Origin: Curtobacterium pusillum
GTDB taxonomy: Bacteria; Actinomycetota; Actinomycetes; Actinomycetales; Microbacteriaceae
Direction: 5' to 3'
NCBI GenBank assembly: GCA_002025645.1
Contig: CP018783.1
Coordinates: 2,418,001 to 2,482,000 of the forward strand
DNA: 64,000 nt
The notes beneath the pieces were generated by a model. It saw nothing but the letters and a program-made list of their open reading frames with translations. It made no database searches and was not told where the DNA came from. Positions 1 to 64,000 of this stretch are shown here, in pieces. The position numbers and the translations under genes are program-made. Position 1 is the first letter of the stretch, and every line of letters starts with the position of its first letter.

Positions 1-22
1 CGTCGACGCGCGTCGACGCCGG

Positions 23-418
23 ATGAAGGGACTCGACCCCGACTCCGTGCCGTACGGCCGCGGTCGCGAGCCCGCCGGGCTCGGCGACGTCGTCGGATCG
101 CTCGCCCAGGAGCTCGGCTGGACCGAACCCCTCGCCCGCTCTGAACTGTTCGTGGACTGGCCCGCCGTCGTGGGCGACGAGCTCGCGAAGCACTCCCGGC
201 CGATGACCATCGACGACGGCGCCCTCGTCATCCGGTGCGACTCGACGGCCTGGGCGACCCAGCTCCGACTCATGCGCAGCACCATCACGACGACCATCGC
301 CGAGCGGCACCCGGAGGCAGGGGTGCTGTCGATCCGGGTTTCAGGCCCCGACGCCCCCACCTGGAAACGCGGTCCCAGGACGGTCCAGGGGCGCGGTCCT
401 CGCGACACTTACGGGTGA
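23..418 (+). CDS. DUF721/DciA-like protein, possibly 5'-truncated by the window edge
   Basis: A 131-residue reading of a DUF721 protein. The family includes DciA, which helps load the replicative helicase DnaB in bacteria lacking DnaC. Support is the typical core from about residue 25 (LAQELGW), the FVDWPAVVGDELAKHSRP segment, and the following DGALVIRCDSTAWATQLRLM segment, followed by a basic tail. It sits directly before gyrB, the usual actinobacterial place after recF. The reading frame stays open upstream to base 2 without a stop, so the true start may lie before the window; the ATG at 23 is only the first in view. Family assignment is firm, the start is not. Confidence 0.85.
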   Translation: MKGLDPDSVPYGRGREPAGLGDVVGSLAQELGWTEPLARSELFVDWPAVVGDELAKHSRPMTIDDGALVIRCDSTAWATQLRLMRSTITTTIAERHPEAGVLSIRVSGPDAPTWKRGPRTVQGRGPRDTYG

Positions 419-2554
<2,136 letters not shown>

Positions 2555-2559
2555 TCCTG

Positions 2560-2647
2560 GCCTGGAGGCGCGGCGTGAGCCGCGCGGACCAGTCCTGACC
2601 ACCTGTGGTCGCGCCCGGCGCGACTGACGGAACCACAGCCTCCAGGC
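2560..2647. repeat. hairpin-dense intergenic element between gyrB and gyrA
   Basis: Outer arms GCCTGGAGGC (2560-2569) and GCCTCCAGGC (2638-2647) are perfect inverted copies. Between them lie three further perfect hairpins: GCGCGGC/GCCGCGC with a GTGA loop (2568-2585), GACCAC/GTGGTC (about 2597-2610) and GTCGCGCC/GGCGCGAC (about 2608-2624). The outer arm carries the CTGGAGGCGCGG core found elsewhere in the window. It could act as a REP/BIME-like element, attenuator or RNA stabiliser in the gyrBA transcript. Confidence 0.7.
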
Positions 2648-2671
2648 TGTCCAGAAAGGGAACGAAGCCAC

Positions 2672-5329
2672 ATGGCTGACGACAACGAGAACGGCGCCGA
2701 CGAGCAGCCCGAGATCGTCCACGGCGACAGCGGGGACATCGTCATCTCCGGTGACCGCATCTCGCAGGTCGACCTGCAGCTCGAGATGCAGCGCTCGTAC
2801 CTCGACTACGCGATGAGCGTCATCGTCGGTCGTGCCCTGCCTGAGGTCCGTGACGGCCTGAAGCCGGTGCACCGCCGCGTGATCTACGCGATGTTCGACG
2901 GCGGCTACCGCCCTGACCGCGCCTTCTCCAAGTGCTCCCGCGTCGTCGGCGACGTCATGGGGCAGTTCCACCCGCACGGTGACAGCGCGATCTACGACGC
3001 ACTCGTCCGGCTCGTGCAGCCGTGGTCGCTGCGCTACCCGCTCGCGCTCGGCCAGGGCAACTTCGGCTCTCCGGGCAACGACGGCGCCGCGGCCCCGCGG
3101 TACACCGAGACCAAGATGGCGCCGCTCGCCATGGAGATGGTCCGGGACATCGACGAGGACACCGTCGACTTCCAGGACAACTACGACGGTCGCACGCAGG
3201 AGCCCGCGATCCTGCCGGCACGGTTCCCGAACCTGCTCGTCAACGGGTCCGTCGGCATCGCGGTGGGCATGGCCACGAACATCCCGCCGCACAACCTGCG
3301 CGAGGTCGCCGCCGGCGCGAAGTGGGCGCTCGAGCACCCGGACGCGACGCGCGAGGAGCTCCTCGGCGCGCTCATGCAGCGGATCAAGGGCCCGGACTTC
3401 CCGACCGGTGCGCAGATCCTCGGCACCAAGGGCATCCAGGACGCCTACCGCACCGGCCGTGGCTCGATCACGATGCGTGCGGTCGTCAACGTCGAGGAGA
3501 TCCAGGGTCGTACCTGCCTCGTCGTCACCGAGCTGCCGTACCAGGTCAACCCCGACAACCTCGCGATCCGCATCGCCGAGGGCGTCAAGGACGGCAAGCT
3601 CGCCGGCATCGCGGACATCCGCGACGAGACCTCGGGTCGTACCGGTCAGCGCCTCGTCATCGTGCTCAAGCGCGACGCCGTCGCCAAGGTCGTCCTCAAC
3701 AACCTGTACAAGCACACGCAGCTGCAGGAGAACTTCGGCGCGAACATGCTCGCGATCGTCGACGGCGTGCCCCGCACCCTCGCGCTCGACGGGTTCATCT
3801 CGGCGTGGGTCGACCACCAGATCGACGTCATCGTCCGCCGCACGCAGTTCCGGCTGCGCGAGGCCGAGAAGCGCGCCCACATCCTCCGTGGCTACCTGGC
3901 GGCGCTCGACGCCCTCGACGAGGTCATCGCGCTCATCCGACGGTCGCCCGACGTCGAAGAGGCCCGCACCGGCCTGATGGACCTGCTGTCCGTCGACGAG
4001 ATCCAGGCGCGCGCGATCCTCGAGTTGCAGCTCCGTCGCCTCGCCGCCCTCGAGCGGCAGAAGATCCACGACGAGGCCGAGGAGCTCGAGCGCAAGATCG
4101 CCGACTTCCAGGACATCCTCGGCTCGGAGACCCGGCAGCGCACGATCATCGGCGAGGAGCTCGACGAGATCGTGGAGCGCTTCGGTGACGACCGCCGCAG
4201 CGAGATCCTGCTCGGCTTCGACGGTGACATGTCCATCGAGGACCTCATCCCCGAAGAGGAGATGGTCGTCACCCTCACCCGCGGCGGGTACGTCAAGCGC
4301 ACGCGCAGCGACAACTACCGCTCGCAGCACCGTGGCGGCCGCGGGGTCAAGGGTGCGCAGCTGCGCGCCGACGACATCGTCGAGCACTTCTTCGTCACGA
4401 CGACGCACCACTGGCTCCTGTTCCTCACCGACCAGGGCCGCGTCTACCGCGCCAAGGCGTACGAGCTGCAGGAAGCCAGCCGCGACGCCAAGGGCCAGCA
4501 CGTCGCGAACCTGCTCGCGCTCCAGCCGGACGAGAAGATCCAGCAGGTGCTCGACATCCGGGACTACGAGGCCGCGCAGTACCTCGTGCTCGCGACCGAG
4601 CACGGTCTCGTGAAGAAGACCGCGCTGACCGAGTACGACACGAACCGCACCGGTGGCATCATCGCCATCAACCTGCGCGACGGCGACACCCTCGTGCAGG
4701 CGCTCCTCGTCGACGAGCACGACGACCTGCTCCTCGTGTCGAAGCACGGGATGTCGCTCCGCTTCACGGCGACGAACGACAGGTTGCGTCCGATGGGTCG
4801 GTCGACCTCCGGCGTGAAGGGCATGTCCTTCCGTGACGGCGACGCGCTCCTCGCAGCGCGGGTCGTGTCGGACGACGGCTACGTGTGGGTCATGACGGAG
4901 GGCGGCTACGCCAAGCGCACCTCGGTCGACCAGTACCGCGTGCAGGGCCGTGGCGGTCTCGGCATCAAGGTGGCCAAGCTGGCAGCCGATCGAGGCGACC
5001 TTGTGGGTGCTCTCATCGTGGGCGAGGACGACGAGGTGCTCGTCGTGCTGCAATCGGGCAAGGTGGTAAGGTCTGCCGTGTCCGAGGTGCCCGCCAAGGG
5101 TCGCGACACGATGGGTGTGGTCTTCGCGAGGTTCGCGGAGAACGACCGGATCATCGCGGTGGCCCGGAACACAGAGCGGAACCTGGACGACCAGGACGAC
5201 GCCGAGATCGAGCCTGCGGGCCCGGTGGAGACGGTCAGCCCTGCTGAGGCAGTGCCGGAATCCACTGATCCCATCGACACCGAGCCTGGCGACGACCAGG
5301 CCGGAGAGGACCAGTCAAGCAATGAGTAG
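2672..5329 (+). CDS. gyrA: DNA gyrase subunit A
   Basis: DNA-cleaving and rejoining subunit of gyrase, 885 residues. The catalytic tyrosine is Tyr144 in AAPRYTE. The quinolone-determining region reads [10 protein letters not shown], with Ser105 and Asp109 at the positions of E. coli Ser83 and Asp87, i.e. a wild-type, sensitive-looking pattern (Mycobacterium has Ala here). The C-terminal pinwheel domain holds a GyrA-box variant QHRGGRG, so it is a true gyrase rather than ParC. An acidic tail of about 50 residues follows. The ATG at 2672 has AGAAAGGGAA upstream. The stop overlaps the next start by 8 bp, so the downstream DUF3566 gene is translationally coupled. Confidence 0.98.
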
Positions 5330-5729
5330 TGTCGCCGAGAAGCTCCAGAAGAAGGCGAAGCGTCCCGTCGGCACCCGCCAGGTGCGGTTGCGACTGGTGT
5401 ACGTCGACTTCTGGTCGATGGTGAAGCTCAGCTTCCTCATCGCCCTGGCCGGCTCCATCGTGATCGTCGTGGCCACCGCCCTGGTGTGGGTCATCCTGAA
5501 CCAGACCGGCGTCTTCACCCAGATCGACGCCCTGCTCAAGGACGTCACCGGGCAGAACAACTACTCGATCATGGACCAGTTCTCGCTGGGCCAGGTCCTC
5601 GGGTTCTCCATCGTCGTGGGCATCCTCAACGTGGTTGTCGGCACCGTGCTCGGCGCCATCGTGAGTGTCCTCTACAACCTCAGTGTGCGGATCACCGGCG
5701 GCCTGCTCGTCGGCTTCACGAACAACTGA
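5322..5729 (+). CDS. DUF3566 family membrane protein
   Basis: A 135-residue protein with a basic N-terminus ([19 protein letters not shown]), then two strongly hydrophobic segments at about residues 32-58 and 95-125, typical of DUF3566 (the Mycobacterium Rv0007 type, always just after gyrA). Function is not known; a role in cell-envelope or division processes has been suggested only from context. The start ATG at 5322 is inside the last codons of gyrA (an ATGAGTAG overlap), which fixes the start and indicates one transcript. Longer in-frame readings into gyrA are artefacts. Confidence 0.9.
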
Positions 5730-5805
5730 CACACCCGGCCCGGATGGGTCGACCGCCTCGATTTCGTTCTTCGGGATCGGTACGGTAGGCTTTCATCCGG
5801 TCTGA

Positions 5806-5879
5806 GGGGCTATAGCTCAGGCGGTTAGAGCGCTTCGCTGATAACGAAGAGGTCCAAGGTTCAAGTCCTTGTAGCCCCA
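5806..5879 (+). tRNA. tRNA-Ile (GAT)
   Basis: Full cloverleaf: acceptor GGGGCTA pairs with TAGCCCC, discriminator A, anticodon loop CTGATAA with GAT, T-arm GGTTCAAGTCC. CCA is encoded at 5880-5882. Position after gyrA is the normal actinobacterial one. A weak promoter (TTCGTT at 5763, 17 bp, TAGGCT at 5786) precedes it. Confidence 0.97.
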
Positions 5880-5914
5880 CCATCACCCACTGACTCCAGT
5901 ACGCTGGTCGTCTC

Positions 5915-5987
5915 GGGGCCTTAGCTCAGTTGGTAGAGCGCCTGCTTTGCAAGCAGGATGTCAGGAGTTCGATTCTCCTAGGCTCCA
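5915..5987 (+). tRNA. tRNA-Ala (TGC)
   Basis: Acceptor GGGGCCT pairs with AGGCTCC (one G-U pair), D-arm GCTCAGTTGGTAGAGC, anticodon loop CTTTGCAAG with TGC, T-arm GGAGTTCGATTCTCC. No CCA is encoded (ACAA follows). It lies 35 bp after tRNA-Ile and is probably co-transcribed with it. Confidence 0.97.
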
Positions 5988-6001
5988 CAAGCTTCTCTCT
6001 C

Positions 6002-6024
6002 GAACGACCCTGCTCCGGTCGTTC
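6002..6024 (+). terminator. terminator-like hairpin after the tRNA pair
   Basis: GAACGACC and GGTCGTTC form a perfect 8-bp stem around a 7-nt loop, 15 bp after tRNA-Ala. The following bases are only weakly T-rich (CTCCG), as is common in high-GC genomes. Confidence 0.55.
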
Positions 6025-6450
6025 CTCCGTTCGCCGGGTCGTTTCGCTGTGCTTGTCGGCGCCTTCGGCGCGCCGCTCCGCGATGGGCGCCTCTCCGCAG
6101 CCGCTCCGGTGCGTGGGTGCTTGGGTGCTTCGGTGCGCTCGTGTGGGTCGTTTCGCGCGTGGGGTGCAGGATCGCGCGTACGGTGCTGATCTGCTCGTAG
6201 GGGGCAGGAAGTTCCTGCCTCCTTCGCGCGGAACGGCTTTCCATGTCGGCCGCGATGGGACGGAACGCCACCACTGGACGGACTGGAGGCGCGTTGCGGC
6301 CCCGCCCCGCGCCCCCAGTCCGTCACACGGCCGAGACGCGACCGCCCGTGGCCGTGAGGTCGCACGAACTGCTGTTCAGGCGGGGCCCGCGTGGGAGATC
6401 CCGCGACTTCGGCGGACGTGAGCGGCGGGTCGTGCGACACCGGGGACGAC
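6025..6450. other. gene-free stretch with palindromes
   Basis: No convincing gene on either strand; reading frames here have no family features and no ribosome-binding site. It holds a perfect 8-bp inverted repeat GGCAGGAA/TTCCTGCC around one G (6203-6219) and the full hairpin repeat at 6277-6324. The rest is low-complexity GC-rich sequence with repeated GGTGCTT/GGTGC words around 6110-6140. Confidence 0.5.
6277..6324. repeat. REP-like hairpin repeat, full copy
   Basis: Arm GACGGACTGGAGGCGCG (6277-6293) faces CGCGCCCCCAGTCCGTC (6308-6324), 17 bp with one mismatch, with a GC-rich loop of 14 nt. Same design and core as the copy at 27223-27270. Confidence 0.75.
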
Positions 6451-6480
6451 GAAGGGCCCCGGCGGATGCCGGGGCCCTTC
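6451..6480 (-). terminator. strong hairpin terminator of the downstream leftward gene
   Basis: Perfect 13-bp stem GAAGGGCCCCGGC/GCCGGGGCCCTTC with a GGAT loop, 17 bp beyond the stop of the leftward gene at 6497. The AAGG...CCTT stem base is shared by the terminators at 8617 and 19371. Confidence 0.85.
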
Positions 6481-6496
6481 GTACGAACCGGGGAGG

Positions 6497-7069
6497 TCAG
6501 GCGGAGGGCTTCTCCGCCGTGTCAGCGTCGTCGGCGACCCACAGGTCGTCGTCGGCGCGCAGCGTCTGGTACGCGGCGTACGCGGCACCCGCGACGGCGA
6601 CCACGCCGACGACGATGAGCGCGACACCGCCGAAGCCGATGCCCTTCTTTTGGTGCGGCACGTACTTCTCCGCAGCCTTCTTCGCGTTCTTGCCCTTCTT
6701 CTGGGCGTTCTTCACGATCTTCTTGACGCGCGGGTCCTTCGCGAGGTCGCCCACGCTCAGAACCGAACCAGCCGTCGCGACGAGGCCGGGAACGACCTCG
6801 GACTGGAACCGGTGCGATGCGCTCTGTGCTGCGCTGGTCGCGGCGTGCACACCCGTGGCGACAGCCGGCCGGATGCCGTTGTCGATCGCGTTCTGCACCC
6901 GCGGTGCGATGTCCTTGCGAGCGGCATCTGCCGCATTCGAACGCGCTTCCGCCAGGATCGCGTTCGCGTGCTCGAGGACCTTGCGCTGCTCGCCGAGGAG
7001 CGAGGCGGTCTGGCCCTTGAGCTTCTTGATCTGCTTCCGACGCTTGCGCGGGATCTCGATCGTCGTCAT
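6497..7069 (-). CDS. hypothetical protein with coiled-coil body and one C-terminal membrane helix
   Basis: A 190-residue protein of unknown function. After MTTIEIPRKRRKQIKKLKGQ comes a long charged, Ala-rich helical stretch (residues 20-115) likely to form coiled coil, then a Lys-rich patch (VKKIVKNAQKKGKNAKK), a single hydrophobic segment (GFGGVALIVVGVVAVAGAAYAAYQTL, about residues 142-167) and a short acidic tail. The ATG at 7069 is chosen because GGAGGTACC lies just upstream; an earlier start at 7102 lacks a site. It ends at a strong hairpin and diverges from ppiA. It resembles YtxH-like envelope-stress proteins in layout only; no family is claimed. Confidence 0.7.
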   Translation of the reverse strand: MTTIEIPRKRRKQIKKLKGQTASLLGEQRKVLEHANAILAEARSNAADAARKDIAPRVQNAIDNGIRPAVATGVHAATSAAQSASHRFQSEVVPGLVATAGSVLSVGDLAKDPRVKKIVKNAQKKGKNAKKAAEKYVPHQKKGIGFGGVALIVVGVVAVAGAAYAAYQTLRADDDLWVADDADTAEKPSA

Positions 7070-7186
7070 CTGGTACCTCCATCGGATCGGCGTGGGTCCC
7101 ATCCTGCCACCGGAGTCCCTGACAGGTCACGGAGCCTCACCTGTGGGATCCGTCTGACCTTCAGCAGTACATGCGAGAATCGGAAC

Positions 7187-7726
7187 ATGTCTCTGCACAC
7201 CGCTGTCGCAACGATCCACACGAACAAGGGCGACATCCGCGTCAACCTGTTCGGCAACCACGCTCCGAAGACCGTCAAGAACTTCGTCGACCTCGCGACG
7301 GGCAAGCAGGAGTGGACGCACCCGGGCACCGGCAAGGTGTCCACCGACAAGCTCTACGACGGCGTGGTCTTCCACCGCATCATCAAGGACTTCATGATCC
7401 AGGGCGGTGACCCGCTCGGTCAGGGCATCGGCGGCCCCGGCTACCGCTTCGACGACGAGATCTCCCCGGAGCTCACCTTCCAGAACCCGTACATCTTCGC
7501 GATGGCGAACGCCGGCATCCAGGGCGGCCGTGGGACGAACGGTTCGCAGTTCTTCATCACCACGGTGGCGACTCCCTGGCTGCAGGGCAAGCACACCATC
7601 TTCGGCGAGGTGGCGGACGACGAGTCCCGTGCCGTCGTCGACGCGATCGAGGGTGTGGCCACGGACGGCCGTGACAAGCCGCTCGAGGACGTCGTCATCC
7701 AGAGCATCGACGTCGAGGACGTCTGA
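7187..7726 (+). CDS. ppiA: cyclophilin-type peptidyl-prolyl cis-trans isomerase
   Basis: Cytoplasmic cyclophilin of 179 residues that isomerises Xaa-Pro bonds. The catalytic core is visible: FHRIIKDFMIQGGDP (Arg of the active site in FHR, then the FMIQGGD loop), MANAGIQGGRGTNGSQFFITT and the WLQGKHTIFGEV segment. No signal peptide. The start at 7187 is the ATG before SLHTAVATIHTNKGDI, as in homologues; the much longer open frame upstream is antisense to the preceding gene. The location between gyrA and the kinase cluster matches Mycobacterium Rv0009. The rhomboid gene follows after 8 bp and is likely co-transcribed. Confidence 0.95.
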   Translation: MSLHTAVATIHTNKGDIRVNLFGNHAPKTVKNFVDLATGKQEWTHPGTGKVSTDKLYDGVVFHRIIKDFMIQGGDPLGQGIGGPGYRFDDEISPELTFQNPYIFAMANAGIQGGRGTNGSQFFITTVATPWLQGKHTIFGEVADDESRAVVDAIEGVATDGRDKPLEDVVIQSIDVEDV

Positions 7727-7734
7727 GCCACCAC

Positions 7735-8604
7735 GTGAGCGATCCGGCGTACAACTCGAACAACACCTGCTACCGGCACCCCGACCGGCAGAGCTTCGTG
7801 CTCTGCCAGCGGTGTGGGCGCACGATCTGCCCTGAGTGCCAGACGCCGGCGGCGGTCGGGGTGCACTGCCCGGAGTGCGTGCGTGAACAGCGCGCGCAGT
7901 TCACGGCGAACCGTCGGGCGAACGGTCCCAGTGGGATGACCGTCGCCCGACGGCGCTTCGCCATGCTCGACCAGAAGGCGACGGTCGTGATCGTCGCCGT
8001 CTCGGTCGTGCTGTGGTTGCTCAACCAGGTCAGTGGCGGGTACGTCAACGCGTGGTTGAGCTACTACACGCCCCTCGTCGGCACGCAACCGTGGCGTCTG
8101 GTCACCGGGCTGTTCGTGCACTCGTCGTTCTTCCACATCCTGTTCAACATGTGGGCCGTGTGGATCTTCGGCCGGATGCTCGAGAACATCCTCGGGACGT
8201 GGCGCTTCCTGGCGCTCTACTTCCTGGCGGGTCTCGGTGGGGACCTCGCGGTCTCGTTGCTGAGCCCGGGAACGCACGTCGTCGGCGCCTCGGGTGCGAT
8301 CTTCGGCCTGTTCGCCGCGTTCTTCGTCATCCAGCGGAGCCTCGGCTACAACGCCGTGCAGCTGCTCGTGATCATGGGGTTGAACCTCGTCGTCGGCTTC
8401 CTGCCCGGCACCGCGATCTCGTGGCAGGCGCACGTCGGTGGCATCGTCCTCGGCTTCGTCACCGGGTTCGTCTTCGCGAAGACCCGTAACGTCCGACAGC
8501 GCGGCCTGCAGATCGGCCTGCTGGTGGCCGAGGCAGTCGTGCTCATCGCGGGCATCTTCGCGGTGTACGCGAGTCTCCAGGCCGGTATCGGCATCGGCGT
8601 CTGA
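7735..8604 (+). CDS. rhomboid family intramembrane serine protease with N-terminal zinc-binding motif
   Basis: A 289-residue membrane protease cutting substrates within or near the lipid bilayer. Residues 12-50 form a B-box-like cysteine/histidine cluster (CYRHPDRQSFVLCQRC, CPEC, HCPEC) that probably binds zinc in the cytoplasm. The rhomboid core has six or seven membrane segments between residues 83 and 283, the HxxxxHxxxN-type pair His129/His134/Asn138, the catalytic Ser186 in GASG and His233 in the last core helix. GTG start at 7735, 8 bp after ppiA. A strong terminator follows. Family and catalytic residues are clear; substrates cannot be inferred. Confidence 0.93.
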   Translation: MSDPAYNSNNTCYRHPDRQSFVLCQRCGRTICPECQTPAAVGVHCPECVREQRAQFTANRRANGPSGMTVARRRFAMLDQKATVVIVAVSVVLWLLNQVSGGYVNAWLSYYTPLVGTQPWRLVTGLFVHSSFFHILFNMWAVWIFGRMLENILGTWRFLALYFLAGLGGDLAVSLLSPGTHVVGASGAIFGLFAAFFVIQRSLGYNAVQLLVIMGLNLVVGFLPGTAISWQAHVGGIVLGFVTGFVFAKTRNVRQRGLQIGLLVAEAVVLIAGIFAVYASLQAGIGIGV

Positions 8605-8616
8605 CCCCGATCGTTC

Positions 8617-8648
8617 GAAGGCCCCGTCGCGTGCGCGACGGGGCCTTC
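8617..8648 (+). terminator. terminator after the rhomboid gene
   Basis: Perfect 14-bp stem GAAGGCCCCGTCGC/GCGACGGGGCCTTC with GTGC loop, 12 bp after the rhomboid stop. Confidence 0.88.
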
Positions 8649-8735
8649 GTCGTCGCGCCGGCGACGGGCCTTCATCGTCGCGCGGCACAGTGGGCATCTC
8701 GCGGAGCGTCGGGTTTCCACACGTGCACGAGCGAG

Positions 8736-8916
8736 TTGTCCACAGCTGTGGAGAAAGCGGTGAGTTACACGCGTGTGATTATCCCCATTGTGGACTCTGC
8801 TGTGGATAACTCCGGGGCGGGGGTGTGGAGAGTGGTGTGGAGAATGGGGACAACTGTGGACAACCGTTGCCGCAGTGGGGAGAACGCGATCGTCGTCGCG
8901 ACAGCGCTGTGGACAA
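8736..8916. promoter_or_regulatory. cluster of DnaA-box sequences in a convergent gap
   Basis: Four copies match TTRTCCACA exactly: TTGTCCACA at 8736 (+), TGTGGATAA at 8801, TGTGGACAA at 8855 and at 8908 (all reverse). Looser copies lie among them: TGTGGAGAA 8747, TTATCCCCA 8779, TGTGGACTC 8789, TGTGGAGAA 8836, TGGGGACAA 8845, TGGGGAGAA 8876. A 10-bp palindrome ACACGCGTGT is at 8767. Both flanking genes point inward and each has its own terminator, so no promoter is expected here. DnaA binding is inferred from the consensus. Confidence 0.75.
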
Positions 8917-8941
8917 CTGCCCGGGGTAGCTCGACAACGAC

Positions 8942-8975
8942 GACGCCCGCCGCACCACACGGTGCGACGGGCGTC
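8942..8975 (-). terminator. terminator of crgA
   Basis: 15-bp stem GACGCCCGCCGCACC/GGTGCGACGGGCGTC with one mismatched pair and an ACAC loop, 23 bp beyond the crgA stop. Confidence 0.8.
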
Positions 8976-8997
8976 AGGGGAACAGGTGGCCGGGCTG

Positions 8998-9252
8998 CTA
9001 CCGCCAGCGGGTGGTCATGAGGAAGCCGACGAACATGATGCCGAAGCCGATCAGGATGTTCCACGACCCGAGGGACGGGACCGGCAGCGTGGTGTTCGAG
9101 ATGTAGAAGACGATCACCCAGGCGAGCCCGATGAGCATGAAGCCGAACATGACCGGCTTGAACCAGACGGGGTTCGGCTGGTCCCCCGCGGTGTCGACCG
9201 AGTCGGCTCGGGTCCTCCGGGCGGGCTTGGTGCGGTCCTTGTCCTTGGCCAT
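8998..9252 (-). CDS. crgA: cell division protein CrgA
   Basis: Small membrane protein of 84 residues that, in Mycobacterium and Streptomyces, joins the FtsZ/FtsQ/FtsI divisome and helps recruit peptidoglycan synthases. It has a charged N-terminal tail of about 27 residues, the conserved NPVWFKPVMFGFMLIGLAWV first helix and a second helix (WNILIGFGIMFVGFLMTTRWR). Family length and the two-helix layout match. Position between ppiA/rhomboid and trpG-pknB is the conserved one. A TAGGAT -10 hexamer ends 7 nt before the ATG, suggesting a leaderless transcript. Confidence 0.95.
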   Translation of the reverse strand: MAKDKDRTKPARRTRADSVDTAGDQPNPVWFKPVMFGFMLIGLAWVIVFYISNTTLPVPSLGSWNILIGFGIMFVGFLMTTRWR

Positions 9253-9259
9253 GGCCGGT

Positions 9260-9265
9260 ATCCTA
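9260..9265 (-). promoter_or_regulatory. -10 element of crgA (leaderless)
   Basis: TAGGAT on the minus strand followed by 7 nt and the ATG at 9252. Confidence 0.55.
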
Positions 9266-9334
9266 CCGTGACCACGTGTGTGCGAGGACTCTCAGCCCGC
9301 TGCACACATCCCCCACGAGTACGGTGAACCGACC

Positions 9335-9979
9335 ATGACCAAGATCCTCGTCGTCGACAACTACGACAGCTTCGTCTACACGCTGAACGGCTACGTGCAG
9401 CAGCTCGGTGCTGAGACCGACGTGGTGCGGAACGACACGTTCCCCGCGTCCGAGATCGCCGACCGCATCGCCGACTACGACGGTGTGCTGCTGTCTCCCG
9501 GGCCAGGAACGCCGGCCGACGCCGGCATCTCGATCGCGACCGTGCACGCCGCGATCGAGGCGGACAAGCCGCTCCTCGGTGTCTGCCTCGGCCACCAGGC
9601 GATCGCCGAGGCGCTCGGCGCCACGGTGACGCACGCTGAAGAGCTCATGCACGGCAAGACGTCACAGGTCGACCACGACGACAGCGCGCTGTTCGTCGGG
9701 GTCCCGCACCCGTTCACCGCCACCCGCTACCACTCGCTCGCGATCGTCGAGGGGACCGTCTCCGAGGAGCTCACCGTCACGGCGCGGACCGGCGGCGGCG
9801 TGATCATGGGTGTGCAGCACCGCGAGCACCCCGTGTACGGCGTCCAGTTCCACCCCGAGTCGGTCCTCACCGAGGGCGGGTACCGCATGGTCGGCAACTG
9901 GCTGGAGACGACCGGACTGTCCGGGGCGGCCGATCGTGCGGCAGGACTGAACCCGCTCATCGCGGCGCACCGCGCCTGA
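9335..9979 (+). CDS. trpG: class I glutamine amidotransferase (anthranilate/aminodeoxychorismate synthase component II)
   Basis: A 214-residue glutaminase that supplies ammonia to a TrpE or PabB partner for anthranilate or aminodeoxychorismate synthesis. The triad is present: Cys84 in GVCLGHQ, His173 and Glu175 in QFHPES; the oxyanion strand is LLSPGPGTP. The start at 9335 gives MTKILVVDNYDSFVYTL, the normal N-terminus. No TrpE/PabB gene is nearby; the orphan position next to pknB equals Mycobacterium Rv0013, usually called trpG or pabA, so the symbol is a convention and the protein may serve both pathways. A TACGGT hexamer ends 9 nt before the start. Confidence 0.9.
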   Translation: MTKILVVDNYDSFVYTLNGYVQQLGAETDVVRNDTFPASEIADRIADYDGVLLSPGPGTPADAGISIATVHAAIEADKPLLGVCLGHQAIAEALGATVTHAEELMHGKTSQVDHDDSALFVGVPHPFTATRYHSLAIVEGTVSEELTVTARTGGGVIMGVQHREHPVYGVQFHPESVLTEGGYRMVGNWLETTGLSGAADRAAGLNPLIAAHRA

Positions 9980-9985
9980 CGAGCG

Positions 9986-10018
9986 GTCGGACTGGAGGCA
10001 CGGCTCGGTTCCGACCCA
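9986..10018. repeat. REP-like half element / hairpin after trpG
   Basis: Contains GGTCGGACTGGAGGCACGG, one arm of the repeat family with a G-to-A change, and GGTCGGA/TCCGACC as a 7-bp inverted pair. It lies between the convergent ends of trpG and pknB and may terminate either. Confidence 0.55.
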
Positions 10019-10043
10019 CGGCATCCGTCAGGACGCCGTCAGT

Positions 10044-11846
10044 TCACTGCCCGTCGCCACCGCCGCCGTCACCGGCATTGTCCCCACCGTTGTCGCCGCC
10101 CGATGCCGGCGGCTGCGTGGGCTGGGACGAAGCGGCGCAGTACGTGAGCACCACGGTGCTGCCCTGGGCGATGTCGCCGGCCGGCGCGCTCTGCTGCGTC
10201 ACCGTGCCACCGGTGCACGAGTAGGCCGGCGCGGGCGTCACCGTCAGCCCCAGGCCGGCGAGGGTCGCGTTCGCGGTCGAGAACGGCTGCTGCGTGACGT
10301 TCGGCAGCTCGACCTTGCCGTTCGACACCGTCAGGTTCACGACCGTGCCCTTGGCGTGCTGCGACGTCGATGCCGGGTCGGTGCTCATGACCGTGCCCTC
10401 CGGCACGTCGGGCGAGTAGTCAGAGTTGATCGCCCCGACCGTGAACCCGGCGTCCGTCAAGGTCTTCTCGGCGGCGTCCTGCGCCTGGCCGGCGAGGTCC
10501 GGGACCGCGATCTGCTGTGGACCGAGCGACACGATCACACGGACGTTCTGACTGCGGCCGACCTTGGTGCCGGCGCCCGGCTCGGTCCGGATGACCGTGC
10601 CCTTCTCGACGTCGTCGGAGTTCTCCTCCACCTTGACGGCGACCAGGTCACGCTTGTCGAGCGCCGAGGCCGCGGAGTCGTAGGTCGCACCGGCGACGTT
10701 CGGCACGCTGACCGACGACACCGGACCCTTACCGGGCTGCAGGTTCGCGACGAAGAAGACCACGGCGACGATGACCGCGGCGGTCAGGATGATGCCGACC
10801 CAGATCCACGCCACCGGCGGACGGTTCTGCGTGCGCTGCGGGCGGTGCTCGGCCGTGTCGTCCTCGAGCTCGCGGAACGCGACGGCCGGGTTGGACGTCG
10901 TGCGCGGGTTGACGCCGAACAGCATCGTCGATGCGTCGTTGGCGGCCTGGTGCTGGAGCTTCCGGGTCGACGCCGGGACGTGACCGGCAGCGGCCTGCTG
11001 CAGCTCGGTCCGGAACTCGGCGGCGTTCTGGTAGCGGCGGGTCCGGTCCTTCACGAGGGCGTGGAGGGTCACGGCGTCGAGCGCCGGCGACACCTCGGGC
11101 ACCAGGGAGGACGGCGCGACGGGCTGCTCGCTGACGTGCTGGTAGGCGACGGCGACGGGCGAGTCGCCGAGGAACGGCGGCCGACCGGTGAGCAGCTCGA
11201 ACAGCACGACACCGGTCGAGTAGACGTCGGTGCGTGCGTCCACGGTCTCACCGCGTGCCTGCTCCGGAGAGAAGTACGAGGCGGTCCCGAGGATCGAGGT
11301 GGTCTGCGCCACCGTGGCCGAGGTGTCGGTGATGGCGCGGGCGATCCCGAAGTCCATCACCTTGACCTGGCCGGAGTGCGTGACCATGACGTTCGCGGGC
11401 TTGATGTCGCGGTGCACGACGCCGGCGCGGTGCGAGTACTCGAGCGCGGTGAGGATGCCCTCGGTGATGCGCACGGCTTCGTCCGGGGCGACCGGTCCGT
11501 CGCCGATGATGTCGGAGAGCGGACGGCCCTCGACGTACTCCATGACGATGAAGGGCACCTGCACCTCGGCGCCCGAGGTCTCGGTGACCGTCTCTTCGCC
11601 GGCGTCGTAGACGCGGACGATGGTCGGGTGGGCCATGCGCGCCGCAGCCTGGGCTTCCTGGCGGAAGCGCGTGCGGAACGCCGGGTCGTTGGCGAGGCTC
11701 GGCTTGAGCAGCTTCACCGCCACCTTGCGTCCGAGGCGGGTGTCGTTGCCCAGATGCACTGTGGCCATGCCGCCCCGACCGATGACTTCACCGATCTCGT
11801 AGCGGTTGGCGAGGAGGGTGATCCCCGCGGTCACACCTTCTGGCAC
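10044..11846 (-). CDS. pknB: PASTA-domain serine/threonine protein kinase PknB
   Basis: Transmembrane Ser/Thr kinase of 600 residues that couples muropeptide sensing to growth and cell-wall synthesis. The kinase domain spans about residues 14-280: glycine loop GRGGMATV, Lys45, catalytic HRDIKP with Asp147, DFG at 165 and the activation segment TTSILGTASYFSPEQ. A membrane helix at about 346-367 is followed by three extracellular PASTA repeats (about 378-580) and a Gly/Asp-rich tail; Mycobacterium PknB has four. GTG start at 11846 with GGAGGAGTAC directly upstream. It is last in the leftward pbpA/rodA/pstP/fha operon, separated from pknA by a hairpin. Confidence 0.96.
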   Translation of the reverse strand: MPEGVTAGITLLANRYEIGEVIGRGGMATVHLGNDTRLGRKVAVKLLKPSLANDPAFRTRFRQEAQAAARMAHPTIVRVYDAGEETVTETSGAEVQVPFIVMEYVEGRPLSDIIGDGPVAPDEAVRITEGILTALEYSHRAGVVHRDIKPANVMVTHSGQVKVMDFGIARAITDTSATVAQTTSILGTASYFSPEQARGETVDARTDVYSTGVVLFELLTGRPPFLGDSPVAVAYQHVSEQPVAPSSLVPEVSPALDAVTLHALVKDRTRRYQNAAEFRTELQQAAAGHVPASTRKLQHQAANDASTMLFGVNPRTTSNPAVAFRELEDDTAEHRPQRTQNRPPVAWIWVGIILTAAVIVAVVFFVANLQPGKGPVSSVSVPNVAGATYDSAASALDKRDLVAVKVEENSDDVEKGTVIRTEPGAGTKVGRSQNVRVIVSLGPQQIAVPDLAGQAQDAAEKTLTDAGFTVGAINSDYSPDVPEGTVMSTDPASTSQHAKGTVVNLTVSNGKVELPNVTQQPFSTANATLAGLGLTVTPAPAYSCTGGTVTQQSAPAGDIAQGSTVVLTYCAASSQPTQPPASGGDNGGDNAGDGGGGDGQ

Positions 11847-11908
11847 GTACTCCTCCGAATGTCCGTCCGGGCCAGTGTACGGCAGGCCTTGCTGGTGGGA
11901 CGCTGGTC

Positions 11909-11956
11909 ACGGGGGCCCGGACCGAACCGTTACGCAACGGTGTCGCGAGCCCCCGT
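11909..11956 (-). terminator. nested hairpins between pknA and pknB
   Basis: Outer arms ACGGGGGC/GCCCCCGT enclose a perfect ACCGTT/AACGGT hairpin with an ACGC loop, 8 bp past the pknA stop. It may attenuate read-through from pknA into pknB. Confidence 0.6.
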
Positions 11957-11963
11957 ACGAGGG

Positions 11964-13709
11964 TCAGTCCTGCGGACCCTGACTGGGGTTGTTGCCGTCG
12001 GTCGGGTCGACCGTGGGCTCGTCGGTGGCCTGCCAGGTGTCGCTCGCAGCACTCTCCGACGGGGTCGACGCGGTGAGGTTGCCGCAGGTGACCGTGTAGC
12101 TCAGCGACGCCGACTGACCGACGGCGTCGATCTGGACGGTCACGGAGCGGTGGTCGGCGTCGAGCGTTCCCGAGGTCTGGCTCGAGCTGTCCTTGCCGCC
12201 GGTGATCGTGTACGCGTACGACGAGACCGTGTACCCGGTCGGGCACGTCGCGGCGGCCCAACCGAAGGTGACCTGGCCGTCCGCGGACACCGTGCCCGGT
12301 GACGCCGAGTTCGGCTGGTTCACCGTCGGCGGCGCCGTGTACTGCTGGAGCACGACGAGCGATCCGGCCGCGAGGCTGCCCGTCGGGCTGATCGACTGGA
12401 CAGTGTTGGCCTTGTCGGCGCTCGGAGCGGGATCACCGTCCTCCACGCGGGAGGTCAGGCCAGCCTGCTGCAGCTTCGACTGGGCATCGGTGACCGACAG
12501 ACCGACGTAGTCCGAGGCGTTCACCAGGACACGGGTCTCGACCGGGGTGGAGCTCGGCGTCGGCGTCTGCGAGCGGGTCGGCTTCGGCGTCGACTGCGAC
12601 GGCGTCGGGTCGGGCTGGCCGCCACCGTTCAACGCGAAGGCCGCGATGACACCGGCGACAACGAGGACGGCGATGCCGCCCACGACCCACCAGATCCACG
12701 CGCGCTTCTTCTTCGGTTCCTCGTCCTCGCCGTCGACGGGCGATCCCGGGGCCCCGGGTCCGCCGGCGACTGCGCCCGCCTGCGTGCCGATGAGTGCGGT
12801 CGCGGCGTCGTTCCCCTGCCCCTGCGGTGGGTTGAACGCCACGGTGCCACCTGCGGCGATGGCCGGCACGGCGACGGTGGCAGCAGCTACGTCTCCGCGT
12901 CGCAGCGCCTGGGCCGCACGGGCCAGGTTCGCGGCGGTGGCCGGGCGGTCGGCGGGCTTCTTCGCGATGCAGGACATCACGAGTGCCGAGACCGGCTCCG
13001 GGATGTCGCCCGGCAGCGCCGGCGGCTGCTCGTTGATGTGCGCCATCGCGATCGCGACCTGCGACTCACCCGTGAAGGGCCGACGACCGGCGAGTGCCTC
13101 GTACGCGACGATGCCGAGGGAGTAGATGTCCGTGGAGGGCGATGCCGGGTGCCCGCTCGCCTGCTCCGGCGAGAGGTACTGCACGGTGCCCATGACCTGG
13201 CCGGTCGCGGTGAGCGGGACCTGGTCGGCGATGCGGGCGATGCCGAAGTCGGTGATCTTGACGCGGCCGTCCGGCGTGATGAGCAGGTTGCCGGGCTTGA
13301 TGTCACGGTGCACCAGGCCGACGGCGTGCGCGGCCTGCAGGGCGTTCGCGGTCTGGGCCACGATGTCGAGGACCTTGTCGACCGGCAGGGTGTGCTCCCG
13401 CTCGATCATGGTCGAGAGCGCCTCGCCCGGGACGAGCTCCATCACGAGGTAGGCGCTGCCGTCCTCCTCGCCGTAGTCGAACACGTTGGCGATGCCCTCG
13501 TGGTTGACGAGCGCAGCGTGGCGGGCCTCGGCGCGGAAGCGCTCGAGGAAGCCCGGGTCGCCGAGGTACTCGTCCTTGAGGATCTTGAGTGCGACGGTCC
13601 GCCCGATGACGAGGTCGGTGGCCTGCCAGACCTCTCCCATGCCGCCGATCGCGACGCGGGACGAGAGTTGGTACCGCCCACCGAAGGTGAGTCCGCTGGT
13701 GGGTCTCAT
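11964..13709 (-). CDS. pknA: serine/threonine protein kinase PknA with extracellular PASTA and Fn3-like region
   Basis: Membrane kinase of 581 residues partnering PknB in control of growth and division. Kinase domain about residues 12-270: VAIGGMGEVW loop, Lys42, HRDIKPGN with Asp136, DFG at 154, GTVQYLSPEQ activation segment. After a Gly/Pro linker comes a membrane helix at about 337-360, a Pro/Thr-rich spacer, one PASTA-like repeat (about 395-465: VNASDYVGLSVTDAQSKLQQAGL) and a region resembling a fibronectin type III fold (about 475-560). Mycobacterial PknA has no PASTA domain, so the ectodomain is notable. ATG at 13709 overlaps the pbpA stop as ATGA; a longer frame upstream is a shadow of pbpA. 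Confidence 0.92.
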   Translation of the reverse strand: MRPTSGLTFGGRYQLSSRVAIGGMGEVWQATDLVIGRTVALKILKDEYLGDPGFLERFRAEARHAALVNHEGIANVFDYGEEDGSAYLVMELVPGEALSTMIEREHTLPVDKVLDIVAQTANALQAAHAVGLVHRDIKPGNLLITPDGRVKITDFGIARIADQVPLTATGQVMGTVQYLSPEQASGHPASPSTDIYSLGIVAYEALAGRRPFTGESQVAIAMAHINEQPPALPGDIPEPVSALVMSCIAKKPADRPATAANLARAAQALRRGDVAAATVAVPAIAAGGTVAFNPPQGQGNDAATALIGTQAGAVAGGPGAPGSPVDGEDEEPKKKRAWIWWVVGGIAVLVVAGVIAAFALNGGGQPDPTPSQSTPKPTRSQTPTPSSTPVETRVLVNASDYVGLSVTDAQSKLQQAGLTSRVEDGDPAPSADKANTVQSISPTGSLAAGSLVVLQQYTAPPTVNQPNSASPGTVSADGQVTFGWAAATCPTGYTVSSYAYTITGGKDSSSQTSGTLDADHRSVTVQIDAVGQSASLSYTVTCGNLTASTPSESAASDTWQATDEPTVDPTDGNNPSQGPQD

Positions 13710-15163
13710 TTGTTCAGCACCGCCTCCATGACTTTCTTCGCGACCGGGGCCGCGACCGTGTTGCCGACTCCGGACTGCCCGAGTCCGCCGCCGTTCCCGA
13801 CGACGACCGCGACGGCCACCTCGGGGTCCTTCGCCGGGGCGAACCCGGTGAACCACAGCGTGTACGGATCGCCCGTGCCGCCCTCTGCCGTGCCCGTCTT
13901 CCCTGCGACGTCGACACCGTTGATCTTGGCATTGGTCCCGGTCCCGGAGCTGACGACGCTCTGCATGGCCTCGGTCAGGTCGCTGGACTCGGAGGCCGAG
14001 AGCGGGTCGCTGTACTGCTTCGGCGAGAAGGACTCGACCGTCTTCAGGTCGCTCGTGGTGATCGAGTCGACGAGGGACGGCTGCATGACCTTGCCGCCGT
14101 TCGCGATCCCGGCCGAGACCATCGCCATCTGCAGCGGGGACACCCGGACGCTGGCCTGACCGAACGAGCTCAGCATGAGCTGCGCGGTGTCGTCGCTGAC
14201 GTCGGGGTACTGGCTGGCTGTGGCCCGCATCGGGACCTCGATCGCGTCGCCGAAGCCGTACTTGTCCGCCATGCTCTTGATCGCGTCGTAGCCGAGCTTC
14301 TGTCCGAGTTCCGCGAACGGGATGTTGCACGAGTACTGGATCGCCGTGCGGAGCTTCACGGTGTCGCCGCCGCCGCAGGACCCGCCCTCGGCGTTGTTGA
14401 TGTACGTGCTCGTCCCCGGGAGCTGCAACCGCGACGGGTTCGGGAACTCGGAGTCGAGGTCGTACTTCCCGCCCTCGAGCGCGGCCGACGCGACGATGAG
14501 CTTGAAGACCGATCCCGGCGTGTACAGGTCACCGCCGATGGCGCGGTTCTGCAGGGGCTTCGCCGCGTTGCCCTCGAGTGCCTTGTACTGCTCGATGACG
14601 TTCTGCGTGTCGTGCGAGGTCAGCGTGTTCGGGTCGTAGCTCTGCTTCGACACCATTGCGAGGATCTTGCCGGTCTTCGGCTGGATGGCGACGACGGCAC
14701 CGGTGTTGTCCCCGAGCGCGTCGTAGGCGGCCTTCTGGACGTCGGGGTCGATCGTCAGGTTGACGTTGTCGCCCTGGACGTCCTGGCCGGTGAGGATCGC
14801 GTTGAGGTTCTGGAAGAACGAGGCGTCCGAGTTGCCGGACAGCACGGTGTTCTCCGCGCCCTCGATGCCGGAGTTGCCCTGCCCGATCGTGAAGTAGCCC
14901 GTGACGGCCGAGTACAGGTCGCCGTTGGTGTACTTCCGCTGGTACTGGTACTGGTCGTCCACCGGGGTCGACTCGGCGATCGGGCTGCCGTTCACGAGGA
15001 TGGCGCCGCGCTTGGTCGAGTAGCTGGCGAGGATCGTCCGGGAGTTGCGGGAGTCGGCGCGGAGCGAGTCCGCCGAGAAGAACTGGATCGAGGTCGTCGA
15101 CACGAAGAGTGCGACGAACATGAGCACGATGACGGTCGAGACACCGCGGAGCTGTCGGTTCAC
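13706..15163 (-). CDS. pbpA: penicillin-binding protein 2-type transpeptidase
   Basis: Class B transpeptidase of 485 residues that crosslinks peptidoglycan outside the membrane. One N-terminal anchor (VIVLMFVALFVSTTSIQFF, about 11-29) is followed by a dimerisation module and the transpeptidase domain with all three motifs: SxxK at Ser218 (TPGSVFKL), SCN at 278-280 and KTGT at 422. Length equals mycobacterial PbpA (about 490). Its 5' end overlaps rodA by 4 bp and its 3' end overlaps pknA, so the genes are coupled; with RodA it should form a SEDS/bPBP synthase pair. Confidence 0.96.
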   Translation of the reverse strand: MNRQLRGVSTVIVLMFVALFVSTTSIQFFSADSLRADSRNSRTILASYSTKRGAILVNGSPIAESTPVDDQYQYQRKYTNGDLYSAVTGYFTIGQGNSGIEGAENTVLSGNSDASFFQNLNAILTGQDVQGDNVNLTIDPDVQKAAYDALGDNTGAVVAIQPKTGKILAMVSKQSYDPNTLTSHDTQNVIEQYKALEGNAAKPLQNRAIGGDLYTPGSVFKLIVASAALEGGKYDLDSEFPNPSRLQLPGTSTYINNAEGGSCGGGDTVKLRTAIQYSCNIPFAELGQKLGYDAIKSMADKYGFGDAIEVPMRATASQYPDVSDDTAQLMLSSFGQASVRVSPLQMAMVSAGIANGGKVMQPSLVDSITTSDLKTVESFSPKQYSDPLSASESSDLTEAMQSVVSSGTGTNAKINGVDVAGKTGTAEGGTGDPYTLWFTGFAPAKDPEVAVAVVVGNGGGLGQSGVGNTVAAPVAKKVMEAVLNK

Positions 15164-16602
15164 CGGCTGCGCTCCTTCCTGGTCGCGCGCGCGTTCCGTC
15201 CGCGCGCGGCGGGGATCGCGCCCTGCTGGACGCGCTGTTCGGCTGGGATGGCGTCGGTCAGTCGCAGCAGCATCGCGGCGATGATCCAGTTGGCGACGAG
15301 CGATGAACCACCGGCCGCCATGAACGGTGTCGTGAGGCCGGTCACCGGGATGACGCGGGTGATGCCGCCGACGACGACGAACACCTGCAGGGCGATGATG
15401 AACCCGAAGCCCACGCCGAGCAGCTTGCCGAAGTCGTCCTGCGCCATGAACGCCACGCGGAGGCCCCGGGAGGCCAGGACGATGAAGAGCGCCAGGATCG
15501 CGAAGACGCCGATCAGACCGAGTTCTTCACCGAGCGAGGCGATGATGTAGTCCGCGTTGGCGACCGGGGTGATGTACGGGCGGCCCTGGCCGAGGCCGGT
15601 GCCCGTGATCCCACCGTTGGCGAAGCCGAAGAGGCCCTGGACGAGCTGGTAGCTGCCCTGGGTCTGTCGAGTGAAGATCTCCTGGTTGAACGGGTCGAGC
15701 CACTGCTCGAACCGCCCGTGCACGTACACGAGTGCCGACTGCGCCACGAGTGCGCCGCCGACGAAGAGCACGAGTCCGATCACGACCCAGCCCAGCCGAG
15801 CCGTCGCGACGTAGATCATCACGAGGAACAGGCCGAAGTACAGCAGGGCCGTGCCGAGGTCGCGCTGGAACACCAGGACGCCCATCGCCGCGCCCCACAT
15901 GACGAGGATCGGACCGAGATCACGGGCGCGCGGGAACGTCATCCCGAGGAACTTCCGGCCGACGATCGACAGTGAGTCCCGCGCCGTCACGAGGTAGCCG
16001 GCGAAGAACAGCGCCATCGTGATCTTCGCGAGCTCACCGGGCTGGAACGTGAACGAACCGACCTTGATCCAGACGCGCGCGCCGTTCACGTTGAGCCCGA
16101 TGCCCGGCAGCATCGGCATGAGCAGCAGCGCGATCGTCAGGAACATGAAGATGTACCGGTACCGCTGCAGGAACCGGTGGTTCCGGACGAGCACGACCGT
16201 GATGATCGCCAGGACCATCGCGAGCATCGTCCAGACGATCTGCTTCACGCCGATCGCCGACCAGCCGGACAGGTCGTTGTGGATGTCGATCCGGTAGATC
16301 TCCGCGATCCCGATGCCGTTCAGCACGAGGGCCACCGGCAGGATGAACGGGTCGGCGTTCTTCGCGACGATGCGGAGCACCACGTGCATGATCAGTGCCA
16401 GGCCGAGGATGCCCGCGCCGACCCAGAGCACCGAGGTGTCGAAGAGCTTGCCCTTCGTGCCGAGCTGCACGAGGACCATCGCCCCGGCGCAGATGCCGCA
16501 GGCGATGACGAGCAGCACGAGCTCGAGGTTCCGGGCTCGCGCCGGCTCACGCAGCTTGATCGTGATCGCCTGCGTGAAGGACTGGGCGGTGGCGCTGCTC
16601 AT
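15160..16602 (-). CDS. rodA: FtsW/RodA/SpoVE-family peptidoglycan glycosyltransferase
   Basis: Polytopic SEDS protein of 480 residues polymerising lipid II in cell elongation. About ten hydrophobic segments are visible, with the SEDS signatures GARVWIKVGSFTFQPGEL, the GGITGTGLGQGRP loop and FIIASLGEELGLIG-like YIIASLGEELG before the last helices. It starts with ATG at 16602 overlapping the phosphatase stop by 4 bp and ends overlapping pbpA, so stoichiometric co-translation with its transpeptidase partner is likely. The long basic C-terminal tail is cytoplasmic. Confidence 0.95.
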   Translation of the reverse strand: MSSATAQSFTQAITIKLREPARARNLELVLLVIACGICAGAMVLVQLGTKGKLFDTSVLWVGAGILGLALIMHVVLRIVAKNADPFILPVALVLNGIGIAEIYRIDIHNDLSGWSAIGVKQIVWTMLAMVLAIITVVLVRNHRFLQRYRYIFMFLTIALLLMPMLPGIGLNVNGARVWIKVGSFTFQPGELAKITMALFFAGYLVTARDSLSIVGRKFLGMTFPRARDLGPILVMWGAAMGVLVFQRDLGTALLYFGLFLVMIYVATARLGWVVIGLVLFVGGALVAQSALVYVHGRFEQWLDPFNQEIFTRQTQGSYQLVQGLFGFANGGITGTGLGQGRPYITPVANADYIIASLGEELGLIGVFAILALFIVLASRGLRVAFMAQDDFGKLLGVGFGFIIALQVFVVVGGITRVIPVTGLTTPFMAAGGSSLVANWIIAAMLLRLTDAIPAEQRVQQGAIPAARGRNARATRKERSR

Positions 16603-17951
16603 CGCTTCGCCCCGGGGGACGCGGACGGCGAGCTGCTGGGCGACGAGGTCGGCGTCGGCGACGATGACCCGCCGTCACCGCCGGTCCCGGCCTGGTCCTG
16701 CCCGGTCTCGGCCGCCTTGCGCAGTCGGTCCACGATGTCGCGCGCGTCGTCGAGCGACTGCGCGTTGATCGTCGAGCGGACGTTCTCCCGCGTGTAGTCG
16801 GGGAGCGACGAGACGGTGATGTCGGTGTCCTCGTAGACGTCGGACAGCGCGATCGGTCCGATCGACTGCTGCACGCCCTTGTAGATCGCGACCGTGCCGC
16901 GGTCGGTGCCGACGTAGTAGTGGTCCTGGATGATGCGCCAGCCGAGGAACACGGCGCCGACGAGGGCCGCGATCGCGACGACGAGGGCGATGGTCCACGA
17001 GATGCGACGGCGGATCCGGCGCCGACGGTCCTCGGCGATGAGCTCGGCGAAGAACTGGTCGGACTCCGGCTCGAAGTGCGAGTCCTCCGGTGCCGTCGTG
17101 ACCTTGAGCGGGTGCAGCAGGATCGTGGGGAGGCGGATCGGCTTGCGGCCGGTCGACGCCTCGAACGTGAGTGGAGCCGCGGCGGAACCGACGGTGGTCG
17201 CCGCGTCGTCGTCGTCACCCGGCTCGGAGTCGGTGACGTCCATCACGACGACGGTGACGTTGTCGGGCGCGCCGTGGTCGAGCGTCTCCTTCACGAGGCG
17301 CTGCGTGACCTGGTTGGCGTCCATGTTCGACGCGAGGGCGTGCCGGATGCGTTCCTCGGCGAGGTACGACGAGAGCCCGTCCGAGCAGAGCAGCCAGCGG
17401 TCGCCCGGCTGGATGTCCATGATCGCGGTGTCGACCTCTGGTGCGGCGTCGACGTCACCGAGCACCCGCATGAGCACCGAACGCCGGGGGTGGACGGCGG
17501 CTTCTTCCGGGGTGATCCGGCCGCTGTCCACGAGACGCTGCACGAAGGTGTGGTCCGAGGTGATCTGCCGCAGCTCGCCGTCGCGGTGCAGGTAGATCCG
17601 GGAGTCACCGATGTGCGCGATCGCGATCTGGTCGCCGACGCGGATCATCGCGGACACCGTGGTGCCCATCCCGGTGAGTTCCTGGTGCTCGAACACCGTC
17701 TCGGTGATGAGCTGGTTCGCCGCGATCAGCGCCGACTGCAGGGCGAACTCGGCGTCGTGGGCGGACGGGAACTCCCGGTCCACTTCCCTGATGCGACGGA
17801 TCGCGATCGCCGAGGCGACGTCGCCGCCGGCGTGGCCGCCCATGCCGTCCGCGACCGCGAACAGGTGCTGTCCGGCGTAGCCGGAGTCCTGGTTGTTCGC
17901 GCGGATGCGTCCGACGTGGGACACAGCGGCGCTCAGCGTGCGAGCCGTCAT
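16599..17951 (-). CDS. pstP: PP2C-family serine/threonine phosphatase PstP
   Basis: Membrane-bound PPM phosphatase of 450 residues that reverses phosphorylation by PknA and PknB. The metal-binding motifs are present: RANNQDSGYAG near residue 18, VADGMGGHAGGDVAS at about 33-47, IAHIGDSRIYL, LLCSDGLSSYL and GAPDNVTVVVM. The catalytic domain ends near residue 240; a linker, one membrane helix (WTIALVVAIAALVGAVFLGW, about 317-337) and an extracellular domain with Ser/Pro-rich tail follow. The start at 17951 lies 6 bp after fhaB. Same order as the mycobacterial pstP locus. Confidence 0.95.
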   Translation of the reverse strand: MTARTLSAAVSHVGRIRANNQDSGYAGQHLFAVADGMGGHAGGDVASAIAIRRIREVDREFPSAHDAEFALQSALIAANQLITETVFEHQELTGMGTTVSAMIRVGDQIAIAHIGDSRIYLHRDGELRQITSDHTFVQRLVDSGRITPEEAAVHPRRSVLMRVLGDVDAAPEVDTAIMDIQPGDRWLLCSDGLSSYLAEERIRHALASNMDANQVTQRLVKETLDHGAPDNVTVVVMDVTDSEPGDDDDAATTVGSAAAPLTFEASTGRKPIRLPTILLHPLKVTTAPEDSHFEPESDQFFAELIAEDRRRRIRRRISWTIALVVAIAALVGAVFLGWRIIQDHYYVGTDRGTVAIYKGVQQSIGPIALSDVYEDTDITVSSLPDYTRENVRSTINAQSLDDARDIVDRLRKAAETGQDQAGTGGDGGSSSPTPTSSPSSSPSASPGAKR

Positions 17952-17957
17952 CCCGGG

Positions 17958-18509
17958 TTACCGCCGCAGCTCGAACGTCGTCGTCCCGATCGTGATCGGC
18001 GTCCGCTCTGCGATGGTCACGGGAACGGTCACCTTCTGACCGTTGACGAAGGTGCCGTTCGTGGACTCGAGGTCGGTGAGGAGCCAGCCGTCGGCGCGCA
18101 GGTCGAGGCGGGCGTGGTTGGTCGAGGTGTAGTCGTCGCGGATCACGACGTTGGACTCGCTGGAGCGACCGATCGTGATCGGGCCGCCGCCCAGCGGCAT
18201 CTCCATGCCCTCGCGCGATCCCTCGGTGATCACGAGGCGGGTCGCGACCGGCGTGGCGGGCTGCTGCCCCCCTGCAGGCTGTCCGATGAGGTCCGTGAAC
18301 GCGCCGTTGGATGCCGGAGCCGGCGCCGCTGCTGCCGGCACCGCAGGTGTCGTCGGACCGGACGCGCCGGCCTTCGGGTCGGTGGGGATGGTGCGCACGC
18401 GTTGCCCGAACAGATCGCTCCGCAGGGCGAAGACGATCACGAACACGAACAGCCAGAGCACCGCGAGGAACGCGAAGCGCAGGACGAGCAGGGTCAGCCC
18501 TGTGGTCAC
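17958..18509 (-). CDS. fhaB: FHA-domain protein FhaB (FipA)
   Basis: Protein of 183 residues with one N-terminal membrane helix (LTLLVLRFAFLAVLWLFVFVIVFAL), a Pro/Ala-rich linker and a C-terminal FHA domain (about residues 95-183: ITIGRSSESNVVI, TSTNHARLDL, LTDLESTNGTFVNGQKV). FHA domains bind phosphothreonine, so it should read the output of PknA/PknB at the membrane; the mycobacterial homologue links to FtsZ/FtsQ. GTG start at 18509 overlaps the fhaA stop as GTGA, with GGAGGTACC before it. Confidence 0.94.
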   Translation of the reverse strand: MTTGLTLLVLRFAFLAVLWLFVFVIVFALRSDLFGQRVRTIPTDPKAGASGPTTPAVPAAAAPAPASNGAFTDLIGQPAGGQQPATPVATRLVITEGSREGMEMPLGGGPITIGRSSESNVVIRDDYTSTNHARLDLRADGWLLTDLESTNGTFVNGQKVTVPVTIAERTPITIGTTTFELRR

Positions 18510-19186
18510 CTGGTACCTCCGTCGTTCTCGGGGATCACCCGGAACACCATACGGGTACGACCGATCTCGATCGTCGAATCCGGCTCCACGATGGCCTGCT
18601 GGAAGCGCTCGCCGTTCAGTTTCGACCCGTTCGTCGACCCGAGGTCGTTGGCCTGGGCGTGCTTGCCGTCCCAGATGACCTCGACGTGCTTGCGGCTCGT
18701 GCCGGTGTCCGCGACGGTGATGTCCGCGTCCGTCCCGCGGCCGATGACGGTGCGTCCGCGCTGCAGCTTGTGCCGCTGCGAACCGATGTCGAGCACCGCC
18801 ACCCAGGCGACGTCGCGCTGCACCGTCGTCGAGTCGATCTGCAGGATGCCCGTCGACAGCGTGCCGTCCTGCTGCAGCCGGATCGTCACCGGGCCGGAGA
18901 ACGAGTAGTTCTGCGCGACGGCGTGCTGCTGCACCATCTGCGACAGTTCGTCGATGAGGGGACGCCCCACGTCGTTCATGCGCGTGAAGTCCGGCGGAGC
19001 GAGGCGCACCGTGAACTCGTTCGGCACGAGGATCCGCTCGCGGGACACCACGGCAGCCTTCGTGTCGAGCTCTCGGCGGAGCGCGCTCGAGATCTCGACG
19101 GGCTGCACGCCGGAGCGGAAGGTCTTCGCGAACGCGCCGTTCACGGCGCGCTCCAGCCCTCGCTCGAAGCTGTCCAACAGGCCCAT
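18506..19186 (-). CDS. fhaA: DUF3662 and FHA domain protein FhaA
   Basis: Cytoplasmic phosphothreonine-binding protein of 226 residues. The N-terminal DUF3662 domain (about 1-125: MGLLDSFERGLERAVNGAFAK, EISSALRREL, VPNEFTVRLAP) and C-terminal FHA domain (about 135-220: TVIGRGTDADITV, TSRKHVEV, NDLGSTNGSKLNG) are joined almost directly. Mycobacterial FhaA is near 527 residues because of a long Pro/Gln-rich linker, which is missing here; a short form is usual in Microbacteriaceae. The ATG at 19186 has CTGGAG upstream; the longer frame would run through the tRNA-Leu gene. First gene of the leftward fhaA-fhaB-pstP-rodA-pbpA-pknA operon. Confidence 0.93.
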   Translation of the reverse strand: MGLLDSFERGLERAVNGAFAKTFRSGVQPVEISSALRRELDTKAAVVSRERILVPNEFTVRLAPPDFTRMNDVGRPLIDELSQMVQQHAVAQNYSFSGPVTIRLQQDGTLSTGILQIDSTTVQRDVAWVAVLDIGSQRHKLQRGRTVIGRGTDADITVADTGTSRKHVEVIWDGKHAQANDLGSTNGSKLNGERFQQAIVEPDSTIEIGRTRMVFRVIPENDGGTR

Positions 19187-19216
19187 GGGTCTCCAGTGTT
19201 CTCGGTCGTCGACCTC

Positions 19217-19261
19217 TGCATGGTAGTGGTTGGCGTCTGGCACCGTCTGTGCATGGTAGTG
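19217..19261. repeat. 12-bp direct repeat in the fhaA / tRNA-Leu promoter gap
   Basis: TGCATGGTAGTG occurs at 19217-19228 and 19250-19261, 33 bp apart. Read leftward each contains TACCAT, a fair -10 for fhaA; read rightward the second runs into TAGTGT 10 nt before tRNA-Leu. It may be a duplicated promoter or regulator site. Confidence 0.5.
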
Positions 19262-19272
19262 TTCTCGGGCTG

Positions 19273-19356
19273 GCGCGAGTGGCGGAATTGGTAGACGCGC
19301 ACGGTTCAGGTCCGTGTGCTGGAAACGGCGTGGGGGTTCAAGTCCCCCCTCGCGCA
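19273..19356 (+). tRNA. tRNA-Leu (CAG)
   Basis: Long-variable-arm tRNA: acceptor GCGCGAG/CTCGCGC, anticodon loop TTCAGGT with CAG, T-arm GGGGGTTCAAGTCCCCC, discriminator A. CCA is encoded at 19357-19359. Eighty-four nucleotides, normal for class II. Confidence 0.97.
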
Positions 19357-19370
19357 CCAGGCGAAGAAGC

Positions 19371-19402
19371 AGAAGGCCCCCGGAGGAATCCGGGGGCCTT
19401 CT
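19371..19402 (+). terminator. terminator of tRNA-Leu
   Basis: Perfect 14-bp stem AGAAGGCCCCCGGA/TCCGGGGGCCTTCT with GGAA loop, 12 bp after the CCA end. Confidence 0.9.
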
Positions 19403-19418
19403 GTGTACCTGCTGGACG

Positions 19419-19832
19419 TCACTGCCTGGAGGCGCGGCCCGGCCCCGCAGCGTCGACTCGCCGGAAGAACGGGCGTGCGCTGGGCAGGAAGAGCAGGACC
19501 GCGGCCACCACCGACAGCAGGATGAGCGCCGTGGCGGGACCGCCTTCCGTGATGCTCAGGACGGCACGCAGGGCGGCGACCGCGACGAGCACGATGCGCG
19601 CGACCGCGGAACCACGGAGGAGCAGGACGACCGCCGCGGCGACCACCGCCCAGATGACCAGGGACAGCGCGATCGTGAGGACGCCGCCGACGCCGGCGAG
19701 GCCGTCCGAGGTCGCGACCAGGACGGTGGACAGCACCCCGGCCACCAGCCACACCGCCCAGAGCACGACGGCGACCGTCACCACCCGTGGGCGACTCGGT
19801 CGTGTCCGTCGGAGGTCGTCCGTCGTGGTCAT
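19419..19832 (-). CDS. small hypothetical polytopic membrane protein
   Basis: A 137-residue protein with four hydrophobic segments (about 18-38, 48-72, 76-92 and 97-116) between a short Arg-rich N-terminus and a basic C-terminal tail. No catalytic motif or known family was recognised. The last codons (GRASRQ) are written by an arm of the CTGGAGGCGCGG repeat, so the repeat has invaded or created the 3' end of the gene. It is read leftward toward the tRNA-Leu terminator and diverges from the Nudix gene. Confidence 0.65.
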   Translation of the reverse strand: MTTTDDLRRTRPSRPRVVTVAVVLWAVWLVAGVLSTVLVATSDGLAGVGGVLTIALSLVIWAVVAAAVVLLLRGSAVARIVLVAVAALRAVLSITEGGPATALILLSVVAAVLLFLPSARPFFRRVDAAGPGRASRQ

Positions 19833-19966
19833 CGTGTCCCCGTCTCCGCCGCTCCCTGTGCGACGTGCCGAGCGTACCGATCTCGCGTGCGTGCCCCGTC
19901 CCCGCCGCTCCCAGGAGCGGCGTGACGGGCGTTACCCGGGGCAGGTCCGTCGCCCCCGTCGGGCGT

Positions 19967-19972
19967 TAGCCT
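19967..19972 (+). promoter_or_regulatory. -10 element of the Nudix gene (leaderless)
   Basis: TAGCCT ends 6 nt before the GTG start at 19979. Confidence 0.5.
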
Positions 19973-19978
19973 GAGGCC

Positions 19979-20665
19979 GTGGACGATGCGCGGAGGACGG
20001 ACCCCCGGCCCGGGACGACGGTGCCCGACGATCGCGGCCGGACCGGTCTCGACGCCGTCGGCCGGAACCTCGACCGGAACCCGGACGTCGTCGTCCGGGA
20101 CGTCGAGGTGGTCTCGAACGGGTGGCACGTGCTGCGCCGGACGACCCTCGACGTCCGCCGGCGTGACGGCCGCTGGGACCGACAGCAGCGGGAGACCTAC
20201 GACCGCGGCAACGGCGCGGCGGTCCTGCCGTACGACGCCGAGCGCGGCACCGTGCTGCTCACCCGGCAGTTCCGCTGGCCGGCGTACGTCAACGGTCACC
20301 CGGACGGCATGCTCGTCGAGGCGGCTGCGGGGCTCCTCGACGAGGACGACCCCGAGACCGCCGTGCGCCGGGAGGCCGCCGAGGAACTCGGCATCCGGCT
20401 CGGGGACGTGCGGCTGGTCCACGACGCGTTCATGAGCCCCGGCTCGGTCACGGAGCGGGTGCACTGCTACGTCGGCGCCTACCGACCGGCGGACCGCGTC
20501 GACGCCGGCGGCGGGATCGAGGACGAGGGCGAGGACATCGAGGTACTGGAGCTCCCGCTCGTCGAGGCGCTCGCGATGGTGGACGACGGTCGCATCGCCG
20601 ACGGCAAGACGATCATGCTGCTGCAGTGGGTGGCACTGCACCCGGAGTCAGGACGTGAGGGCTGA
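19979..20665 (+). CDS. NudK-like GDP-mannose/nucleotide-sugar Nudix pyrophosphatase
   Basis: A 228-residue Nudix hydrolase cleaving a nucleoside diphosphate linked to another group. The Nudix box is AAAGLLDEDDPETAVRREAAEELGI at about residues 115-139 (G, then R-E-x-x-E-E); the GLLDxD variant is that of E. coli NudK, which acts on GDP-mannose, so NudK-like activity is more likely than ADP-ribose hydrolysis. The GTG at 19979 follows a TAGCCT -10 by 6 nt; about 20 extra residues precede the family core, so a later start is possible. Its 3' end overlaps the convergent tetR gene by 18 bp. Confidence 0.85.
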   Translation: MDDARRTDPRPGTTVPDDRGRTGLDAVGRNLDRNPDVVVRDVEVVSNGWHVLRRTTLDVRRRDGRWDRQQRETYDRGNGAAVLPYDAERGTVLLTRQFRWPAYVNGHPDGMLVEAAAGLLDEDDPETAVRREAAEELGIRLGDVRLVHDAFMSPGSVTERVHCYVGAYRPADRVDAGGGIEDEGEDIEVLELPLVEALAMVDDGRIADGKTIMLLQWVALHPESGREG

Positions 20666-21265
20666 GGCGTCGAGGCCGACCGCGCGGGCGATCGTCGTGC
20701 GGACGAGCCCCTCGCGGGTGGGCCGGTCGAGGTAGTCGACGAGGGCGTACCCGTTCGTGGCGTCGACCAGCGCGAACAGCAGGCGGCCGACCGCGTCCGG
20801 GTCGTCCACGCGCATGACACCGGCCCGGACCCCCTCGACGACGATCCCGGTCGCCAGTCGCTGCCAGTCGTCCATGACGCCGCGGGCCGCCGCCGCGAGC
20901 ACGGCGTTCGTCCGGCCGATGCTCCACGCGTCGGCCCAGAGCGCGGCGACGTCGTCACGGTCCGGGTCGGCGATGCAGGACAGCAGCGCGCCGAGCTGGG
21001 CGGAAGGGCCGTGCACGTCGGCCACGATCGCGGCCACCTCGGCGACCTCGGCTGCGGCGATCGCGCGGAAGGTCTCGCCGACGAGGTCCTCCATCGCCGG
21101 GCGGTAGTGCGCGACGAGTGACGGGGCGACCCCGATCGAGGCGGCGACACCGCGCAGGGTGACCGCGGCGAGTCCGTCGGCGCGGGCGACGGCGATCGCG
21201 GCGTCGGCGATCTGGGCCTCCCGCTCGGCGGGGCTCAGGCGCCGTCGGGTCGGTGTGGTCGGCAC
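20648..21265 (-). CDS. TetR-family transcriptional regulator
   Basis: A 205-residue regulator. The N-terminal helix-turn-helix is clear at about residues 12-58 (AEREAQIADAAIAVARADGLAAVTLRGVAASIGVAPSLVAHY, broken here only by naming its parts: recognition region VTLRGVAASIGVAPSLV). The remainder is the Ala-rich ligand-binding domain. GTG start at 21265 lies 6 nt after TAGGCT, consistent with a leaderless message. It points away from the PucR-type gene's end and converges on the Nudix gene; no obvious target gene is adjacent, so its regulon cannot be stated. Confidence 0.88.
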   Translation of the reverse strand: MPTTPTRRRLSPAEREAQIADAAIAVARADGLAAVTLRGVAASIGVAPSLVAHYRPAMEDLVGETFRAIAAAEVAEVAAIVADVHGPSAQLGALLSCIADPDRDDVAALWADAWSIGRTNAVLAAAARGVMDDWQRLATGIVVEGVRAGVMRVDDPDAVGRLLFALVDATNGYALVDYLDRPTREGLVRTTIARAVGLDASALTS

Positions 21266-21271
21266 GCGTCC

Positions 21272-21277
21272 AGCCTA
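21272..21277 (-). promoter_or_regulatory. -10 element of tetR-like gene (leaderless)
   Basis: TAGGCT on the minus strand, 6 nt, then GTG at 21265. It overlaps the last codons of the upstream pucR-like gene. Confidence 0.5.
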
Positions 21278-22837
21278 GGCGGACGCCGTCGACCCGGCCC
21301 CGGGGCCGCCCTCGACGACGAAGGCCGCCCAGAGGTCCGCACGGGTCGCGAACACCGAGAGGTCCCGCTCGAGGAGGCGTCCGGCGTGCTCGATCCGGGC
21401 GCGGGCGGTGTGCCGGTGGACACCGAGCTCCTGCGCTGTCCGGTCGTACTCGCAGTTCTGCTCGAGCCAGGTCCGGACGGTGCGGGTGAGCTCGGTGCCC
21501 GCGGTGCGGTCGTGGTCGAGCAGGGGAGCGAACACCGCGCGGGCGACGGCGCGGGCGTCGACGTCCACGTGGGCGAGGTGGGCGAGGACGCCGTCACGGG
21601 CGAGGTCGCCGAACTCGGTGATCCCGGGACGCCCTTCGCGGCGGCGGTCGAGTGCCTGGACGGCCTCGGTGCGGGCCCGCCCGAAGTACGGGTACGACGC
21701 ACCGTCCGAGAGCCCGGCGTGCAGGTCGTACCGGCTGACGAGCTCCTCGACGACCGCGGTGTCGTCGGCGCCCACGCAGAGGAAGAGTGCGTCGTCCACG
21801 GCGAAGAACAGCCGGCCGGGGCGGTCCTGCACCCAGAGTTCGAGCAGGTCCACCACCGTGTCGAGGTCCTGTTCGGCGACGTCGAGTGCCGCGATCCGCA
21901 CGGGCTCGGCGGGGAGCGGCCCCCAGACCTCCCGCGAGGTGGTGTCGACGACGGCCGGGTCCCCGACGGACAGCATCGTGAGCAGGCCGGTCCGGAGCAG
22001 GCCTCGGGCCCGTGCGAGCTCGCGGTTCTGCTGCAGCGCGAGACCGGCGAGGGCGATCACCGCGGTCACGACCTCCCGCCCGGCGCGGTCGAGTGCGCCG
22101 CCGTTCGCGATGGCCAGTACGCCACTGAGGTGTCCGCCGCTGCCGAGGGTCTGCAGCGTGAACCCGGTGTGGTGCTCGGTCGTCACGGGCAGGCTGGCCC
22201 GCTGCCCGGCGCGGAGGAGTCGGAGCGACTCGGTCCGGAGCAGGTCCAGGTCGGACGCCGGGACACCGTCGTCGGGGTACCCGCGGTCCAGGCGACCAGA
22301 CACGTCGAACAGCCCGACCCAGCCGTCCAACTGCCGGGAGAGTTCCGCGATCGTGGCGCCGAGACCGTCCGGACGCATCGCGGCGAGGGAGATGGCCCGC
22401 TGCGCGGCGAGGGCCCACGCGTTCCGGGCGTTGGCCTCGCGCGCGACGGCGTCGGCGTTCGCCTGGGCGACGGCGATGAACGAGGTCTCGTACGGTACCT
22501 CGAACAAGGGCAACCCGGAGGTCTCGCACGCGTTGACGAGCTGTGCGGGGGTGCCGGCACGGACGACTTCGGTGCCGAACCCGAGCGCGACGACCCCGCG
22601 GGCCCGCAGCCGAGCGACGTACGCGACGGCGAACGACTCGGTCACGTCGGGCTCCGCACCGAACTGCTTCCCGGTGGTCAGGAGTCCCTGTCCGTCGGCG
22701 AGGAAGGGCGTCGGGTCGTCGAGGTCGGAACTGTGCAGCCACGACAGGGGAGCGTCGAGCGCCTCGGCCTCGGGGCTGGTCAGGAGCCGGAGCTGGAGGT
22801 CGGCGCGGTGGAGCAGGGATCGCAGCGTCGCGGGCAT
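21275..22837 (-). CDS. PucR/CdaR-type regulator of the adjacent GABA/putrescine operon
   Basis: A 520-residue regulator with the PucR N-terminal domain (about 1-125: LHSSDLDDPTPFLADGQGLLTTGKQF), a long middle region, and a C-terminal PucR helix-turn-helix (about 445-500: NCEYDRTAQELGVHRHTARARI). PucR-like proteins sense small nitrogenous metabolites and regulate neighbouring catabolic genes. It diverges from gabT across 92 bp, so control of gabT-gabD-puo is a strong contextual inference; the ligand may be GABA or a polyamine. TAAGGT lies 6 nt before the ATG at 22837. Confidence 0.88.
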   Translation of the reverse strand: MPATLRSLLHRADLQLRLLTSPEAEALDAPLSWLHSSDLDDPTPFLADGQGLLTTGKQFGAEPDVTESFAVAYVARLRARGVVALGFGTEVVRAGTPAQLVNACETSGLPLFEVPYETSFIAVAQANADAVAREANARNAWALAAQRAISLAAMRPDGLGATIAELSRQLDGWVGLFDVSGRLDRGYPDDGVPASDLDLLRTESLRLLRAGQRASLPVTTEHHTGFTLQTLGSGGHLSGVLAIANGGALDRAGREVVTAVIALAGLALQQNRELARARGLLRTGLLTMLSVGDPAVVDTTSREVWGPLPAEPVRIAALDVAEQDLDTVVDLLELWVQDRPGRLFFAVDDALFLCVGADDTAVVEELVSRYDLHAGLSDGASYPYFGRARTEAVQALDRRREGRPGITEFGDLARDGVLAHLAHVDVDARAVARAVFAPLLDHDRTAGTELTRTVRTWLEQNCEYDRTAQELGVHRHTARARIEHAGRLLERDLSVFATRADLWAAFVVEGGPGAGSTASA

Positions 22838-22929
22838 GGGAGCACCTTATCCATCGAGTCGACCGGGACCACCCCCGGTGTACACGGTGGACAGGGGGTC
22901 CCGACGCTCGACGCTCCTACCATCGCCGC
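22838..22929. promoter_or_regulatory. divergent pucR-like / gabT promoter region
   Basis: Leftward -10 TAAGGT (22844-22849) and rightward -10 TACCAT (22918-22923) each stand 6 nt from their start codons. Between them CGGGACC (22864-22870) and GGTCCCG (22897-22903) form an inverted repeat flanking a TGTACA palindrome (22879-22884), a candidate operator. Confidence 0.6.
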
Positions 22930-24291
22930 ATGACCTCCACCGCTGCACCCTCGATCAGCGCCGCCCCCGGTGGCCCCTCGCTGCCCCAGGAACGCCGGCT
23001 CGTCACCGAGGTGCCCGGCCCGCGCTCGCAGGAGCTGTTCGCGCGGAAGTCCGCGGCCGTCGCCGCCGGGGTCGGCGTCGCCGTGCCGATCGCCGTCGTC
23101 GCCGCGGGCGGTGGCGTGGTCGTCGACGCGGACGGGAACTCGCTCATCGACCTCGGTTCCGGCATCGCCGTGACCAGCGTCGGCAACGCGCACCCCGGCG
23201 TCGTCGCCGCCGTGCAGGAGCAGGTCGCCGCGTTCACCCACACGTGCTTCACGATCACCGCCTACGACGGGTACGTCGCCGTCGCGGAGGCCCTCAACCG
23301 ACTGACCCCCGGCGACCACGAGAAGCGGACCGCCCTGTTCAACTCCGGGGCCGAGGCCGTCGAGAACGCCGTGAAGATCGCCCGGAAGCACACCGGTCGG
23401 CAGGCCGTCGTGGTGTTCGACCACGCGTACCACGGCCGGACGAACCTCACGATGGCGCTCACCGCGAAGAACCAGCCGTACAAGAACGGCTTCGGTCCCT
23501 TCGCCCCCGAGGTCTACCGCGTCCCGATGTCGTACCCGTTCCGCGACGGGCTCACCGGCGCCGAGGCAGCGAAGCGCGCGATCAGCCAGATCGAGAAGCA
23601 GGTCGGCGCGGAGAACACCGCTGCGGTGCTCATCGAGCCGATCCAGGGTGAGGGCGGGTTCGTCGTCCCGGCGCCAGGGTTCCTCACGGCCCTGTCGGAG
23701 TGGACCACGGCGAACGACGTCGTGTTCATCGCCGACGAGGTGCAGACCGGCTTCGCCCGCACCGGGGCGATGTTCGCCAGCGAGCACGAGGGGATCGTCC
23801 CCGACGTCGTGACCACCGCGAAGGGGATGGCCGGGGGTCTGCCGCTCTCCGCCGTCACCGGCCGCGCCGAGATCATGGACTCCGCCCACGTCGGCGGCCT
23901 CGGCGGGACGTACGGCGGCAACCCGGTGGCCTGCGCCGCCGCGCTCGCCGCCATCGACGCGTTCGAGCACGACGGACTCGTCGAGCGAGCGGAGGCGATC
24001 GGCACGCTCCTGCTCGACCGGCTCCGCACCGCCCAGGCATCGGATCCCCGGATCGGCGACGTCCGCGGACGCGGGGCGATGGTCGCGATCGAACTCGTCG
24101 ACCCCGCCACCGGCGACCCGGACCCCGGACTCACGGGCGCGGTCGTGCGGTACGCGTACGAGCACGGGGTCATCGCGCTGACCGCCGGCACCTACGGCAA
24201 CGTCGTGCGCTTCCTCCCCCCACTCGCGATCGACGACGCGCTGCTCGGTGAGGGCCTCGACGTCGTCCTGGAAGGACTGGCAACGGCATGA
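22930..24291 (+). CDS. gabT: 4-aminobutyrate aminotransferase
   Basis: PLP-dependent class III aminotransferase of 453 residues converting GABA and 2-oxoglutarate to succinate semialdehyde and glutamate. Visible motifs: LFNSGAEAVENAVKIAR (phosphate-binding), HAYHGRT, IEPIQGEGGF, IADEVQTGFARTG and the PLP lysine Lys298 in TTAKGMAGGLPLSA. The ATG at 22930 follows TACCAT by 6 nt; a longer open frame reaching into the divergent regulator is not used. The stop overlaps gabD by 4 bp. Together with gabD this is the GABA shunt exit to succinate. Confidence 0.95.
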   Translation: MTSTAAPSISAAPGGPSLPQERRLVTEVPGPRSQELFARKSAAVAAGVGVAVPIAVVAAGGGVVVDADGNSLIDLGSGIAVTSVGNAHPGVVAAVQEQVAAFTHTCFTITAYDGYVAVAEALNRLTPGDHEKRTALFNSGAEAVENAVKIARKHTGRQAVVVFDHAYHGRTNLTMALTAKNQPYKNGFGPFAPEVYRVPMSYPFRDGLTGAEAAKRAISQIEKQVGAENTAAVLIEPIQGEGGFVVPAPGFLTALSEWTTANDVVFIADEVQTGFARTGAMFASEHEGIVPDVVTTAKGMAGGLPLSAVTGRAEIMDSAHVGGLGGTYGGNPVACAAALAAIDAFEHDGLVERAEAIGTLLLDRLRTAQASDPRIGDVRGRGAMVAIELVDPATGDPDPGLTGAVVRYAYEHGVIALTAGTYGNVVRFLPPLAIDDALLGEGLDVVLEGLATA

Positions 24292-25844
24292 CGACCACGG
24301 CACCCACGACCAAGGCGACCTCCACCGCGTGGCCCGCCGTCCCCGACGCGACCGGACCAGCCGCCGAACAGGCCGTGCTCGACCGGGTCCCCACGGGCCT
24401 CCTGGTCGACGGCACCTGGCAGCAGGCGGCCGACGGCGCGACGTTCCCCGTCGTCGACCCTTCCACCGGGGAGACGCTCCTGCGGATCGCCGACGCCACC
24501 GCGGACGACGGCCGGCGGGCGCTCGACGCCGCGCACGCGGCGAAGGACGGGTGGTCGACCACCCCGCCGCGCCAGCGTGCCGAGGTCCTCCGCCGGGCGT
24601 TCGACCTGCTGCAGGAACGTCGCGAGGAGTTCGCGCTGCTGATGACGCTCGAGATGGGCAAGCCGCTCGCCGAAGCTCGCGGCGAGGTGGCGTACGGCGG
24701 CGAGTTCCTCCGCTGGTTCTCCGAGGAAGCGGTCCGCATCGGCGGGTCCTACGGCACCAACCCCGAGGGCACCGGCCGAGCGATCGTCACGCACAAGCCC
24801 GTCGGTCCGGCGTTCCTCATCACGCCGTGGAACTTCCCCCTCGCGATGGCCACGCGCAAGATCGCGCCGGCGCTCGCCGCCGGGTGCACCGTCGTCGTGA
24901 AGCCGGCCGAGCTCACGCCGCTCACCACCCTGCTCTTCGCCGACCTGCTGCTCGAGGCCGGAGTGCCGGCGGGTGTCGTCAACGTCGTGCCGACCACGCA
25001 CGCGGCCGCGCTGTCCGAGCCGCTGATCGCTGACCCGCGCCTGCGGAAGCTGTCCTTCACCGGGTCCACGCCGGTCGGCCGGACGCTCCTGACGCAGGCC
25101 GCACAGACGGTGCTGCGGACGAGCATGGAACTCGGCGGCAACGCGCCCTTCCTGGTGTTCGAGGACGCCGACCTCGACCTCGCGGTGGACGCAGCCCTCG
25201 CCGCGAAGTTCCGCAACACCGGGCAGGCGTGCACCGCAGCCAACCGGTTCCTGGTGCACGAGGACGTCGCCGAGGAGTTCGCCCGCCGGGTCACCGAGCG
25301 CGTCGAGGTGATGTCCGTCGGTCGCGGCACCGAGGACGGTGTCGCCATCGGCCCGCTCATCGACCAGCGTGCGGTGGACAAGGCGCACCGCCTGGTCACC
25401 GACGCCGTCGAGCGCGGTGCCGTGCTGCGCACCGGCGGACACCCCGTCGACGGCCCGGGCACCTTCTACGCCCCGACCGTCCTGACCGACGTGCAGCCCG
25501 GCAGCGAGCTGCTCCGCGACGAGATCTTCGGGCCCGTCCTGGCGATCCGGACGTTCCGCACCGAGGACGAGGCCGTGACGGCCGCGAACGACACGGAGTA
25601 CGGTCTCGTCGGCTACGCCTGCACGTCCGACGCGGCTCGTGGGCAGCGGCTCATGGAGCGACTCGAGACGGGCATGCTGGGACTCAACACCGGCGTCGTG
25701 TCGAACGCCTCCGCCCCGTTCGGCGGGGTGAAGCAGTCGGGCCTCGGCCGGGAGGGCGGCGGTGAGGGCATCGCCGAGTACCTCGAGACCATGTACACAC
25801 TGACGCTCGACCCGTTCGGGCGCACGAAGGGAACGCAGCGATGA
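24288..25844 (+). CDS. gabD: NAD(P)-dependent succinate-semialdehyde dehydrogenase
   Basis: Aldehyde dehydrogenase of 518 residues oxidising succinate semialdehyde to succinate. Motifs: ITPWNFPLAM, KPAELTPLT, FTGSTPVGR, catalytic Glu281 in ELGGNAPF and Cys315 in GQACTAANR, which together with VSNASAPFGGVKQSGLGREGG are typical of GabD. An N-terminal extension of about 30 residues precedes the normal start region (LLVDGTWQQA). Overlaps gabT and puo by ATGA junctions, so the three are one coupled operon. It could also take 4-aminobutanal made by the following oxidase. Confidence 0.94.
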   Translation: MTTTAPTTKATSTAWPAVPDATGPAAEQAVLDRVPTGLLVDGTWQQAADGATFPVVDPSTGETLLRIADATADDGRRALDAAHAAKDGWSTTPPRQRAEVLRRAFDLLQERREEFALLMTLEMGKPLAEARGEVAYGGEFLRWFSEEAVRIGGSYGTNPEGTGRAIVTHKPVGPAFLITPWNFPLAMATRKIAPALAAGCTVVVKPAELTPLTTLLFADLLLEAGVPAGVVNVVPTTHAAALSEPLIADPRLRKLSFTGSTPVGRTLLTQAAQTVLRTSMELGGNAPFLVFEDADLDLAVDAALAAKFRNTGQACTAANRFLVHEDVAEEFARRVTERVEVMSVGRGTEDGVAIGPLIDQRAVDKAHRLVTDAVERGAVLRTGGHPVDGPGTFYAPTVLTDVQPGSELLRDEIFGPVLAIRTFRTEDEAVTAANDTEYGLVGYACTSDAARGQRLMERLETGMLGLNTGVVSNASAPFGGVKQSGLGREGGGEGIAEYLETMYTLTLDPFGRTKGTQR

Positions 25845-27211
25845 CCATCGAGAAGGACGTCGTCATCATCGGCGCCGGCGTGACCGGACTCACCGCGGCG
25901 AACCGCCTCGTCGCCGAGGGCAAGACCGTCGCCGTGCTCGAGGCCCGCGACCGCGTCGGTGGCCGCACGTGGACGAACGACATCGAGGGCGTCACGCTCG
26001 AGATCGGCGGCCAGTGGGTCTCCCCGGACCAGACCGCGCTGCTCGAGACCCTCGACGACCTCGGCCTCGAGACGTACGACCGCTACCGCGAGGGCTCCAG
26101 CGTCTACGTCGACGAGCACGGCACCCGCACCGAGTACACCGGCGACATCTTCCCGCTGCCCGAGGCCACCGCCGCCGAGATCGAGCGGCTCGTCGCCGTC
26201 GTCGACGAGTACGTGGCGACGGTCGACCCGGCCCGACCGTGGGAGGCGCCCGGTGCTGCGGCACTCGACGAGACCTCCTTCCGCGCGTGGCTCCACTCGC
26301 TCAGCGACGACCGGGTCGCGACCGACAACGTCGAACTCTTCATCGCCGGCGCGATGCTCACGAAGCCCGCGCACGCGTTCTCGGCCCTGCAGGCGCTGCT
26401 CATGGCCGCGTCCGCCGGCAGCTTCACGAACCTCGTCGACGCGGACTTCATCCTCGACAAGCGCGTCGTCGGCGGCATGCAGCAGGTCTCCGAGCGCCTG
26501 GCGGAGCGTCTCGGCGACGACGTGCACCTGGACGCGCCGGTGCGCACCCTGCGCTGGGACGACGACGGTGTGGTCGCCATCGCGGACGGCGGCATCGAGG
26601 TCCGGGCACGGCAGGCGCTCGTCGCCGTGCCGCCGCCCCTGTTCTCGCGCATCTCCTACGAACCGCCGCTGCCGCGCCGCCAGCACCAGCTGCACCAGCA
26701 CCTGTCGATGGGCTTCGTCATCAAGGTGCACGCGGTCTACGACCGGCCGTTCTGGCGCGGAGCAGGCCTGTCCGGCACGGCGTTCAGCCCGTACGAGCTC
26801 GTGCACGAGGCGTACGACAACACGTCCCACGGCTCGGAGCAGGGCACCCTCGTCGGGTTCGTCTCGGACGTGCACGCCGACGACGTCTTCGCGCTGAGCG
26901 CCGAGGAGCGCAAGGCACGCGTCCTCGCATCGCTCGCGCGCTACTACGGCGACGAGGCACTCCGGCCGGTCGTGTACTACGAGAGCGATTGGGGCACCGA
27001 GGAGTGGACCCGCGGCGCGTACGCCGCGAGCTTCGACCTGGGCGGTCTCGTCCGGTACGGGGCCGACCAGCGCGCGGCCGTCGGGCCCATCCGGTTCGCG
27101 TCGAGCGACCTCGCCGGGCACGGGTACCAGCACGTGGACGGGGCGGTCCGGATGGGCCGCGAAGCGGCCGCGGAGATCCTCGCCTCGTTGCCGCAGCCGG
27201 CGGTGCGGTAG
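25841..27211 (+). CDS. puo: FAD-dependent putrescine oxidase / monoamine oxidase
   Basis: Flavin amine oxidase of 456 residues. The FAD-binding N-terminus is VVIIGAGVTGLTAANRLVAEGKTV then LEARDRVGGRTWT; the substrate region contains GGQWVSPDQT, and the C-terminus has the second FAD contact GYQHVDGAVRMGREAAAEIL. Sequence style matches actinobacterial putrescine oxidase, which converts putrescine to 4-aminobutanal, ammonia and peroxide. Operon position after gabT-gabD supports putrescine to succinate. Tyramine or other amines remain possible. A large hairpin repeat follows and may end the transcript. Confidence 0.88.
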   Translation: MTIEKDVVIIGAGVTGLTAANRLVAEGKTVAVLEARDRVGGRTWTNDIEGVTLEIGGQWVSPDQTALLETLDDLGLETYDRYREGSSVYVDEHGTRTEYTGDIFPLPEATAAEIERLVAVVDEYVATVDPARPWEAPGAAALDETSFRAWLHSLSDDRVATDNVELFIAGAMLTKPAHAFSALQALLMAASAGSFTNLVDADFILDKRVVGGMQQVSERLAERLGDDVHLDAPVRTLRWDDDGVVAIADGGIEVRARQALVAVPPPLFSRISYEPPLPRRQHQLHQHLSMGFVIKVHAVYDRPFWRGAGLSGTAFSPYELVHEAYDNTSHGSEQGTLVGFVSDVHADDVFALSAEERKARVLASLARYYGDEALRPVVYYESDWGTEEWTRGAYAASFDLGGLVRYGADQRAAVGPIRFASSDLAGHGYQHVDGAVRMGREAAAEILASLPQPAVR

Positions 27212-27222
27212 ACCCGCACCGA

Positions 27223-27270
27223 GACGGACTGGAGGCGCGGTGCCAGCTGGCGCCGCGCCTCCAGCCCGTC
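27223..27270. repeat. REP-like hairpin repeat, full copy
   Basis: Arm GACGGACTGGAGGCGCGG (27223-27240) pairs with CCGCGCCTCCAGCCCGTC (27253-27270), 18 bp with one mismatch, enclosing the palindrome GCCAGCTGGC. It lies 11 bp after the puo stop and could serve as its terminator. Confidence 0.8.
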
Positions 27271-27307
27271 TTCCGGTCGCCTGGACGAGCGTGACGCGGG
27301 TCGCGGG

Positions 27308-27313
27308 TAGCGT
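27308..27313 (+). promoter_or_regulatory. -10 element of a small gene (leaderless)
   Basis: TAGCGT ends 7 nt before the ATG at 27321. Confidence 0.4.
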
Positions 27314-27320
27314 CCCGGCC

Positions 27321-27479
27321 ATGAGCGACACGACCCCCACGGGGAGCAGCGAGCCGACCGACGCCGAGCGGCAGTACACCGAGGACCTGCCGGACGGGTC
27401 GCCGTCGGGCGACGCCACGAAGGACCCGGGCAAGGACAGCGACCACGACTCTGGCGGGGAGCCGGCCGACCCGCAGTAG
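27321..27479 (+). CDS. small acidic, probably disordered hypothetical protein
   Basis: A 52-residue protein rich in Asp, Glu, Ser, Pro, Gly and Thr with no hydrophobic core, no cysteine and no aromatic residue but one Tyr, so likely unstructured. No family recognised. The ATG at 27321 is supported by a TAGCGT hexamer 7 nt upstream rather than by a ribosome-binding site. A longer frame from 27240 would read out of the hairpin repeat and is not favoured. Convergent with vapC, 17 bp apart. Confidence 0.5.
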   Translation: MSDTTPTGSSEPTDAERQYTEDLPDGSPSGDATKDPGKDSDHDSGGEPADPQ

Positions 27480-27496
27480 CGTCCGTCGAGGGCGGG

Positions 27497-27901
27497 CTAC
27501 TGCTCCGGCAGGTACTCGTGCCGGAAGTCCGGTACGACGGCTGCGATGTGGTCGTAGTCGCGATCCGCGGTGAGCACGATCGCCTCGTTCGCGATCGCGT
27601 ACGCCGCGATGAGTGAGTCCATCGCACCGGCACCACGTACGTAGCCGCCGTTCCACAGTGCACTCTGCAGTGCGAGGACGTCGGTTTCGCTCGGGTGCTC
27701 CTCTGCGGGGAAGAACACCGCCATGTCGAGGACGTACTCGGCGTGCTCGGCTGCATCCCGAGCGGAGAAGCAGTACTCGAGCACCTGCGGAGGACAGGTG
27801 AGGATGAGGTCCTGGGTCGACACAGCACGGAGACGCTCCGCGATCCCCGGATGGCGCCCGGCCCTCCACCACACGGAGTTGTCGACGATGTACGCGCTCA
27901 C
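27497..27901 (-). CDS. vapC: PIN-domain ribonuclease toxin of VapC type
   Basis: A 134-residue PIN-domain protein expected to cut RNA (tRNA or rRNA) when freed from its antitoxin. The metal-binding acidic residues are in place: Asp7 in IVDNSV, Glu42, Asp95 in AMDSLIAAYA and Asp113/Asp115 in TADRDYDHIA. It overlaps the upstream antitoxin by 4 bp (ATGA), the standard antitoxin-first arrangement. Codon use is looser than in the flanking polyamine genes, compatible with horizontal arrival. The exact RNA target is unknown. Confidence 0.9.
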   Translation of the reverse strand: MSAYIVDNSVWWRAGRHPGIAERLRAVSTQDLILTCPPQVLEYCFSARDAAEHAEYVLDMAVFFPAEEHPSETDVLALQSALWNGGYVRGAGAMDSLIAAYAIANEAIVLTADRDYDHIAAVVPDFRHEYLPEQ

Positions 27902-28128
27902 GCGTCGTCGGCAGGGATGTCCGGCGCTGCGTAGTGCGTGACGGAGGCTGCCGTCTGCTCGTCCGTGAACTCACGGCTCAGGATGCGCTCAACGGCAGCA
28001 GGCTGCTGGCGGACGGCGATGAGGGTCTGCAGCGCGCGGTTCACGACATCGCGGTTCGTGCGCGCGCCGGTGAGCTCCTTGGCGGTGTCGAGCACCGACT
28101 GGTCGAGGTCGATCGTCGTGACGGTCAT
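27898..28128 (-). CDS. vapB: VapB-type antitoxin
   Basis: A 76-residue antitoxin of the VapB/VapB47 ribbon-helix-helix kind: TTIDLDQSVLDTAKELTGARTNRDVVNRALQTLI, described by its parts as a beta strand (TVTTIDLD), helix and the NRDVVNRAL helix, then a flexible C-terminus that should wrap the toxin. AGGAGG sits 5 nt before the ATG at 28128. A doubled TATAGT motif lies upstream. The pair is inserted between two polyamine operons. Confidence 0.88.
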   Translation of the reverse strand: MTVTTIDLDQSVLDTAKELTGARTNRDVVNRALQTLIAVRQQPAAVERILSREFTDEQTAASVTHYAAPDIPADDA

Positions 28129-28159
28129 CTGGCCCTCCTGACTCCTGGCGAGGATCGGT

Positions 28160-28177
28160 ACTATACACCCGACTATA
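28160..28177 (-). promoter_or_regulatory. vapBC promoter/operator with doubled TATAGT
   Basis: On the minus strand TATAGT occurs twice, 12 bp apart (28177-28172 and 28165-28160), in an island of A/T unusual for the window. The downstream copy is a good -10; the pair is a likely VapBC autoregulatory site. Confidence 0.55.
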
Positions 28178-28210
28178 TAAAGCGTCGTGGAGCGGAGTCC
28201 AGGGCGTCCG

Positions 28211-29587
28211 TCAGCCGATGCGGATCAGCTTCTTGTTGACGAACTCGTCGGCCCCCAGGGGGCCGAGCTCGCGGCCGAAGCCACTCGCCTTGACCCCGCC
28301 GAACGGGAGCTCGGGGCTGTCAGCGCCGACGATGTTCACGTAGACCATGCCCGCCTCGATGCGGTCCGCGACCCGGAGTGCCTGCTCGGCGTCCGTCGTG
28401 AACAGGTAGGAGCCGAGCCCGTACGGGGTGTCGTTCGCGATCGTGATCGCGGCGTCCTCGTCCTCGACGCGGTAGACGGCCGCGACGGGGCCGAAGAACT
28501 CCTCGCGGTAGGCGTCGTTGTCGGGGGTGACCCCCGTCAGGACCGTCGGCGTGAAGGCGTTGCCCCGGCGCTCGCCGCCGGTCACGACCGTCGCGCCCTG
28601 CGCCGTCGCAGCGTCGAGCTGTTCCTGCAGTCGGTCGGCTGCCGCAGGGGAGGACAGCGGCCCGAGCTCGGCGCCGGGCGTCGTCGGGTCGGTCGGCGCG
28701 ACCGCGGCCATCGCCTCGGTGAACTTGCCCAGGAAGTCGTCGTACAGGTGGTCGGCGACGAGGAACCGCTTCGCGGCGTTGCAGACCTGGCCGTTGCCCT
28801 CGAGGCGGGTTGCCACGGCGGACTCGACCACGGCGTCGAGGTCGTCGGTCGACAGCAGGATGAACGGGTCGGAGCCGCCGAGCTCGAGCACGACCTTGGT
28901 CAGGTTCCGGCCGGCGATCTCGGCGACCGCGGCGCCGGCCCGGGCGGAGCCGGTGAGCGAGACGCCCTGGACGCGCGAGTCGGCGATGACGTCCGCCGCC
29001 TGGTCGTTCGTGGCGAAGACGTTCGTGTACGCGCCCTCGGGGAAGCCGGCGTCGTGGAAGATCCGCTCGATGGCCAGGGCCGACTCGGGGCACTGCGGGG
29101 CGTGCTTCAGCAGGACCGTGTTGCCGATGAGCAGGTTCGGGCCGGCGAACCGGGCGATCTGGTACGCGGGGAAGTTCCACGGCATGATGCCGAGCAGCAC
29201 CCCGATCGAGGACTTCCGGATGAACGCGCTGCCCTCGCTGCCCGGTGCGAGGGTGATGGGCTCGTCCGCCAGGAACTCCGACGCGTGGTCCGCGTAGTAG
29301 TCGTAGATGTCGGCGCAGAAGTCGACCTCGCCGACGGCCTGGTCGATCGGCTTCGCCATCTCGCGCACGATCGTCGCCGCGAGGTCGTCGCGACGCTCCC
29401 GGTACAGCTCGGCGACGCGGTGCAGCAGGGCCGCCCGGTCGGCGACGGTGCTGCGGTCGGCGCGGTGGGCCCGGTCCGCGGTGTCGATCGCCGCGCGGAG
29501 CTCGTCGTCCGTGATGGTGGGGAAGGTGGTGAGCACCTCGCCGGTCGTCGGGTCGGTGACGGCGTAGACGGTGGCGGTGTCGGTCAT
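28211..29587 (-). CDS. NAD-dependent aldehyde dehydrogenase (succinate-semialdehyde dehydrogenase type)
   Basis: Aldehyde dehydrogenase of 458 residues of the GabD2/YneI-like group. Motifs: IMPWNFPAYQIARFAGPNLL, SLTGSARAGAAVAE, Glu in LELGGSDPF and Cys in NGQVCNAAKRF, C-terminal ELPFGGVKASGFGRELG. Probably oxidises succinate semialdehyde or an aminoaldehyde. The ATG at 29587 overlaps the permease stop by 4 bp; it is the last gene of the leftward aguB-aguA...permease run. A second dehydrogenase only 3 kb from gabD suggests a different aldehyde or cofactor. Confidence 0.9.
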   Translation of the reverse strand: MTDTATVYAVTDPTTGEVLTTFPTITDDELRAAIDTADRAHRADRSTVADRAALLHRVAELYRERRDDLAATIVREMAKPIDQAVGEVDFCADIYDYYADHASEFLADEPITLAPGSEGSAFIRKSSIGVLLGIMPWNFPAYQIARFAGPNLLIGNTVLLKHAPQCPESALAIERIFHDAGFPEGAYTNVFATNDQAADVIADSRVQGVSLTGSARAGAAVAEIAGRNLTKVVLELGGSDPFILLSTDDLDAVVESAVATRLEGNGQVCNAAKRFLVADHLYDDFLGKFTEAMAAVAPTDPTTPGAELGPLSSPAAADRLQEQLDAATAQGATVVTGGERRGNAFTPTVLTGVTPDNDAYREEFFGPVAAVYRVEDEDAAITIANDTPYGLGSYLFTTDAEQALRVADRIEAGMVYVNIVGADSPELPFGGVKASGFGRELGPLGADEFVNKKLIRIG

Positions 29588-31011
29588 CGTTCCTCCTGTG
29601 CGTGCTGGTCGGTCAGCTGCTTGTTGACGCCCGTGACGGGCTGGTTCTCGTCGAAGCCCTTCGGCTGGATCCGGAACCCCTTCGTGATGACGAGCAGGTA
29701 CACGAAGCCGATCGTGGCCCAGACGCCGCCGGCGATCAACGCGTCGGCGTGCAGCTGAGACCAGAGAACACCGGTGAGCAGCATCGCGACGCCGGGCAGC
29801 ACGATGTAGGTGAAGCGGTCGCGGGCGGTGTGCCGGCGACCCTCGCGCCAGGCGAAGTGCACGATCACCGTCAGGTTGACGAAGGTGAACGCGATGAGGG
29901 CACCGAAGTTGATGTACGACGAGATCGTGTCGAGCGAGAACGTCATCGCGAGCAGCGTGACCGCACCGACGACGATGACGTTGAGGACGGGGGTCCTGGT
30001 GCGTGGGCTGACGTACCCGAAGACCTTCTTCGGCAGCACGTTGTTCCGACCCATCACGAGCAGCATGCGGGCGACGCTCGCGTGCGAGGCCAGGCCGGAC
30101 GCCAGGGCGGCGACGAACCCGGCGGCGACGAGGATCGCCTGGAACACCTTGCCGCCGACCAGCAGGCCGATCTGGGGGAGCGGGTCGTCGGTGAACTCGC
30201 CGAAGGGGGCGTTCGTCGGGAACCGGAGCTGCGCGAAGTACGCCGAGACCAGGAAGATCAGGCCGCCGATGAGCACGGTCAGCAGGATCGCCTTCGGCAT
30301 GATCCTGATGCTCTTCGCCTCTTCCGTGTACATCGTGACGGCGTCGAACCCGATGAACGAGAAGCACACGACGGTCGCCCCGGTGAGGAGCGCCGACATC
30401 GTCACGCCGTCGTGCACGAACGGCTCCGCGCTGACGATCGTGCCCGCGCCGGCGCCGCGGACGAGCTCGATCACGGCGAAGACCACGAAGGCGATCATCG
30501 CGAGGATCGCCCCGATGAGCAGGACCATGTTGAGGTTCGACGTCCCGCGCATCGACAGGCAGATGACCGTCGTGACGAACAGCGTGTAGACCACCACCGT
30601 CACCCAGGCGGGCAGCGCCGGGAACACCTGCTCGAGGTAGAGCCGGATGATCAGCGCGTTCACCATCGGCAGGAGCAGGTAGTCGAGGAGCGAGGCCCAG
30701 CCGACCATGAAGCCGGCGTTCGGGTGGATCGACTCCCGCACGTAGGTGTACGCCGACCCGGCCGCCGGGTAGACGCGGACCATCTTCCCGTAGCTCACCG
30801 CGGTGAGCAGCATGATCACGAGAGCGATGAGGTAGGCACTCGGCACGGCGCCGTCGGTCTGGCCGGACACGATGCCGAAGGTGTCGAACACCACGGTCGG
30901 GGTCATGTACCCGAGCCCGAGTCCGACGATGGCCCAGAGGCCCAGGTTCCGCTTCAGTGAGCCGCCGCGCGCCGGCGCTGCCGGGGCGGTGATCGCGATG
31001 GGTGATGCCAT
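29584..31011 (-). CDS. APC-superfamily amino acid/polyamine permease
   Basis: Integral membrane transporter of 475 residues with about twelve helices. The N-terminal LGLGYMTPTVVFDTFGIVSGQTDG matches helix 1 of APC permeases (the unwound GxG-type substrate site), and YPAAGSAYTYVRESIHP the loop after helix 2. Context (aldehyde dehydrogenase, agmatine deiminase, carbamoylputrescine amidase) suggests import of putrescine, agmatine or GABA, but specificity is inference. ATG at 31011 chosen as start of MASPIAITAP; an extra 21 residues from 31074 look spurious. Coupled to the downstream dehydrogenase. Confidence 0.88.
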   Translation of the reverse strand: MASPIAITAPAAPARGGSLKRNLGLWAIVGLGLGYMTPTVVFDTFGIVSGQTDGAVPSAYLIALVIMLLTAVSYGKMVRVYPAAGSAYTYVRESIHPNAGFMVGWASLLDYLLLPMVNALIIRLYLEQVFPALPAWVTVVVYTLFVTTVICLSMRGTSNLNMVLLIGAILAMIAFVVFAVIELVRGAGAGTIVSAEPFVHDGVTMSALLTGATVVCFSFIGFDAVTMYTEEAKSIRIMPKAILLTVLIGGLIFLVSAYFAQLRFPTNAPFGEFTDDPLPQIGLLVGGKVFQAILVAAGFVAALASGLASHASVARMLLVMGRNNVLPKKVFGYVSPRTRTPVLNVIVVGAVTLLAMTFSLDTISSYINFGALIAFTFVNLTVIVHFAWREGRRHTARDRFTYIVLPGVAMLLTGVLWSQLHADALIAGGVWATIGFVYLLVITKGFRIQPKGFDENQPVTGVNKQLTDQHAQEER

Positions 31012-31150
31012 GTGCGTGGACTTCCCTGTCGTTCTCGGCCGGGCGACGGTGCCCGGTTCGGTTCGGAGCAACATACCGACGGTGCGTCGGACGGGGGACC
31101 TGCCGTGACGTACAGGACGTCGGTTTCGTCTGTACGCCGCGGCGGGTGCG

Positions 31151-32164
31151 CTACGCGGGCTGTTGCTGGGTGATGCAGTGCAGGCCGCCGCCGCGGGCGA
31201 AGACCTCGCGTGCGTCGACCGTGCGGACCTCGCGGCCCGGGTAGACGTCGGCCAGGATGCCCCGAGCGCGGTCGTCGGCCGCGGGCTCGCCGAAGCCGCA
31301 CGCGATGACGGCGCCGTTCACCACCACGTGGTTCACGTAGTTCCAGTCGACCGGTCCGCCGTCGTCCGCCAGCGTCGCCGGCGCGGGGAGCTCGACGATC
31401 GTCGCGTCGGTGGCTTCCTCGATCGCACGCCGGACGATCGGCATCACGAGGTGGTCCGGGTGGCCCGGGTCCGGCTGCGCGTGCAGCAGGATCGTGTCGG
31501 TCTGCGCGCCCGCGAAGGTGGCGACCATGTCGACGTGCCCGCGCGTGCCGAGTCCGTCGTAGTCCCGGGTCAGCCCCCGGGGGAGCCAGATCACCTCGGT
31601 GGCCCCGATCGTCCGTGCGAGTTCCTGTTCGACCCGTGCACGGTCGGCGTACGGGTTCCGCCGGGGGTCGAGCTGGACCGTCTCCGTGACGAGGACGGTG
31701 CCCCGGCCGTCGACGTGGATCGCCCCGCCCTCGTTGACCAGGAGCGAGGGCACCCGTTGCACGCCGGCCGCCTCGGTGACGACCGCCGCGATCGCCGCGT
31801 CGCGTGTCCAGGTGGCCCAGGCGTTCGCGCCCCAGCCGTTGAAGACCCAGTCGACCGCACCGCGCTCGCCTGTCTCGTCGTCGACGACGAACGTCGGGCC
31901 GATGTCGCGCATCCAGAAGTCGTCGAGCGGTGCTTCGAGCACCTCGACCGCCCCGGCCAGCAGACGGCTCGCGTCGGCGCGTGCGACCGGGTCGACCACG
32001 ACGGTCACGGGCTGGTACTCACTGATGGTGTTCGCGGTGGTCGCCCAGGCGGTGCGGGCGGCCTCGGCGCTCGCCGGGTCGTCGCCGAGCGTGGCGCCGG
32101 GGCGGGGGAACGCCATCCAGGTGCGCTCCTGCGGAGCCGTCTCCGCCGGCATCCGCCAGGTCAC
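31151..32164 (-). CDS. aguA: agmatine deiminase
   Basis: Enzyme of 337 residues of the PPADPH/guanidino-modifying family, converting agmatine to N-carbamoylputrescine and ammonia. Motifs: RTWMAFPRP near the start, FWMRDIGPTFVVDD, NEGGAIHVDGRGTVLVTE, GHVDMVATFAG and the catalytic Cys330 in GGGLHCITQQ at the C-terminus. GTG start at 32164 overlaps the aguB stop (GTGA), so the two enzymes of the agmatine route are coupled. A gap of 139 bp separates it from the permease. Longer open frame upstream is a shadow of aguB. Confidence 0.95.
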   Translation of the reverse strand: MTWRMPAETAPQERTWMAFPRPGATLGDDPASAEAARTAWATTANTISEYQPVTVVVDPVARADASRLLAGAVEVLEAPLDDFWMRDIGPTFVVDDETGERGAVDWVFNGWGANAWATWTRDAAIAAVVTEAAGVQRVPSLLVNEGGAIHVDGRGTVLVTETVQLDPRRNPYADRARVEQELARTIGATEVIWLPRGLTRDYDGLGTRGHVDMVATFAGAQTDTILLHAQPDPGHPDHLVMPIVRRAIEEATDATIVELPAPATLADDGGPVDWNYVNHVVVNGAVIACGFGEPAADDRARGILADVYPGREVRTVDAREVFARGGGLHCITQQQPA

Positions 32165-33162
32165 GAGTGCACCGCCCTGGAGGCACGGATCGCCTCGCGC
32201 GCGCCGTACCCGTCGCGGACGGGGTCGACCTCCTGCACCAGGCCGCCGTACAGGTCGGGTCGCCTGGTCAGGTAGAAGGGGAAGAGGCGGAGCCACTCGA
32301 CGCGGGCGTCGAGGTCGAGATCGGTCACGAGGACGATGTCGGCGTCGCGCGGCGCCTCGACGAGCACCCGACCGAACGGGTCGGAGATGAACGACGAGCC
32401 GTAGAACGTGATGTCCCCCTCGTCCCCCCAGCGGTTCGGCACCACCATGAACTGGCCGGCGGTGATGCCGTTCGCGACGATGACCTGTCGCCAGATCGGT
32501 GCGGTGTCGAAGTCGGGGAAGGACGGTTCGGACCCGATCGCGGTCGGGTACGCGAGGACCTCGGACCCGGCGATGCCGTACGACCGCGCGACCTCGGGGA
32601 ACCACTCGTCCCAGCACGTCGGCAGGCCGAGGCGGAGACCCGCGGCGTCGTACACGGGGAAGGGATCGGCGTCGGCGCCCGGGCGGAAGTACGTGTCCTC
32701 GTAGTAGCCGGCGCTGATCGGGATGTGCGTCTTGCGGGTGCGGCCGACCAGGGTGCCGTCCGGCGCGACGAGGACCGCGGTGTTGTAGCCGCGCGGGTCC
32801 TCCGGCCGGTCGTCCTCGGCGGGCCGCTCGTACAGCGAGGCGTGGACGAACACCCCGTGACGCCGGGCCTGTTCCCGCGCGAACGTGGTCGTCGGGCCGT
32901 CCGTGAGGGACTCCGCATGCTCCTTCGGGGCGCCGTCCGCGGGGGTGTCGCCCGGGTACCGGGACAGCGTGAGTTCCGGCAGGAAGACCGCGTCGGCGCC
33001 GTTCGCGGCCGCGGTGGCGATGCCGTCGGCGAGGAGTCGGCGGTGTTCATCGGGGTCGTCGACCCAGTGGGCCTGCACGAGGGCGACCCGGGCGGATCGT
33101 CGTGGGGTGCCCGTGTCCTCGTGGAGGGGCGAGCGGAGCGGGGAGCCGGTGATGACGTCCAT
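32161..33162 (-). CDS. aguB: N-carbamoylputrescine amidase (carbon-nitrogen hydrolase)
   Basis: Nitrilase-superfamily amidase of 333 residues hydrolysing N-carbamoylputrescine to putrescine, CO2 and ammonia. The Glu-Lys-Cys triad is visible: Glu63 in LPELTLS, Lys144 in RTRKTHIP and Cys183 in LPTCWDEWFPE. Starting at the ATG 33162 the protein has about 23 residues before the family core (ARVALVQAHW). Coupled to aguA. The 3' end contains a CTGGAGGCACGG word of the repeat family (peptide AIRASRAV). Divergent from a VOC gene with a palindrome between. Confidence 0.93.
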   Translation of the reverse strand: MDVITGSPLRSPLHEDTGTPRRSARVALVQAHWVDDPDEHRRLLADGIATAAANGADAVFLPELTLSRYPGDTPADGAPKEHAESLTDGPTTTFAREQARRHGVFVHASLYERPAEDDRPEDPRGYNTAVLVAPDGTLVGRTRKTHIPISAGYYEDTYFRPGADADPFPVYDAAGLRLGLPTCWDEWFPEVARSYGIAGSEVLAYPTAIGSEPSFPDFDTAPIWRQVIVANGITAGQFMVVPNRWGDEGDITFYGSSFISDPFGRVLVEAPRDADIVLVTDLDLDARVEWLRLFPFYLTRRPDLYGGLVQEVDPVRDGYGAREAIRASRAVHS

Positions 33163-33171
33163 GACGCCATT

Positions 33172-33189
33172 GTTGATCGCATGATCAAC
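33172..33189. promoter_or_regulatory. operator-like palindrome between aguB and VOC gene
   Basis: GTTGATC and GATCAAC form a perfect 7-bp inverted repeat with GCAT spacer, 10 bp before the aguB start. Shape fits a GntR/TetR-type operator; no regulator gene is adjacent. Confidence 0.6.
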
Positions 33190-33222
33190 GAGCGCAACCC
33201 TCGGGCGGTGTTGGGTGGGTGC

Positions 33223-33663
33223 ATGAGCGATCCCGTCGTCACCCCGCTCGGCTTCTCGCACGTGCGGCTGACCGTCACCGACATCCACCGGAGCAAGGCC
33301 TTCTACGAACGGCTCTTCGGGATTCCGCCCGGCAGCGACTTCAGCGACCAGGTCGACGACCCGACCGTCCACGACGACCCGTGGCGGACGTACGGCGGGT
33401 GCTCGTTCACCTTCGGCGGGCAGACCCTCGGACTCCGGCCCGTCGCGCCGCCCGGTGACCGGTTCGACCCGGACCGCGTCGGCCTGGACCACGTGTCCTT
33501 CCGGGTCGCCTCCGTCGACGACCTGCACCGGGCCGTCACGCGGCTCGACGCGGCGGGCATCGCGCACGGGGAGGTCACCGACCTGCCTCCGTTCGGCCTG
33601 GTCGTCCTGTCCGTGCAGGACCCGGACGACGTCAACCTGGAGTTCGCCGCGCCCCGGCCGTGA
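33223..33663 (+). CDS. VOC-superfamily (glyoxalase/bleomycin-resistance-like) protein
   Basis: A 146-residue vicinal-oxygen-chelate protein with two beta-alpha-beta-beta-beta modules: GFSHVRLTVTDIHRSKAFYERLFG (about 10-33) and GLDHVSFRVASVDDLHRAVTRLDAAGI (about 88-114), ending LSVQDPDDVNLEF. His13, His91 and Glu near residue 141 are the likely metal ligands. Possible roles are glyoxalase, dioxygenase or resistance; the sequence does not decide. Start at 33223 gives the normal short N-terminus. Shares the promoter gap and palindrome with aguB. Confidence 0.85.
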   Translation: MSDPVVTPLGFSHVRLTVTDIHRSKAFYERLFGIPPGSDFSDQVDDPTVHDDPWRTYGGCSFTFGGQTLGLRPVAPPGDRFDPDRVGLDHVSFRVASVDDLHRAVTRLDAAGIAHGEVTDLPPFGLVVLSVQDPDDVNLEFAAPRP

Positions 33664-33719
33664 CTGTCCGGTCGGCGCGCGCGTCCCCCGGTCGTCGAGG
33701 TGACGCCAGCGAACCCGGC

Positions 33720-33742
33720 GTTGGCTGACACCGTCAGACAAC
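33720..33742. promoter_or_regulatory. operator-like inverted repeat before the SDR gene
   Basis: Arms GTTGGCTGAC (33720-33729) and GTCAGACAAC (33733-33742) are 10 bp with one mismatch around ACC, ending directly before the AGGAGG ribosome site. Typical layout for repression by a TetR- or XRE-type protein. Confidence 0.65.
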
Positions 33743-33752
33743 AGGAGGACAC

Positions 33753-34571
33753 ATGAGCAAGACCTGGTTCATCACCGGTGCGTCCAAGGGCTTCGGGCGC
33801 GAGTGGACGGAAGCCGCCCTCGAGCGCGGGGACTCCGTCGCGGGCACGGCGCGCAACCCCGACGACGTGCAGGCGCTCGTCGACCGGTACCCGGACACGT
33901 TCATCGCCGTGCAGCTCGACGTGACCGACCGCGAGGCGGACGTCGCCGCGGTCCAGCGTGCCGCCGAGCACTTCGGCTCCCTCGACGTCGTCGTGAACAA
34001 CGCCGGCTACGGGCACTTCGGCATGGTCGAGGAACTCACCGAGGACGAGGTCCGTGCGCAGCTCGAGACGAACCTGTTCGGAGCGCTCTGGGTCACCCAG
34101 GCGGCTCTGCCGATCATGCGCGAGCAGGGTTCCGGGCACATCATCCAGGTGTCGAGCATCGGCGGGATCAGCGCGTTCCCGACGGTCGGTGCCTACCACG
34201 CGTCGAAGTGGGCGCTCGAGGGGTTGTCGCAGTCCCTCGCGCAGGAGGTCGCCGGGTTCGGCATCCACGTCACGCTGATCGAGCCGGGTGGGTTCTCGAC
34301 CGACTGGTCCGGTCCCTCAGCGAAGCGGAGCGACGAGATCGCGGCCTACGCCGACGTGCGAGAGGCTGCCTCGAAGCGCCCATCCGCCGCCGACCCGGGC
34401 AAGCCGGAGGCGACCCGCTCGGCGATCCTCAGGGTCGTCGACGCCACGGAACCGCCCCTGCGTGTCTTCTTCGGCAAGTCCCCGCTCGGGATCGCGGAGC
34501 GGGACTACGAGTCACGACTCGCGACCTGGCGCGAGTGGCAGCCGGTCTCCGAGGAGGCCCACGGCTCCTGA
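33753..34571 (+). CDS. short-chain dehydrogenase/reductase
   Basis: Classical SDR of 272 residues, NAD(P)-dependent. Motifs: cofactor loop TGASKGFGRE near residue 9, DVTD, NNAGYGHFG, catalytic Ser in VSSIGGISA and YHASK with Tyr and Lys, then EPGGFSTDW. The TGASxGxG with Arg in NPDD region hints at NADP. A perfect AGGAGG site precedes the ATG. The family member type is often paired with an MmyB/XRE regulator in Actinobacteria; here the convergent partner is only a fragment, with which the gene's end overlaps by 60 bp. Substrate unknown. Confidence 0.9.
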   Translation: MSKTWFITGASKGFGREWTEAALERGDSVAGTARNPDDVQALVDRYPDTFIAVQLDVTDREADVAAVQRAAEHFGSLDVVVNNAGYGHFGMVEELTEDEVRAQLETNLFGALWVTQAALPIMREQGSGHIIQVSSIGGISAFPTVGAYHASKWALEGLSQSLAQEVAGFGIHVTLIEPGGFSTDWSGPSAKRSDEIAAYADVREAASKRPSAADPGKPEATRSAILRVVDATEPPLRVFFGKSPLGIAERDYESRLATWREWQPVSEEAHGS

Positions 34572-35042
34572 CGAGCCGATCACCGACAGCAGACGCAACC
34601 GGTCGGCGGACTCGCTGCCCGGCTCGGCCGTGTACACGAGCAGCGCCTGCGAGCTGTCGGGGTCCTGCAGCACCTGGCACTGCAGCGTGAGCAGCCCGAC
34701 CTCCGGGTGGCGGTAGTGCTTCACGTCACGTGGGCGGATGCCGACCTCGTGACGTGCCCAGACCTCGCGGAACTCCTCGCTGGTGGCGAGCAGCCGTTCG
34801 GCCAGGTGGGCGGCCCGGGAGCCGGGGCCACGGCGCGCGATCACGGTGCGGAGGCCCGAGGCGTACATCCGGGACAGGAACGGGTGGTCCTCCACGGGGT
34901 GGACGTCTCGGGACCGGGGATCGGCGAACCACCGGTACCCGATGCTCCGGTCGTCGCCACGGCGACCACTCGCGTCACCGGTGAGCTGCGCGGCGAGGGC
35001 CGTCTGCTGCAGGGTCTCGCCGAGTTGACGACGACGCCGCAC
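34512..35042 (-). pseudogene. N-terminally truncated MmyB-like XRE regulator (ligand-binding half only)
   Basis: The 176-residue frame matches the C-terminal part of the MmyB-like ligand-binding domain: SIGYRWFADPRSRDVHPVEDHPFLSRMYASGL, RGPGSRAAHLAERLLATSEEFREVWARHEVG, DVKHYRHPEVGLLTLQCQVL and the ending LVYTAEPGSESADRLRLLSVIG (cited in pieces as seen). The helix-turn-helix and first half of the domain are missing; upstream the frame runs directly into the stop of the next gene at 35070. No ribosome site supports the GTG at 35042. A deletion that replaced the 5' half is the simplest reading. It cannot bind DNA as it stands. Confidence 0.75.
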
Positions 35043-35069
35043 GCTTGTGGGACGTCTCCGAGGCGCTCG

Positions 35070-35717
35070 TCAGCTGATGATGTTGACCGCGCGCGAGATG
35101 ACCAGGGCCAGCAGGATGAACCCGCCGATCGACTGGTAGGCCATGATCATCTTCGCGCGGACGGTCATCGGCATGGTGTCGGTCGGACTGAACGCCATCA
35201 TGTTCGTCAGCGCCACGTAGAGGTAGTCGAGGTACACCGGTCGCCAGGCGGCGGTCGCCGGGTCGGTCTCCTGCGGGAACTGGAAGTCCGCTTCGTCGCG
35301 AGCGAAGAGGTCCGGCCGTCGCCGCGCCACCGGGCCGCCGCGGTCGAGCTCCCAGTACACGAGTCCGAACGCGATGATGCTGCTCACCCAGACCTGCAGC
35401 GCCGTCAGCAGCACCGCGCCGCCGTCGGGGTGCCCGTGCAGGAGCTGGTCGATCGTCCGGACGACGGTGAGCTGGTTCGCGACCGTGAGCAGGATCGCGA
35501 GGGCGAACGAGAGCCACCGGGACCACGTCGTCTCGCGGGTCAGGCGGCGCGGGTTGAACACGACGAGCGGGATGAGCAGCGACAAGCCGATCGCGGGGAC
35601 CACCCACGACGGGAAGAACAACACCTCGCTCGGCAGGAACAGGCTGAGCGCGAGGTTCACCAGCACCGCGACGGCGACCGGCGCACGGTGTTCGTGCTGG
35701 GGACGTGTCGACGTCAT
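35070..35717 (-). CDS. DUF1345-like/ion-channel-like membrane protein
   Basis: A 215-residue membrane protein with about five hydrophobic segments (about 12-30, 33-52, 68-90, 98-122 and 188-212). The pre-C-terminal segment YLDYLYVALTNMMAFSPTDTMPMTVRAKM is characteristic of a family annotated as DUF1345 or two-TM potassium-channel-like, in which a TNxxAFSPTDTMP turn stands where a pore loop would be; no canonical TVGYG filter is present, so ion conduction is unproven. ATG at 35717 overlaps the stop of the upstream ATPase by 4 bp, so the two proteins are made together. Confidence 0.78.
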   Translation of the reverse strand: MTSTRPQHEHRAPVAVAVLVNLALSLFLPSEVLFFPSWVVPAIGLSLLIPLVVFNPRRLTRETTWSRWLSFALAILLTVANQLTVVRTIDQLLHGHPDGGAVLLTALQVWVSSIIAFGLVYWELDRGGPVARRRPDLFARDEADFQFPQETDPATAAWRPVYLDYLYVALTNMMAFSPTDTMPMTVRAKMIMAYQSIGGFILLALVISRAVNIIS

Positions 35718-36946
35718 CGCGTGCTCGGCCAGTCCGTCGTCAGGTAGGCCTCGACGGCGCGGTTCCGGAACGTGTACGGCTTCCCCCTCGTGATGATCCC
35801 CCGTACGGTGTCGAGGCGCTGCGACGTCGGGCCGATCTGCGTGGCCGAGCTCATCCCCATCCGGCTGGCGATCGTCGTCGCAGTGCGCTCGGGCGCCGGC
35901 AGGTCGGCCATCGCGTTCACGAACTCGTGCTCGCGCGCGGGCAGACGGTTCAGGATCCGCTCCACGTGCGCTGACGCTTCCCCCTCGGCTCCACGCCAAC
36001 CGGCGAGCACGTCGCGCTCCGTGATGGCGGGTGCAGACCCGGCGTTCCACGCCCGCTCACCCGCGAGTTGGAACAGGAACGGTTCTCCGCAGCACAGCGC
36101 CACGACGGCATCGGCCGCTTCCGGTTCCATCCGCACGGTCTCGAGGCCACCCTGGTCATCGGGGGTGTCCCATTCGTTCATGACGAACGGCTGCAGGGCT
36201 TCGCGGAGGTCGCCTTCGTCGAGCGCGGTGAGTGTCGTGGTCCGGAACCGCCTGGCGAAAGTCGCACCCTTCCGGGAACCCGCCATGTCCTCGAAGTCGG
36301 GCAGGCCGGTGAGGTAGACGGTGATGGGGAGGAAGCGTTTCAGGAGGACCCCGCCCGGCGCGCTCACCTCGGTCTCGTGGGTCAGCGCGTCGCCGAGCGC
36401 GATGAGGAGCTGTGACAGTGCGGCCTCGTCGGCGATGTTCTGCACTTCGTCGATGTGGATCACCACCACTACGTCCTGGTCGATGGCGGCGCGCCCGAGT
36501 TCGACGAGCAGTTCGTACAGTGCGGTGAACGGTTCGGTCCCGTCCGCGCCGCGGAGAGACAGCGAGAAACCCGACACGGCGACCTGTTCGACGCGATCGA
36601 GCAGCTGCAGCACGCGCTGCGTCGCGGTCGCGCGGAGTCCAGCGTGATCGGCGAGCCGGAGTACCGCGGAGGCGACCAGCTTCAGGGGGTCGGCGCCGGA
36701 CGGCATGCGCAGCTGCGGCGTCACCCAGTCGCCGGATCGTGCGGCATCGCGCGCGATGCGCCTGACCAGGCTCGACTTCCCCGTGCCAGGTTCACCGAGG
36801 ATCGTCCGGCCACGTTCGTAGAGTCCCGCACGGCGTCGTGGGCGGACGACGTCCCGCCAGTCGCTCAGTTGCTCGACACGCCCCGCCCACACATCGGGAA
36901 CGACGTCGGACCCCGGCTGGAACGGGTTCGTCAACGGCGTGCGCAT
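35714..36946 (-). CDS. AAA/STAND-like ATPase of ORC type with C-terminal winged-helix region
   Basis: A 410-residue P-loop ATPase. Walker A is GEPGTGKSS (51-59), Walker B VVVIHIDEVQ with Asp166/Glu167, a possible sensor in YLTGLPDF; the fold is the AAA_16/ORC-like group and the last 80 residues look like a helix-turn-helix (ERTATTIASRMGMSSATQIGPTSQRL) that could bind DNA. Function unknown. It is translationally coupled to a membrane protein. The start ATG at 36946 follows TAAATT by 7 nt, and an A/T-rich palindrome lies just upstream. Codon choice is less GC-biased than in neighbours, hinting at transfer. Confidence 0.8.
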   Translation of the reverse strand: MRTPLTNPFQPGSDVVPDVWAGRVEQLSDWRDVVRPRRRAGLYERGRTILGEPGTGKSSLVRRIARDAARSGDWVTPQLRMPSGADPLKLVASAVLRLADHAGLRATATQRVLQLLDRVEQVAVSGFSLSLRGADGTEPFTALYELLVELGRAAIDQDVVVVIHIDEVQNIADEAALSQLLIALGDALTHETEVSAPGGVLLKRFLPITVYLTGLPDFEDMAGSRKGATFARRFRTTTLTALDEGDLREALQPFVMNEWDTPDDQGGLETVRMEPEAADAVVALCCGEPFLFQLAGERAWNAGSAPAITERDVLAGWRGAEGEASAHVERILNRLPAREHEFVNAMADLPAPERTATTIASRMGMSSATQIGPTSQRLDTVRGIITRGKPYTFRNRAVEAYLTTDWPSTR

Positions 36947-36953
36947 GGCGGTA

Positions 36954-36992
36954 AATTTATCACGGGAAGGCGGCTCTTGATAAGTTTATCAA
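36954..36992 (-). promoter_or_regulatory. promoter with TTGATAA palindrome before the ATPase gene
   Basis: TTGATAA and TTATCAA form a perfect 7-bp inverted repeat with a 2-bp spacer (36977-36992); a half site TGATAAA overlaps the -10-like TAAATT at 36959-36954. A strong A/T island in GC-rich surroundings; likely an operator, perhaps for the ATPase's own helix-turn-helix. Confidence 0.6.
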
Positions 36993-36997
36993 AGCGC

Positions 36998-38332
36998 TCA
37001 CTCGGCCAAGACCGCCACATCGATCGCGGTACGGGTGATGCGTGCGGCGGCCCGGAGACCGGAGAGCAGCGCGCCGTGCACGGTCGCCGGGTCGTCCCCC
37101 CACGTGGCCTCGCCGGCGAACTGCACGCGGCCGAACGGCGTGCCGAGCAGGTCGTGGTCGTCCGGTGACGCTCCGACGTGCAGGTACGAGTACGACCCCT
37201 TCGCGAACGGGTCGGCCGCCCACCGCGTGATCCGCACGGCCTCGGGCGCCGGCACGACCGGTCCGAACGCGTGGCGCAGTGCGGCGACGGCCTCGGCGAC
37301 GATCGCCTCGTCGGCGAGCGTCTCGAGTCGTCGGGCTCCCGAGCCGCCGACGAGCGCCGCGAGCACGGGTTCACCGGTCACCCGGGACATGTCGTACCAG
37401 GAGTGCCAGTCGACCCCGGCGGGACCCTGCTGACGGACCACCCAGTCGCCACCCCAGAACACTTCGGGGAACCGGAGGAACACCTTGTCGTAGACGCCCA
37501 TCCCGAGTCGGTCGAGGGCGCCGGCGGCCGGTCCGGACACCGGCGGCGTGAACGCGACGTCGCCGGCCTGCAGGACCCCGAGCGGGACGGTCACGATCGC
37601 GTGCGCGGCCGAGACGGTCGACCCGTCTGCGAGTCCCACGGCGACCCCGGTGTCCGTCGACGACACCGACCGCACGACCGACGACAGCCGGACGTCGAGC
37701 CCGGCGGCGAGGGCCGCGGCGTACTGCCCGTACCCGCCGGGGAAGACGACCTCGTCCCCGGCGACGTGCTCCTCCTCGAGCCCGTGCGCGTCGAGGTCGG
37801 TGACCGGGGCGCCGCAGAGGTCCTCCGAGCGGTGCGCCGCGTACTCCTGGACCCGGTCGGCCCGGGCACCGGACCAGCCGAGGGCCGACACGACGGACGC
37901 GACGACCTCGGCGTACGAGGTCCCGGGGGCAGCGTCGGCGACGGCACGGTCCAGCGCCGCGTCCACCGTGTGCAGGTCGGCGACGAACGACGCCGCGGCG
38001 GCACCGGACAGGGGTTCGCCCGACGGGTCGTGCCAGGCGATCGGTCGGCCGTCGAACTGGAAGCTGCCGACGGTGAACTCGACGGTCTCGATCCCGAAGG
38101 ACGCCGCCAGCGACCACAGCGGGTTGCCGTCGATGCCGTGGATCCAGGACGCTCCGAGGTCGACCGGCACGCCCAGCTCGGTGTCGGTCCAGGTGCGCCC
38201 GCCGATGCGGTCGCGGGCTTCGAGAACGACGACGGACCGACCGGCGCGTGTCAGCGCCCGGGCGGCGGCGAGACCGGAGACCCCGGCCCCCACGACGACG
38301 ACGTCCGTGTCGTGGTCAGCAGGATTCGTCAT
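36998..38332 (-). CDS. flavin monoamine oxidase family protein (second amine oxidase)
   Basis: FAD amine oxidase of 444 residues: dinucleotide site VVVVGAGVSGLAAARAL, then LEARDRIGGRTWTD, GASWIHGIDGNPLW, and the C-terminal FAD segment VQFAGEATWGDDPATVHGALLSGLRAA. The GASWIHG/ATWGDDPATVHGA pattern is closer to polyamine oxidases acting on spermidine/spermine than to putrescine oxidase. Start ATG at 38332 overlaps the stop of the upstream FAD gene by one base (TGATG). Last gene of the leftward Lrp-aminotransferase-oxidase operon; products would feed the divergent aldehyde dehydrogenase. Confidence 0.87.
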   Translation of the reverse strand: MTNPADHDTDVVVVGAGVSGLAAARALTRAGRSVVVLEARDRIGGRTWTDTELGVPVDLGASWIHGIDGNPLWSLAASFGIETVEFTVGSFQFDGRPIAWHDPSGEPLSGAAAASFVADLHTVDAALDRAVADAAPGTSYAEVVASVVSALGWSGARADRVQEYAAHRSEDLCGAPVTDLDAHGLEEEHVAGDEVVFPGGYGQYAAALAAGLDVRLSSVVRSVSSTDTGVAVGLADGSTVSAAHAIVTVPLGVLQAGDVAFTPPVSGPAAGALDRLGMGVYDKVFLRFPEVFWGGDWVVRQQGPAGVDWHSWYDMSRVTGEPVLAALVGGSGARRLETLADEAIVAEAVAALRHAFGPVVPAPEAVRITRWAADPFAKGSYSYLHVGASPDDHDLLGTPFGRVQFAGEATWGDDPATVHGALLSGLRAAARITRTAIDVAVLAE

Positions 38333-39696
38333 CAGTGGCCTCCTGTGAGTGGTGCCATCAGTCGTGCGGCCAGGCTCGGCCGTCCGGTCAGTGCTTCCTC
38401 GCGGTCGGCCAGGTCGGTCCCCACGAGCCCGGCGTTCGCGCCGAGGAACCGGAGCGGCTCCGGCTCCCAGTCCGGCGAACGGTGGTTCACCCAGGGCAGC
38501 GCCGTCAGCGGTGAGGACTCCCCACGCACGAGGTCGGCGAGGGTCCGGCCGGCCAGGTTCGTGGTGGAGAGCCCGTCGCCCACGTACCCGCTCGCGGTCC
38601 CCACGTGTCCGTCCCACGTGACCGACGCGCACCAGTCGCGGGGGACACCGAGCGGGCCGCCCCAGGTGTGGGTGACGGGGGCGTCGGCCACGGCTGGGAA
38701 CAGGTCGACGAGCGCCGAGCGGAGGTGCGCGAAGACGCGCGGCACCCGGTCGTACCCCGCCGTGATCGACGACCCCCAGTGGTACCGGGCGCCCCGGCCG
38801 CCGAACGCGAGGCGGTCGTCCGCGGTCCGCTGGCCGTAGACGAGCAGGTGCCGGTAGTCCGAGAAGGTCTGCCCGTGCTCCAGGCCGATGCGGTCCCACA
38901 CCGCGGACGGCAGCGGTGCGGTCGCGATCATGAGCGAGTACAGCGGCAGGATCCGCCGCCGTGTCTGCGCGAGCTGCGCACCGTACCCCTCGACCGCGAT
39001 CCCCACGGCACCGGCCGAGACGGTCCCTCGTGTCGTGACCACACGCCCTGGAGCCCACGACACGGCGGGCGTGTGCTCCGCGATCCGGACGCCCCGTGCC
39101 TCCAGGGCGGCCGCCAGGCCACGCACCAACGCTGCGGGCTGGACGCGCGCGCAGTCCGGGGTCCACGCGACGCCGGCCGAACCGGCCGCGTCGCCCGGGC
39201 GACCGTCGCGGTACGTCATGTCGTCGCCCCACGCGGCGGACGAGTCGACCTCGGCGCGCGCTGCGCGCTCCTGCACGGCGGAGCGGGCGTAGAGGACGGT
39301 CCCGCCCTTGACGAAGTCGCAGTCGACCTCGGCTTCGGACGCGGCGCGTCCGACCTCGTCGACGGTGTCGCGCATCGCGGCGCGCAGGGCGAGGGCCGCG
39401 TCGCGGCCGTGCTCCTCGGCGATCGAGGCGGCGGAGCGCGGGAACAGGGCGGAGCACCAACCCCCGTTGCGTCCGGACGCGCCGAACCCCGCGATCTCGC
39501 GTTCCACGACGACGATCTGGAGGCGCGGGTCGGCCTGGTGCAGGTACCACGCGGTCCAGAGACCCGTCAGTCCAGCCCCGACGATGCACACGTCCGCCGT
39601 GGTGTCGCCGTCGAGCGGCTGCCGGGGCGTCAGGTCGTCGCGTCCGGAGGACACGAGCGCGTCGAGCCAGAACGAGACGCCCCGGTAGCCGGTCAC
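38332..39696 (-). CDS. DAO-family FAD-dependent oxidoreductase, PuuB-like
   Basis: A 454-residue FAD oxidoreductase of the glycine oxidase/DAO fold: CIVGAGLTGLWTAWYL dinucleotide site (about 35-50), VVVEREIAGFGASGRNGGWCSALFP, and the C-terminal YVGDGLSTTNLAGRTLADLV. The GASGRNGG motif is that of gamma-glutamylputrescine oxidase and related amine-oxidising enzymes. GTG start at 39696 lies 2 nt after the aminotransferase stop; alternative upstream in-frame starts would overlap that gene. Likely oxidises a polyamine or derivative in this cluster. Confidence 0.85.
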   Translation of the reverse strand: MTGYRGVSFWLDALVSSGRDDLTPRQPLDGDTTADVCIVGAGLTGLWTAWYLHQADPRLQIVVVEREIAGFGASGRNGGWCSALFPRSAASIAEEHGRDAALALRAAMRDTVDEVGRAASEAEVDCDFVKGGTVLYARSAVQERAARAEVDSSAAWGDDMTYRDGRPGDAAGSAGVAWTPDCARVQPAALVRGLAAALEARGVRIAEHTPAVSWAPGRVVTTRGTVSAGAVGIAVEGYGAQLAQTRRRILPLYSLMIATAPLPSAVWDRIGLEHGQTFSDYRHLLVYGQRTADDRLAFGGRGARYHWGSSITAGYDRVPRVFAHLRSALVDLFPAVADAPVTHTWGGPLGVPRDWCASVTWDGHVGTASGYVGDGLSTTNLAGRTLADLVRGESSPLTALPWVNHRSPDWEPEPLRFLGANAGLVGTDLADREEALTGRPSLAARLMAPLTGGH

Positions 39697-39698
39697 GG

Positions 39699-41129
39699 TC
39701 AGATCTTCGACGCGGCCTCGGACAGCACGCTCCGCAGGATCGAGGTGATCTCGCGGAACTCCGGCTGCCCGATGGTGAGCGGCGGAGCGAGCTGCACGAC
39801 CGGGTCGCCACGGTCGTCGGCGCGGCAGTACAACCCGGCGTCGAACAGCGCCTTGGAGAGGAACCCGCGGAGTAGGCGCTCCGACTCGTCGTCGTCGAAG
39901 GTCGTCTTCGTGGCCTTGTCCTTCACGAGCTCGATGCCGTAGAAGTACCCGGCGCCGCGGACGTCGCCGACGATGGGCAGGTCGAGCAGGGTGTCGAGCT
40001 CGGCCTTGAAGAGCGGGGCGTTCTGCTGGACGTTCTGCAGAAGACCCTCTTCCTCGAAGATGTCGAGGTTCTCCATCGCGACGGCGGCCGAGACCGGGTG
40101 CCCGCCGAACGTGTAGCCGTGGTAGAACGTCGTGTCGCCCTTCGAGAACGGCTCGAACAGCTTGTCGCTGATGATCGTCGCGCCGATGGGGGAGTACCCG
40201 GAGGTCATCGCCTTCGCGCAGGTGATCATGTCCGGCACGAAGTCGTACGTGTCGCACGCGAACATCGTGCCGATGCGGCCGAACGCGCAGATGACCTCGT
40301 CGGAGACCAGCAGGACGTCGTACTCGTCGCAGATCTCGCGGACCCGCTGGAAGTACCCGGGCGGCGGGGTGAAGCAGCCGCCGGAGTTCTGCACGGGCTC
40401 GAGGAAGACCGCGGCGACGGTGTCCGGGCCCTCGAACTCGATCATCTCGCGGATGCGCTCGGCCGCCCAGAAGCCGAACTCCTCCTCGCTCTCGCCGGCG
40501 AAGCCCATCTCGGCCGCGCGGTAGTAGTTCGTGTTCGGGACGCGGAAGCCACCGGGGGCGAGCGGCTCGAACATCTGCTTCATCGCCGGGATGCCGGTGA
40601 TCGCGAGCGCGCCCTGCGGGGTGCCGTGGTAGGCGACTGCGCGGGAGATCACCTTGTGCTTCATCGGCTTGCCGCGGAGCTTCCAGTAGTACTTCGCGAG
40701 CTTGAACGCGGTCTCGACGGCCTCGCCGCCACCGGTCGAGAAGAACACCTTGTTGAGGTCGCCCGGCGCGTGGTCCGCCAGGCGGTCCGCGAGCTCGATC
40801 GCCGCGGGGTGCGCGTACGACCAGATCGGGAAGAACGACAGCGTCTCGGCCTGCTTCGCGGCCATCTCGGCCAGACGCTTCCGGCCGTGCCCGGCGGCGA
40901 CGACGAACAGGCCGGAGAGCCCGTCGATGTAGCCCTTGCCGTGGCTGTCGTAGACGTGGTGCCCCTCGCCACGGACCATGATCGGCACGTCGGCGCCGGC
41001 CTGGTTCGCACCGTGCCGGGCGAAGTGCATCCACAGGTGGTCGCGGGACTTCTGCTGCAGGGCGGCATCGTCGACCGGGGCGAACGGGTCGTAGGAGCCG
41101 AGGCGGGTGGTCTGGTCGGACATGGTCAT
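39699..41129 (-). CDS. class III aminotransferase, putrescine/polyamine-pyruvate type
   Basis: PLP enzyme of 476 residues: GEGHHVYDSHGKGYIDGLSGLFVVAAGHG, FSTGGGEAVETAFKLAKYYW, AYHGTPQGALAITG, FLEPVQNSGGCFTPPPGYF, VSDEVICAFGRIGTMF and the PLP-lysine segment MITCAKAMTSGYSPIGATI, all seen in SpuC-type putrescine and omega-amino acid transaminases (segments quoted only in part). It would turn putrescine into 4-aminobutanal. Start at 41129 overlaps the lrp-like stop (ATGA); a second Met two codons on is possible. Distinct from gabT. Confidence 0.9.
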   Translation of the reverse strand: MTMSDQTTRLGSYDPFAPVDDAALQQKSRDHLWMHFARHGANQAGADVPIMVRGEGHHVYDSHGKGYIDGLSGLFVVAAGHGRKRLAEMAAKQAETLSFFPIWSYAHPAAIELADRLADHAPGDLNKVFFSTGGGEAVETAFKLAKYYWKLRGKPMKHKVISRAVAYHGTPQGALAITGIPAMKQMFEPLAPGGFRVPNTNYYRAAEMGFAGESEEEFGFWAAERIREMIEFEGPDTVAAVFLEPVQNSGGCFTPPPGYFQRVREICDEYDVLLVSDEVICAFGRIGTMFACDTYDFVPDMITCAKAMTSGYSPIGATIISDKLFEPFSKGDTTFYHGYTFGGHPVSAAVAMENLDIFEEEGLLQNVQQNAPLFKAELDTLLDLPIVGDVRGAGYFYGIELVKDKATKTTFDDDESERLLRGFLSKALFDAGLYCRADDRGDPVVQLAPPLTIGQPEFREITSILRSVLSEAASKI

Positions 41130-41596
41130 CGCGTTCCCCAGTCGTAGAGCTGTTTGCGGAGTTGCAGGTAGACGAAGGTCTCGGTGGCGGTCACGCCCGG
41201 GATGGCCCGGATCGTGCCGTTGAGCAGCTCGATGAGGTCGTCGTCGTCCTCGCAGACGACCTCCACCATGAGGTCGAAGCTGCCGGCCGTCATCACGAGG
41301 TAGTCGACCGCCGGGAGCTGCTCGAGCGCGTCGGCCACCTTGCGGGTGTCGCCGTTCACGCGGATGCCGATCATCGCCTGCCGGTGGAAGCCGAGCTGCA
41401 TGGGGTCGGTGACCGCGACGATCTGCATGACGCCGGTCTCGGTGAGCTTCTGGACGCGCTGCCGGACCGCCGCCTCGCTGAGACCGACGGCCTTGCCGAT
41501 CTCGCCGTACGGACGGCGCCCGTCCGCCTGGAGTTGCTCGATGATCCGCTTCGAGGTGTCGTCGATCGGTCCGGGACGTCGTGGTGCTGCCGCCAT
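41126..41596 (-). CDS. Lrp/AsnC-family transcriptional regulator
   Basis: A 156-residue regulator with an N-terminal winged helix (about 12-58: SKRIIEQLQADGRRPYGEIGKAVGLSEAAVRQRVQKL in parts) and C-terminal RAM/AsnC effector domain (IGIRVNGDTRKVADALEQLP, TAGSFDLMVEV). Such proteins bind amino acids as oligomers. It is first in the leftward polyamine operon and diverges from the dehydrogenase-potABCD unit, so it probably controls both. ATG at 41596 is chosen for the normal short N-terminus; the frame is open further up to 41692 without support. Confidence 0.9.
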   Translation of the reverse strand: MAAAPRRPGPIDDTSKRIIEQLQADGRRPYGEIGKAVGLSEAAVRQRVQKLTETGVMQIVAVTDPMQLGFHRQAMIGIRVNGDTRKVADALEQLPAVDYLVMTAGSFDLMVEVVCEDDDDLIELLNGTIRAIPGVTATETFVYLQLRKQLYDWGTR

Positions 41597-41635
41597 GCCG
41601 CACAGCATTGCAGTGACCTTCGCGAGAAAGCAAGG

Positions 41636-41677
41636 GATTTCGTTGTGAACACCGTGTTTCGCGACGATTTCCGTTGT
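41636..41677. promoter_or_regulatory. direct repeats in the lrp-like / aldehyde dehydrogenase gap
   Basis: GATTTCGTTGT (41636-41646) and GATTTCCGTTGT (41666-41677) are near-identical direct repeats 30 bp apart, about three helical turns, in a T-rich stretch. A likely binding array for the adjacent Lrp-type regulator. Confidence 0.5.
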
Positions 41678-41742
41678 TACGGTTCTCCACAACCTGCGGA
41701 TTCTTCTTCCGTGCCACCGGATTCCGTGCCAGTATCGCCGCC

Positions 41743-43197
41743 ATGCTGGACACGACGAAGACAGCGACGGAGACGCACGAGGTGCGCAACTTCGTCGGGG
41801 GCACGTCCGTCGAGTCGCGTGCCGACAGCGCGTTCGACCTGGTCGACCCGACGACCGAGCGGGTCTACGGCACCTCGCCCGTGTCGACCGCGGCCGACGT
41901 CGATGCCGCGTTCACGGCCGCGGGCACGGCGTTCGCGACCTGGCGCCGCACCACCCCCGGGGAACGCCAGCTCGCGCTCTTCCGGATCGCCGACGCGGTG
42001 GAGCAGCGGGCCGAGGAGTTCGCCGACCTCGAGTCGCTCGACACCGGGAAGCCCCGCGCCACCCTGGTCGAGGACGAGATCCTGCTGTCCGTCGACCAGA
42101 TCCGGTTCTTCGCCGGGGCTGCCCGGAACCTCGAGGGGCGCAGCGCCGGCGAGTACATGCCCGACCACACCTCGTTCGTCCGCCGTGAGCCGATCGGCGT
42201 CGTCGCCCAGGTCACCCCGTGGAACTACCCGCTCAACATGGCGGTGTGGAAGTTCGCCCCGGCGCTCGCCGCGGGGAACACGACCGTCCTCAAGCCGAGC
42301 GACACCACGCCGCTCTCCACCCTGCTCCTCGCCGAGGTCGCCGCCGAGTTCCTGCCGCCGGGCGTCCTCAACGTCGTCGTGGGGGACCGCACCACCGGCG
42401 CCGCCATGATCGACCACCCGACGCCGCAGCTCGTGTCCATCACGGGCTCCGTCCGCGCCGGCATGGAAGTGGCCCGCGCCGCCGCAGGGGACCTGAAGCG
42501 CACGCACCTCGAGCTCGGCGGCAAGGCCCCGGTGATCGTGTTCGACGACGCGGACATCCCGTCAGCGGTCGCGGGCATCGTCGCCGCCGGGTTCTTCAAC
42601 GCCGGGCAGGACTGCACCGCCGCCACCCGCCTGCTCGTGCAGGACGGCATCCACGACGAGTTCGTGTCCGCGCTCGCCGAAGCCGCCCGGGCGGACGCGC
42701 AGACCGGCCCGGACGCGCCCACCCCGTACTTCGGCCCGGTGAACAACGCGAACCAGCTCGCCCACGTCCAGTCCTTCGTCGACACGCTCCCCGACCACGC
42801 CTCGATCGCACTCGGCGGCAGTCGTGTCGGTGACCGCGGCTACTTCCACCAGGCCACGATCGTCTCGGGGCTGCGGCAGGACGACCGCGCCGTGCAGCAG
42901 GAGATCTTCGGCCCGGTGCAGACGGTGCAGCGCTTCTCCACCGAGGACGAGGCACTCCGCTGGGCGAACGGCGTCGAGTACGGCCTGGCGAGCTCGGTGT
43001 GGACGACGGACCACGGGCGGGCCATGCGCTTCGCCCGTGACCTCGACTTCGGCTGCGTGTGGATCAACACCCACATCCCGATCGTGGCCGAGATGCCGCA
43101 CGGCGGCTTCAAGCACTCCGGCTACGGCAAGGACCTGTCGCAGTACGGCTTCGACGACTACACCCGCATCAAGCACGTCATGTCCTACATCGCCTGA
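41743..43197 (+). CDS. gamma-aminobutyraldehyde dehydrogenase
   Basis: Aldehyde dehydrogenase of 484 residues expected to oxidise 4-aminobutanal to GABA. Motifs: VTPWNYPLNMAVWKFAPALAAG, KPSDTTPLST, SITGSVRAGMEVA, Glu in LELGGKAPVIVF, Cys in NAGQDCTAATRLL, and the PuuC/PatD-like ending HIPIVAEMPHGGFKHSGYGKDLSQY. Start at ATG 41743 (MLDTTKTATE). It leads the rightward unit with the polyamine transporter, 52 bp ahead of potA, linking uptake to oxidation. Confidence 0.92.
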   Translation: MLDTTKTATETHEVRNFVGGTSVESRADSAFDLVDPTTERVYGTSPVSTAADVDAAFTAAGTAFATWRRTTPGERQLALFRIADAVEQRAEEFADLESLDTGKPRATLVEDEILLSVDQIRFFAGAARNLEGRSAGEYMPDHTSFVRREPIGVVAQVTPWNYPLNMAVWKFAPALAAGNTTVLKPSDTTPLSTLLLAEVAAEFLPPGVLNVVVGDRTTGAAMIDHPTPQLVSITGSVRAGMEVARAAAGDLKRTHLELGGKAPVIVFDDADIPSAVAGIVAAGFFNAGQDCTAATRLLVQDGIHDEFVSALAEAARADAQTGPDAPTPYFGPVNNANQLAHVQSFVDTLPDHASIALGGSRVGDRGYFHQATIVSGLRQDDRAVQQEIFGPVQTVQRFSTEDEALRWANGVEYGLASSVWTTDHGRAMRFARDLDFGCVWINTHIPIVAEMPHGGFKHSGYGKDLSQYGFDDYTRIKHVMSYIA

Positions 43198-43249
43198 CCC
43201 AGCGACGACACCGAGCCCGACCCGAGCAGCACCAGTAGCAGGAGGCACC

Positions 43250-44437
43250 ATGGCAGTGACCGGCACCTTCGCCGAATCGGGAGCCGATCTCCGGCTCGAA
43301 CAGATCACCAAGTCCTTCCCCGGGCACACCGCGGTCGACGCGCTCGACCTGACCGTCCCCGCGGGGTCGTTCTTCGCCCTGCTCGGCCCCTCCGGCTGCG
43401 GGAAGACCACGACGCTGCGGCTCGTCGCCGGGCTCGAGGAACCCACGAGCGGCACGATCACGATCGGCGGGCGGGACGTCACCGACACGAAGCCGTACCA
43501 GCGGCCGGTCAACACGGTGTTCCAGAACTACGCGCTGTTCCCGCACATGAGCGTCCTCGACAACGTCGCGTTCGGGTTGAAGCGCCGCCGGATCCCGGAC
43601 CCGATGACGAAGGCGCGCGAGGCCCTGCACCTGGTCGAGCTCGACGACTCCTCGAACAAGCGTCCCGCCCAGCTCTCCGGCGGCATGCAGCAGCGCGTCG
43701 CCCTCGCCCGGGCGATCGTGAACCGGCCGGCGCTGCTCCTGCTCGACGAACCGCTCGGCGCGCTTGACCTGAAGCTCCGGCACCAGATGCAGCTCGAGCT
43801 GAAGACGATCCAGGCTGACGTCGGGCTGACCTTCCTGCACGTCACCCACGACCAAGAGGAAGCGATGACGATGGCCGACACGGTCGCCGTCATGAACGGC
43901 GGCCGCATCGAGCAGATGGGCAGCCCCCAGGACCTGTACGAGCTGCCCCGGACCGCGTTCGTCGCGAACTTCCTCGGCCAGTCGAACCTGCTCGAGGGCG
44001 AGGTCCGCGGCACCGAGGGCGGCCTGCTCGTGGTCGCGACAGGGGCCGGTACCCTCGCCGTCCCGGCTGCGCGTGCCGTCGCGACGTCCGGCCGCGTGGT
44101 CGTCGGCGTCCGGCCGGAGAAGCTCAAGATCCGCACCGCCGAGCCGGCGCACGAGGCCGGCCGCAACATCCTCGGCCCGGGTCGCGTCGTCGACGTCTCG
44201 TTCTCCGGCGTCAGCACCCAGTACCTCGTCGACGTCCCCGGCGCGGGTCGCGTCTCGGTCTTCGCGCAGAACTCGAAGGGCGGGCCGCGGATCGCGGCCG
44301 GCACCGAGGTCTGGCTCACGTGGGGCGTCGACCACGGTTTCGGCCTGGAGGCGCACCCCGCGTCCGACGCGACCGTCACCGCCGGAGCCGACCCGCGCCT
44401 CCAGTCCGCACCCGCCACGGCAGGAGCCGTCGCGTGA
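43250..44437 (+). CDS. potA: spermidine/putrescine ABC transporter ATP-binding protein
   Basis: ATPase of 395 residues powering polyamine import. Walker A GPSGCGKTT (about 44-52), Q-loop FQNYALFPHM, signature LSGGMQQRVALARAI, Walker B LLLLDEPLGALD, His in LHVTHDQEEAM; a C-terminal TOBE domain (about 285-380) is the regulatory part of MOI/CUT1-type ATPases. AGCAGGAGG precedes the ATG. The last 30 codons contain a facing pair of the CTGGAGGCGC repeat. The stop overlaps the binding-protein start as GTGA. Confidence 0.93.
   Translation: MAVTGTFAESGADLRLEQITKSFPGHTAVDALDLTVPAGSFFALLGPSGCGKTTTLRLVAGLEEPTSGTITIGGRDVTDTKPYQRPVNTVFQNYALFPHMSVLDNVAFGLKRRRIPDPMTKAREALHLVELDDSSNKRPAQLSGGMQQRVALARAIVNRPALLLLDEPLGALDLKLRHQMQLELKTIQADVGLTFLHVTHDQEEAMTMADTVAVMNGGRIEQMGSPQDLYELPRTAFVANFLGQSNLLEGEVRGTEGGLLVVATGAGTLAVPAARAVATSGRVVVGVRPEKLKIRTAEPAHEAGRNILGPGRVVDVSFSGVSTQYLVDVPGAGRVSVFAQNSKGGPRIAAGTEVWLTWGVDHGFGLEAHPASDATVTAGADPRLQSAPATAGAVA
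44342..44407. repeat. REP-like repeat pair inside the 3' end of potA
   Basis: GGCCTGGAGGCGC (44342-44354) faces GCGCCTCCAGTCC (44395-44407); perfect 10-bp core arms with about 40 bp between. Both arms are translated (peptides GLEAH and PRLQS). Confidence 0.55.
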
Positions 44438-45639
44438 GTCGCCCCGACCTGGTGCGCGGACTGACGTCCGCGCGGGTGAGCCGGCGGGGGTTCCTCGCCG
44501 GTGGCGGCGCTGCCGCCGTCGCCGCCCTCCTCGCCGGGTGCAGCATCAAGGGATCCGCGGCGTCGATGGGTCCCGCCGTCGACTGGACGGCGTTCTGGAA
44601 GGACGCGAAGCCGACCAAGGAACTCAACTTCGCGAACTGGCCGCTGTACATCGACTCCGACCACGGCAAGTCCGAGTCGCTCGCACTGTTCAAGCGGGAG
44701 ACCGGCATCGCGGTCGACTACCAGGCGGTCATCCAGGACAACGCGACCTTCTACGCGACCGTCTCGCCGATCCTCCGGGCGCAGGGTGCCACCGGCTACG
44801 ACCTCGTCGTGATGACGAACGGGTACGAGCTCACCGAGATGATCGACAACGGGTTCGTCTGCGAACTCGACCACTCGCGGCTGCCGAACTTCGCCGCGAA
44901 CGCGTCCGACTCGGTGAAGGACCCGATCTACGACCCGGGCAACAAGCACTCGGTCGTGTGGCAGACCGGGTTCACGGGGCTCGCGTACAACCCGAAGTAC
45001 ACCGGCCGGAAGATCACCTCGTTCAAGGACCTCCTCGATCCCGCGTTCACGGGGCGCATCGGGCTGATGAGCGACAACACCGAGCTCGGCTCCCTGGCAC
45101 TGCTCGCGCTCGGGATCGCTCCGGAGCAGTCGACGCCGGCGGACTGGCGGAAGGCGCAGGAGTGGCTCCGGCAGCTCCGGCCGAACGTCACCGGGTTCTA
45201 CGACCAGAGCTACATCAACCGGCTCGAGAACGGTGACACCTGGATCACCCAGGCGTGGTCCGGCGACGTGTTCCAGGCGCAGCAGTCCGGGTTCCCGCAC
45301 CTGGAGTTCGTCACGCCCGAGGAGGGGCAGATGACCTGGCACGACAACATGCTCATCCCGCGGCAGGCCTCGAACCCGGTGTCTGCGCTGGAGTGGATGA
45401 ACTTCTACTACACGCCGAAGGCCGCCGGCATCGTCGAGGACTACGTCAACTACGTCTGCCCGGTGCCCGGCGCCGAGGACTACGTCCGGAACGAGCTCGA
45501 CGACCCGACCGTGGCGGACAGTCCGCTGGTGTTCCCGTCGGAAGAGGTGTTGGCGAAGTCGCACGAGTTCCGCGTGTTCAAGAACTACGACGAGTACTCG
45601 GAGTGGAACGGCATCTTCAACGCGGTGGTGCAGTCGTGA
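44434..45639 (+). CDS. potD: polyamine ABC transporter substrate-binding protein (Tat-exported lipoprotein)
   Basis: Extracytoplasmic binding protein of 401 residues. The N-terminus is a Tat signal with twin Arg17-Arg18 (SRRGFLAGGG) and a lipobox LLAGC with Cys36, so it is exported folded and anchored by lipid. The mature part is PotD/PotF-like: LNFANWPLYID, GYDLVVMTNGYELTEMIDNG, LENGDTWITQAWSGDVFQA. GTG start at 44434 overlaps potA; the stop overlaps potB. Name follows the fold and context; exact polyamine is unknown. Confidence 0.92.
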   Translation: MSRPDLVRGLTSARVSRRGFLAGGGAAAVAALLAGCSIKGSAASMGPAVDWTAFWKDAKPTKELNFANWPLYIDSDHGKSESLALFKRETGIAVDYQAVIQDNATFYATVSPILRAQGATGYDLVVMTNGYELTEMIDNGFVCELDHSRLPNFAANASDSVKDPIYDPGNKHSVVWQTGFTGLAYNPKYTGRKITSFKDLLDPAFTGRIGLMSDNTELGSLALLALGIAPEQSTPADWRKAQEWLRQLRPNVTGFYDQSYINRLENGDTWITQAWSGDVFQAQQSGFPHLEFVTPEEGQMTWHDNMLIPRQASNPVSALEWMNFYYTPKAAGIVEDYVNYVCPVPGAEDYVRNELDDPTVADSPLVFPSEEVLAKSHEFRVFKNYDEYSEWNGIFNAVVQS

Positions 45640-46547
45640 CCGCCCTGTCGGTGGGCGCGCCGCCGTCGGTGCCGGTCCGGCGGGGCCGGCGTCGGAGCAC
45701 GCCGTTCCTACTCGCCCTGGTCGGCACCGCCTACCTCTGCGTGTTCTTCGTCATCCCACTCGTGTCCGGGCTCATCGTCTCGCTCATGTCGGGCAACCCG
45801 GACGACGGCTACACGTTCACGTGGAACTTCGGGATCTACTCGTCGCTGTTCGTCGACCCGCAGGTGCCGTACCTGACGTTCCTGCTCCGATCGCTCTGGT
45901 ACGGCTTCGCTGCAACGCTGGTGACCATCATCGTCGGGTACCCGGTCGCGTACTTCATCGCGTTCCGGGTCTCGCCGCGGTGGAAGAACCCGCTGCTCAT
46001 GCTCGTGTTCGTCAGCTTCCTGGTCTCGTTCATCATCCGGACCGACATGTGGGCGTTCGTGCTCGCGTCGCAGGGGCCGGTCGTCACCTTCCTGCAGGGG
46101 ATCGGGATCGCCGGCAAGGACTTCCACATCCTCGGCACCGGCGGCGCGGTCATCTTCGGCGACGCGTACAACGACCTGGCGTTCATGGTGCTGCCGATCT
46201 ACGCCGCACTCGAGCGCATCGACCCCCGGCTCGGTGAGGCCGCCAACGACCTGTACGCCGGGAAGTTCCGGGCGTTCTGGCACACCACCCTCCCGCTGTC
46301 CCGGTCCGGCATCTTCGCCGGCGTGCTGCTCGTGTTCATCGACTGCGTGGGGGACCCGGTGAACTCGGCGCTGCTCGGCGGCACGAACACGTACACGATC
46401 GGCCAGGCGATCCAGGACGCCTACTCCGGCAACCAGCAGTACAACGTCGCCGCCGCGCTGTCGACCGTCCTCATGGTCGTGCTCGGCATCATCCTGTTCA
46501 TCTACGCCCGCGTGTCCGGCACCGACGACCTCGAGGACCTCGTATGA
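45636..46547 (+). CDS. potB: polyamine ABC transporter permease (PotB-like)
   Basis: Permease of 303 residues with six membrane helices and the EAA loop (ALERIDPRLGEAANDLYAGKFRAFWHTTLPLSRSGI in pieces: EAANDLYAG, TTLPLSRSGI) that docks on PotA. An Arg-rich N-terminal tail precedes helix 1 (FLLALVGTAYLCVFFVIPLV). GTG start at 45636 overlaps potD by 4 bp and the stop overlaps potC by 4 bp. Confidence 0.93.
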   Translation: MTALSVGAPPSVPVRRGRRRSTPFLLALVGTAYLCVFFVIPLVSGLIVSLMSGNPDDGYTFTWNFGIYSSLFVDPQVPYLTFLLRSLWYGFAATLVTIIVGYPVAYFIAFRVSPRWKNPLLMLVFVSFLVSFIIRTDMWAFVLASQGPVVTFLQGIGIAGKDFHILGTGGAVIFGDAYNDLAFMVLPIYAALERIDPRLGEAANDLYAGKFRAFWHTTLPLSRSGIFAGVLLVFIDCVGDPVNSALLGGTNTYTIGQAIQDAYSGNQQYNVAAALSTVLMVVLGIILFIYARVSGTDDLEDLV

Positions 46548-47422
46548 CCGCCGTCGCACCGACCCGCTCGTCCACCGCCCCGACGTCGCCCGTCACCGGC
46601 GCGACCGGTCGCCTGCCCGGCCGGCACGGCGTGAACCGTCGCGGGCCGTGGCTCGCCATCGTGTACTGGGTCGTCATCGCCATCACCCTGGTGCCGATCG
46701 TCTACATGATCGTGTACTCGTTCAACGACGCCCCGACGAACCGGCTGTCGTTCGCCTGGAACGGCTTCACGACCTACTGGTACGCGAACCTCGTGAACGT
46801 CTCCGGGCTCGGCCAGGCGTTCGTCACCTCGGTCGTCATCGCGTTCCTGGCCGCCCTGATCTCCGTCGCGATCGGTCTGCCGCTGGCCCTGGCGCTCGAG
46901 CGGTACAGGTTCTTCGGGCGCGGTGCCGTCAACGCGGTCGTCTTCGCGGACATCGCGGCGCCGTCGATCGTCGTCGGGTCGGCGTCGCTGTCGTTCTTCC
47001 TGTCGATCGGCCTCGGCACCGGGTTCCTCACCGTGCTGCTGACGCACGTCGCGTTCGACGTCGCGTACGTGGTGGTGGTGCTCCGAGCGCGGATCGCCGG
47101 GACCTCCCGGGCGCTTGAGGAGGCCGCGGGCGATCTCGGGGCGACACCGTTCCAGGCGTTCCGGCTCGTGACGCTTCCGCTGCTCGCGCCTGGCATGCTC
47201 GCAGCGGGACTCCTGGCGCTGGCGATGTCGATCGACGACTACGTGATCACGTCGTTCGTCGCCGGGCCCTCTGTGACGTTCCCGCTGTTCGTGTACGGCG
47301 CCGCGAAGGCCGGGATGCCGCCGCAGGTGCTGTGCTTCGGGACGCTGGTGTTCGCGGTCGGGCTGCTCGTCGCGCTGCTGAACGGGGCGCTGAACCGGCG
47401 CTTGACCCGGACGCGCGGCTGA
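46544..47422 (+). CDS. potC: polyamine ABC transporter permease (PotC-like)
   Basis: Second permease, 292 residues, six helices, EAA loop EEAAGDLGATPFQAFRLVTLPLL and the PotC-typical SIDDYVITSFVAGPSVTFPLFVYG. A 35-residue Thr/Ser/Arg-rich N-terminal tail precedes the first helix. ATG overlaps potB (ATGA). Last gene of the transporter operon; a strong hairpin follows 8 bp after the stop. Confidence 0.93.
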   Translation: MTAVAPTRSSTAPTSPVTGATGRLPGRHGVNRRGPWLAIVYWVVIAITLVPIVYMIVYSFNDAPTNRLSFAWNGFTTYWYANLVNVSGLGQAFVTSVVIAFLAALISVAIGLPLALALERYRFFGRGAVNAVVFADIAAPSIVVGSASLSFFLSIGLGTGFLTVLLTHVAFDVAYVVVVLRARIAGTSRALEEAAGDLGATPFQAFRLVTLPLLAPGMLAAGLLALAMSIDDYVITSFVAGPSVTFPLFVYGAAKAGMPPQVLCFGTLVFAVGLLVALLNGALNRRLTRTRG

Positions 47423-47430
47423 CGCCCGGA

Positions 47431-47465
47431 GCTCCCCGCACTCGTCGTACGCGAGTGCGGGGAGC
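47431..47465. terminator. bidirectional terminator between potC and the small leftward gene
   Basis: Perfect 14-bp stem GCTCCCCGCACTCG/CGAGTGCGGGGAGC around 7 nt, lying 8 bp from the potC stop and 7 bp from the stop of the convergent small gene. Confidence 0.85.
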
Positions 47466-47471
47466 CCTGTC

Positions 47472-47582
47472 TCAGTCCTTCCGGACCAGGTCGACGAGGA
47501 GCCTGGCGAGGTTCACGAGCAAGCCCGCGACCCCCAGCCAGAGCACCTGACGCCTGGGCTTGGGATCGGTGTCGTTCGACAT
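47472..47582 (-). CDS. very small membrane protein (36 residues)
   Basis: Encodes MSNDTDPKPRRQ followed by one hydrophobic/amphipathic helix (VLWLGVAGLLVNLARLLVDL) and a charged end RKD. GGAGG lies 9 nt before the ATG at 47582, and a good terminator follows the stop, so it has the features of a real short gene. A longer frame to 47771 would run through the hairpin block and is not favoured. No family known. Confidence 0.5.
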   Translation of the reverse strand: MSNDTDPKPRRQVLWLGVAGLLVNLARLLVDLVRKD

Positions 47583-47669
47583 CGAGACCACCTCCGGTGT
47601 CAGCGCCGGCGGACACGAGGAGCGGTGGGCTGGGACGGGCGTGCGATCGGGCCGGAGCTCGATTACACT

Positions 47670-47810
47670 GGACCCGAGCGTTGGACTCGGGAACGGATTT
47701 TGCCCGTCCTCGGCTTTCCACTCGGAGAGCAGATCGAAGCCCATCACCGTTGGCGCGGTGGTGGGCTTCACCCTTGCCCGGGAGCACCACCCGGCGGTGG
47801 GGTCCTCCCG
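47670..47810 (+). ncRNA. candidate structured RNA with several hairpins
   Basis: Four stems in a row: CCCGAG/CTCGGG with 7-nt loop (47673-47691), ACGG/CCGT (47693-47707), a 14-bp stem GAAGCCCATCACCG/CGGTGGTGGGCTTC with 6-nt loop (47736-47769), and CGGGAG/CTCCCG enclosing CCACC/GGTGG (47779-47810). GGACCC at the 5' end can also pair with GGGTCC near 47800. The single non-canonical pair in the long stem is G-U only if the plus strand is transcribed. TACACT at 47664 is a possible -10. No Rfam class recognised. Confidence 0.4.
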
Positions 47811-47830
47811 TCATCAGCCTACGTGATACT

Positions 47831-49384
47831 TCACCGTCCAGCGCGGAGCAGGCGGTCGGCGGTGCGGAGCGACAGCGCCATGATCGTCAGCGCCGGGTTC
47901 GCGATGAGGGAGCTCGGGAAGACCGAGTTGTCGACGATCCACATGTTCGGCACGTCCCACGACCGACCGGCGTCGTCCACGACCGAGTTCCCCGCGTCCG
48001 TGCCCATGCGGGCGGTGCCGACGGTGTGCGCCGTGCGGTCGAGGACCCGGACGTCCTTCCCCCCGGCGGCCTCGACGATCGCCGTCATGGTGCGGACCGC
48101 GTGCTTCGTGATGGCCTCCTCGTTCGACCCGGGCGAGAACGTCACGCGGGCCTTCGGCACCCCGTTCTCGTCCAGTTCGTCTGCGAGGACCAGCCGGTTG
48201 TCGTCGTACGGCAGGCACTCGGCGTTGATGCCGACACCGGCCATCCGCGGGTAGTCCTGCAGGGCACGGACGAGTTCGGCCCCGCGCAGGCCGCCGCCCC
48301 GCACGAGCGAGGTGGCGAGGGTCAGCGGCTGCACGCCGAGGCTCTGGATGAGGTAGCCGCCCGCGAAGTCCGCGTCGGCCGGACGGACGAAGTCCTCGGT
48401 GATGATCGACGACGGGTACCCGCGGTACGACCGCATCGACTCGTCGAACGTCGCCCACACCTGGGTGGCGCCGTGCGCCGTGAAGTTCCGGCCGACCTGA
48501 CCGCTGCTGTTCGCGAGCCCGGTGTGCAGCAGCAGTCGGGGCGTCTCGATCCCGCCAGCTGCGAGCACGAGCGCCCGGCAGCGCTGCCGGTGGTCGCGAC
48601 CGTCCTGGCGGTACACGACCGCCTCGACCTCGCCGCGGGCGTCGAGCTCGATGCCGTGCACGAACGCCTCGGCGCGGATCTCGGCACCGAACGCGACCGC
48701 GGCCGGCAGGTACGTGGTGTCCGTCGACACCTTCGCGCCGTTCCGGCAGCCCTGGTGGCAGGAACCGCACGCGACGCACGCCTGCCGGAGGCCGTGGTGC
48801 TCCTGGTGCCGGTCCTCGGTGGTCAGGCCGACGGGGGCGTCCGTCGCCGTGATGCCGACGGCCGCGGCACCGCGGATCATCATGTCCGACGAGGCGTTCC
48901 GGGCCGGCGGTCCCATCCGGTAGCGGCGGGCCGGGTCCCACGGGTAGTGCGCGGGACCGGCGACGCCGACGTCGTGCTCGACCTGCTCGATCCAGCCGGT
49001 GAGCTCGGCGTGGTCGATCGGCCAGTCCTCGCCCTGCCCGGAGTCGGTGCGGAGCCGGATGTCGTGCGCGTTCGGCCGCGGCGTGAAGGCGCCCCAGTGC
49101 AGGGTCGAGCCGCCGACGCCGGTGCCGCTGTTGTTCGGTCCGAAGGCGGTCGGTGCGCTCCCGCCGCTGATCCGCTCGTCCATCCAGTTGATGTCGCCGG
49201 GGGCCTCGACCTCGTCGGGGGTGTGGTCGTCCGGCTCGGTGTTCGGACCGGCCTCGAGCGCCACGACGCTGAGACCACGTCGGGCGAGGCTGGCGAGGAG
49301 GGGGGCGCCGCCGGCTCCGGTGCCGACGACGACCACGTCGACGACCTCGTCCTCGCTGTGGTGGCGCTGGTGGTCGAGTCTCAT
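47831..49384 (-). CDS. GMC-family FAD oxidoreductase
   Basis: Glucose-methanol-choline oxidoreductase of 517 residues. FAD site VVVGTGAGGAPLLASLARRG then LEAGP; GGSTLHWGAF; a cysteine cluster ACVACGSCHQGCRNGA near residue 203 typical of the large subunit of gluconate 2-dehydrogenase-like enzymes; C-terminal HTVGTARMGTD and VDNSVFPSSLIANPALTIMALSLRTADRLL. It overlaps the upstream fusion gene by ATGA, and that gene supplies a matching small subunit, so the two form a two-component sugar or alcohol dehydrogenase. Substrate not deducible. Confidence 0.9.
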   Translation of the reverse strand: MRLDHQRHHSEDEVVDVVVVGTGAGGAPLLASLARRGLSVVALEAGPNTEPDDHTPDEVEAPGDINWMDERISGGSAPTAFGPNNSGTGVGGSTLHWGAFTPRPNAHDIRLRTDSGQGEDWPIDHAELTGWIEQVEHDVGVAGPAHYPWDPARRYRMGPPARNASSDMMIRGAAAVGITATDAPVGLTTEDRHQEHHGLRQACVACGSCHQGCRNGAKVSTDTTYLPAAVAFGAEIRAEAFVHGIELDARGEVEAVVYRQDGRDHRQRCRALVLAAGGIETPRLLLHTGLANSSGQVGRNFTAHGATQVWATFDESMRSYRGYPSSIITEDFVRPADADFAGGYLIQSLGVQPLTLATSLVRGGGLRGAELVRALQDYPRMAGVGINAECLPYDDNRLVLADELDENGVPKARVTFSPGSNEEAITKHAVRTMTAIVEAAGGKDVRVLDRTAHTVGTARMGTDAGNSVVDDAGRSWDVPNMWIVDNSVFPSSLIANPALTIMALSLRTADRLLRAGR

Positions 49385-50730
49385 CGTGCGGCTCCCGTCG
49401 GTTCCCATGCTTCGCGTTCGTCGGCACCGAGCAGCAGGAAGCCCTGCTTGCGGAGCCCGTCGCCGCCGTTGGCGAACCCGTCGTAGTCGACCGCGGCCAT
49501 CGTCGCGGGGTGCGCCATCCACTGCTTCGCCAGGTCGACGGCAGCGTCCTCGGCCCAGGCCTGCAGCTGCCCGGAGTCCAGGCCCCCTGACACCGGTGTG
49601 TACTCGCCCGCGGTGATCGACTCCAGGACACCGGCGAGGTGCTCGTCGCCCTGGGCCGCATCCGTCTGCAGAACGTCGAGCCCTGCACGGTACGCGTCGA
49701 CGTCGGCGGGCAGTCCGTCCGGGCGCCAGCCGTCCCCGAGTCCGTCGGCGAGCTGGTCGTCGATGCGCAGCGCGAGGTCGATCGGCCGGTCGCCGGGCTG
49801 CGGCACGACGACCCGGGCGACGGCACGGAGGGTGTCGAGCTGCCTTCGGGTGAGGGCACGGGGCTCGCGGTCGGGGGCGTCGGGCAGCGACCGGACGGCG
49901 AGGATCCCGCGGGTGCGGGCGCTGACGCGTGGCGAGGCGATCACCCGGGCGGTGTCGGTGGGGACGACGGGACCGTGGTCGACGCGTCGGCGCCAGAAGT
50001 CCCGGATGCGGTCGGCGACCTCGTCCGGCTGCTCCCACGGCAGCAGGTGCGCGGCCCCGGGGACGACGTCGAACTCGCCGGCGGACCACTGCGGCAGGTT
50101 CAGCGAGCGTTGGGCGTCCGGGCCGAGGTCGCCATCCTCGGCGCCGGCGAGCACGAGCGCGGGGACGGGGTTCGCGGGGAACACGGTCGACCAGTCCTCG
50201 CGGCTGCCGCGGACGAGCCAGTCGGTCCAGGCCTGCGGCACGGCGCGCTGCACGTCGTGCACGGCGGTGGCGTGCGCTTCGGGTGCCAGGCGGGACGCGG
50301 TGTTCGCGTCGACGAAGGTCTCGGCCTCGTCCGGTCCGATCTCGCCGTCGGCCGCCCACCCGAGCATGGTCGCGCGGCGCTCGTCGTCCATCGGCTCCGG
50401 CGACAGCGGCGACGCGGCGAGCAGCACCACGGCCCGGAGCCCGAACAGGCCGTTGGACCCGTCGACGGAGCGGGAGGCCACCACGGAGGCGACCTTGCCG
50501 CCCATCGAGTGCCCGAGCAGCGCCCACTCGGTGACGCCACTGCGACCGATCGCCCGCTCGACGAGCACGACCATCTCCTCGACGGTGGTCCCGGTCGCGG
50601 CGGTGCTCGTCCCGAAGCCGGGCAGGTCGATCCCGACGAGGTCGAGCGTGCCGGCGAGGCGGGTGCGGAGGCCCACGAACTCCTCGGAACTCGAGCCGAG
50701 GGCGTGCAGGCAGAACACGGTGGTGGGCAT
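49381..50730 (-). CDS. alpha/beta hydrolase fused to a gluconate-dehydrogenase-subunit-3-like domain
   Basis: A 449-residue two-domain protein. Residues 1-245 are an alpha/beta hydrolase: CLHALGSSSEEF oxyanion region, nucleophile Ser in LGHSMGGKVAS (near 93), Asp in LVLAGAEDGDLGPD and His in GAAHLLPWEQP. From about 285 to 449 the sequence (ALTRRQLDTLRAVARVVVP...) matches the small, subunit-3-like partner of GMC dehydrogenases. It is immediately upstream of, and coupled to, the GMC large subunit. No Tat signal is present, unusual for subunit 3. The frame is continuous, so the fusion is not a sequencing artefact at this level of inspection. Confidence 0.82.
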   Translation of the reverse strand: MPTTVFCLHALGSSSEEFVGLRTRLAGTLDLVGIDLPGFGTSTAATGTTVEEMVVLVERAIGRSGVTEWALLGHSMGGKVASVVASRSVDGSNGLFGLRAVVLLAASPLSPEPMDDERRATMLGWAADGEIGPDEAETFVDANTASRLAPEAHATAVHDVQRAVPQAWTDWLVRGSREDWSTVFPANPVPALVLAGAEDGDLGPDAQRSLNLPQWSAGEFDVVPGAAHLLPWEQPDEVADRIRDFWRRRVDHGPVVPTDTARVIASPRVSARTRGILAVRSLPDAPDREPRALTRRQLDTLRAVARVVVPQPGDRPIDLALRIDDQLADGLGDGWRPDGLPADVDAYRAGLDVLQTDAAQGDEHLAGVLESITAGEYTPVSGGLDSGQLQAWAEDAAVDLAKQWMAHPATMAAVDYDGFANGGDGLRKQGFLLLGADEREAWEPTGAAR

Positions 50731-50838
50731 CCTTCGTTCCTACGTGCCGGCGTGCTGACGCTCACAGCACCGCTGTACCCCGTGTTTCGAACATGCGAAG
50801 ATCGGCGGCGGCCCGGGCGGAACCGATGGTGGCGACGG

Positions 50839-50844
50839 TAGGTT
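50839..50844 (+). promoter_or_regulatory. -10 element of the ligase operon (leaderless)
   Basis: TAGGTT ends 6 nt before the ATG at 50851, at the head of the ligase-amidotransferase-peptidase operon. Confidence 0.55.
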
Positions 50845-50850
50845 CCAGCC

Positions 50851-53400
50851 ATGAGTGCAGAGCTGACGCTCGGCGCCGAGGAAGAACTGCACCTCATCGA
50901 CCTCGAGTCCGGCCGACTTTCCGCGAAGGCCCCGCGCCTTCTGCCCAAGCTGCCCGCCGATCGCTTCGGCGCGGAACTCCAGCGGACCACCATCGAGACG
51001 AACACCCCCGTGGTGCGCACCCTCGACGACCTCAGACGGGTGATCGTCGACCTCCGCACCGAGCTGAGCGCCGCGATCGCCCCCGCGGGTGTCACGATCG
51101 CAGCGGCCGGTACCGCGCCGCGCTCCGAGTACGCCGACTTCGAGCTGACGAGCGGTGGCCGGTACGGCCGCATGCAGGAGCAGTACCGGATGCTCGTCGA
51201 CGAACAGCTCATCTGCGGCCTGCAGGTGCACGTCGGGGTGAGCGACCGCGACCTGGCGGTGCAGATCGCCCAGCGGGTGGCCCCGGTGCTGCCCGTGCTG
51301 CTGGCGCTCAGTGCCTCGAGTCCGTTCTGGAACGGGCAGGACACCGGGTACTCGTCGTTCCGCAGCATCATCTGGCAGCGCTGGCCGTCCGCCGGCAGTT
51401 TCGGGCGCGTGTCCGACGCGGCCGAGTACGACAAGGTGCTCGACGACCTCATCGCATCCGGCGTCATCGCGGACAAGAAGATGGCGTACTTCGACGTCCG
51501 CCCCTCGTCGCACGCGCCGACGCTCGAGCTGCGGGTCTGCGACGCGACGCCGATCGTCGACGACGCGGTCCTGATCGCCGGGCTGTTCCGGGCGGCCGTC
51601 CGGAAGGCCGAGAAGGCGGTCGAGTCCGGTGCCGAGTGGCACCCCCGGAGCGAGCCCCTGCACCGGGCCGCGATGTGGCAGGCGGCCCGCGGTGGACTGA
51701 CCGGCGAACTGCTCGGCCTCGGGCAGCACCCGGAACGGCTCCCCGCCGAGACCGCCGTCCGGCAGCTCGTCTCCCGCCTCCGCCCGGAACTCGAGGAGCT
51801 CGGGGACTGGAGCACCGTGGCCGAACTCGCCGAGGACACCCTCGCCCGCGGCAACTCCACCGACCGGCAGCGCACCGCGTACGCCGAGCGCGGCGAGCTC
51901 GACGACGTCGTTGCCTCTGTGGTCGAGGACACCGCCGGTACGCCGTCCGGCCGCAGCGAGCACCCGACCGTGACGCTGCCGTCGTACCGCGTCCGCGCCG
52001 GCGACGAGGCGGTCGGCCCCGGTGCCCGACCGCGCCCCGCCTTCCGGGACCTCGCCCTGTTCTTCCGCGACTGGGACGCCGAGACCACGATCGACCGGTG
52101 CGCCGCCCGTGACGCCTGGACCCGCGAGCACGAGGTCGGGTTCGTCGTCGACGGTGGCGTCCAGGCCTTCGGGTGCGACCTCGTCCCGCGGACGATCAGC
52201 GCCTACGAGTGGAGCCAGCTCGCCGCCGGCCTGTCGCAGCGGGCCCGTGCCGTCGAGCTGTTCCTGCGCGACGCGTACGGCGAGCAGCGGATCGTCGCGG
52301 ACGGCGCGATGGACGCACACCAGTTCGTCGGTGCGAACGGCTGGGACCCGGACGCGTCGCGCCTCCCCGCGTCGGCCGTCCGAGCGCCGGTGATGGGCTT
52401 CGACCTGGTCCGGAACGAGTTCGGCGGGTGGCGCGTCCTCGAGGACAACGTCCGGTCGCCCTCGGGCGTCGCGTACGGCATCGCCCTCCGTGAGCTGATG
52501 GACGACGTCGTGCCGGACGCGCCGCGTCCCGCGAACCTGCGCGACCCGGCGAACGTCACCGCGCGCCTCCGCGACACCCTGCGGACCAACGCGACCGCCG
52601 TCACCGGCAACCCGGACCCGGTGATCGCACTGATCAGCGACGGCCCCGCCGCCGGCGCGTGGTTCGAGCACCGCAGGCTGGCCGACGGGGCCGGGTTGCG
52701 CCTCCTGGCCGACACCGACCTGGACGTCCGCGACGGCCACGTCGTCGTCGCGGCGACCGGCGAGGTCCTGGACGGGCTGTACCTGCGGATCGACCGGGAC
52801 GCGAGCGCCCTGACCACCGAGCGCACCCCGGACCTGGGCGCCCGGATCCTCGACGCGGCCGAAGCCGGACGGGTGCACCTGGCGAACGCCCCCGGCAACG
52901 CGCTCGTCGACGACAAGGCGATGTACGTCAACGTGCCCGACCTCATCTGGTACTACCTCGACGAGAAGCCCCTGCTCGACTCGGTGCCCACCTACCGCAC
53001 GAGCATCGAGGGCGAACGGCTCTCCGTGCTCGACCGCGTCGGCGAACTCGTCACGAAGCCGGTCGACGGCGAGGGCGGCAGGGACGTCCTCATCGGTCCA
53101 AGCGCGAGCGCCCCCGAGGTCGCCGAGCGACGGCGCGCGATCGCGGCGGACCCCGCGGGCTGGGTCGGGCAGGAGGTCGTGCAGCTCTCGTCCCACCCGA
53201 CGATCGGTCCGGCGGGGCTCGACCCCCGGCACGTCGACCTCCGCGCCTTCGTGTACGTCACGGGCACCGGTCCGGACGACACCCACCTCGCCGACGTCGC
53301 GCTCACCCGCGTCGCACCGGAGGGCAGCATGGTCGTGAACTCCTCGCGGGGTGGCGGCGCCAAGGACACCTGGATCATCGGAACGGCAGGGGACAGCTGA
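50851..53400 (+). CDS. GCS2-type carboxylate-amine ligase fused to circularly permuted ATP-grasp ligase
   Basis: An 849-residue double ligase. Residues 1-365 are a glutamate-cysteine ligase type 2 (YbdK/EgtA-like) domain: LGAEEELHLID, QRTTIETNTPVV, GLQVHVGVSDRDLA, YFDVRPSSHAPTLELRVCDATP. After a short linker, residues about 385-849 are a circularly permuted type 2 ATP-grasp: AYEWSQLAAGLSQRARAVELFLRDAYG, RVLEDNVRSPSGVAYG, NAPGNALVDDKAMY, ending NSSRGGGAKDTWI. Both halves form amide bonds using ATP, so the protein may add two amino acids or amines in sequence. TAGGTT stands 6 nt before the ATG. Its stop overlaps the amidotransferase by one base. Confidence 0.9.
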   Translation: MSAELTLGAEEELHLIDLESGRLSAKAPRLLPKLPADRFGAELQRTTIETNTPVVRTLDDLRRVIVDLRTELSAAIAPAGVTIAAAGTAPRSEYADFELTSGGRYGRMQEQYRMLVDEQLICGLQVHVGVSDRDLAVQIAQRVAPVLPVLLALSASSPFWNGQDTGYSSFRSIIWQRWPSAGSFGRVSDAAEYDKVLDDLIASGVIADKKMAYFDVRPSSHAPTLELRVCDATPIVDDAVLIAGLFRAAVRKAEKAVESGAEWHPRSEPLHRAAMWQAARGGLTGELLGLGQHPERLPAETAVRQLVSRLRPELEELGDWSTVAELAEDTLARGNSTDRQRTAYAERGELDDVVASVVEDTAGTPSGRSEHPTVTLPSYRVRAGDEAVGPGARPRPAFRDLALFFRDWDAETTIDRCAARDAWTREHEVGFVVDGGVQAFGCDLVPRTISAYEWSQLAAGLSQRARAVELFLRDAYGEQRIVADGAMDAHQFVGANGWDPDASRLPASAVRAPVMGFDLVRNEFGGWRVLEDNVRSPSGVAYGIALRELMDDVVPDAPRPANLRDPANVTARLRDTLRTNATAVTGNPDPVIALISDGPAAGAWFEHRRLADGAGLRLLADTDLDVRDGHVVVAATGEVLDGLYLRIDRDASALTTERTPDLGARILDAAEAGRVHLANAPGNALVDDKAMYVNVPDLIWYYLDEKPLLDSVPTYRTSIEGERLSVLDRVGELVTKPVDGEGGRDVLIGPSASAPEVAERRRAIAADPAGWVGQEVVQLSSHPTIGPAGLDPRHVDLRAFVYVTGTGPDDTHLADVALTRVAPEGSMVVNSSRGGGAKDTWIIGTAGDS

Positions 53401-55199
53401 TGTGTGGACTCGCGGGCGAGATCCGGTTCGACGGGACGTCCCCGGACGTCGGTGCGGTGGCACGCATGACCGGGTGCCTGCGGCACCGCGGCCCCGACGG
53501 CGACGGACTGTGGGCACGGGGGCCGGTGGCGCTCGGGCACCGCCGGCTGTCGATCGTCGACCTGTCCACGGCCGGGGCCCAGCCGATGGTGATCCCGCGG
53601 CTCGGACTGACGATCGCCTACAACGGCATGGTCTACAACTACCGGCAGCTCCGCGACGAGCTGCACGGCAAGGGGCACACGTTCGACTCGACCTCGGACA
53701 CCGAGGTCATCGTCGCCGCGTACGCCGAGTGGGGCACCGCGTTCGTCGACCACCTGATCGGGATGTTCGCGATCGCGATCTGGGAGCACGCGAGCGGTCG
53801 ACTCGTGCTCGCCCGCGACCGGCTCGGCATCAAGCCCCTGTACGTCGCCGAGGTCCCGGGCGGGCTCCGCTTCGCGAGCTCCCTGCCGGCGATCCTCGCC
53901 GGCAACGGCGGACCCGGGGGCAGCGTCGACACCTCCATCGACCCGGTCGCCTTCGCGTCGTACATGACCTTCCACTCCATCGTCCCGGCGCCGCGGACGA
54001 TCCTGTCCGGCGTGGGCAAGCTGCCACCCGCCACCGTCCGGGTGATCGAACCGTCCGGCACGTTCCGCGATACCACCTACTGGGAGCCCCGCTTCGAGCG
54101 CGACCCGGACAAGGCGGACTGGAGCGAGCAGGACTGGCAGGAGGGCTTCACCGAGAAGCTCCGCACCGCCGTGGAGCGCCGCATGGTGGCCGACGTGCCG
54201 GTCGGCGTGCTGCTGTCCGGCGGGATCGACTCGTCCCTCGTGGTGGCGTTGCTCGCCGAGGCCGGGCAGCAGGACCTCGCCACGTTCAGCATCGGCTTCG
54301 AGTCGGCGGGCGGGGAGTCCGGCGACGAGTTCGAGTACTCCGACGAGGTCGCGCGCCACTTCGGCACCGACCACCACCGCATCCGGATCCCGTCGTCGCG
54401 CCTGCTCGACGGCATCGACGGCGCGATCCAGGCGATGAGCGAGCCGATGGTCAGCCACGACTGCGTCGCGTTCTACCTGCTCTCCCAAGAGGTCTCGCAG
54501 CACGTCAAGGTCGTGCAGTCCGGCCAGGGTGCCGACGAGGTGCTCGGCGGGTACAGCTGGTACCCGCCGCTCGCGTCCGTCCCGCGGGACCAGGCCGCCG
54601 AGGTCTACCGTTCGGTGTTCATGGACCGCCGCTGGCCGGCGCTCCAGCCGCTGCTCGGGGAGCGCTGGCGGAGCGACGACGACACCCCGTCGGCGTTCGT
54701 GGACGCCTCGTTCGCGGTCCCGGGAGCGGAGACCAGCGTCGACGCCGCGCTCCGCAGCGACACGATGACGATGCTCGTCGACGACCCGGTGAAGCGCGTC
54801 GACAACATGACGATGGCGTGGGGACTCGAGGCGCGCGTGCCGTTCCTCGACCACGAGTTCGTCGAGTTCGCCGGAGCGATCCCGCCCGAGCTCAAGCTCG
54901 CGGACGGCGGCAAGGGCGTCATGAAGCGTGCGGCCCGCGGCATCGTGCCGGACGCCGTCATCGACCGGACGAAGGGGTACTTCCCGGTGCCGGCGATCCG
55001 GCAGCTCGAGGGGCCCTACCTGGAGCGCGTCCGGCAGGCGCTGCACGCCCCGGAGGCGCGGGAACGCGGGCTCTTCGACCCGGGTACCGTCGAGCGGATG
55101 CTCCAGGACCCGAACAGCACGCGGACCGAGATCGGCGCGAACGCGCTCTGGCAGCTCGGCCTGATCGAGATGTGGCTGCAGCACCAGGGGGTGCGGTGA
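53400..55199 (+). CDS. asparagine-synthetase-family amidotransferase, N-acetylglutaminylglutamine-amide type
   Basis: A 599-residue glutamine-dependent amidotransferase. Cys2 (MCGLAGE) is the class II glutaminase nucleophile; RHRGPDGDG, NGMVYNYRQLRDEL and RDRLGIKPLY complete that domain. The synthetase half has the PP-loop LLSGGIDSSLVVAL, SGQGADEVLGGY and LEARVPFLDHEFVEF. Its N-terminal and length profile match the amidotransferase of the NAGGN osmolyte trio more than housekeeping AsnB. It would amidate a free carboxylate on the product of the upstream ligase. ATG within TGATG junction; the stop overlaps the peptidase start (GTGA). Confidence 0.88.
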   Translation: MCGLAGEIRFDGTSPDVGAVARMTGCLRHRGPDGDGLWARGPVALGHRRLSIVDLSTAGAQPMVIPRLGLTIAYNGMVYNYRQLRDELHGKGHTFDSTSDTEVIVAAYAEWGTAFVDHLIGMFAIAIWEHASGRLVLARDRLGIKPLYVAEVPGGLRFASSLPAILAGNGGPGGSVDTSIDPVAFASYMTFHSIVPAPRTILSGVGKLPPATVRVIEPSGTFRDTTYWEPRFERDPDKADWSEQDWQEGFTEKLRTAVERRMVADVPVGVLLSGGIDSSLVVALLAEAGQQDLATFSIGFESAGGESGDEFEYSDEVARHFGTDHHRIRIPSSRLLDGIDGAIQAMSEPMVSHDCVAFYLLSQEVSQHVKVVQSGQGADEVLGGYSWYPPLASVPRDQAAEVYRSVFMDRRWPALQPLLGERWRSDDDTPSAFVDASFAVPGAETSVDAALRSDTMTMLVDDPVKRVDNMTMAWGLEARVPFLDHEFVEFAGAIPPELKLADGGKGVMKRAARGIVPDAVIDRTKGYFPVPAIRQLEGPYLERVRQALHAPEARERGLFDPGTVERMLQDPNSTRTEIGANALWQLGLIEMWLQHQGVR

Positions 55200-57112
55200 G
55201 CGGGCCTGGAGGCGCGGCACCCGTCGCGTCGTCGGCCCGCGTCGAGCAGGCGGTCGACCTGGGCGAGCGCCTCGTCGCGGCCTGGGGATCGTGGGGGCCC
55301 ACCATGACGCGCAACGCGCGCCGGGTGGCGTTCGTCAGCGACCGGCACGGCAGCCCCGAGGTCTTCGTGCAGGACGTCGTCGTCGACGGTGCTCCGTCCG
55401 AACCCGTCCGGATCCGGCTGTCCGACGACCCGGTGATCCGGGTCACGTGGTCCTCCGACGGAGAGTGGCTGGCCGTGGCGATCGCGACCGACGGCGGCGT
55501 GAAGCAGCAGGTGTGGGTGGTGCGCCCGGACGGCAGCGACGCCGCGCAGATCGCCGGCTCGCGGTACCAGCACGCCGAACTCGGACCGTGGAGCCGCAGC
55601 GGGCACCGGGTCGTCATCACCCTGCCCTCCACCGAACCCGAGCAGCCGGCACGCTCGTACCTCGTCGACCCCGTCTCCGGTGACCGCGACGACCTCGCCG
55701 TCGGGGAGCTCATCCACATCCTCGACCTCTCCGTCGAGGAACGCCTCGTCGTGCTCCGGGACGGTCAGCGCGGCAACGAGTTCGTCGTCGTGGTCGACCG
55801 GCTGACGGACGAGAGCCAGGCACTCCTGACCGACCCGCCGGACGGCTCGGCGGAGATCGCGTTCCTCCGACCCTCGCCCGCGAGCGAGACCAGCCCGCTC
55901 GTCGCCTACGTCGCGACCGAGGCCGGCCTGCCGCGTCGGCAGCTCGTCGCGCAGCCCGTCGGACCGCACGGGTGGCGCGGGCAGCCCCGACGGATCATCG
56001 AGCGCGCCGAGGCGGAGCTCGAGTACCTCGACGCCGACGACGCCGGGCGGACCCTCCTGCTCGTCTGGAACGTCGACGGCCGCAGCGAACTCGACCTCAT
56101 CAACACGCACGACGCCTCGCGCACCCCGGTGCCCGACCTGCCCGGGTACGTCGTCACCGACCCGGTCCTCAGCCGCGACGGGCGGAGCGTCATCCTCGCC
56201 GTCGAGGGCCCCACCCGGCCACGCGAACTCTGGCGACTCGACACGAACGCGCTCACCTGGAGCCGGGTCACGGACGTGCCCGTGCTGCCGGAGGCGACCC
56301 TCGTCGAGCCGACCCTCGAGCGGTTCGCCGCACGAGACGGACTGGAGCTCACCGGCTGGCTGTACCGGGCCGCGGAGCCGACCGCGTCGTCGACCGGCGG
56401 CGACCCCGATGCCGGTGCCGTGCCTCCCGGCCGCGCAGCGATGCTGCACCTGCACGGCGGACCGGAGTCGCAGGAGCGACCCACCTTCTCGCCGCAGCAC
56501 CAGGCGCTCGCCGCCGCGGGGATCACGGTGTTCGCACCGAACATCCGCGGATCCAGCGGGTACGGGCGGGACTTCGTGCACGCCGACGACCTCGCGCTGC
56601 GCTGGAACGCGCTCGCCGACGTCGTGGACTGCGCGCGGTTCCTGGTGTCGAACGGGTACGCGGACCGCTCCCGGGTCGCCGTCGAGGGCCGCTCGTACGG
56701 CGGGTACGCCACCCTCGCGTCGCTGGCCTTCACGCCGGACGTCTTCGCCGCCGGCGTCGCGGTCTGCGGGATGAGCGACTTCGCGACGTTCTACCGGGAC
56801 ACCGAACCGTGGATCGCGTCGGCAGCCGCCACGAAGTACGGGCACCCCGTGGACGACGCCGCGCTGCTCGACTCGCTCTCGCCGATGCGGGCGATCGACG
56901 ACGTCACCGCGCCGCTGCTCGTCGTGCACGGCGAACTCGACACGAACGTGCCGATCGGTGAGGCGCACCAGGTCGTGGCGGCGCTGCGGGGGCGGTCGCA
57001 CGACGTGGAGTACCTCGAGCTCGCGGGCGAGGGGCACGAGTACCGGCGGGCGTCCTCGCGGGCGGAGCTCGTCGGCCGGATGGTGCGGTTCCTGGCGTCC
57101 CGGCTGCGGTAG
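55196..57112 (+). CDS. S9-family prolyl oligopeptidase-like serine peptidase
   Basis: A 638-residue cytoplasmic peptidase: an N-terminal beta-propeller (about 25-370; repeats such as RRVAFVSDRHGSPEVFVQ and VTWSSDGEWLAVA) and a C-terminal alpha/beta hydrolase domain with HGGPESQ, nucleophile Ser500 in GRSYGGY, Asp582 in HGELDTNVP and His614 in GEGHEYRR. No signal peptide. GTG at 55196 overlaps the amidotransferase stop, and its first codons are written by a GGCCTGGAGGCGCGGC repeat copy, so a later start (ATG 55303) cannot be excluded. Operon position suggests it recycles or trims the peptide made upstream. Confidence 0.9.
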   Translation: MSGPGGAAPVASSARVEQAVDLGERLVAAWGSWGPTMTRNARRVAFVSDRHGSPEVFVQDVVVDGAPSEPVRIRLSDDPVIRVTWSSDGEWLAVAIATDGGVKQQVWVVRPDGSDAAQIAGSRYQHAELGPWSRSGHRVVITLPSTEPEQPARSYLVDPVSGDRDDLAVGELIHILDLSVEERLVVLRDGQRGNEFVVVVDRLTDESQALLTDPPDGSAEIAFLRPSPASETSPLVAYVATEAGLPRRQLVAQPVGPHGWRGQPRRIIERAEAELEYLDADDAGRTLLLVWNVDGRSELDLINTHDASRTPVPDLPGYVVTDPVLSRDGRSVILAVEGPTRPRELWRLDTNALTWSRVTDVPVLPEATLVEPTLERFAARDGLELTGWLYRAAEPTASSTGGDPDAGAVPPGRAAMLHLHGGPESQERPTFSPQHQALAAAGITVFAPNIRGSSGYGRDFVHADDLALRWNALADVVDCARFLVSNGYADRSRVAVEGRSYGGYATLASLAFTPDVFAAGVAVCGMSDFATFYRDTEPWIASAAATKYGHPVDDAALLDSLSPMRAIDDVTAPLLVVHGELDTNVPIGEAHQVVAALRGRSHDVEYLELAGEGHEYRRASSRAELVGRMVRFLASRLR

Positions 57113-57140
57113 CGCGGGGGCGGGCGGCGCGCTCCGCAGT

Positions 57141-57232
57141 GTGCGAGGTTCCGCGCAGCGTGCGGGGTGGATCGCCTCGCACACTGTTGTGCACCTCGCA
57201 CGGTGACGGAGCGCACGTCGCACGGTGCGAGG
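57141..57232. repeat. GTGCGAGG/CCTCGCAC repeats in a peptidase-GNAT gap
   Basis: GTGCGAGG at 57141 and 57225 and its inverse CCTCGCAC at 57175 and 57194, within 92 bp, allow alternative hairpins. The TCGCACGGTG word also occurs twice. Possible terminator or regulatory element; the only thing visible in this 187-bp gap. Confidence 0.5.
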
Positions 57233-57299
57233 AGCGGGCGCCGCGTCACGTGGTGCAACGATGCGCCGCGGGAACCCCGTGGAGTCGCAGGATGGACGC

Positions 57300-58214
57300 A
57301 TGACGACCGATGCCCCGACGACCGACCTGACCCGACCCGGAGAGGTCCTCCTGACCGCCACCGCGGACGTCGGCGACGTCGTGGACCGGGCGCGCAACCG
57401 CTACGCCGCCGCGGTGGTCGCCGACACCGCCGGGTGGGCGGACGGCGACCGACGCCGGCTCGAGGACCTCGGGTTCCGCGGGGGCGACGCGCGCGGCGAG
57501 GCCGTCCGGACCCTCGACCTCACCATCGCCGACGACGGCACCCCGACCCGGCTGCTCGACAACCCCGCGCTGGCCTCGCTCAACGGCGAGCACGCCCGGT
57601 TCGCCGAACGCCGCGGGGAGATCGCGCGGTACCTGCCCGACGTCTCGGTGTGGACCGGGATCCCGGAACGGCCCACCGCGCAGGACTGGGAGGACGTCCG
57701 TCTGCTGCTCGGATCCGGTTCGGTCTTCGGCGTCGGTGCGTCGGCGGAGGTCCCCGAGGGGTGGCCCGCGGTCGAGAGCGCCGGCGGTGTGCAGCTCACC
57801 GGCGAGGCCATCGAGGGCGCTCCGGACCCCGAGGCAGTCGAACTCACGCCCGACGACGTCCCCGAGATCCTCGCGCTCATCGCCCGCACCAAGCCCGGGC
57901 CGTTCCTGCCCCGCACGATCGAGCTCGGGCGCTACGTCGGCATCCGGCGTGAGGGACGCCTGATCGCCATGGCCGGGGAGCGCCTGCACCCGCCAGGGTG
58001 GACCGAGATCAGCGCCGTGTGCACGGACGCCGAGTTCCGCGGACAGGGGCTCGGTCGGCGCCTGGTGCTCGACGTCGCGTACGGCATCCGGCAGCGGGGC
58101 GAGACGCCGCTCATGCACGCCGCCGCCGGGAACACCGGGGCGATCGGGCTGTACCAGCACCTCGGGTTCCAGCTGCGGGACCGCGGGGCACCGCGGTTCG
58201 TGCAGGTGCCCTGA
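57300..58214 (+). CDS. GNAT-family N-acetyltransferase
   Basis: A 304-residue acetyltransferase. The C-terminal GNAT domain (about 190-300) has the acetyl-CoA loop FRGQGLGRRLV, preceded by WTEISAVCTDAE, and the LMHAAAGNTGAIGLYQHLGFQLRD core of FR47-like enzymes. The first 180 residues lack an acetyl-CoA motif and may be a degenerate second GNAT or substrate domain. It lies after the ligase/amidotransferase/peptidase operon and may supply the N-acetyl cap of an NAGGN-like product; that is inference, and the 187-bp gap with repeats allows independent expression. Confidence 0.8.
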   Translation: MTTDAPTTDLTRPGEVLLTATADVGDVVDRARNRYAAAVVADTAGWADGDRRRLEDLGFRGGDARGEAVRTLDLTIADDGTPTRLLDNPALASLNGEHARFAERRGEIARYLPDVSVWTGIPERPTAQDWEDVRLLLGSGSVFGVGASAEVPEGWPAVESAGGVQLTGEAIEGAPDPEAVELTPDDVPEILALIARTKPGPFLPRTIELGRYVGIRREGRLIAMAGERLHPPGWTEISAVCTDAEFRGQGLGRRLVLDVAYGIRQRGETPLMHAAAGNTGAIGLYQHLGFQLRDRGAPRFVQVP

Positions 58215-58218
58215 GGGC

Positions 58219-59331
58219 TCAGGCGGTCGCGGCGGACGTCGTCGGGTGCAGGGCGTCGAGCTCCGGCGCCGGGTCGCCGACGATGCAGCGGGCCAGGGCA
58301 TCACCGAGCAACGGGCCCATCGTGAGTCCGGCCGCGCCGTAGCCAGTGGCGACGAAGAGGCCCTCGTGCCCCGGGACGGCCCCGACGATCGGCATCGTGT
58401 CGTCGGCCAGCGGGCGGAGTCCGACACGGGTCTCGAGGAACGTCGCGTCGGCGAGCCCCGGCGCGATCGACAGCGCGTCCCGCAGGACCTGGAGCTGCCC
58501 GGCCGCCGTCACGCGGGCGTCGAAGCCGCTCCCGGTCTCGCGGGTCGCACCGACGGCGACGCGCGACCCGTCGAACGCGACGAGGTAGTGGTGCGAGAGC
58601 GGGTGCACGGAGGGCCAGTGCGTGGTGTCCACCCCGGGCAGCGTCAGGTGCGTGATCTGTCCACGCTGCGGCGCCACCGGGACCCGCAGCCCGAGCGCCC
58701 CGAGCAGGTCGTTGGTCCACGCGCCGCCGGCGAGCACGATCGCGTCGGGATCCACGGTCCGGTCCCCGACGCGCACACGTCCGTCGTCGACCAGCGTGGC
58801 GTGTGCCGCGACGGTCGTCCCACCGTGCCGTCGACCGGCCTCGACGAGCGCATCCCGGACAGTCCGCCCGTCGACCCGACCGCCGCCCTCGATCCAGAGG
58901 GCGTCGAGACCAGTGGCGAGCGGCGGGAACAGCTCGCGAGCGCGGTCCCCGCCGATCCGCTCCACCCGGCCGACCACGTCCGGCTCCGCAGCACGTCGGC
59001 GTTCGACCCGCTCCTCCGCCGCGTCGACCGCCGACGGGTCGGCGTTCACCACGAGGGCGCCGCTCCGGCGGTGACCGGTGTGCGTGACGCCGACGTCCGC
59101 CAGACGCGCCAGGACCTCCGGCCAGAACGCCGCGCCACGGACGTACAGGTCCGCGAACGGGCCGTCGATCGCCGACGACCACGGCTGCAGGATCCCGGCG
59201 CTCGCCGCGGTCGCCTGCCCGACCGCACCGTCGTCGACGAGCGTCACGTCCACGCCGCGACGGGCGAGTGCGAAGAAGGTGGCGGCGCCGGCGATGCCCG
59301 ACCCGATGACGACGACGGAGCGTGATCCCAT
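58219..59331 (-). CDS. DAO-family FAD-dependent oxidase (glycine/D-amino acid oxidase-like)
   Basis: A 370-residue flavoprotein: VVVIGSGIAGAATFFALARRGVDVTLVDDG dinucleotide site at the N-terminus, ATAASAGILQPW, PQRGQITHL, and the C-terminal GLRPLADDTMPIVGAVPGHEGLFVATGYGAAGLTMGPLLGD typical of D-amino acid dehydrogenases and glycine oxidase (cited in part). It oxidises an amine or amino acid to an imino product. ATG at 59331 with a CAGGAT hexamer 6 nt before it. Convergent with the GNAT gene, 4 bp apart. No thi genes nearby, so ThiO is not claimed. Confidence 0.87.
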   Translation of the reverse strand: MGSRSVVVIGSGIAGAATFFALARRGVDVTLVDDGAVGQATAASAGILQPWSSAIDGPFADLYVRGAAFWPEVLARLADVGVTHTGHRRSGALVVNADPSAVDAAEERVERRRAAEPDVVGRVERIGGDRARELFPPLATGLDALWIEGGGRVDGRTVRDALVEAGRRHGGTTVAAHATLVDDGRVRVGDRTVDPDAIVLAGGAWTNDLLGALGLRVPVAPQRGQITHLTLPGVDTTHWPSVHPLSHHYLVAFDGSRVAVGATRETGSGFDARVTAAGQLQVLRDALSIAPGLADATFLETRVGLRPLADDTMPIVGAVPGHEGLFVATGYGAAGLTMGPLLGDALARCIVGDPAPELDALHPTTSAATA

Positions 59332-59472
59332 GCACCGATCCTGCCGGAAGGCACATCCGAGGCACGCGCGCACAGGCCAGTTCGGGGGGTTGACCCTGCT
59401 GTCGGCGGATCCGCACACTGACTGCGTCGGGCAAGGGACTGCCCGGGCACAGGGGACCAGGAGGGTCGGATC

Positions 59473-60456
59473 GTGCGCATGTCTTCCGTGACCGCAGGGG
59501 CGGTCGTACTCGGGATCGCGGTCACCGCGGTCGTCGTCACGTCGATCGACGAGGGGCGGGCCGACGCGGCACCGACGTGTCGGGGTGACCGGATCACCGT
59601 CGCCGAACTCACGAGCGGGTGCGCGGTGGCGACGGGGACGGTCGTCCTGCCCGACGGCCGCCGCTTCGGCGTCCCGCGCGCCGGCACCACGGTGTCCGCG
59701 CTGCCGGTGGGCGCAGCTGGTGCGCACGACCCGGGCGACGTGTCCATCACGAACACCGGGCGGGCCGGCATCGCGGTGGTCGTCGACCACGTCTGGTCCG
59801 GTTCGCCGGCGGCGGTCCGGCAGGAACGTGCGGCGGTGCGGGCCAGGTCCGCCGTCGTGGCGCGCGCCGCCACCGCGACCGCAACGCAGCCGGTGTCGAG
59901 CTGCAGCAACAAGACGTATACCAAGCTCGGCTTCCGGTGGGCGGCACCGGTCAGCTGGAGCTACAACGCCACGGGGCAGAAGGTCTCCGGCGCGTCGACG
60001 ATCCGCTCCGGAGCCGACGCGTGGACGGGTGCCGTGTCGGCGTGCGGGAGGAAGGCCACCACGACGGCGGCCGAGCGGTTCGTCGGCACCACCACCCAGG
60101 CGACCGGCGTCACGGCGGCCGGCGGGTGCGGGGCGACGAGCGGGACGAGCGTCGTCGGGTGGGGCTCCCTGCGCTCGGGCACCCTGGCGGTGACGTGCGT
60201 CTGGTCGCGGTCCGGCACGGCGATCGAGGTCGACCAGCGCTACTCGACGGCGGTGGCCTGGTCGACGTCCACGGCGTGCTCCGGTGCCCGGTTCGACCTG
60301 CGCGGCGTCGCGACGCACGAGTGGGGTCACGCGTTCGGACTCGGGCACACGGCGCAGAACAGCGGCCTCGTGATGAAGCCGGCGTCGACGACCTGCGAGG
60401 TCGGCCAGCGCACGCTCGGACTCGGCGACCTGACGGGCATCGACGCCCTGTACTGA
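59473..60456 (+). CDS. secreted matrixin-like zinc metalloprotease
   Basis: A 327-residue exported protein. A signal peptide (MRMSSVTAGAVVLGIAVTAVVVT...) is followed by a Thr/Ser/Ala-rich mature chain and, near the C-terminus, the metzincin site HEWGHAFGLGH (His282, Glu283, His286, His292) with Met in SGLVMKP as Met-turn, the matrixin hallmark. Four or more cysteines suggest disulfides outside the cell. GGAGG stands 8 nt before the GTG at 59473, preferred over the ATG at 59479. A stand-alone gene between two unrelated units. Substrate unknown, perhaps plant or microbial surface proteins. Confidence 0.83.
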   Translation: MRMSSVTAGAVVLGIAVTAVVVTSIDEGRADAAPTCRGDRITVAELTSGCAVATGTVVLPDGRRFGVPRAGTTVSALPVGAAGAHDPGDVSITNTGRAGIAVVVDHVWSGSPAAVRQERAAVRARSAVVARAATATATQPVSSCSNKTYTKLGFRWAAPVSWSYNATGQKVSGASTIRSGADAWTGAVSACGRKATTTAAERFVGTTTQATGVTAAGGCGATSGTSVVGWGSLRSGTLAVTCVWSRSGTAIEVDQRYSTAVAWSTSTACSGARFDLRGVATHEWGHAFGLGHTAQNSGLVMKPASTTCEVGQRTLGLGDLTGIDALY

Positions 60457-60469
60457 TTCGTCGATTCTC

Positions 60470-60475
60470 TAGGAT
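60470..60475 (+). promoter_or_regulatory. -10 element of gntR-like gene (leaderless)
   Basis: TAGGAT followed by 6 nt and the ATG at 60482. Confidence 0.55.
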
Positions 60476-60481
60476 CGAGGC

Positions 60482-61198
60482 ATGTCCAGCACGATGCCCG
60501 GGTTCGGGAGCGAACGCATCACGCAGCTCGGCCTGCGGGACCGCGTCTACGACCGGGTGCTCGAGGTGCTCATGGGCCACGACGTCGAACCGGGGATGCG
60601 CCTGTCGATCGACGGACTCGCCCGGACCCTCGGCGTCTCACCCACCCCGGTGCGCGAGGCGCTCGTGCAGCTCGAGCGGACGGGCCTCGTCACGCGCGAG
60701 GCGAACAAGGGGTACCGGGTGTCCCCGCCGCTCGCGGGGGACCAGCTCGAGGCGCTCTTCGACGCCCGGCTCATCGTGGAGAGCGGCGCCGTCGACCTCG
60801 CCGCCCGCGGTGACGTCGACGTGCTGCGGGGCCGTCTCGAGGGTGCGCTCGCCGAGCAGGCGGCCGTCGCCGAGGAGATCGCCGCGGTCGGGGCGGCAGA
60901 CGCGTCCGAGGAGCTGATGGCCCGGTTCTTCCGGAGCGACTGGCAGTTCCACCAGCTCGTCTTCGACGCGACGCGGAACCCGTTCCTCGAGGAGATGTCC
61001 GAGATCATCACCACGCGGGTGCACCGGATGCGGCAGATCGTCGAGGGTGGCGGCGACGACACCGACCGTGCCGTGCAGGAACACCGGGCGGTCCTCGACG
61101 CGCTCGCCGTGGGGCCGGACGCAGCGGTGGCGGCGATGCGGCACCACATCGACGCGGTCCGACTGCGGTCCCGCGCCGACGCTTCGCACGCCGGGTAG
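60482..61198 (+). CDS. GntR-family (FCD/FadR type) transcriptional regulator
   Basis: A 238-residue regulator: N-terminal winged helix (about 18-80: RLSIDGLARTLGVSPTPVREALVQLERTGLV in parts) and C-terminal FCD effector domain with metal-binding style residues (ARLIVESGAVDLAA, FFRSDWQFHQLVFDATRN, EEMSEII, EHRAVLDAL, HHIDAV). It precedes, in the same direction, a TIM-barrel/dehydrogenase operon headed by a perfect palindrome typical of GntR operators, so local repression relieved by a sugar acid is likely. Confidence 0.9.
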   Translation: MSSTMPGFGSERITQLGLRDRVYDRVLEVLMGHDVEPGMRLSIDGLARTLGVSPTPVREALVQLERTGLVTREANKGYRVSPPLAGDQLEALFDARLIVESGAVDLAARGDVDVLRGRLEGALAEQAAVAEEIAAVGAADASEELMARFFRSDWQFHQLVFDATRNPFLEEMSEIITTRVHRMRQIVEGGGDDTDRAVQEHRAVLDALAVGPDAAVAAMRHHIDAVRLRSRADASHAG

Positions 61199-61233
61199 CG
61201 CGGTCGGGGTTGCGCTTCGGCTCTGCACGAGTA

Positions 61234-61251
61234 TCTTTCCTATAGGAAAGA
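61234..61251. promoter_or_regulatory. GntR-type operator palindrome
   Basis: TCTTTCCTATAGGAAAGA is a perfect 18-bp palindrome 38 bp before the TIM-barrel gene, in the 91-bp gap after gntR. The centre TATA may overlap the promoter. Confidence 0.75.
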
Positions 61252-61289
61252 GGTTCATCGCCGAACCAAGACATGCGAGGGAGCATTCC

Positions 61290-62288
61290 GTGAGCACACC
61301 ACAGGACTGGGTCGACCAGGACTGGAACCCTGCCACCTGGACGTCCGACACCTGGCCGATCGCCACGTGTCTGCACGGGTTCCCACCGGTCACCCGTGAC
61401 GGGACCGCCTTCCACGACGCCGACCCCGAGGTCTGGGACGACGTGTTCGCGCAGATCGAGGCCGTCGGGTTCTCGCTCGCCGAGCTCGCCGACAGCCACA
61501 TCCGGCCTGCCGACCTCGAGCGGTCCCGGCGCGACGAGCTGTTCGCCATCGCGAAGGCCCACGGCGTCGGGATCCCGTCGGTGCACCTGCAGCGCAAGAG
61601 CGTCGTCCAGCCCGGGCACGAGGAGGACAACCTCGCCTACGCGCACCGGACGATCGACGCCGCGGCCGAGTGGGGCATGCAGGTCTTCTCCACCGGACTG
61701 CACCAGCCGTTCAACGATGCCCAGCGCGCGGCCCTGTGGTTCTGGACCGCGCAGGGCCCGAAGGACCCCGAGGACCCGGAGGTCCGGAAGGCCGCCGTCT
61801 CGCGACTGCGTGAACTCGGGGAGCACGCGGCGTCCGTCGGGCTGCCGATGGCGCTCGAACTGTACGAGGACACCTACCTCGGCACCGCCGACAGTGCCGT
61901 GCGGCTGATCGAGGAGATCGGCCTGGACAACGTCGGGCTCAACGCGGACGTCGCGAACCTCATCCGCCTGCACCGTCCGGTCGAGGACTGGCGGGAGCTG
62001 TTCGCCAAGACCATGCCGCTGACGAACTACCTGCACGTGAAGAACTACACGCGGGACGAAGCGGGCGACGGCAGCTGGGCGACGAGCGCGCCGAGCACGA
62101 TGGAGGCCGGGCTCATCAACTACCGCCAGGTCCTCCGCGACGCCGTCGCCGACGGGTTCCGCGGGATCGTCATGACGGAGCAGTACGGCGGGGACAGCCT
62201 CGGTGTCTGCGCCACCAACCAGCAGTACATCCGTTCCGTGCTCGCCACCACGAGCGTGGGCACGAAGCACGAAGGAGCAACACGATGA
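61290..62288 (+). CDS. xylose-isomerase-like TIM-barrel protein (sugar phosphate isomerase/epimerase family)
   Basis: A 332-residue protein of the AP-endonuclease-2/xylose isomerase-like barrel. Likely metal ligands are Glu in LPMALELYEDTYLG, Asp/Asn in GLNADVANLI, His in NYLHVKNY and Glu in GIVMTEQYGG. Members isomerise or epimerise sugars, or dehydrate sugar acids. GTG start at 61290 with GAGGGAG upstream; the longer open frame through gntR is spurious. First gene of the operon under the palindrome; stop overlaps the next gene by ATGA. Confidence 0.85.
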   Translation: MSTPQDWVDQDWNPATWTSDTWPIATCLHGFPPVTRDGTAFHDADPEVWDDVFAQIEAVGFSLAELADSHIRPADLERSRRDELFAIAKAHGVGIPSVHLQRKSVVQPGHEEDNLAYAHRTIDAAAEWGMQVFSTGLHQPFNDAQRAALWFWTAQGPKDPEDPEVRKAAVSRLRELGEHAASVGLPMALELYEDTYLGTADSAVRLIEEIGLDNVGLNADVANLIRLHRPVEDWRELFAKTMPLTNYLHVKNYTRDEAGDGSWATSAPSTMEAGLINYRQVLRDAVADGFRGIVMTEQYGGDSLGVCATNQQYIRSVLATTSVGTKHEGATR

Positions 62289-63238
62289 GCACCCTCGACA
62301 TCGCCGTCGTCGGGTCCGGGTACATGGGCGGCGGGATCGCCCAGGTCCTCGCCCTCGCCGGCCACACCGTCCGGATCGCGGACGTCTCCGCCGAGATCGC
62401 CGCGTCCAACCGCGCACGGCTCATCGCGGAGACGGAGCAGTTCGTCGCGGACGGCCTGTTCCCCGCGGACGCCGTGTCGCGCGTCGACGCCCACCTCAGC
62501 GCCGCGACGTCCATCGAGGAAGCGGTCGCCACGGCCGAGTTCATCGAGGAAGCCGTGCCCGAGAAGCTCGAGATCAAGCACGCGACCCTCCGCCGGATCA
62601 GCGAGGCCGCCCGCCCCGACGCCGTGATCGGCTCGAACACCTCGACGATCCTCATCGCGTCACTCGCCGAGGTCGTGGTCGGACCGGAGCGGTTCCTCGG
62701 CGTCCACTTCTCGAACCCCGCCCCGTTCATCCCCGGCGTCGAGCTCATCCCTCACCCGACGACGAACGAGCACGCGATCGAGGTCGGCGAGGCCGTCGTC
62801 GCCGCCACGGGCAAGCAGTCCGCGCGGGTCAAGGACTCGACCGGGTTCGTCCTCAACCGGCTGCAGTACGCCCTGTTCGAGGAGGCCACGAAGATCGCCG
62901 ACGAGGGCATCGCCAGCCCCGACGACATCGACACGATCGTCCGGACCACCTTCGGGTTCCGCCTGCCGTTCTTCGGCCCCTTCGCGATCGCCGACATGGC
63001 GGGGCTCGACGTCTACGCGTTCTGCTTCGAGTCGCTGCAGACCCGCTGGCCCGAGCGCTTCGCGACCCCCGCGTCGCTGCAGCAGCACGTCGACGCTGGC
63101 GAGCTCGGCACGAAGTCCGGTGCGGGGTACCTCGAGGTGCCCGCCGACCGGACACCGGAGCTCGTTGCCTACCGGAACAAGGCGTACGTCGCCATGCAGA
63201 AGCTCCTCGACGAGCTCGGCCCGGCACCGATCCACTGA
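62285..63238 (+). CDS. 3-hydroxyacyl-CoA dehydrogenase-like NAD-dependent 3-hydroxy acid dehydrogenase
   Basis: A 317-residue dehydrogenase with the NAD site IAVVGSGYMGGGIAQVLALAGH at the N-terminus, EEAVPEKLEIKHATLRRI, SNTSTILIASLAE and HFSNPAPFIPGVELI, then the HCDH C-terminal domain. This single-function form includes lambda-crystallin/L-gulonate 3-dehydrogenase-type enzymes as well as hydroxybutyryl-CoA dehydrogenase; with a TIM-barrel isomerase, an SDR and GntR regulator around it, a sugar-acid substrate is more likely than an acyl-CoA. Coupled to the upstream gene; 11 bp before the SDR. Confidence 0.85.
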   Translation: MSTLDIAVVGSGYMGGGIAQVLALAGHTVRIADVSAEIAASNRARLIAETEQFVADGLFPADAVSRVDAHLSAATSIEEAVATAEFIEEAVPEKLEIKHATLRRISEAARPDAVIGSNTSTILIASLAEVVVGPERFLGVHFSNPAPFIPGVELIPHPTTNEHAIEVGEAVVAATGKQSARVKDSTGFVLNRLQYALFEEATKIADEGIASPDDIDTIVRTTFGFRLPFFGPFAIADMAGLDVYAFCFESLQTRWPERFATPASLQQHVDAGELGTKSGAGYLEVPADRTPELVAYRNKAYVAMQKLLDELGPAPIH

Positions 63239-63249
63239 GGGGACAGACC

Positions 63250-64000
63250 ATGAGCGACCAGAACCAGGACCACACCGTCGTCCTCACCGGAGCGGCCTCA
63301 CCGCGGGGCATCGGCCGGGCGACCGCCCACCACCTCGCGGAGGCGGGCTGGAACGTCGGGATCATCGACCTCGACCAGACCGCGAGCGAGCAGGTCGCCG
63401 CGGAGATCCGCGAGCAGCACGGCGTCCGGGCCGTGGGCGCTGGAGCGAACGTCGCCGACGAGTCCGCCGTCCGTGCTGCCTTCGACACGATCGAGGCGCA
63501 GCTACCGCGCGTCACCGCGCTCGTGAACCTCGCCGGGGTGTCCTCGGCGCACGCCTACCTCGACCTGCCCGAGGGGGAGTGGCACCGCGTGCTGTCGATC
63601 AACCTCGACGGCGTGCACTTCGCGAGCCTGCGAGCGGCGGAGTCGATGGTGCAGCACGGCTACGGACGCATCGTGAACCTGTCGTCCGTCTCCGCCCAGC
63701 GCGGCGGCGGGACCTTCAGCAAGACGCCGTACACGGTCGCCAAGGCCGGCGTGATCGGTCTGACCCGCGGTCTCGCCCGGGAGCTCGGACCGAAGGGCGT
63801 CACGGTCAATGCGATCGCCCCCGGGCCGATCGACACGGACATCATGGGCGGCACGCTGTCCGAGGAGCGGAAGGTCGAGCTGGCCGCCGACGGGGTCCTG
63901 CCCCGGATCGGGACGCCGCGGGACATCGCGGCCGCTGTCGCCTACCTCATCGGCGAGGACGCCGGGTTCGTCACCGGTCAGACGCTGAACGTCGACGGCG
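63250..64000 (+). CDS. short-chain dehydrogenase/reductase (cut by the window end)
   Basis: The first 250 residues of a classical SDR: TGAASPRGIGRATAHHL cofactor loop, IIDLDQ (Asp selecting NAD), NLAGVSSAH, catalytic Ser in LSSVSAQRGGG, YTVAKAG with Tyr/Lys, APGPIDTDIM and the near-terminal GFVTGQTLNVDG. Only a few residues should be missing after base 64000. GAGGGGACAG precedes the ATG. Third gene of the GntR-palindrome operon, probably oxidising or reducing a sugar acid or keto acid intermediate. Confidence 0.9.
   Translation, partial: MSDQNQDHTVVLTGAASPRGIGRATAHHLAEAGWNVGIIDLDQTASEQVAAEIREQHGVRAVGAGANVADESAVRAAFDTIEAQLPRVTALVNLAGVSSAHAYLDLPEGEWHRVLSINLDGVHFASLRAAESMVQHGYGRIVNLSSVSAQRGGGTFSKTPYTVAKAGVIGLTRGLARELGPKGVTVNAIAPGPIDTDIMGGTLSEERKVELAADGVLPRIGTPRDIAAAVAYLIGEDAGFVTGQTLNVDG

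Follow-up and report, generated by a model that had tools for sequence, protein, structure and literature searches.

The gap between the convergent rhomboid protease and crgA genes of Curtobacterium pusillum contains a cluster of DnaA boxes arranged around a composite core, an 18-bp palindrome with closely spaced boxes, that is conserved in many actinobacteria and is independent of any one neighboring gene. The palindrome has further copies at oriC, at ribonucleotide reductase operons and in the region upstream of a WhiB-family gene. Judged from its sequence and distribution, the gap probably acts in cis as an independent DnaA-control locus, of the kind represented by datA and DARS, that is shared with a second, palindrome-binding regulator. 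We infer that DnaA binds here in this organism, that a partner protein takes part, and that DnaA is affected as a result. DnaA binding at the corresponding place has been shown for Mycobacterium tuberculosis and M. smegmatis only, and an effect on cell length for M. tuberculosis only. The composite architecture, its breadth and the recurrence of the palindrome in the three settings are new; the literature searched, which comprised mostly open-access papers and no preprints, held no description of the composite core or of its breadth. The window, the whole stretch of DNA analyzed, is 64,000 nucleotides long; positions with the prefix C1 refer to the whole genome.

Within 181 bp of the gap (8736–8916) are four exact TTRTCCACA boxes, at 8736 (+), 8801 (−), 8855 (−) and 8908 (−), and four boxes with one mismatch, at 8747, 8779, 8836 and 8845. 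The four exact boxes agree with the sequence-only reading, and the remaining variants described there, identified by eye, have two mismatches. The exact boxes of the window are confined to these four, where 0.14 would be expected from shuffles. The leftmost, TTGTCCACA (8736–8744, + strand, exact pattern search), forms an inverted pair with the one-mismatch box at 8747–8755 (− strand). The latter is the first in a series of four − strand boxes, continued by the exact boxes at 8801–8809, 8855–8863 and 8908–8916, which are spaced by 54, 54 and 53 bp. Two more one-mismatch boxes on the − strand, at 8836–8844 and 8845–8853 (TTGTCCCCA), were found by mismatch search. In a repeat search of 8600–9010, copies of the box unit started 54, 35, 19 and 53 bp apart.

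Alignment of the TTATCCACA boxes revealed an abutting palindrome, AATTACACnnGTGTAATT. Together they define a core of about 50 bp in which the 18-bp palindrome AATYACACnnGTGTRATT is followed by a + box 7–8 bp to the right of its center, a middle box, and an inverted − box at 28–32 bp. Both the palindrome and the conserved core had been missed when the boxes were first noticed. In the window, the palindrome AGTTACAC-GC-GTGTGATT is found at 8763–8780 and is presumed to be the site of a dimeric protein. The first core box, TTATCCCCA (8779–8787, + strand), has one mismatch; the middle box, GAGTCCACA (8789–8797, − strand), was placed by eye, has two and coincides with the central box of the aligned cores; the third is the exact box at 8801–8809. 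A sequence-only profile of 44 cores, R1, has its best match in this genome at 8761–8812 on the + strand (C1:2426761–2426812, E 2.9e-13), the C. pusillum sequence itself being among the 44 sources.

The two flanking genes do converge, as had been read from the sequence: the rhomboid gene on the left (7735–8604, + strand; PF01694, E 1.8e-34) and crgA on the right (8998–9252, − strand, start codon set by eye; PF06781, E 3.7e-29 at C1:2427001–2427246). A terminator-like 16-bp hairpin follows the rhomboid gene (8616–8649, + strand) and a 15-bp hairpin follows crgA (8942–8975, − strand), both identified by repeat search and folding. The stretch 8606–8672, which takes in two hairpins together, folds at −45.2 kcal/mol (z −4.3 vs shuffles) and the stretch 8935–8985 at −34.4 kcal/mol (z −6.2 vs shuffles). 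Of the two terminators proposed earlier, the strong hairpins at the edges of the gap were borne out; both are without a U tract and neither was reported by the terminator scan. The core is not folded as RNA beyond the level of shuffles on either strand (z −0.39 and −0.09), and an Rfam search of the window returned only tRNA above threshold. On these two results, an RNA element was rejected.

Given that the two genes converge and oriC is nearby, the element might serve as a roadblock or terminator at which box-bound DnaA stops RNA polymerase, and DnaA-box roadblocks are known in E. coli. Strong hairpins already stand at both edges of the gap, however, and the best profile matches of two other genomes fall outside convergent gaps, between rpmH and dnaA in G300 and between dnaA and dnaN in G246. 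In M. tuberculosis dnaA mutants, the expression of neither flanking gene is altered (PMC7738170). A roadblock is thus very unlikely.

Over the whole genome (4,541,048 bp), 25 exact boxes were counted. Twelve belong to four clusters at 2393–2427 kb, and the remaining 13 equal the count of a reversed control pattern (13). These clusters, the only places on C1 where neighboring exact boxes lie within 500 bp of each other, are located between rplI and dnaB (three boxes, C1:2393247–2393322), between rpmH, which was found by motif, and dnaA (two boxes, C1:2412283–2412426), between dnaA and dnaN (three boxes, C1:2414217–2414394), and in the crgA gap (four boxes, C1:2426736–2426916). The sequence-only reading had made its case depend on the density of TTRTCCACA in the rest of the genome, and the crgA gap is indeed the largest of only four clusters, with control level elsewhere. 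By a simple count against the genome background, four exact boxes in 181 bp has a Poisson p of ~3e-15, or ~1e-8 after correction for position. The same reading had placed dnaA-dnaN several kilobases off, to the left of the window, which agrees with the location of dnaA at C1:2412667–2414040, 12.7 kb left of the cluster.

Two further observations concern exact boxes at large. Upstream of dnaB, the rplI-dnaB gap (C1:2393227–2393474) holds three exact and three one-mismatch DnaA boxes. In four other genomes, the excess of exact boxes over the reversed control (98/34 in G290, 61/21 in G300, 60/21 in G114 and 46/21 in G286) is far above that of C. pusillum (25/13).

A search of the genus found crgA in 40 of 40 genomes, and 29 loci were read besides that of C. 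pusillum. All 29 have at least one exact box, and 5–10 boxes with no more than one mismatch, within 500 bp of crgA, and boxes recur at matching places in at least 12 other genomes of the genus. Measured from the palindrome center, the first core box at +7 and the third at +29 (at most one mismatch) are present in 29/29 loci, with the core spacing kept throughout. The first and third boxes of the 54-bp series are found at −25 in 27/29 and at +83 in 26/29, the fourth at +135 or +136 in 5 and 11 of the 29, and a box at −36 in 24/29. When 31 genus gaps were aligned, eight boxes had a mean pairwise identity of 0.85 as compared to 0.50 between boxes (p 2e-14), the conserved palindrome being counted as part of "between"; by eye, the palindrome in these gaps is conserved as well as the boxes. 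A blastn search with window 7000–9400, gave as the closest of 80 listed named loci Curtobacterium sp. MCBA15_008 (87.1% over 2472 bp) and C. pusillum DE0005 (87.6% over 2405 bp).

Beyond the genus, the Pfam CrgA model served to anchor loci from 79 genomes of the family, 48 of the order, 5 Streptomyces-like ones, 40 others of the class and 20 of the phylum. The loci of the order, class and phylum are mostly those with the best CrgA scores or picked by hand, and hence are not random samples. In that group order, the 500 bp downstream of crgA include an exact box in 56/79, 20/48, 5/5, 18/40 and 8/20 loci; if one mismatch is allowed, the counts are 67/79, 33/48, 5/5, 38/40 and 16/20. For the 800 bp that precede the crgA end, a smaller set gave corresponding counts of an exact box of 2/78, 0/28, 0/4, 0/20 and 0/20. 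No CrgA match of any kind was present in 62 of the 119 genomes drawn from the phylum. The same sequence emerged without a motif as input: in the 350 bp after crgA, the top 9-mer in the family was TTATCCACA (55/79 vs 2/79 in a control stretch), and the top 9-mers in the 112 loci of the other sets were GTTGTCCAC, TTGTCCACA and TTATCCACA, at 30, 28 and 28 vs 0, 0 and 1 in the control.

The composite core was then defined by a rule of at least 12 of 16 palindrome positions, at most two mismatches in both outer boxes, and a location no more than 3 kb after crgA, bearing in mind that 187 of 241 loci extend only 1.4–2.9 kb beyond that gene. By this rule, a core is found downstream of crgA in 29/29 loci of the genus, 64/81 of the family, 26/58 of the order, 31/45 of the class, 0/5 of the Streptomyces-like group and 8/23 of the phylum, and upstream, over stretches of varying length, in 0/29, 1/81, 1/57, 0/43, 0/5 and 0/22, respectively. 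The conservation in relatives on which the original interest in the cluster hung is present for boxes and core alike. The core is not universal, since the rule does not find it in 17/81 family, 32/58 order, 14/45 class, 15/23 phylum and 5/5 Streptomyces-like loci, some of these misses being due to the rule or to short DNA, as in G026 and G249 where the profile does find it. Because the consensus was derived from loci near crgA, these presence counts are also partly circular, which the pattern and profile scans described below only partly remedy.

The geometry of the core is more constant than its surroundings. The spacings from palindrome to core boxes are nearly fixed in the genus, family, order and class sets, and in nine loci the core lies 0.45–2.4 kb from crgA with its geometry largely kept. 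The same core occurs in the Mycobacterium-like loci L078, L081 and L189 and in named Mycobacterium records; in mycobacterium-like genomes the palindrome takes the form RATCACACnnGTGTGATT, with one half imperfect in some. The third box, TTATCCACA, runs in one direction in 53 and in the other in 4 of 57 family loci, and 17 vs 17 beyond the family. This variation in orientation relative to crgA favors a DNA site over an RNA or a terminator. It was said at the outset that the element is not a promoter, and this holds because the genes converge and the core geometry stays constant across relatives while neighbors, orientation and distance to crgA change.

For a search blind to genes, the exact core pattern was scanned over a collection with one genome per species (84,980 species). 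At least 120 loci match, and other phyla may be undersampled among the 120 taken. In 112 of 120 crgA was found, with the core downstream in 112/112, within 1 kb in 110 and at 1.1–1.2 kb in two. Among the eight loci without crgA, seven have the core no more than ~500 bp from the end of the retrieved sequence, and the eighth (L380) has no crgA match and has the core ~0.1 kb after a rhomboid gene. The 80 listed match titles are all actinobacterial (e.g. Curtobacterium, Microbacterium, Mycobacterium, Leucobacter, Cryobacterium, Prauserella), and in 75 of these 80, tblastn places crgA with the core 6–246 bp downstream. The pattern had no matches in the virus collection, and a viral origin of the core was rejected on that count.

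The R1 profile was applied to 60 genomes in which crgA and dnaA had been located, some of which had also contributed to the profile, and gave a match at E ≤0.5 in 59; G027 had no profile match at all. The 57 best matches listed (G387 and G352 left out) comprise 34 within 1 kb of crgA, 4 at 1–10 kb from it, 11 within 2 kb of dnaA, and 8 elsewhere. At E ≤1e-5, 41 genomes remain, with 30, 2, 4 (near dnaA) and 5 matches in these respective places; the E-values are rough, and the strict filters used for more than 40 genomes lose weak matches. A single outstanding match is the usual case, as in C. pusillum where the next best after 2.9e-13 is 1.3e-4, and several genomes have two strong ones (e.g. 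G210, G036, G059, G267).

The genomes in which the core lies away from crgA are informative about its neighbors. In G267, G218, G236 and G299, the core adjoins a rhomboid gene at 1.4 to ~750 kb from crgA (1.4 kb in G299); this adjacency was read for G299 and for three (G267, G218 and G236) of the eight genomes with a match elsewhere, the other five being G252 (which has the genus code of G236), G326, G100, G142 and G253. The best match of G300, G286 and G210 immediately precedes dnaA, and that of G246 falls between dnaA and dnaN. Thus, the element is not tied to one neighbor gene. Closeness to oriC is not strict either: G267 and G218 have crgA ~0.6 Mb from dnaA and the core at 143 and 177 kb from dnaA, while in G122 and G336 boxes remain beside crgA at 336 and 131 kb from dnaA. 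Of the genomes with crgA within 60 kb of dnaA, 30/49 have an exact box near crgA, vs 2/10 of those beyond (Fisher p 0.033), a test that is weakened by kinship and by the element being kept elsewhere rather than lost in several of the far genomes.

Regulation of crgA or rhomboid transcription by the boxes would suit the usual position of the element close to the crgA stop codon and one weak promoter-like match on the − strand (8806–8778). The element stands at the 3′ ends of both genes, however, it is also found beside a rhomboid gene without crgA, beside crgA without a rhomboid match and at dnaA, and its orientation relative to crgA differs between lineages, all of which makes this role most improbable.

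Two of the options raised by the sequence-only reading, a secondary initiation site and a part of an extended origin, may be considered together as a second site, or distal module of oriC, that opens DNA. The DnaA boxes and palindrome are common to oriC, and at E ≤1e-5 the best composite match is just upstream of dnaA in three genomes and in dnaA-dnaN in one. A local minimum of the cumulative GC skew is found at C1:2421000–2427000, near the gap and not at dnaA, within the 94 kb examined; the curve is shallow. Against this, there is no marked AT-rich unwinding stretch, the AT maximum over 40 bp being 52.5% in the gap and 57.5% in dnaA-dnaN. A regular expression for three GAT/AAT repeats of the DnaA-trio type found none in the gap and none in dnaA-dnaN either. 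In PMC7738170, oriC and the Rv0010c-Rv0011c site of M. tuberculosis are listed as separate DnaA peaks. An initiating role is accordingly held to be highly improbable. A secondary site has little positive support besides the skew minimum, and the description as an extended origin was apt in part, both component motifs being shared with oriC in many relatives.

The sharing with oriC was quantified in the family, where a palindrome of at least 12/16 is present in the dnaA-dnaN gap of 17/26 genomes, where the remainder of these loci would predict 0.42 hits. All of these oriC matches are imperfect, at 12–13 of 16; that of C. pusillum is ACTCACACGTGTGTAGTT. Elsewhere, 18 profile or palindrome matches away from crgA were picked by hand and read, and 13 fall into three conserved settings. 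These are a WhiB-family gene (L405–L407 and C. pusillum, with PF02467 tested for L405 and the C. pusillum gene), nrdH-nrdE (L408, L420 and C. pusillum), and nrdR with class II ribonucleotide reductase (L410–L413, L417 and L418), the palindrome being upstream in each case. Family models identified the nrd genes in one or two loci each; in the others, protein similarity was used. The WhiB-family gene is taken by us to be whmD/whiB2. Among the other places, L414 and L415 are near dnaA by position, and L409 and L245 are outside these settings.

The WhiB setting was examined further in the order, where 55/59 genomes had a match to the gene and 30 loci were read. A palindrome lies within 700 bp upstream in 30/30 at a score of at least 12 and in 28/30 at 13 or more; at 12 or more, it is found downstream in 0/30 and in shuffles in 0/30. 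By eye, in all but L442 of the 30 loci, a TTGAC sequence resembling a −35 element precedes the palindrome, whose right half reads as a −10 element (TGTAAT or close) ~17 bases on.

Several individual copies may be recorded here. In C. pusillum, the palindrome in the promoter of the WhiB-family gene is at C1:972996–973013 (L250), and the one upstream of nrdH-nrdE, at C1:1822000–1822043 (L416), is accompanied by DnaA-box-like sites. Three identical 18-base palindrome-like sequences at C1:905530, 1859698 and 3800777 are perhaps a repeat family of this genome. In a distant actinobacterium (G107, L419), a palindrome with DnaA-box-like sites lies upstream of dnaE, which encodes DNA polymerase III alpha, at about base 1500.

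Several proteins were considered as the owner of the palindrome. CRP was dismissed, on our own assumption. NrdR was rejected as the ACATCTAGT boxes, which we take to be its sites, stand beside and not in the palindrome at nrd promoters. For ParB, no parS site within two mismatches was found in the window. The MtrA motif is a direct repeat (PMC6265350) and the site here is an inverted one; BldO, a Streptomyces repressor of whiB, is described as binding a different repeat, TGxAATTxCA (PMC5485038).

WhiA together with WhmD is a lead, since targets overlap and a GACAC-like half-site is present in WhiB-gene promoters. GACAC is the reported binding motif of WhiA, whose targets in S. venezuelae include nrdR, with binding upstream of that gene (PMC3781837), and WhiB is proposed to direct WhiA (PMC6282962). 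GACAC resembles the half-site above all in the promoters of WhiB genes, where it is present in many palindrome copies, often as TGACAC. In contrast, the half-sites of the element are mostly TACAC or CACAC and symmetric, whereas WhiA is reported to act as a monomer on asymmetric GACAC (PMC3781837, PMC6282962). The window palindrome (8763–8780) does not contain GACAC, its half-sites being TTACAC and TCACAC, and WhiA with WhmD may be no more than a lead for it, while WhiA sites without GACAC are also described (PMC3781837). HigA2 of M. tuberculosis is a second lead: it is reported to recognize ATATCAC(N)6GTGATAT and bound the Rv0010c 5′ region in vitro, and its inner part, ATCAC(N)6GTGAT, is compatible with the palindrome as seen in mycobacteria. 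However, 8 µM was reported for full binding at Rv0010c (PMC11205783), and HigA2 is not plausible as a phylum-wide partner without further evidence.

The sharing of motifs with oriC also bears on passive titration, in which the boxes would simply soak up DnaA and the palindrome would belong to an unrelated regulator alongside. The genus has an expanded array around the core, with its 5–10 boxes per locus over 29 loci, and each of the five Streptomyces-like genomes has three exact boxes (5/5) with no palindrome (0/5), both as titration would have it. A chance neighbor does not explain why the spacings between palindrome and core boxes are nearly fixed in the genus, family, order and class, nor why oriC often has both motifs. 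Passive titration is thus unlikely, if less so than the other alternatives.

The reading as a DnaA-control locus is favored by the fixed spacings, the conservation of boxes over spacers, the independence from neighbors, and the two motifs shared with oriC. Under this reading, DnaA would bind the box array, and the three-box core and the 54-bp series would set boxes in register for a side-by-side assembly of DnaA. A second protein, probably a dimer, would bind the abutting palindrome and help to build or gate the DnaA complex. The complex may then alter the amount of active DnaA available to oriC, ~12 kb away, as datA or DARS do. With the same palindrome at oriC, the WhiB-family gene and ribonucleotide reductase operons, the partner protein would tie initiation to dNTP supply and division.

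On a wider and tentative view, to which we give somewhat less than even weight, this is an ancient actinobacterial composite element, usually with one strong copy per genome, that docks DnaA and one palindrome regulator. The regulator would also act at oriC, whmD/whiB2 and ribonucleotide reductase, making the element a node of a phylum-wide cell-cycle circuit that includes the clinically mutated site of M. tuberculosis. DnaA-control loci outside oriC are known chiefly from E. coli, B. subtilis and Streptomyces. If the proposal is true, actinobacteria would possess a counterpart served by a partner protein of its own, which could be retrieved from harmless relatives with a short DNA bait, and initiation of replication, dNTP supply and division would be linked in this phylum by a concrete sequence.

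Of the known systems, the closest is the Rv0010c-Rv0011c site of M. tuberculosis. Rv0011c is presumably crgA, and the CrgA protein encoded in the Mycobacterium-like locus L081 matches the PDB entry 2mmu, "Cell division protein CrgA". According to Hicks et al. (2020, PMC7738170), DnaA binds the Rv0010c-Rv0011c region in vitro, and ChIP-seq in M. smegmatis shows a peak at the homologous region. Clinical strains carry recurrent mutations in a small palindrome at the site and site mutants are longer, with the mechanism and function left open there (PMC7738170). Like the element described here, the site is on the 3′ side of crgA, near oriC. It likewise consists of a DnaA-box cluster with a palindrome (PMC7738170). 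The correspondence extends to the genome: of the five mycobacterial DnaA regions published, oriC, rpmH-dnaA and upstream of dnaB match the other three clusters of C. pusillum, so that its four clusters are counterparts of four of the five, the fifth being Rv3843c-RVnc0040 (PMC7738170). The C. pusillum gap differs in that it is convergent with a rhomboid gene and has four exact boxes, three of which form the 54-bp series with a fourth, one-mismatch box. The palindrome is also read here as a separate motif, the M. tuberculosis site being compared by description. In the view of Hicks et al., the palindrome is two DnaA-box-like sequences, which means that a second protein may not be needed there (PMC7738170). 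No change of initiation rate is reported for dnaA mutants in the same text, which weakens a simple control-of-initiation reading (PMC7738170).

The sign of the effect can be discussed only by analogy. Of the three options in the sequence-only reading, a datA-like sink was the best, as the M. tuberculosis counterpart binds DnaA and lengthens cells when mutated (PMC7738170); such a locus may restrain or support DnaA. The site mutants are similar to dnaA mutants likened to hypomorphs by Hicks et al. (PMC7738170), and for this reason the present reading leans slightly to an activating, DARS-like role. The clusters of Streptomyces and Bacillus are said to repress initiation, which would be of opposite sign to this mycobacterial hint. 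The sources cited for them, in S. coelicolor and B. subtilis, are reportedly Smulczyk-Krawczyszyn 2006 and Okumura 2012. Reviews cite both clusters as oriC-proximal like the present element and as repressing untimely initiation (PMC4585315, PMC5742627). The way in which boxes are read in actinomycetes may also be influenced by DnaA domain I, which is reported to form a conserved dimer there (PMC13270200). The Streptomyces-like genomes differ in having boxes beside crgA without the palindrome core.

One of the published S. coelicolor clusters is perhaps this very locus, which is a guess on our part. With datA, DARS1 and DARS2 of Escherichia coli, the element has in common that it is a non-coding cluster of DnaA boxes outside oriC in a conserved place. 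The E. coli loci have IHF and Fis sites, with IHF as the helper, and these would be replaced here, at most, by an unrelated palindrome. In activity, datA is marked by the hydrolysis of DnaA-ATP and DARS by the conversion of DnaA-ADP to DnaA-ATP with IHF/Fis. The element may thus be likened to datA and DARS without being filed as a member of either.
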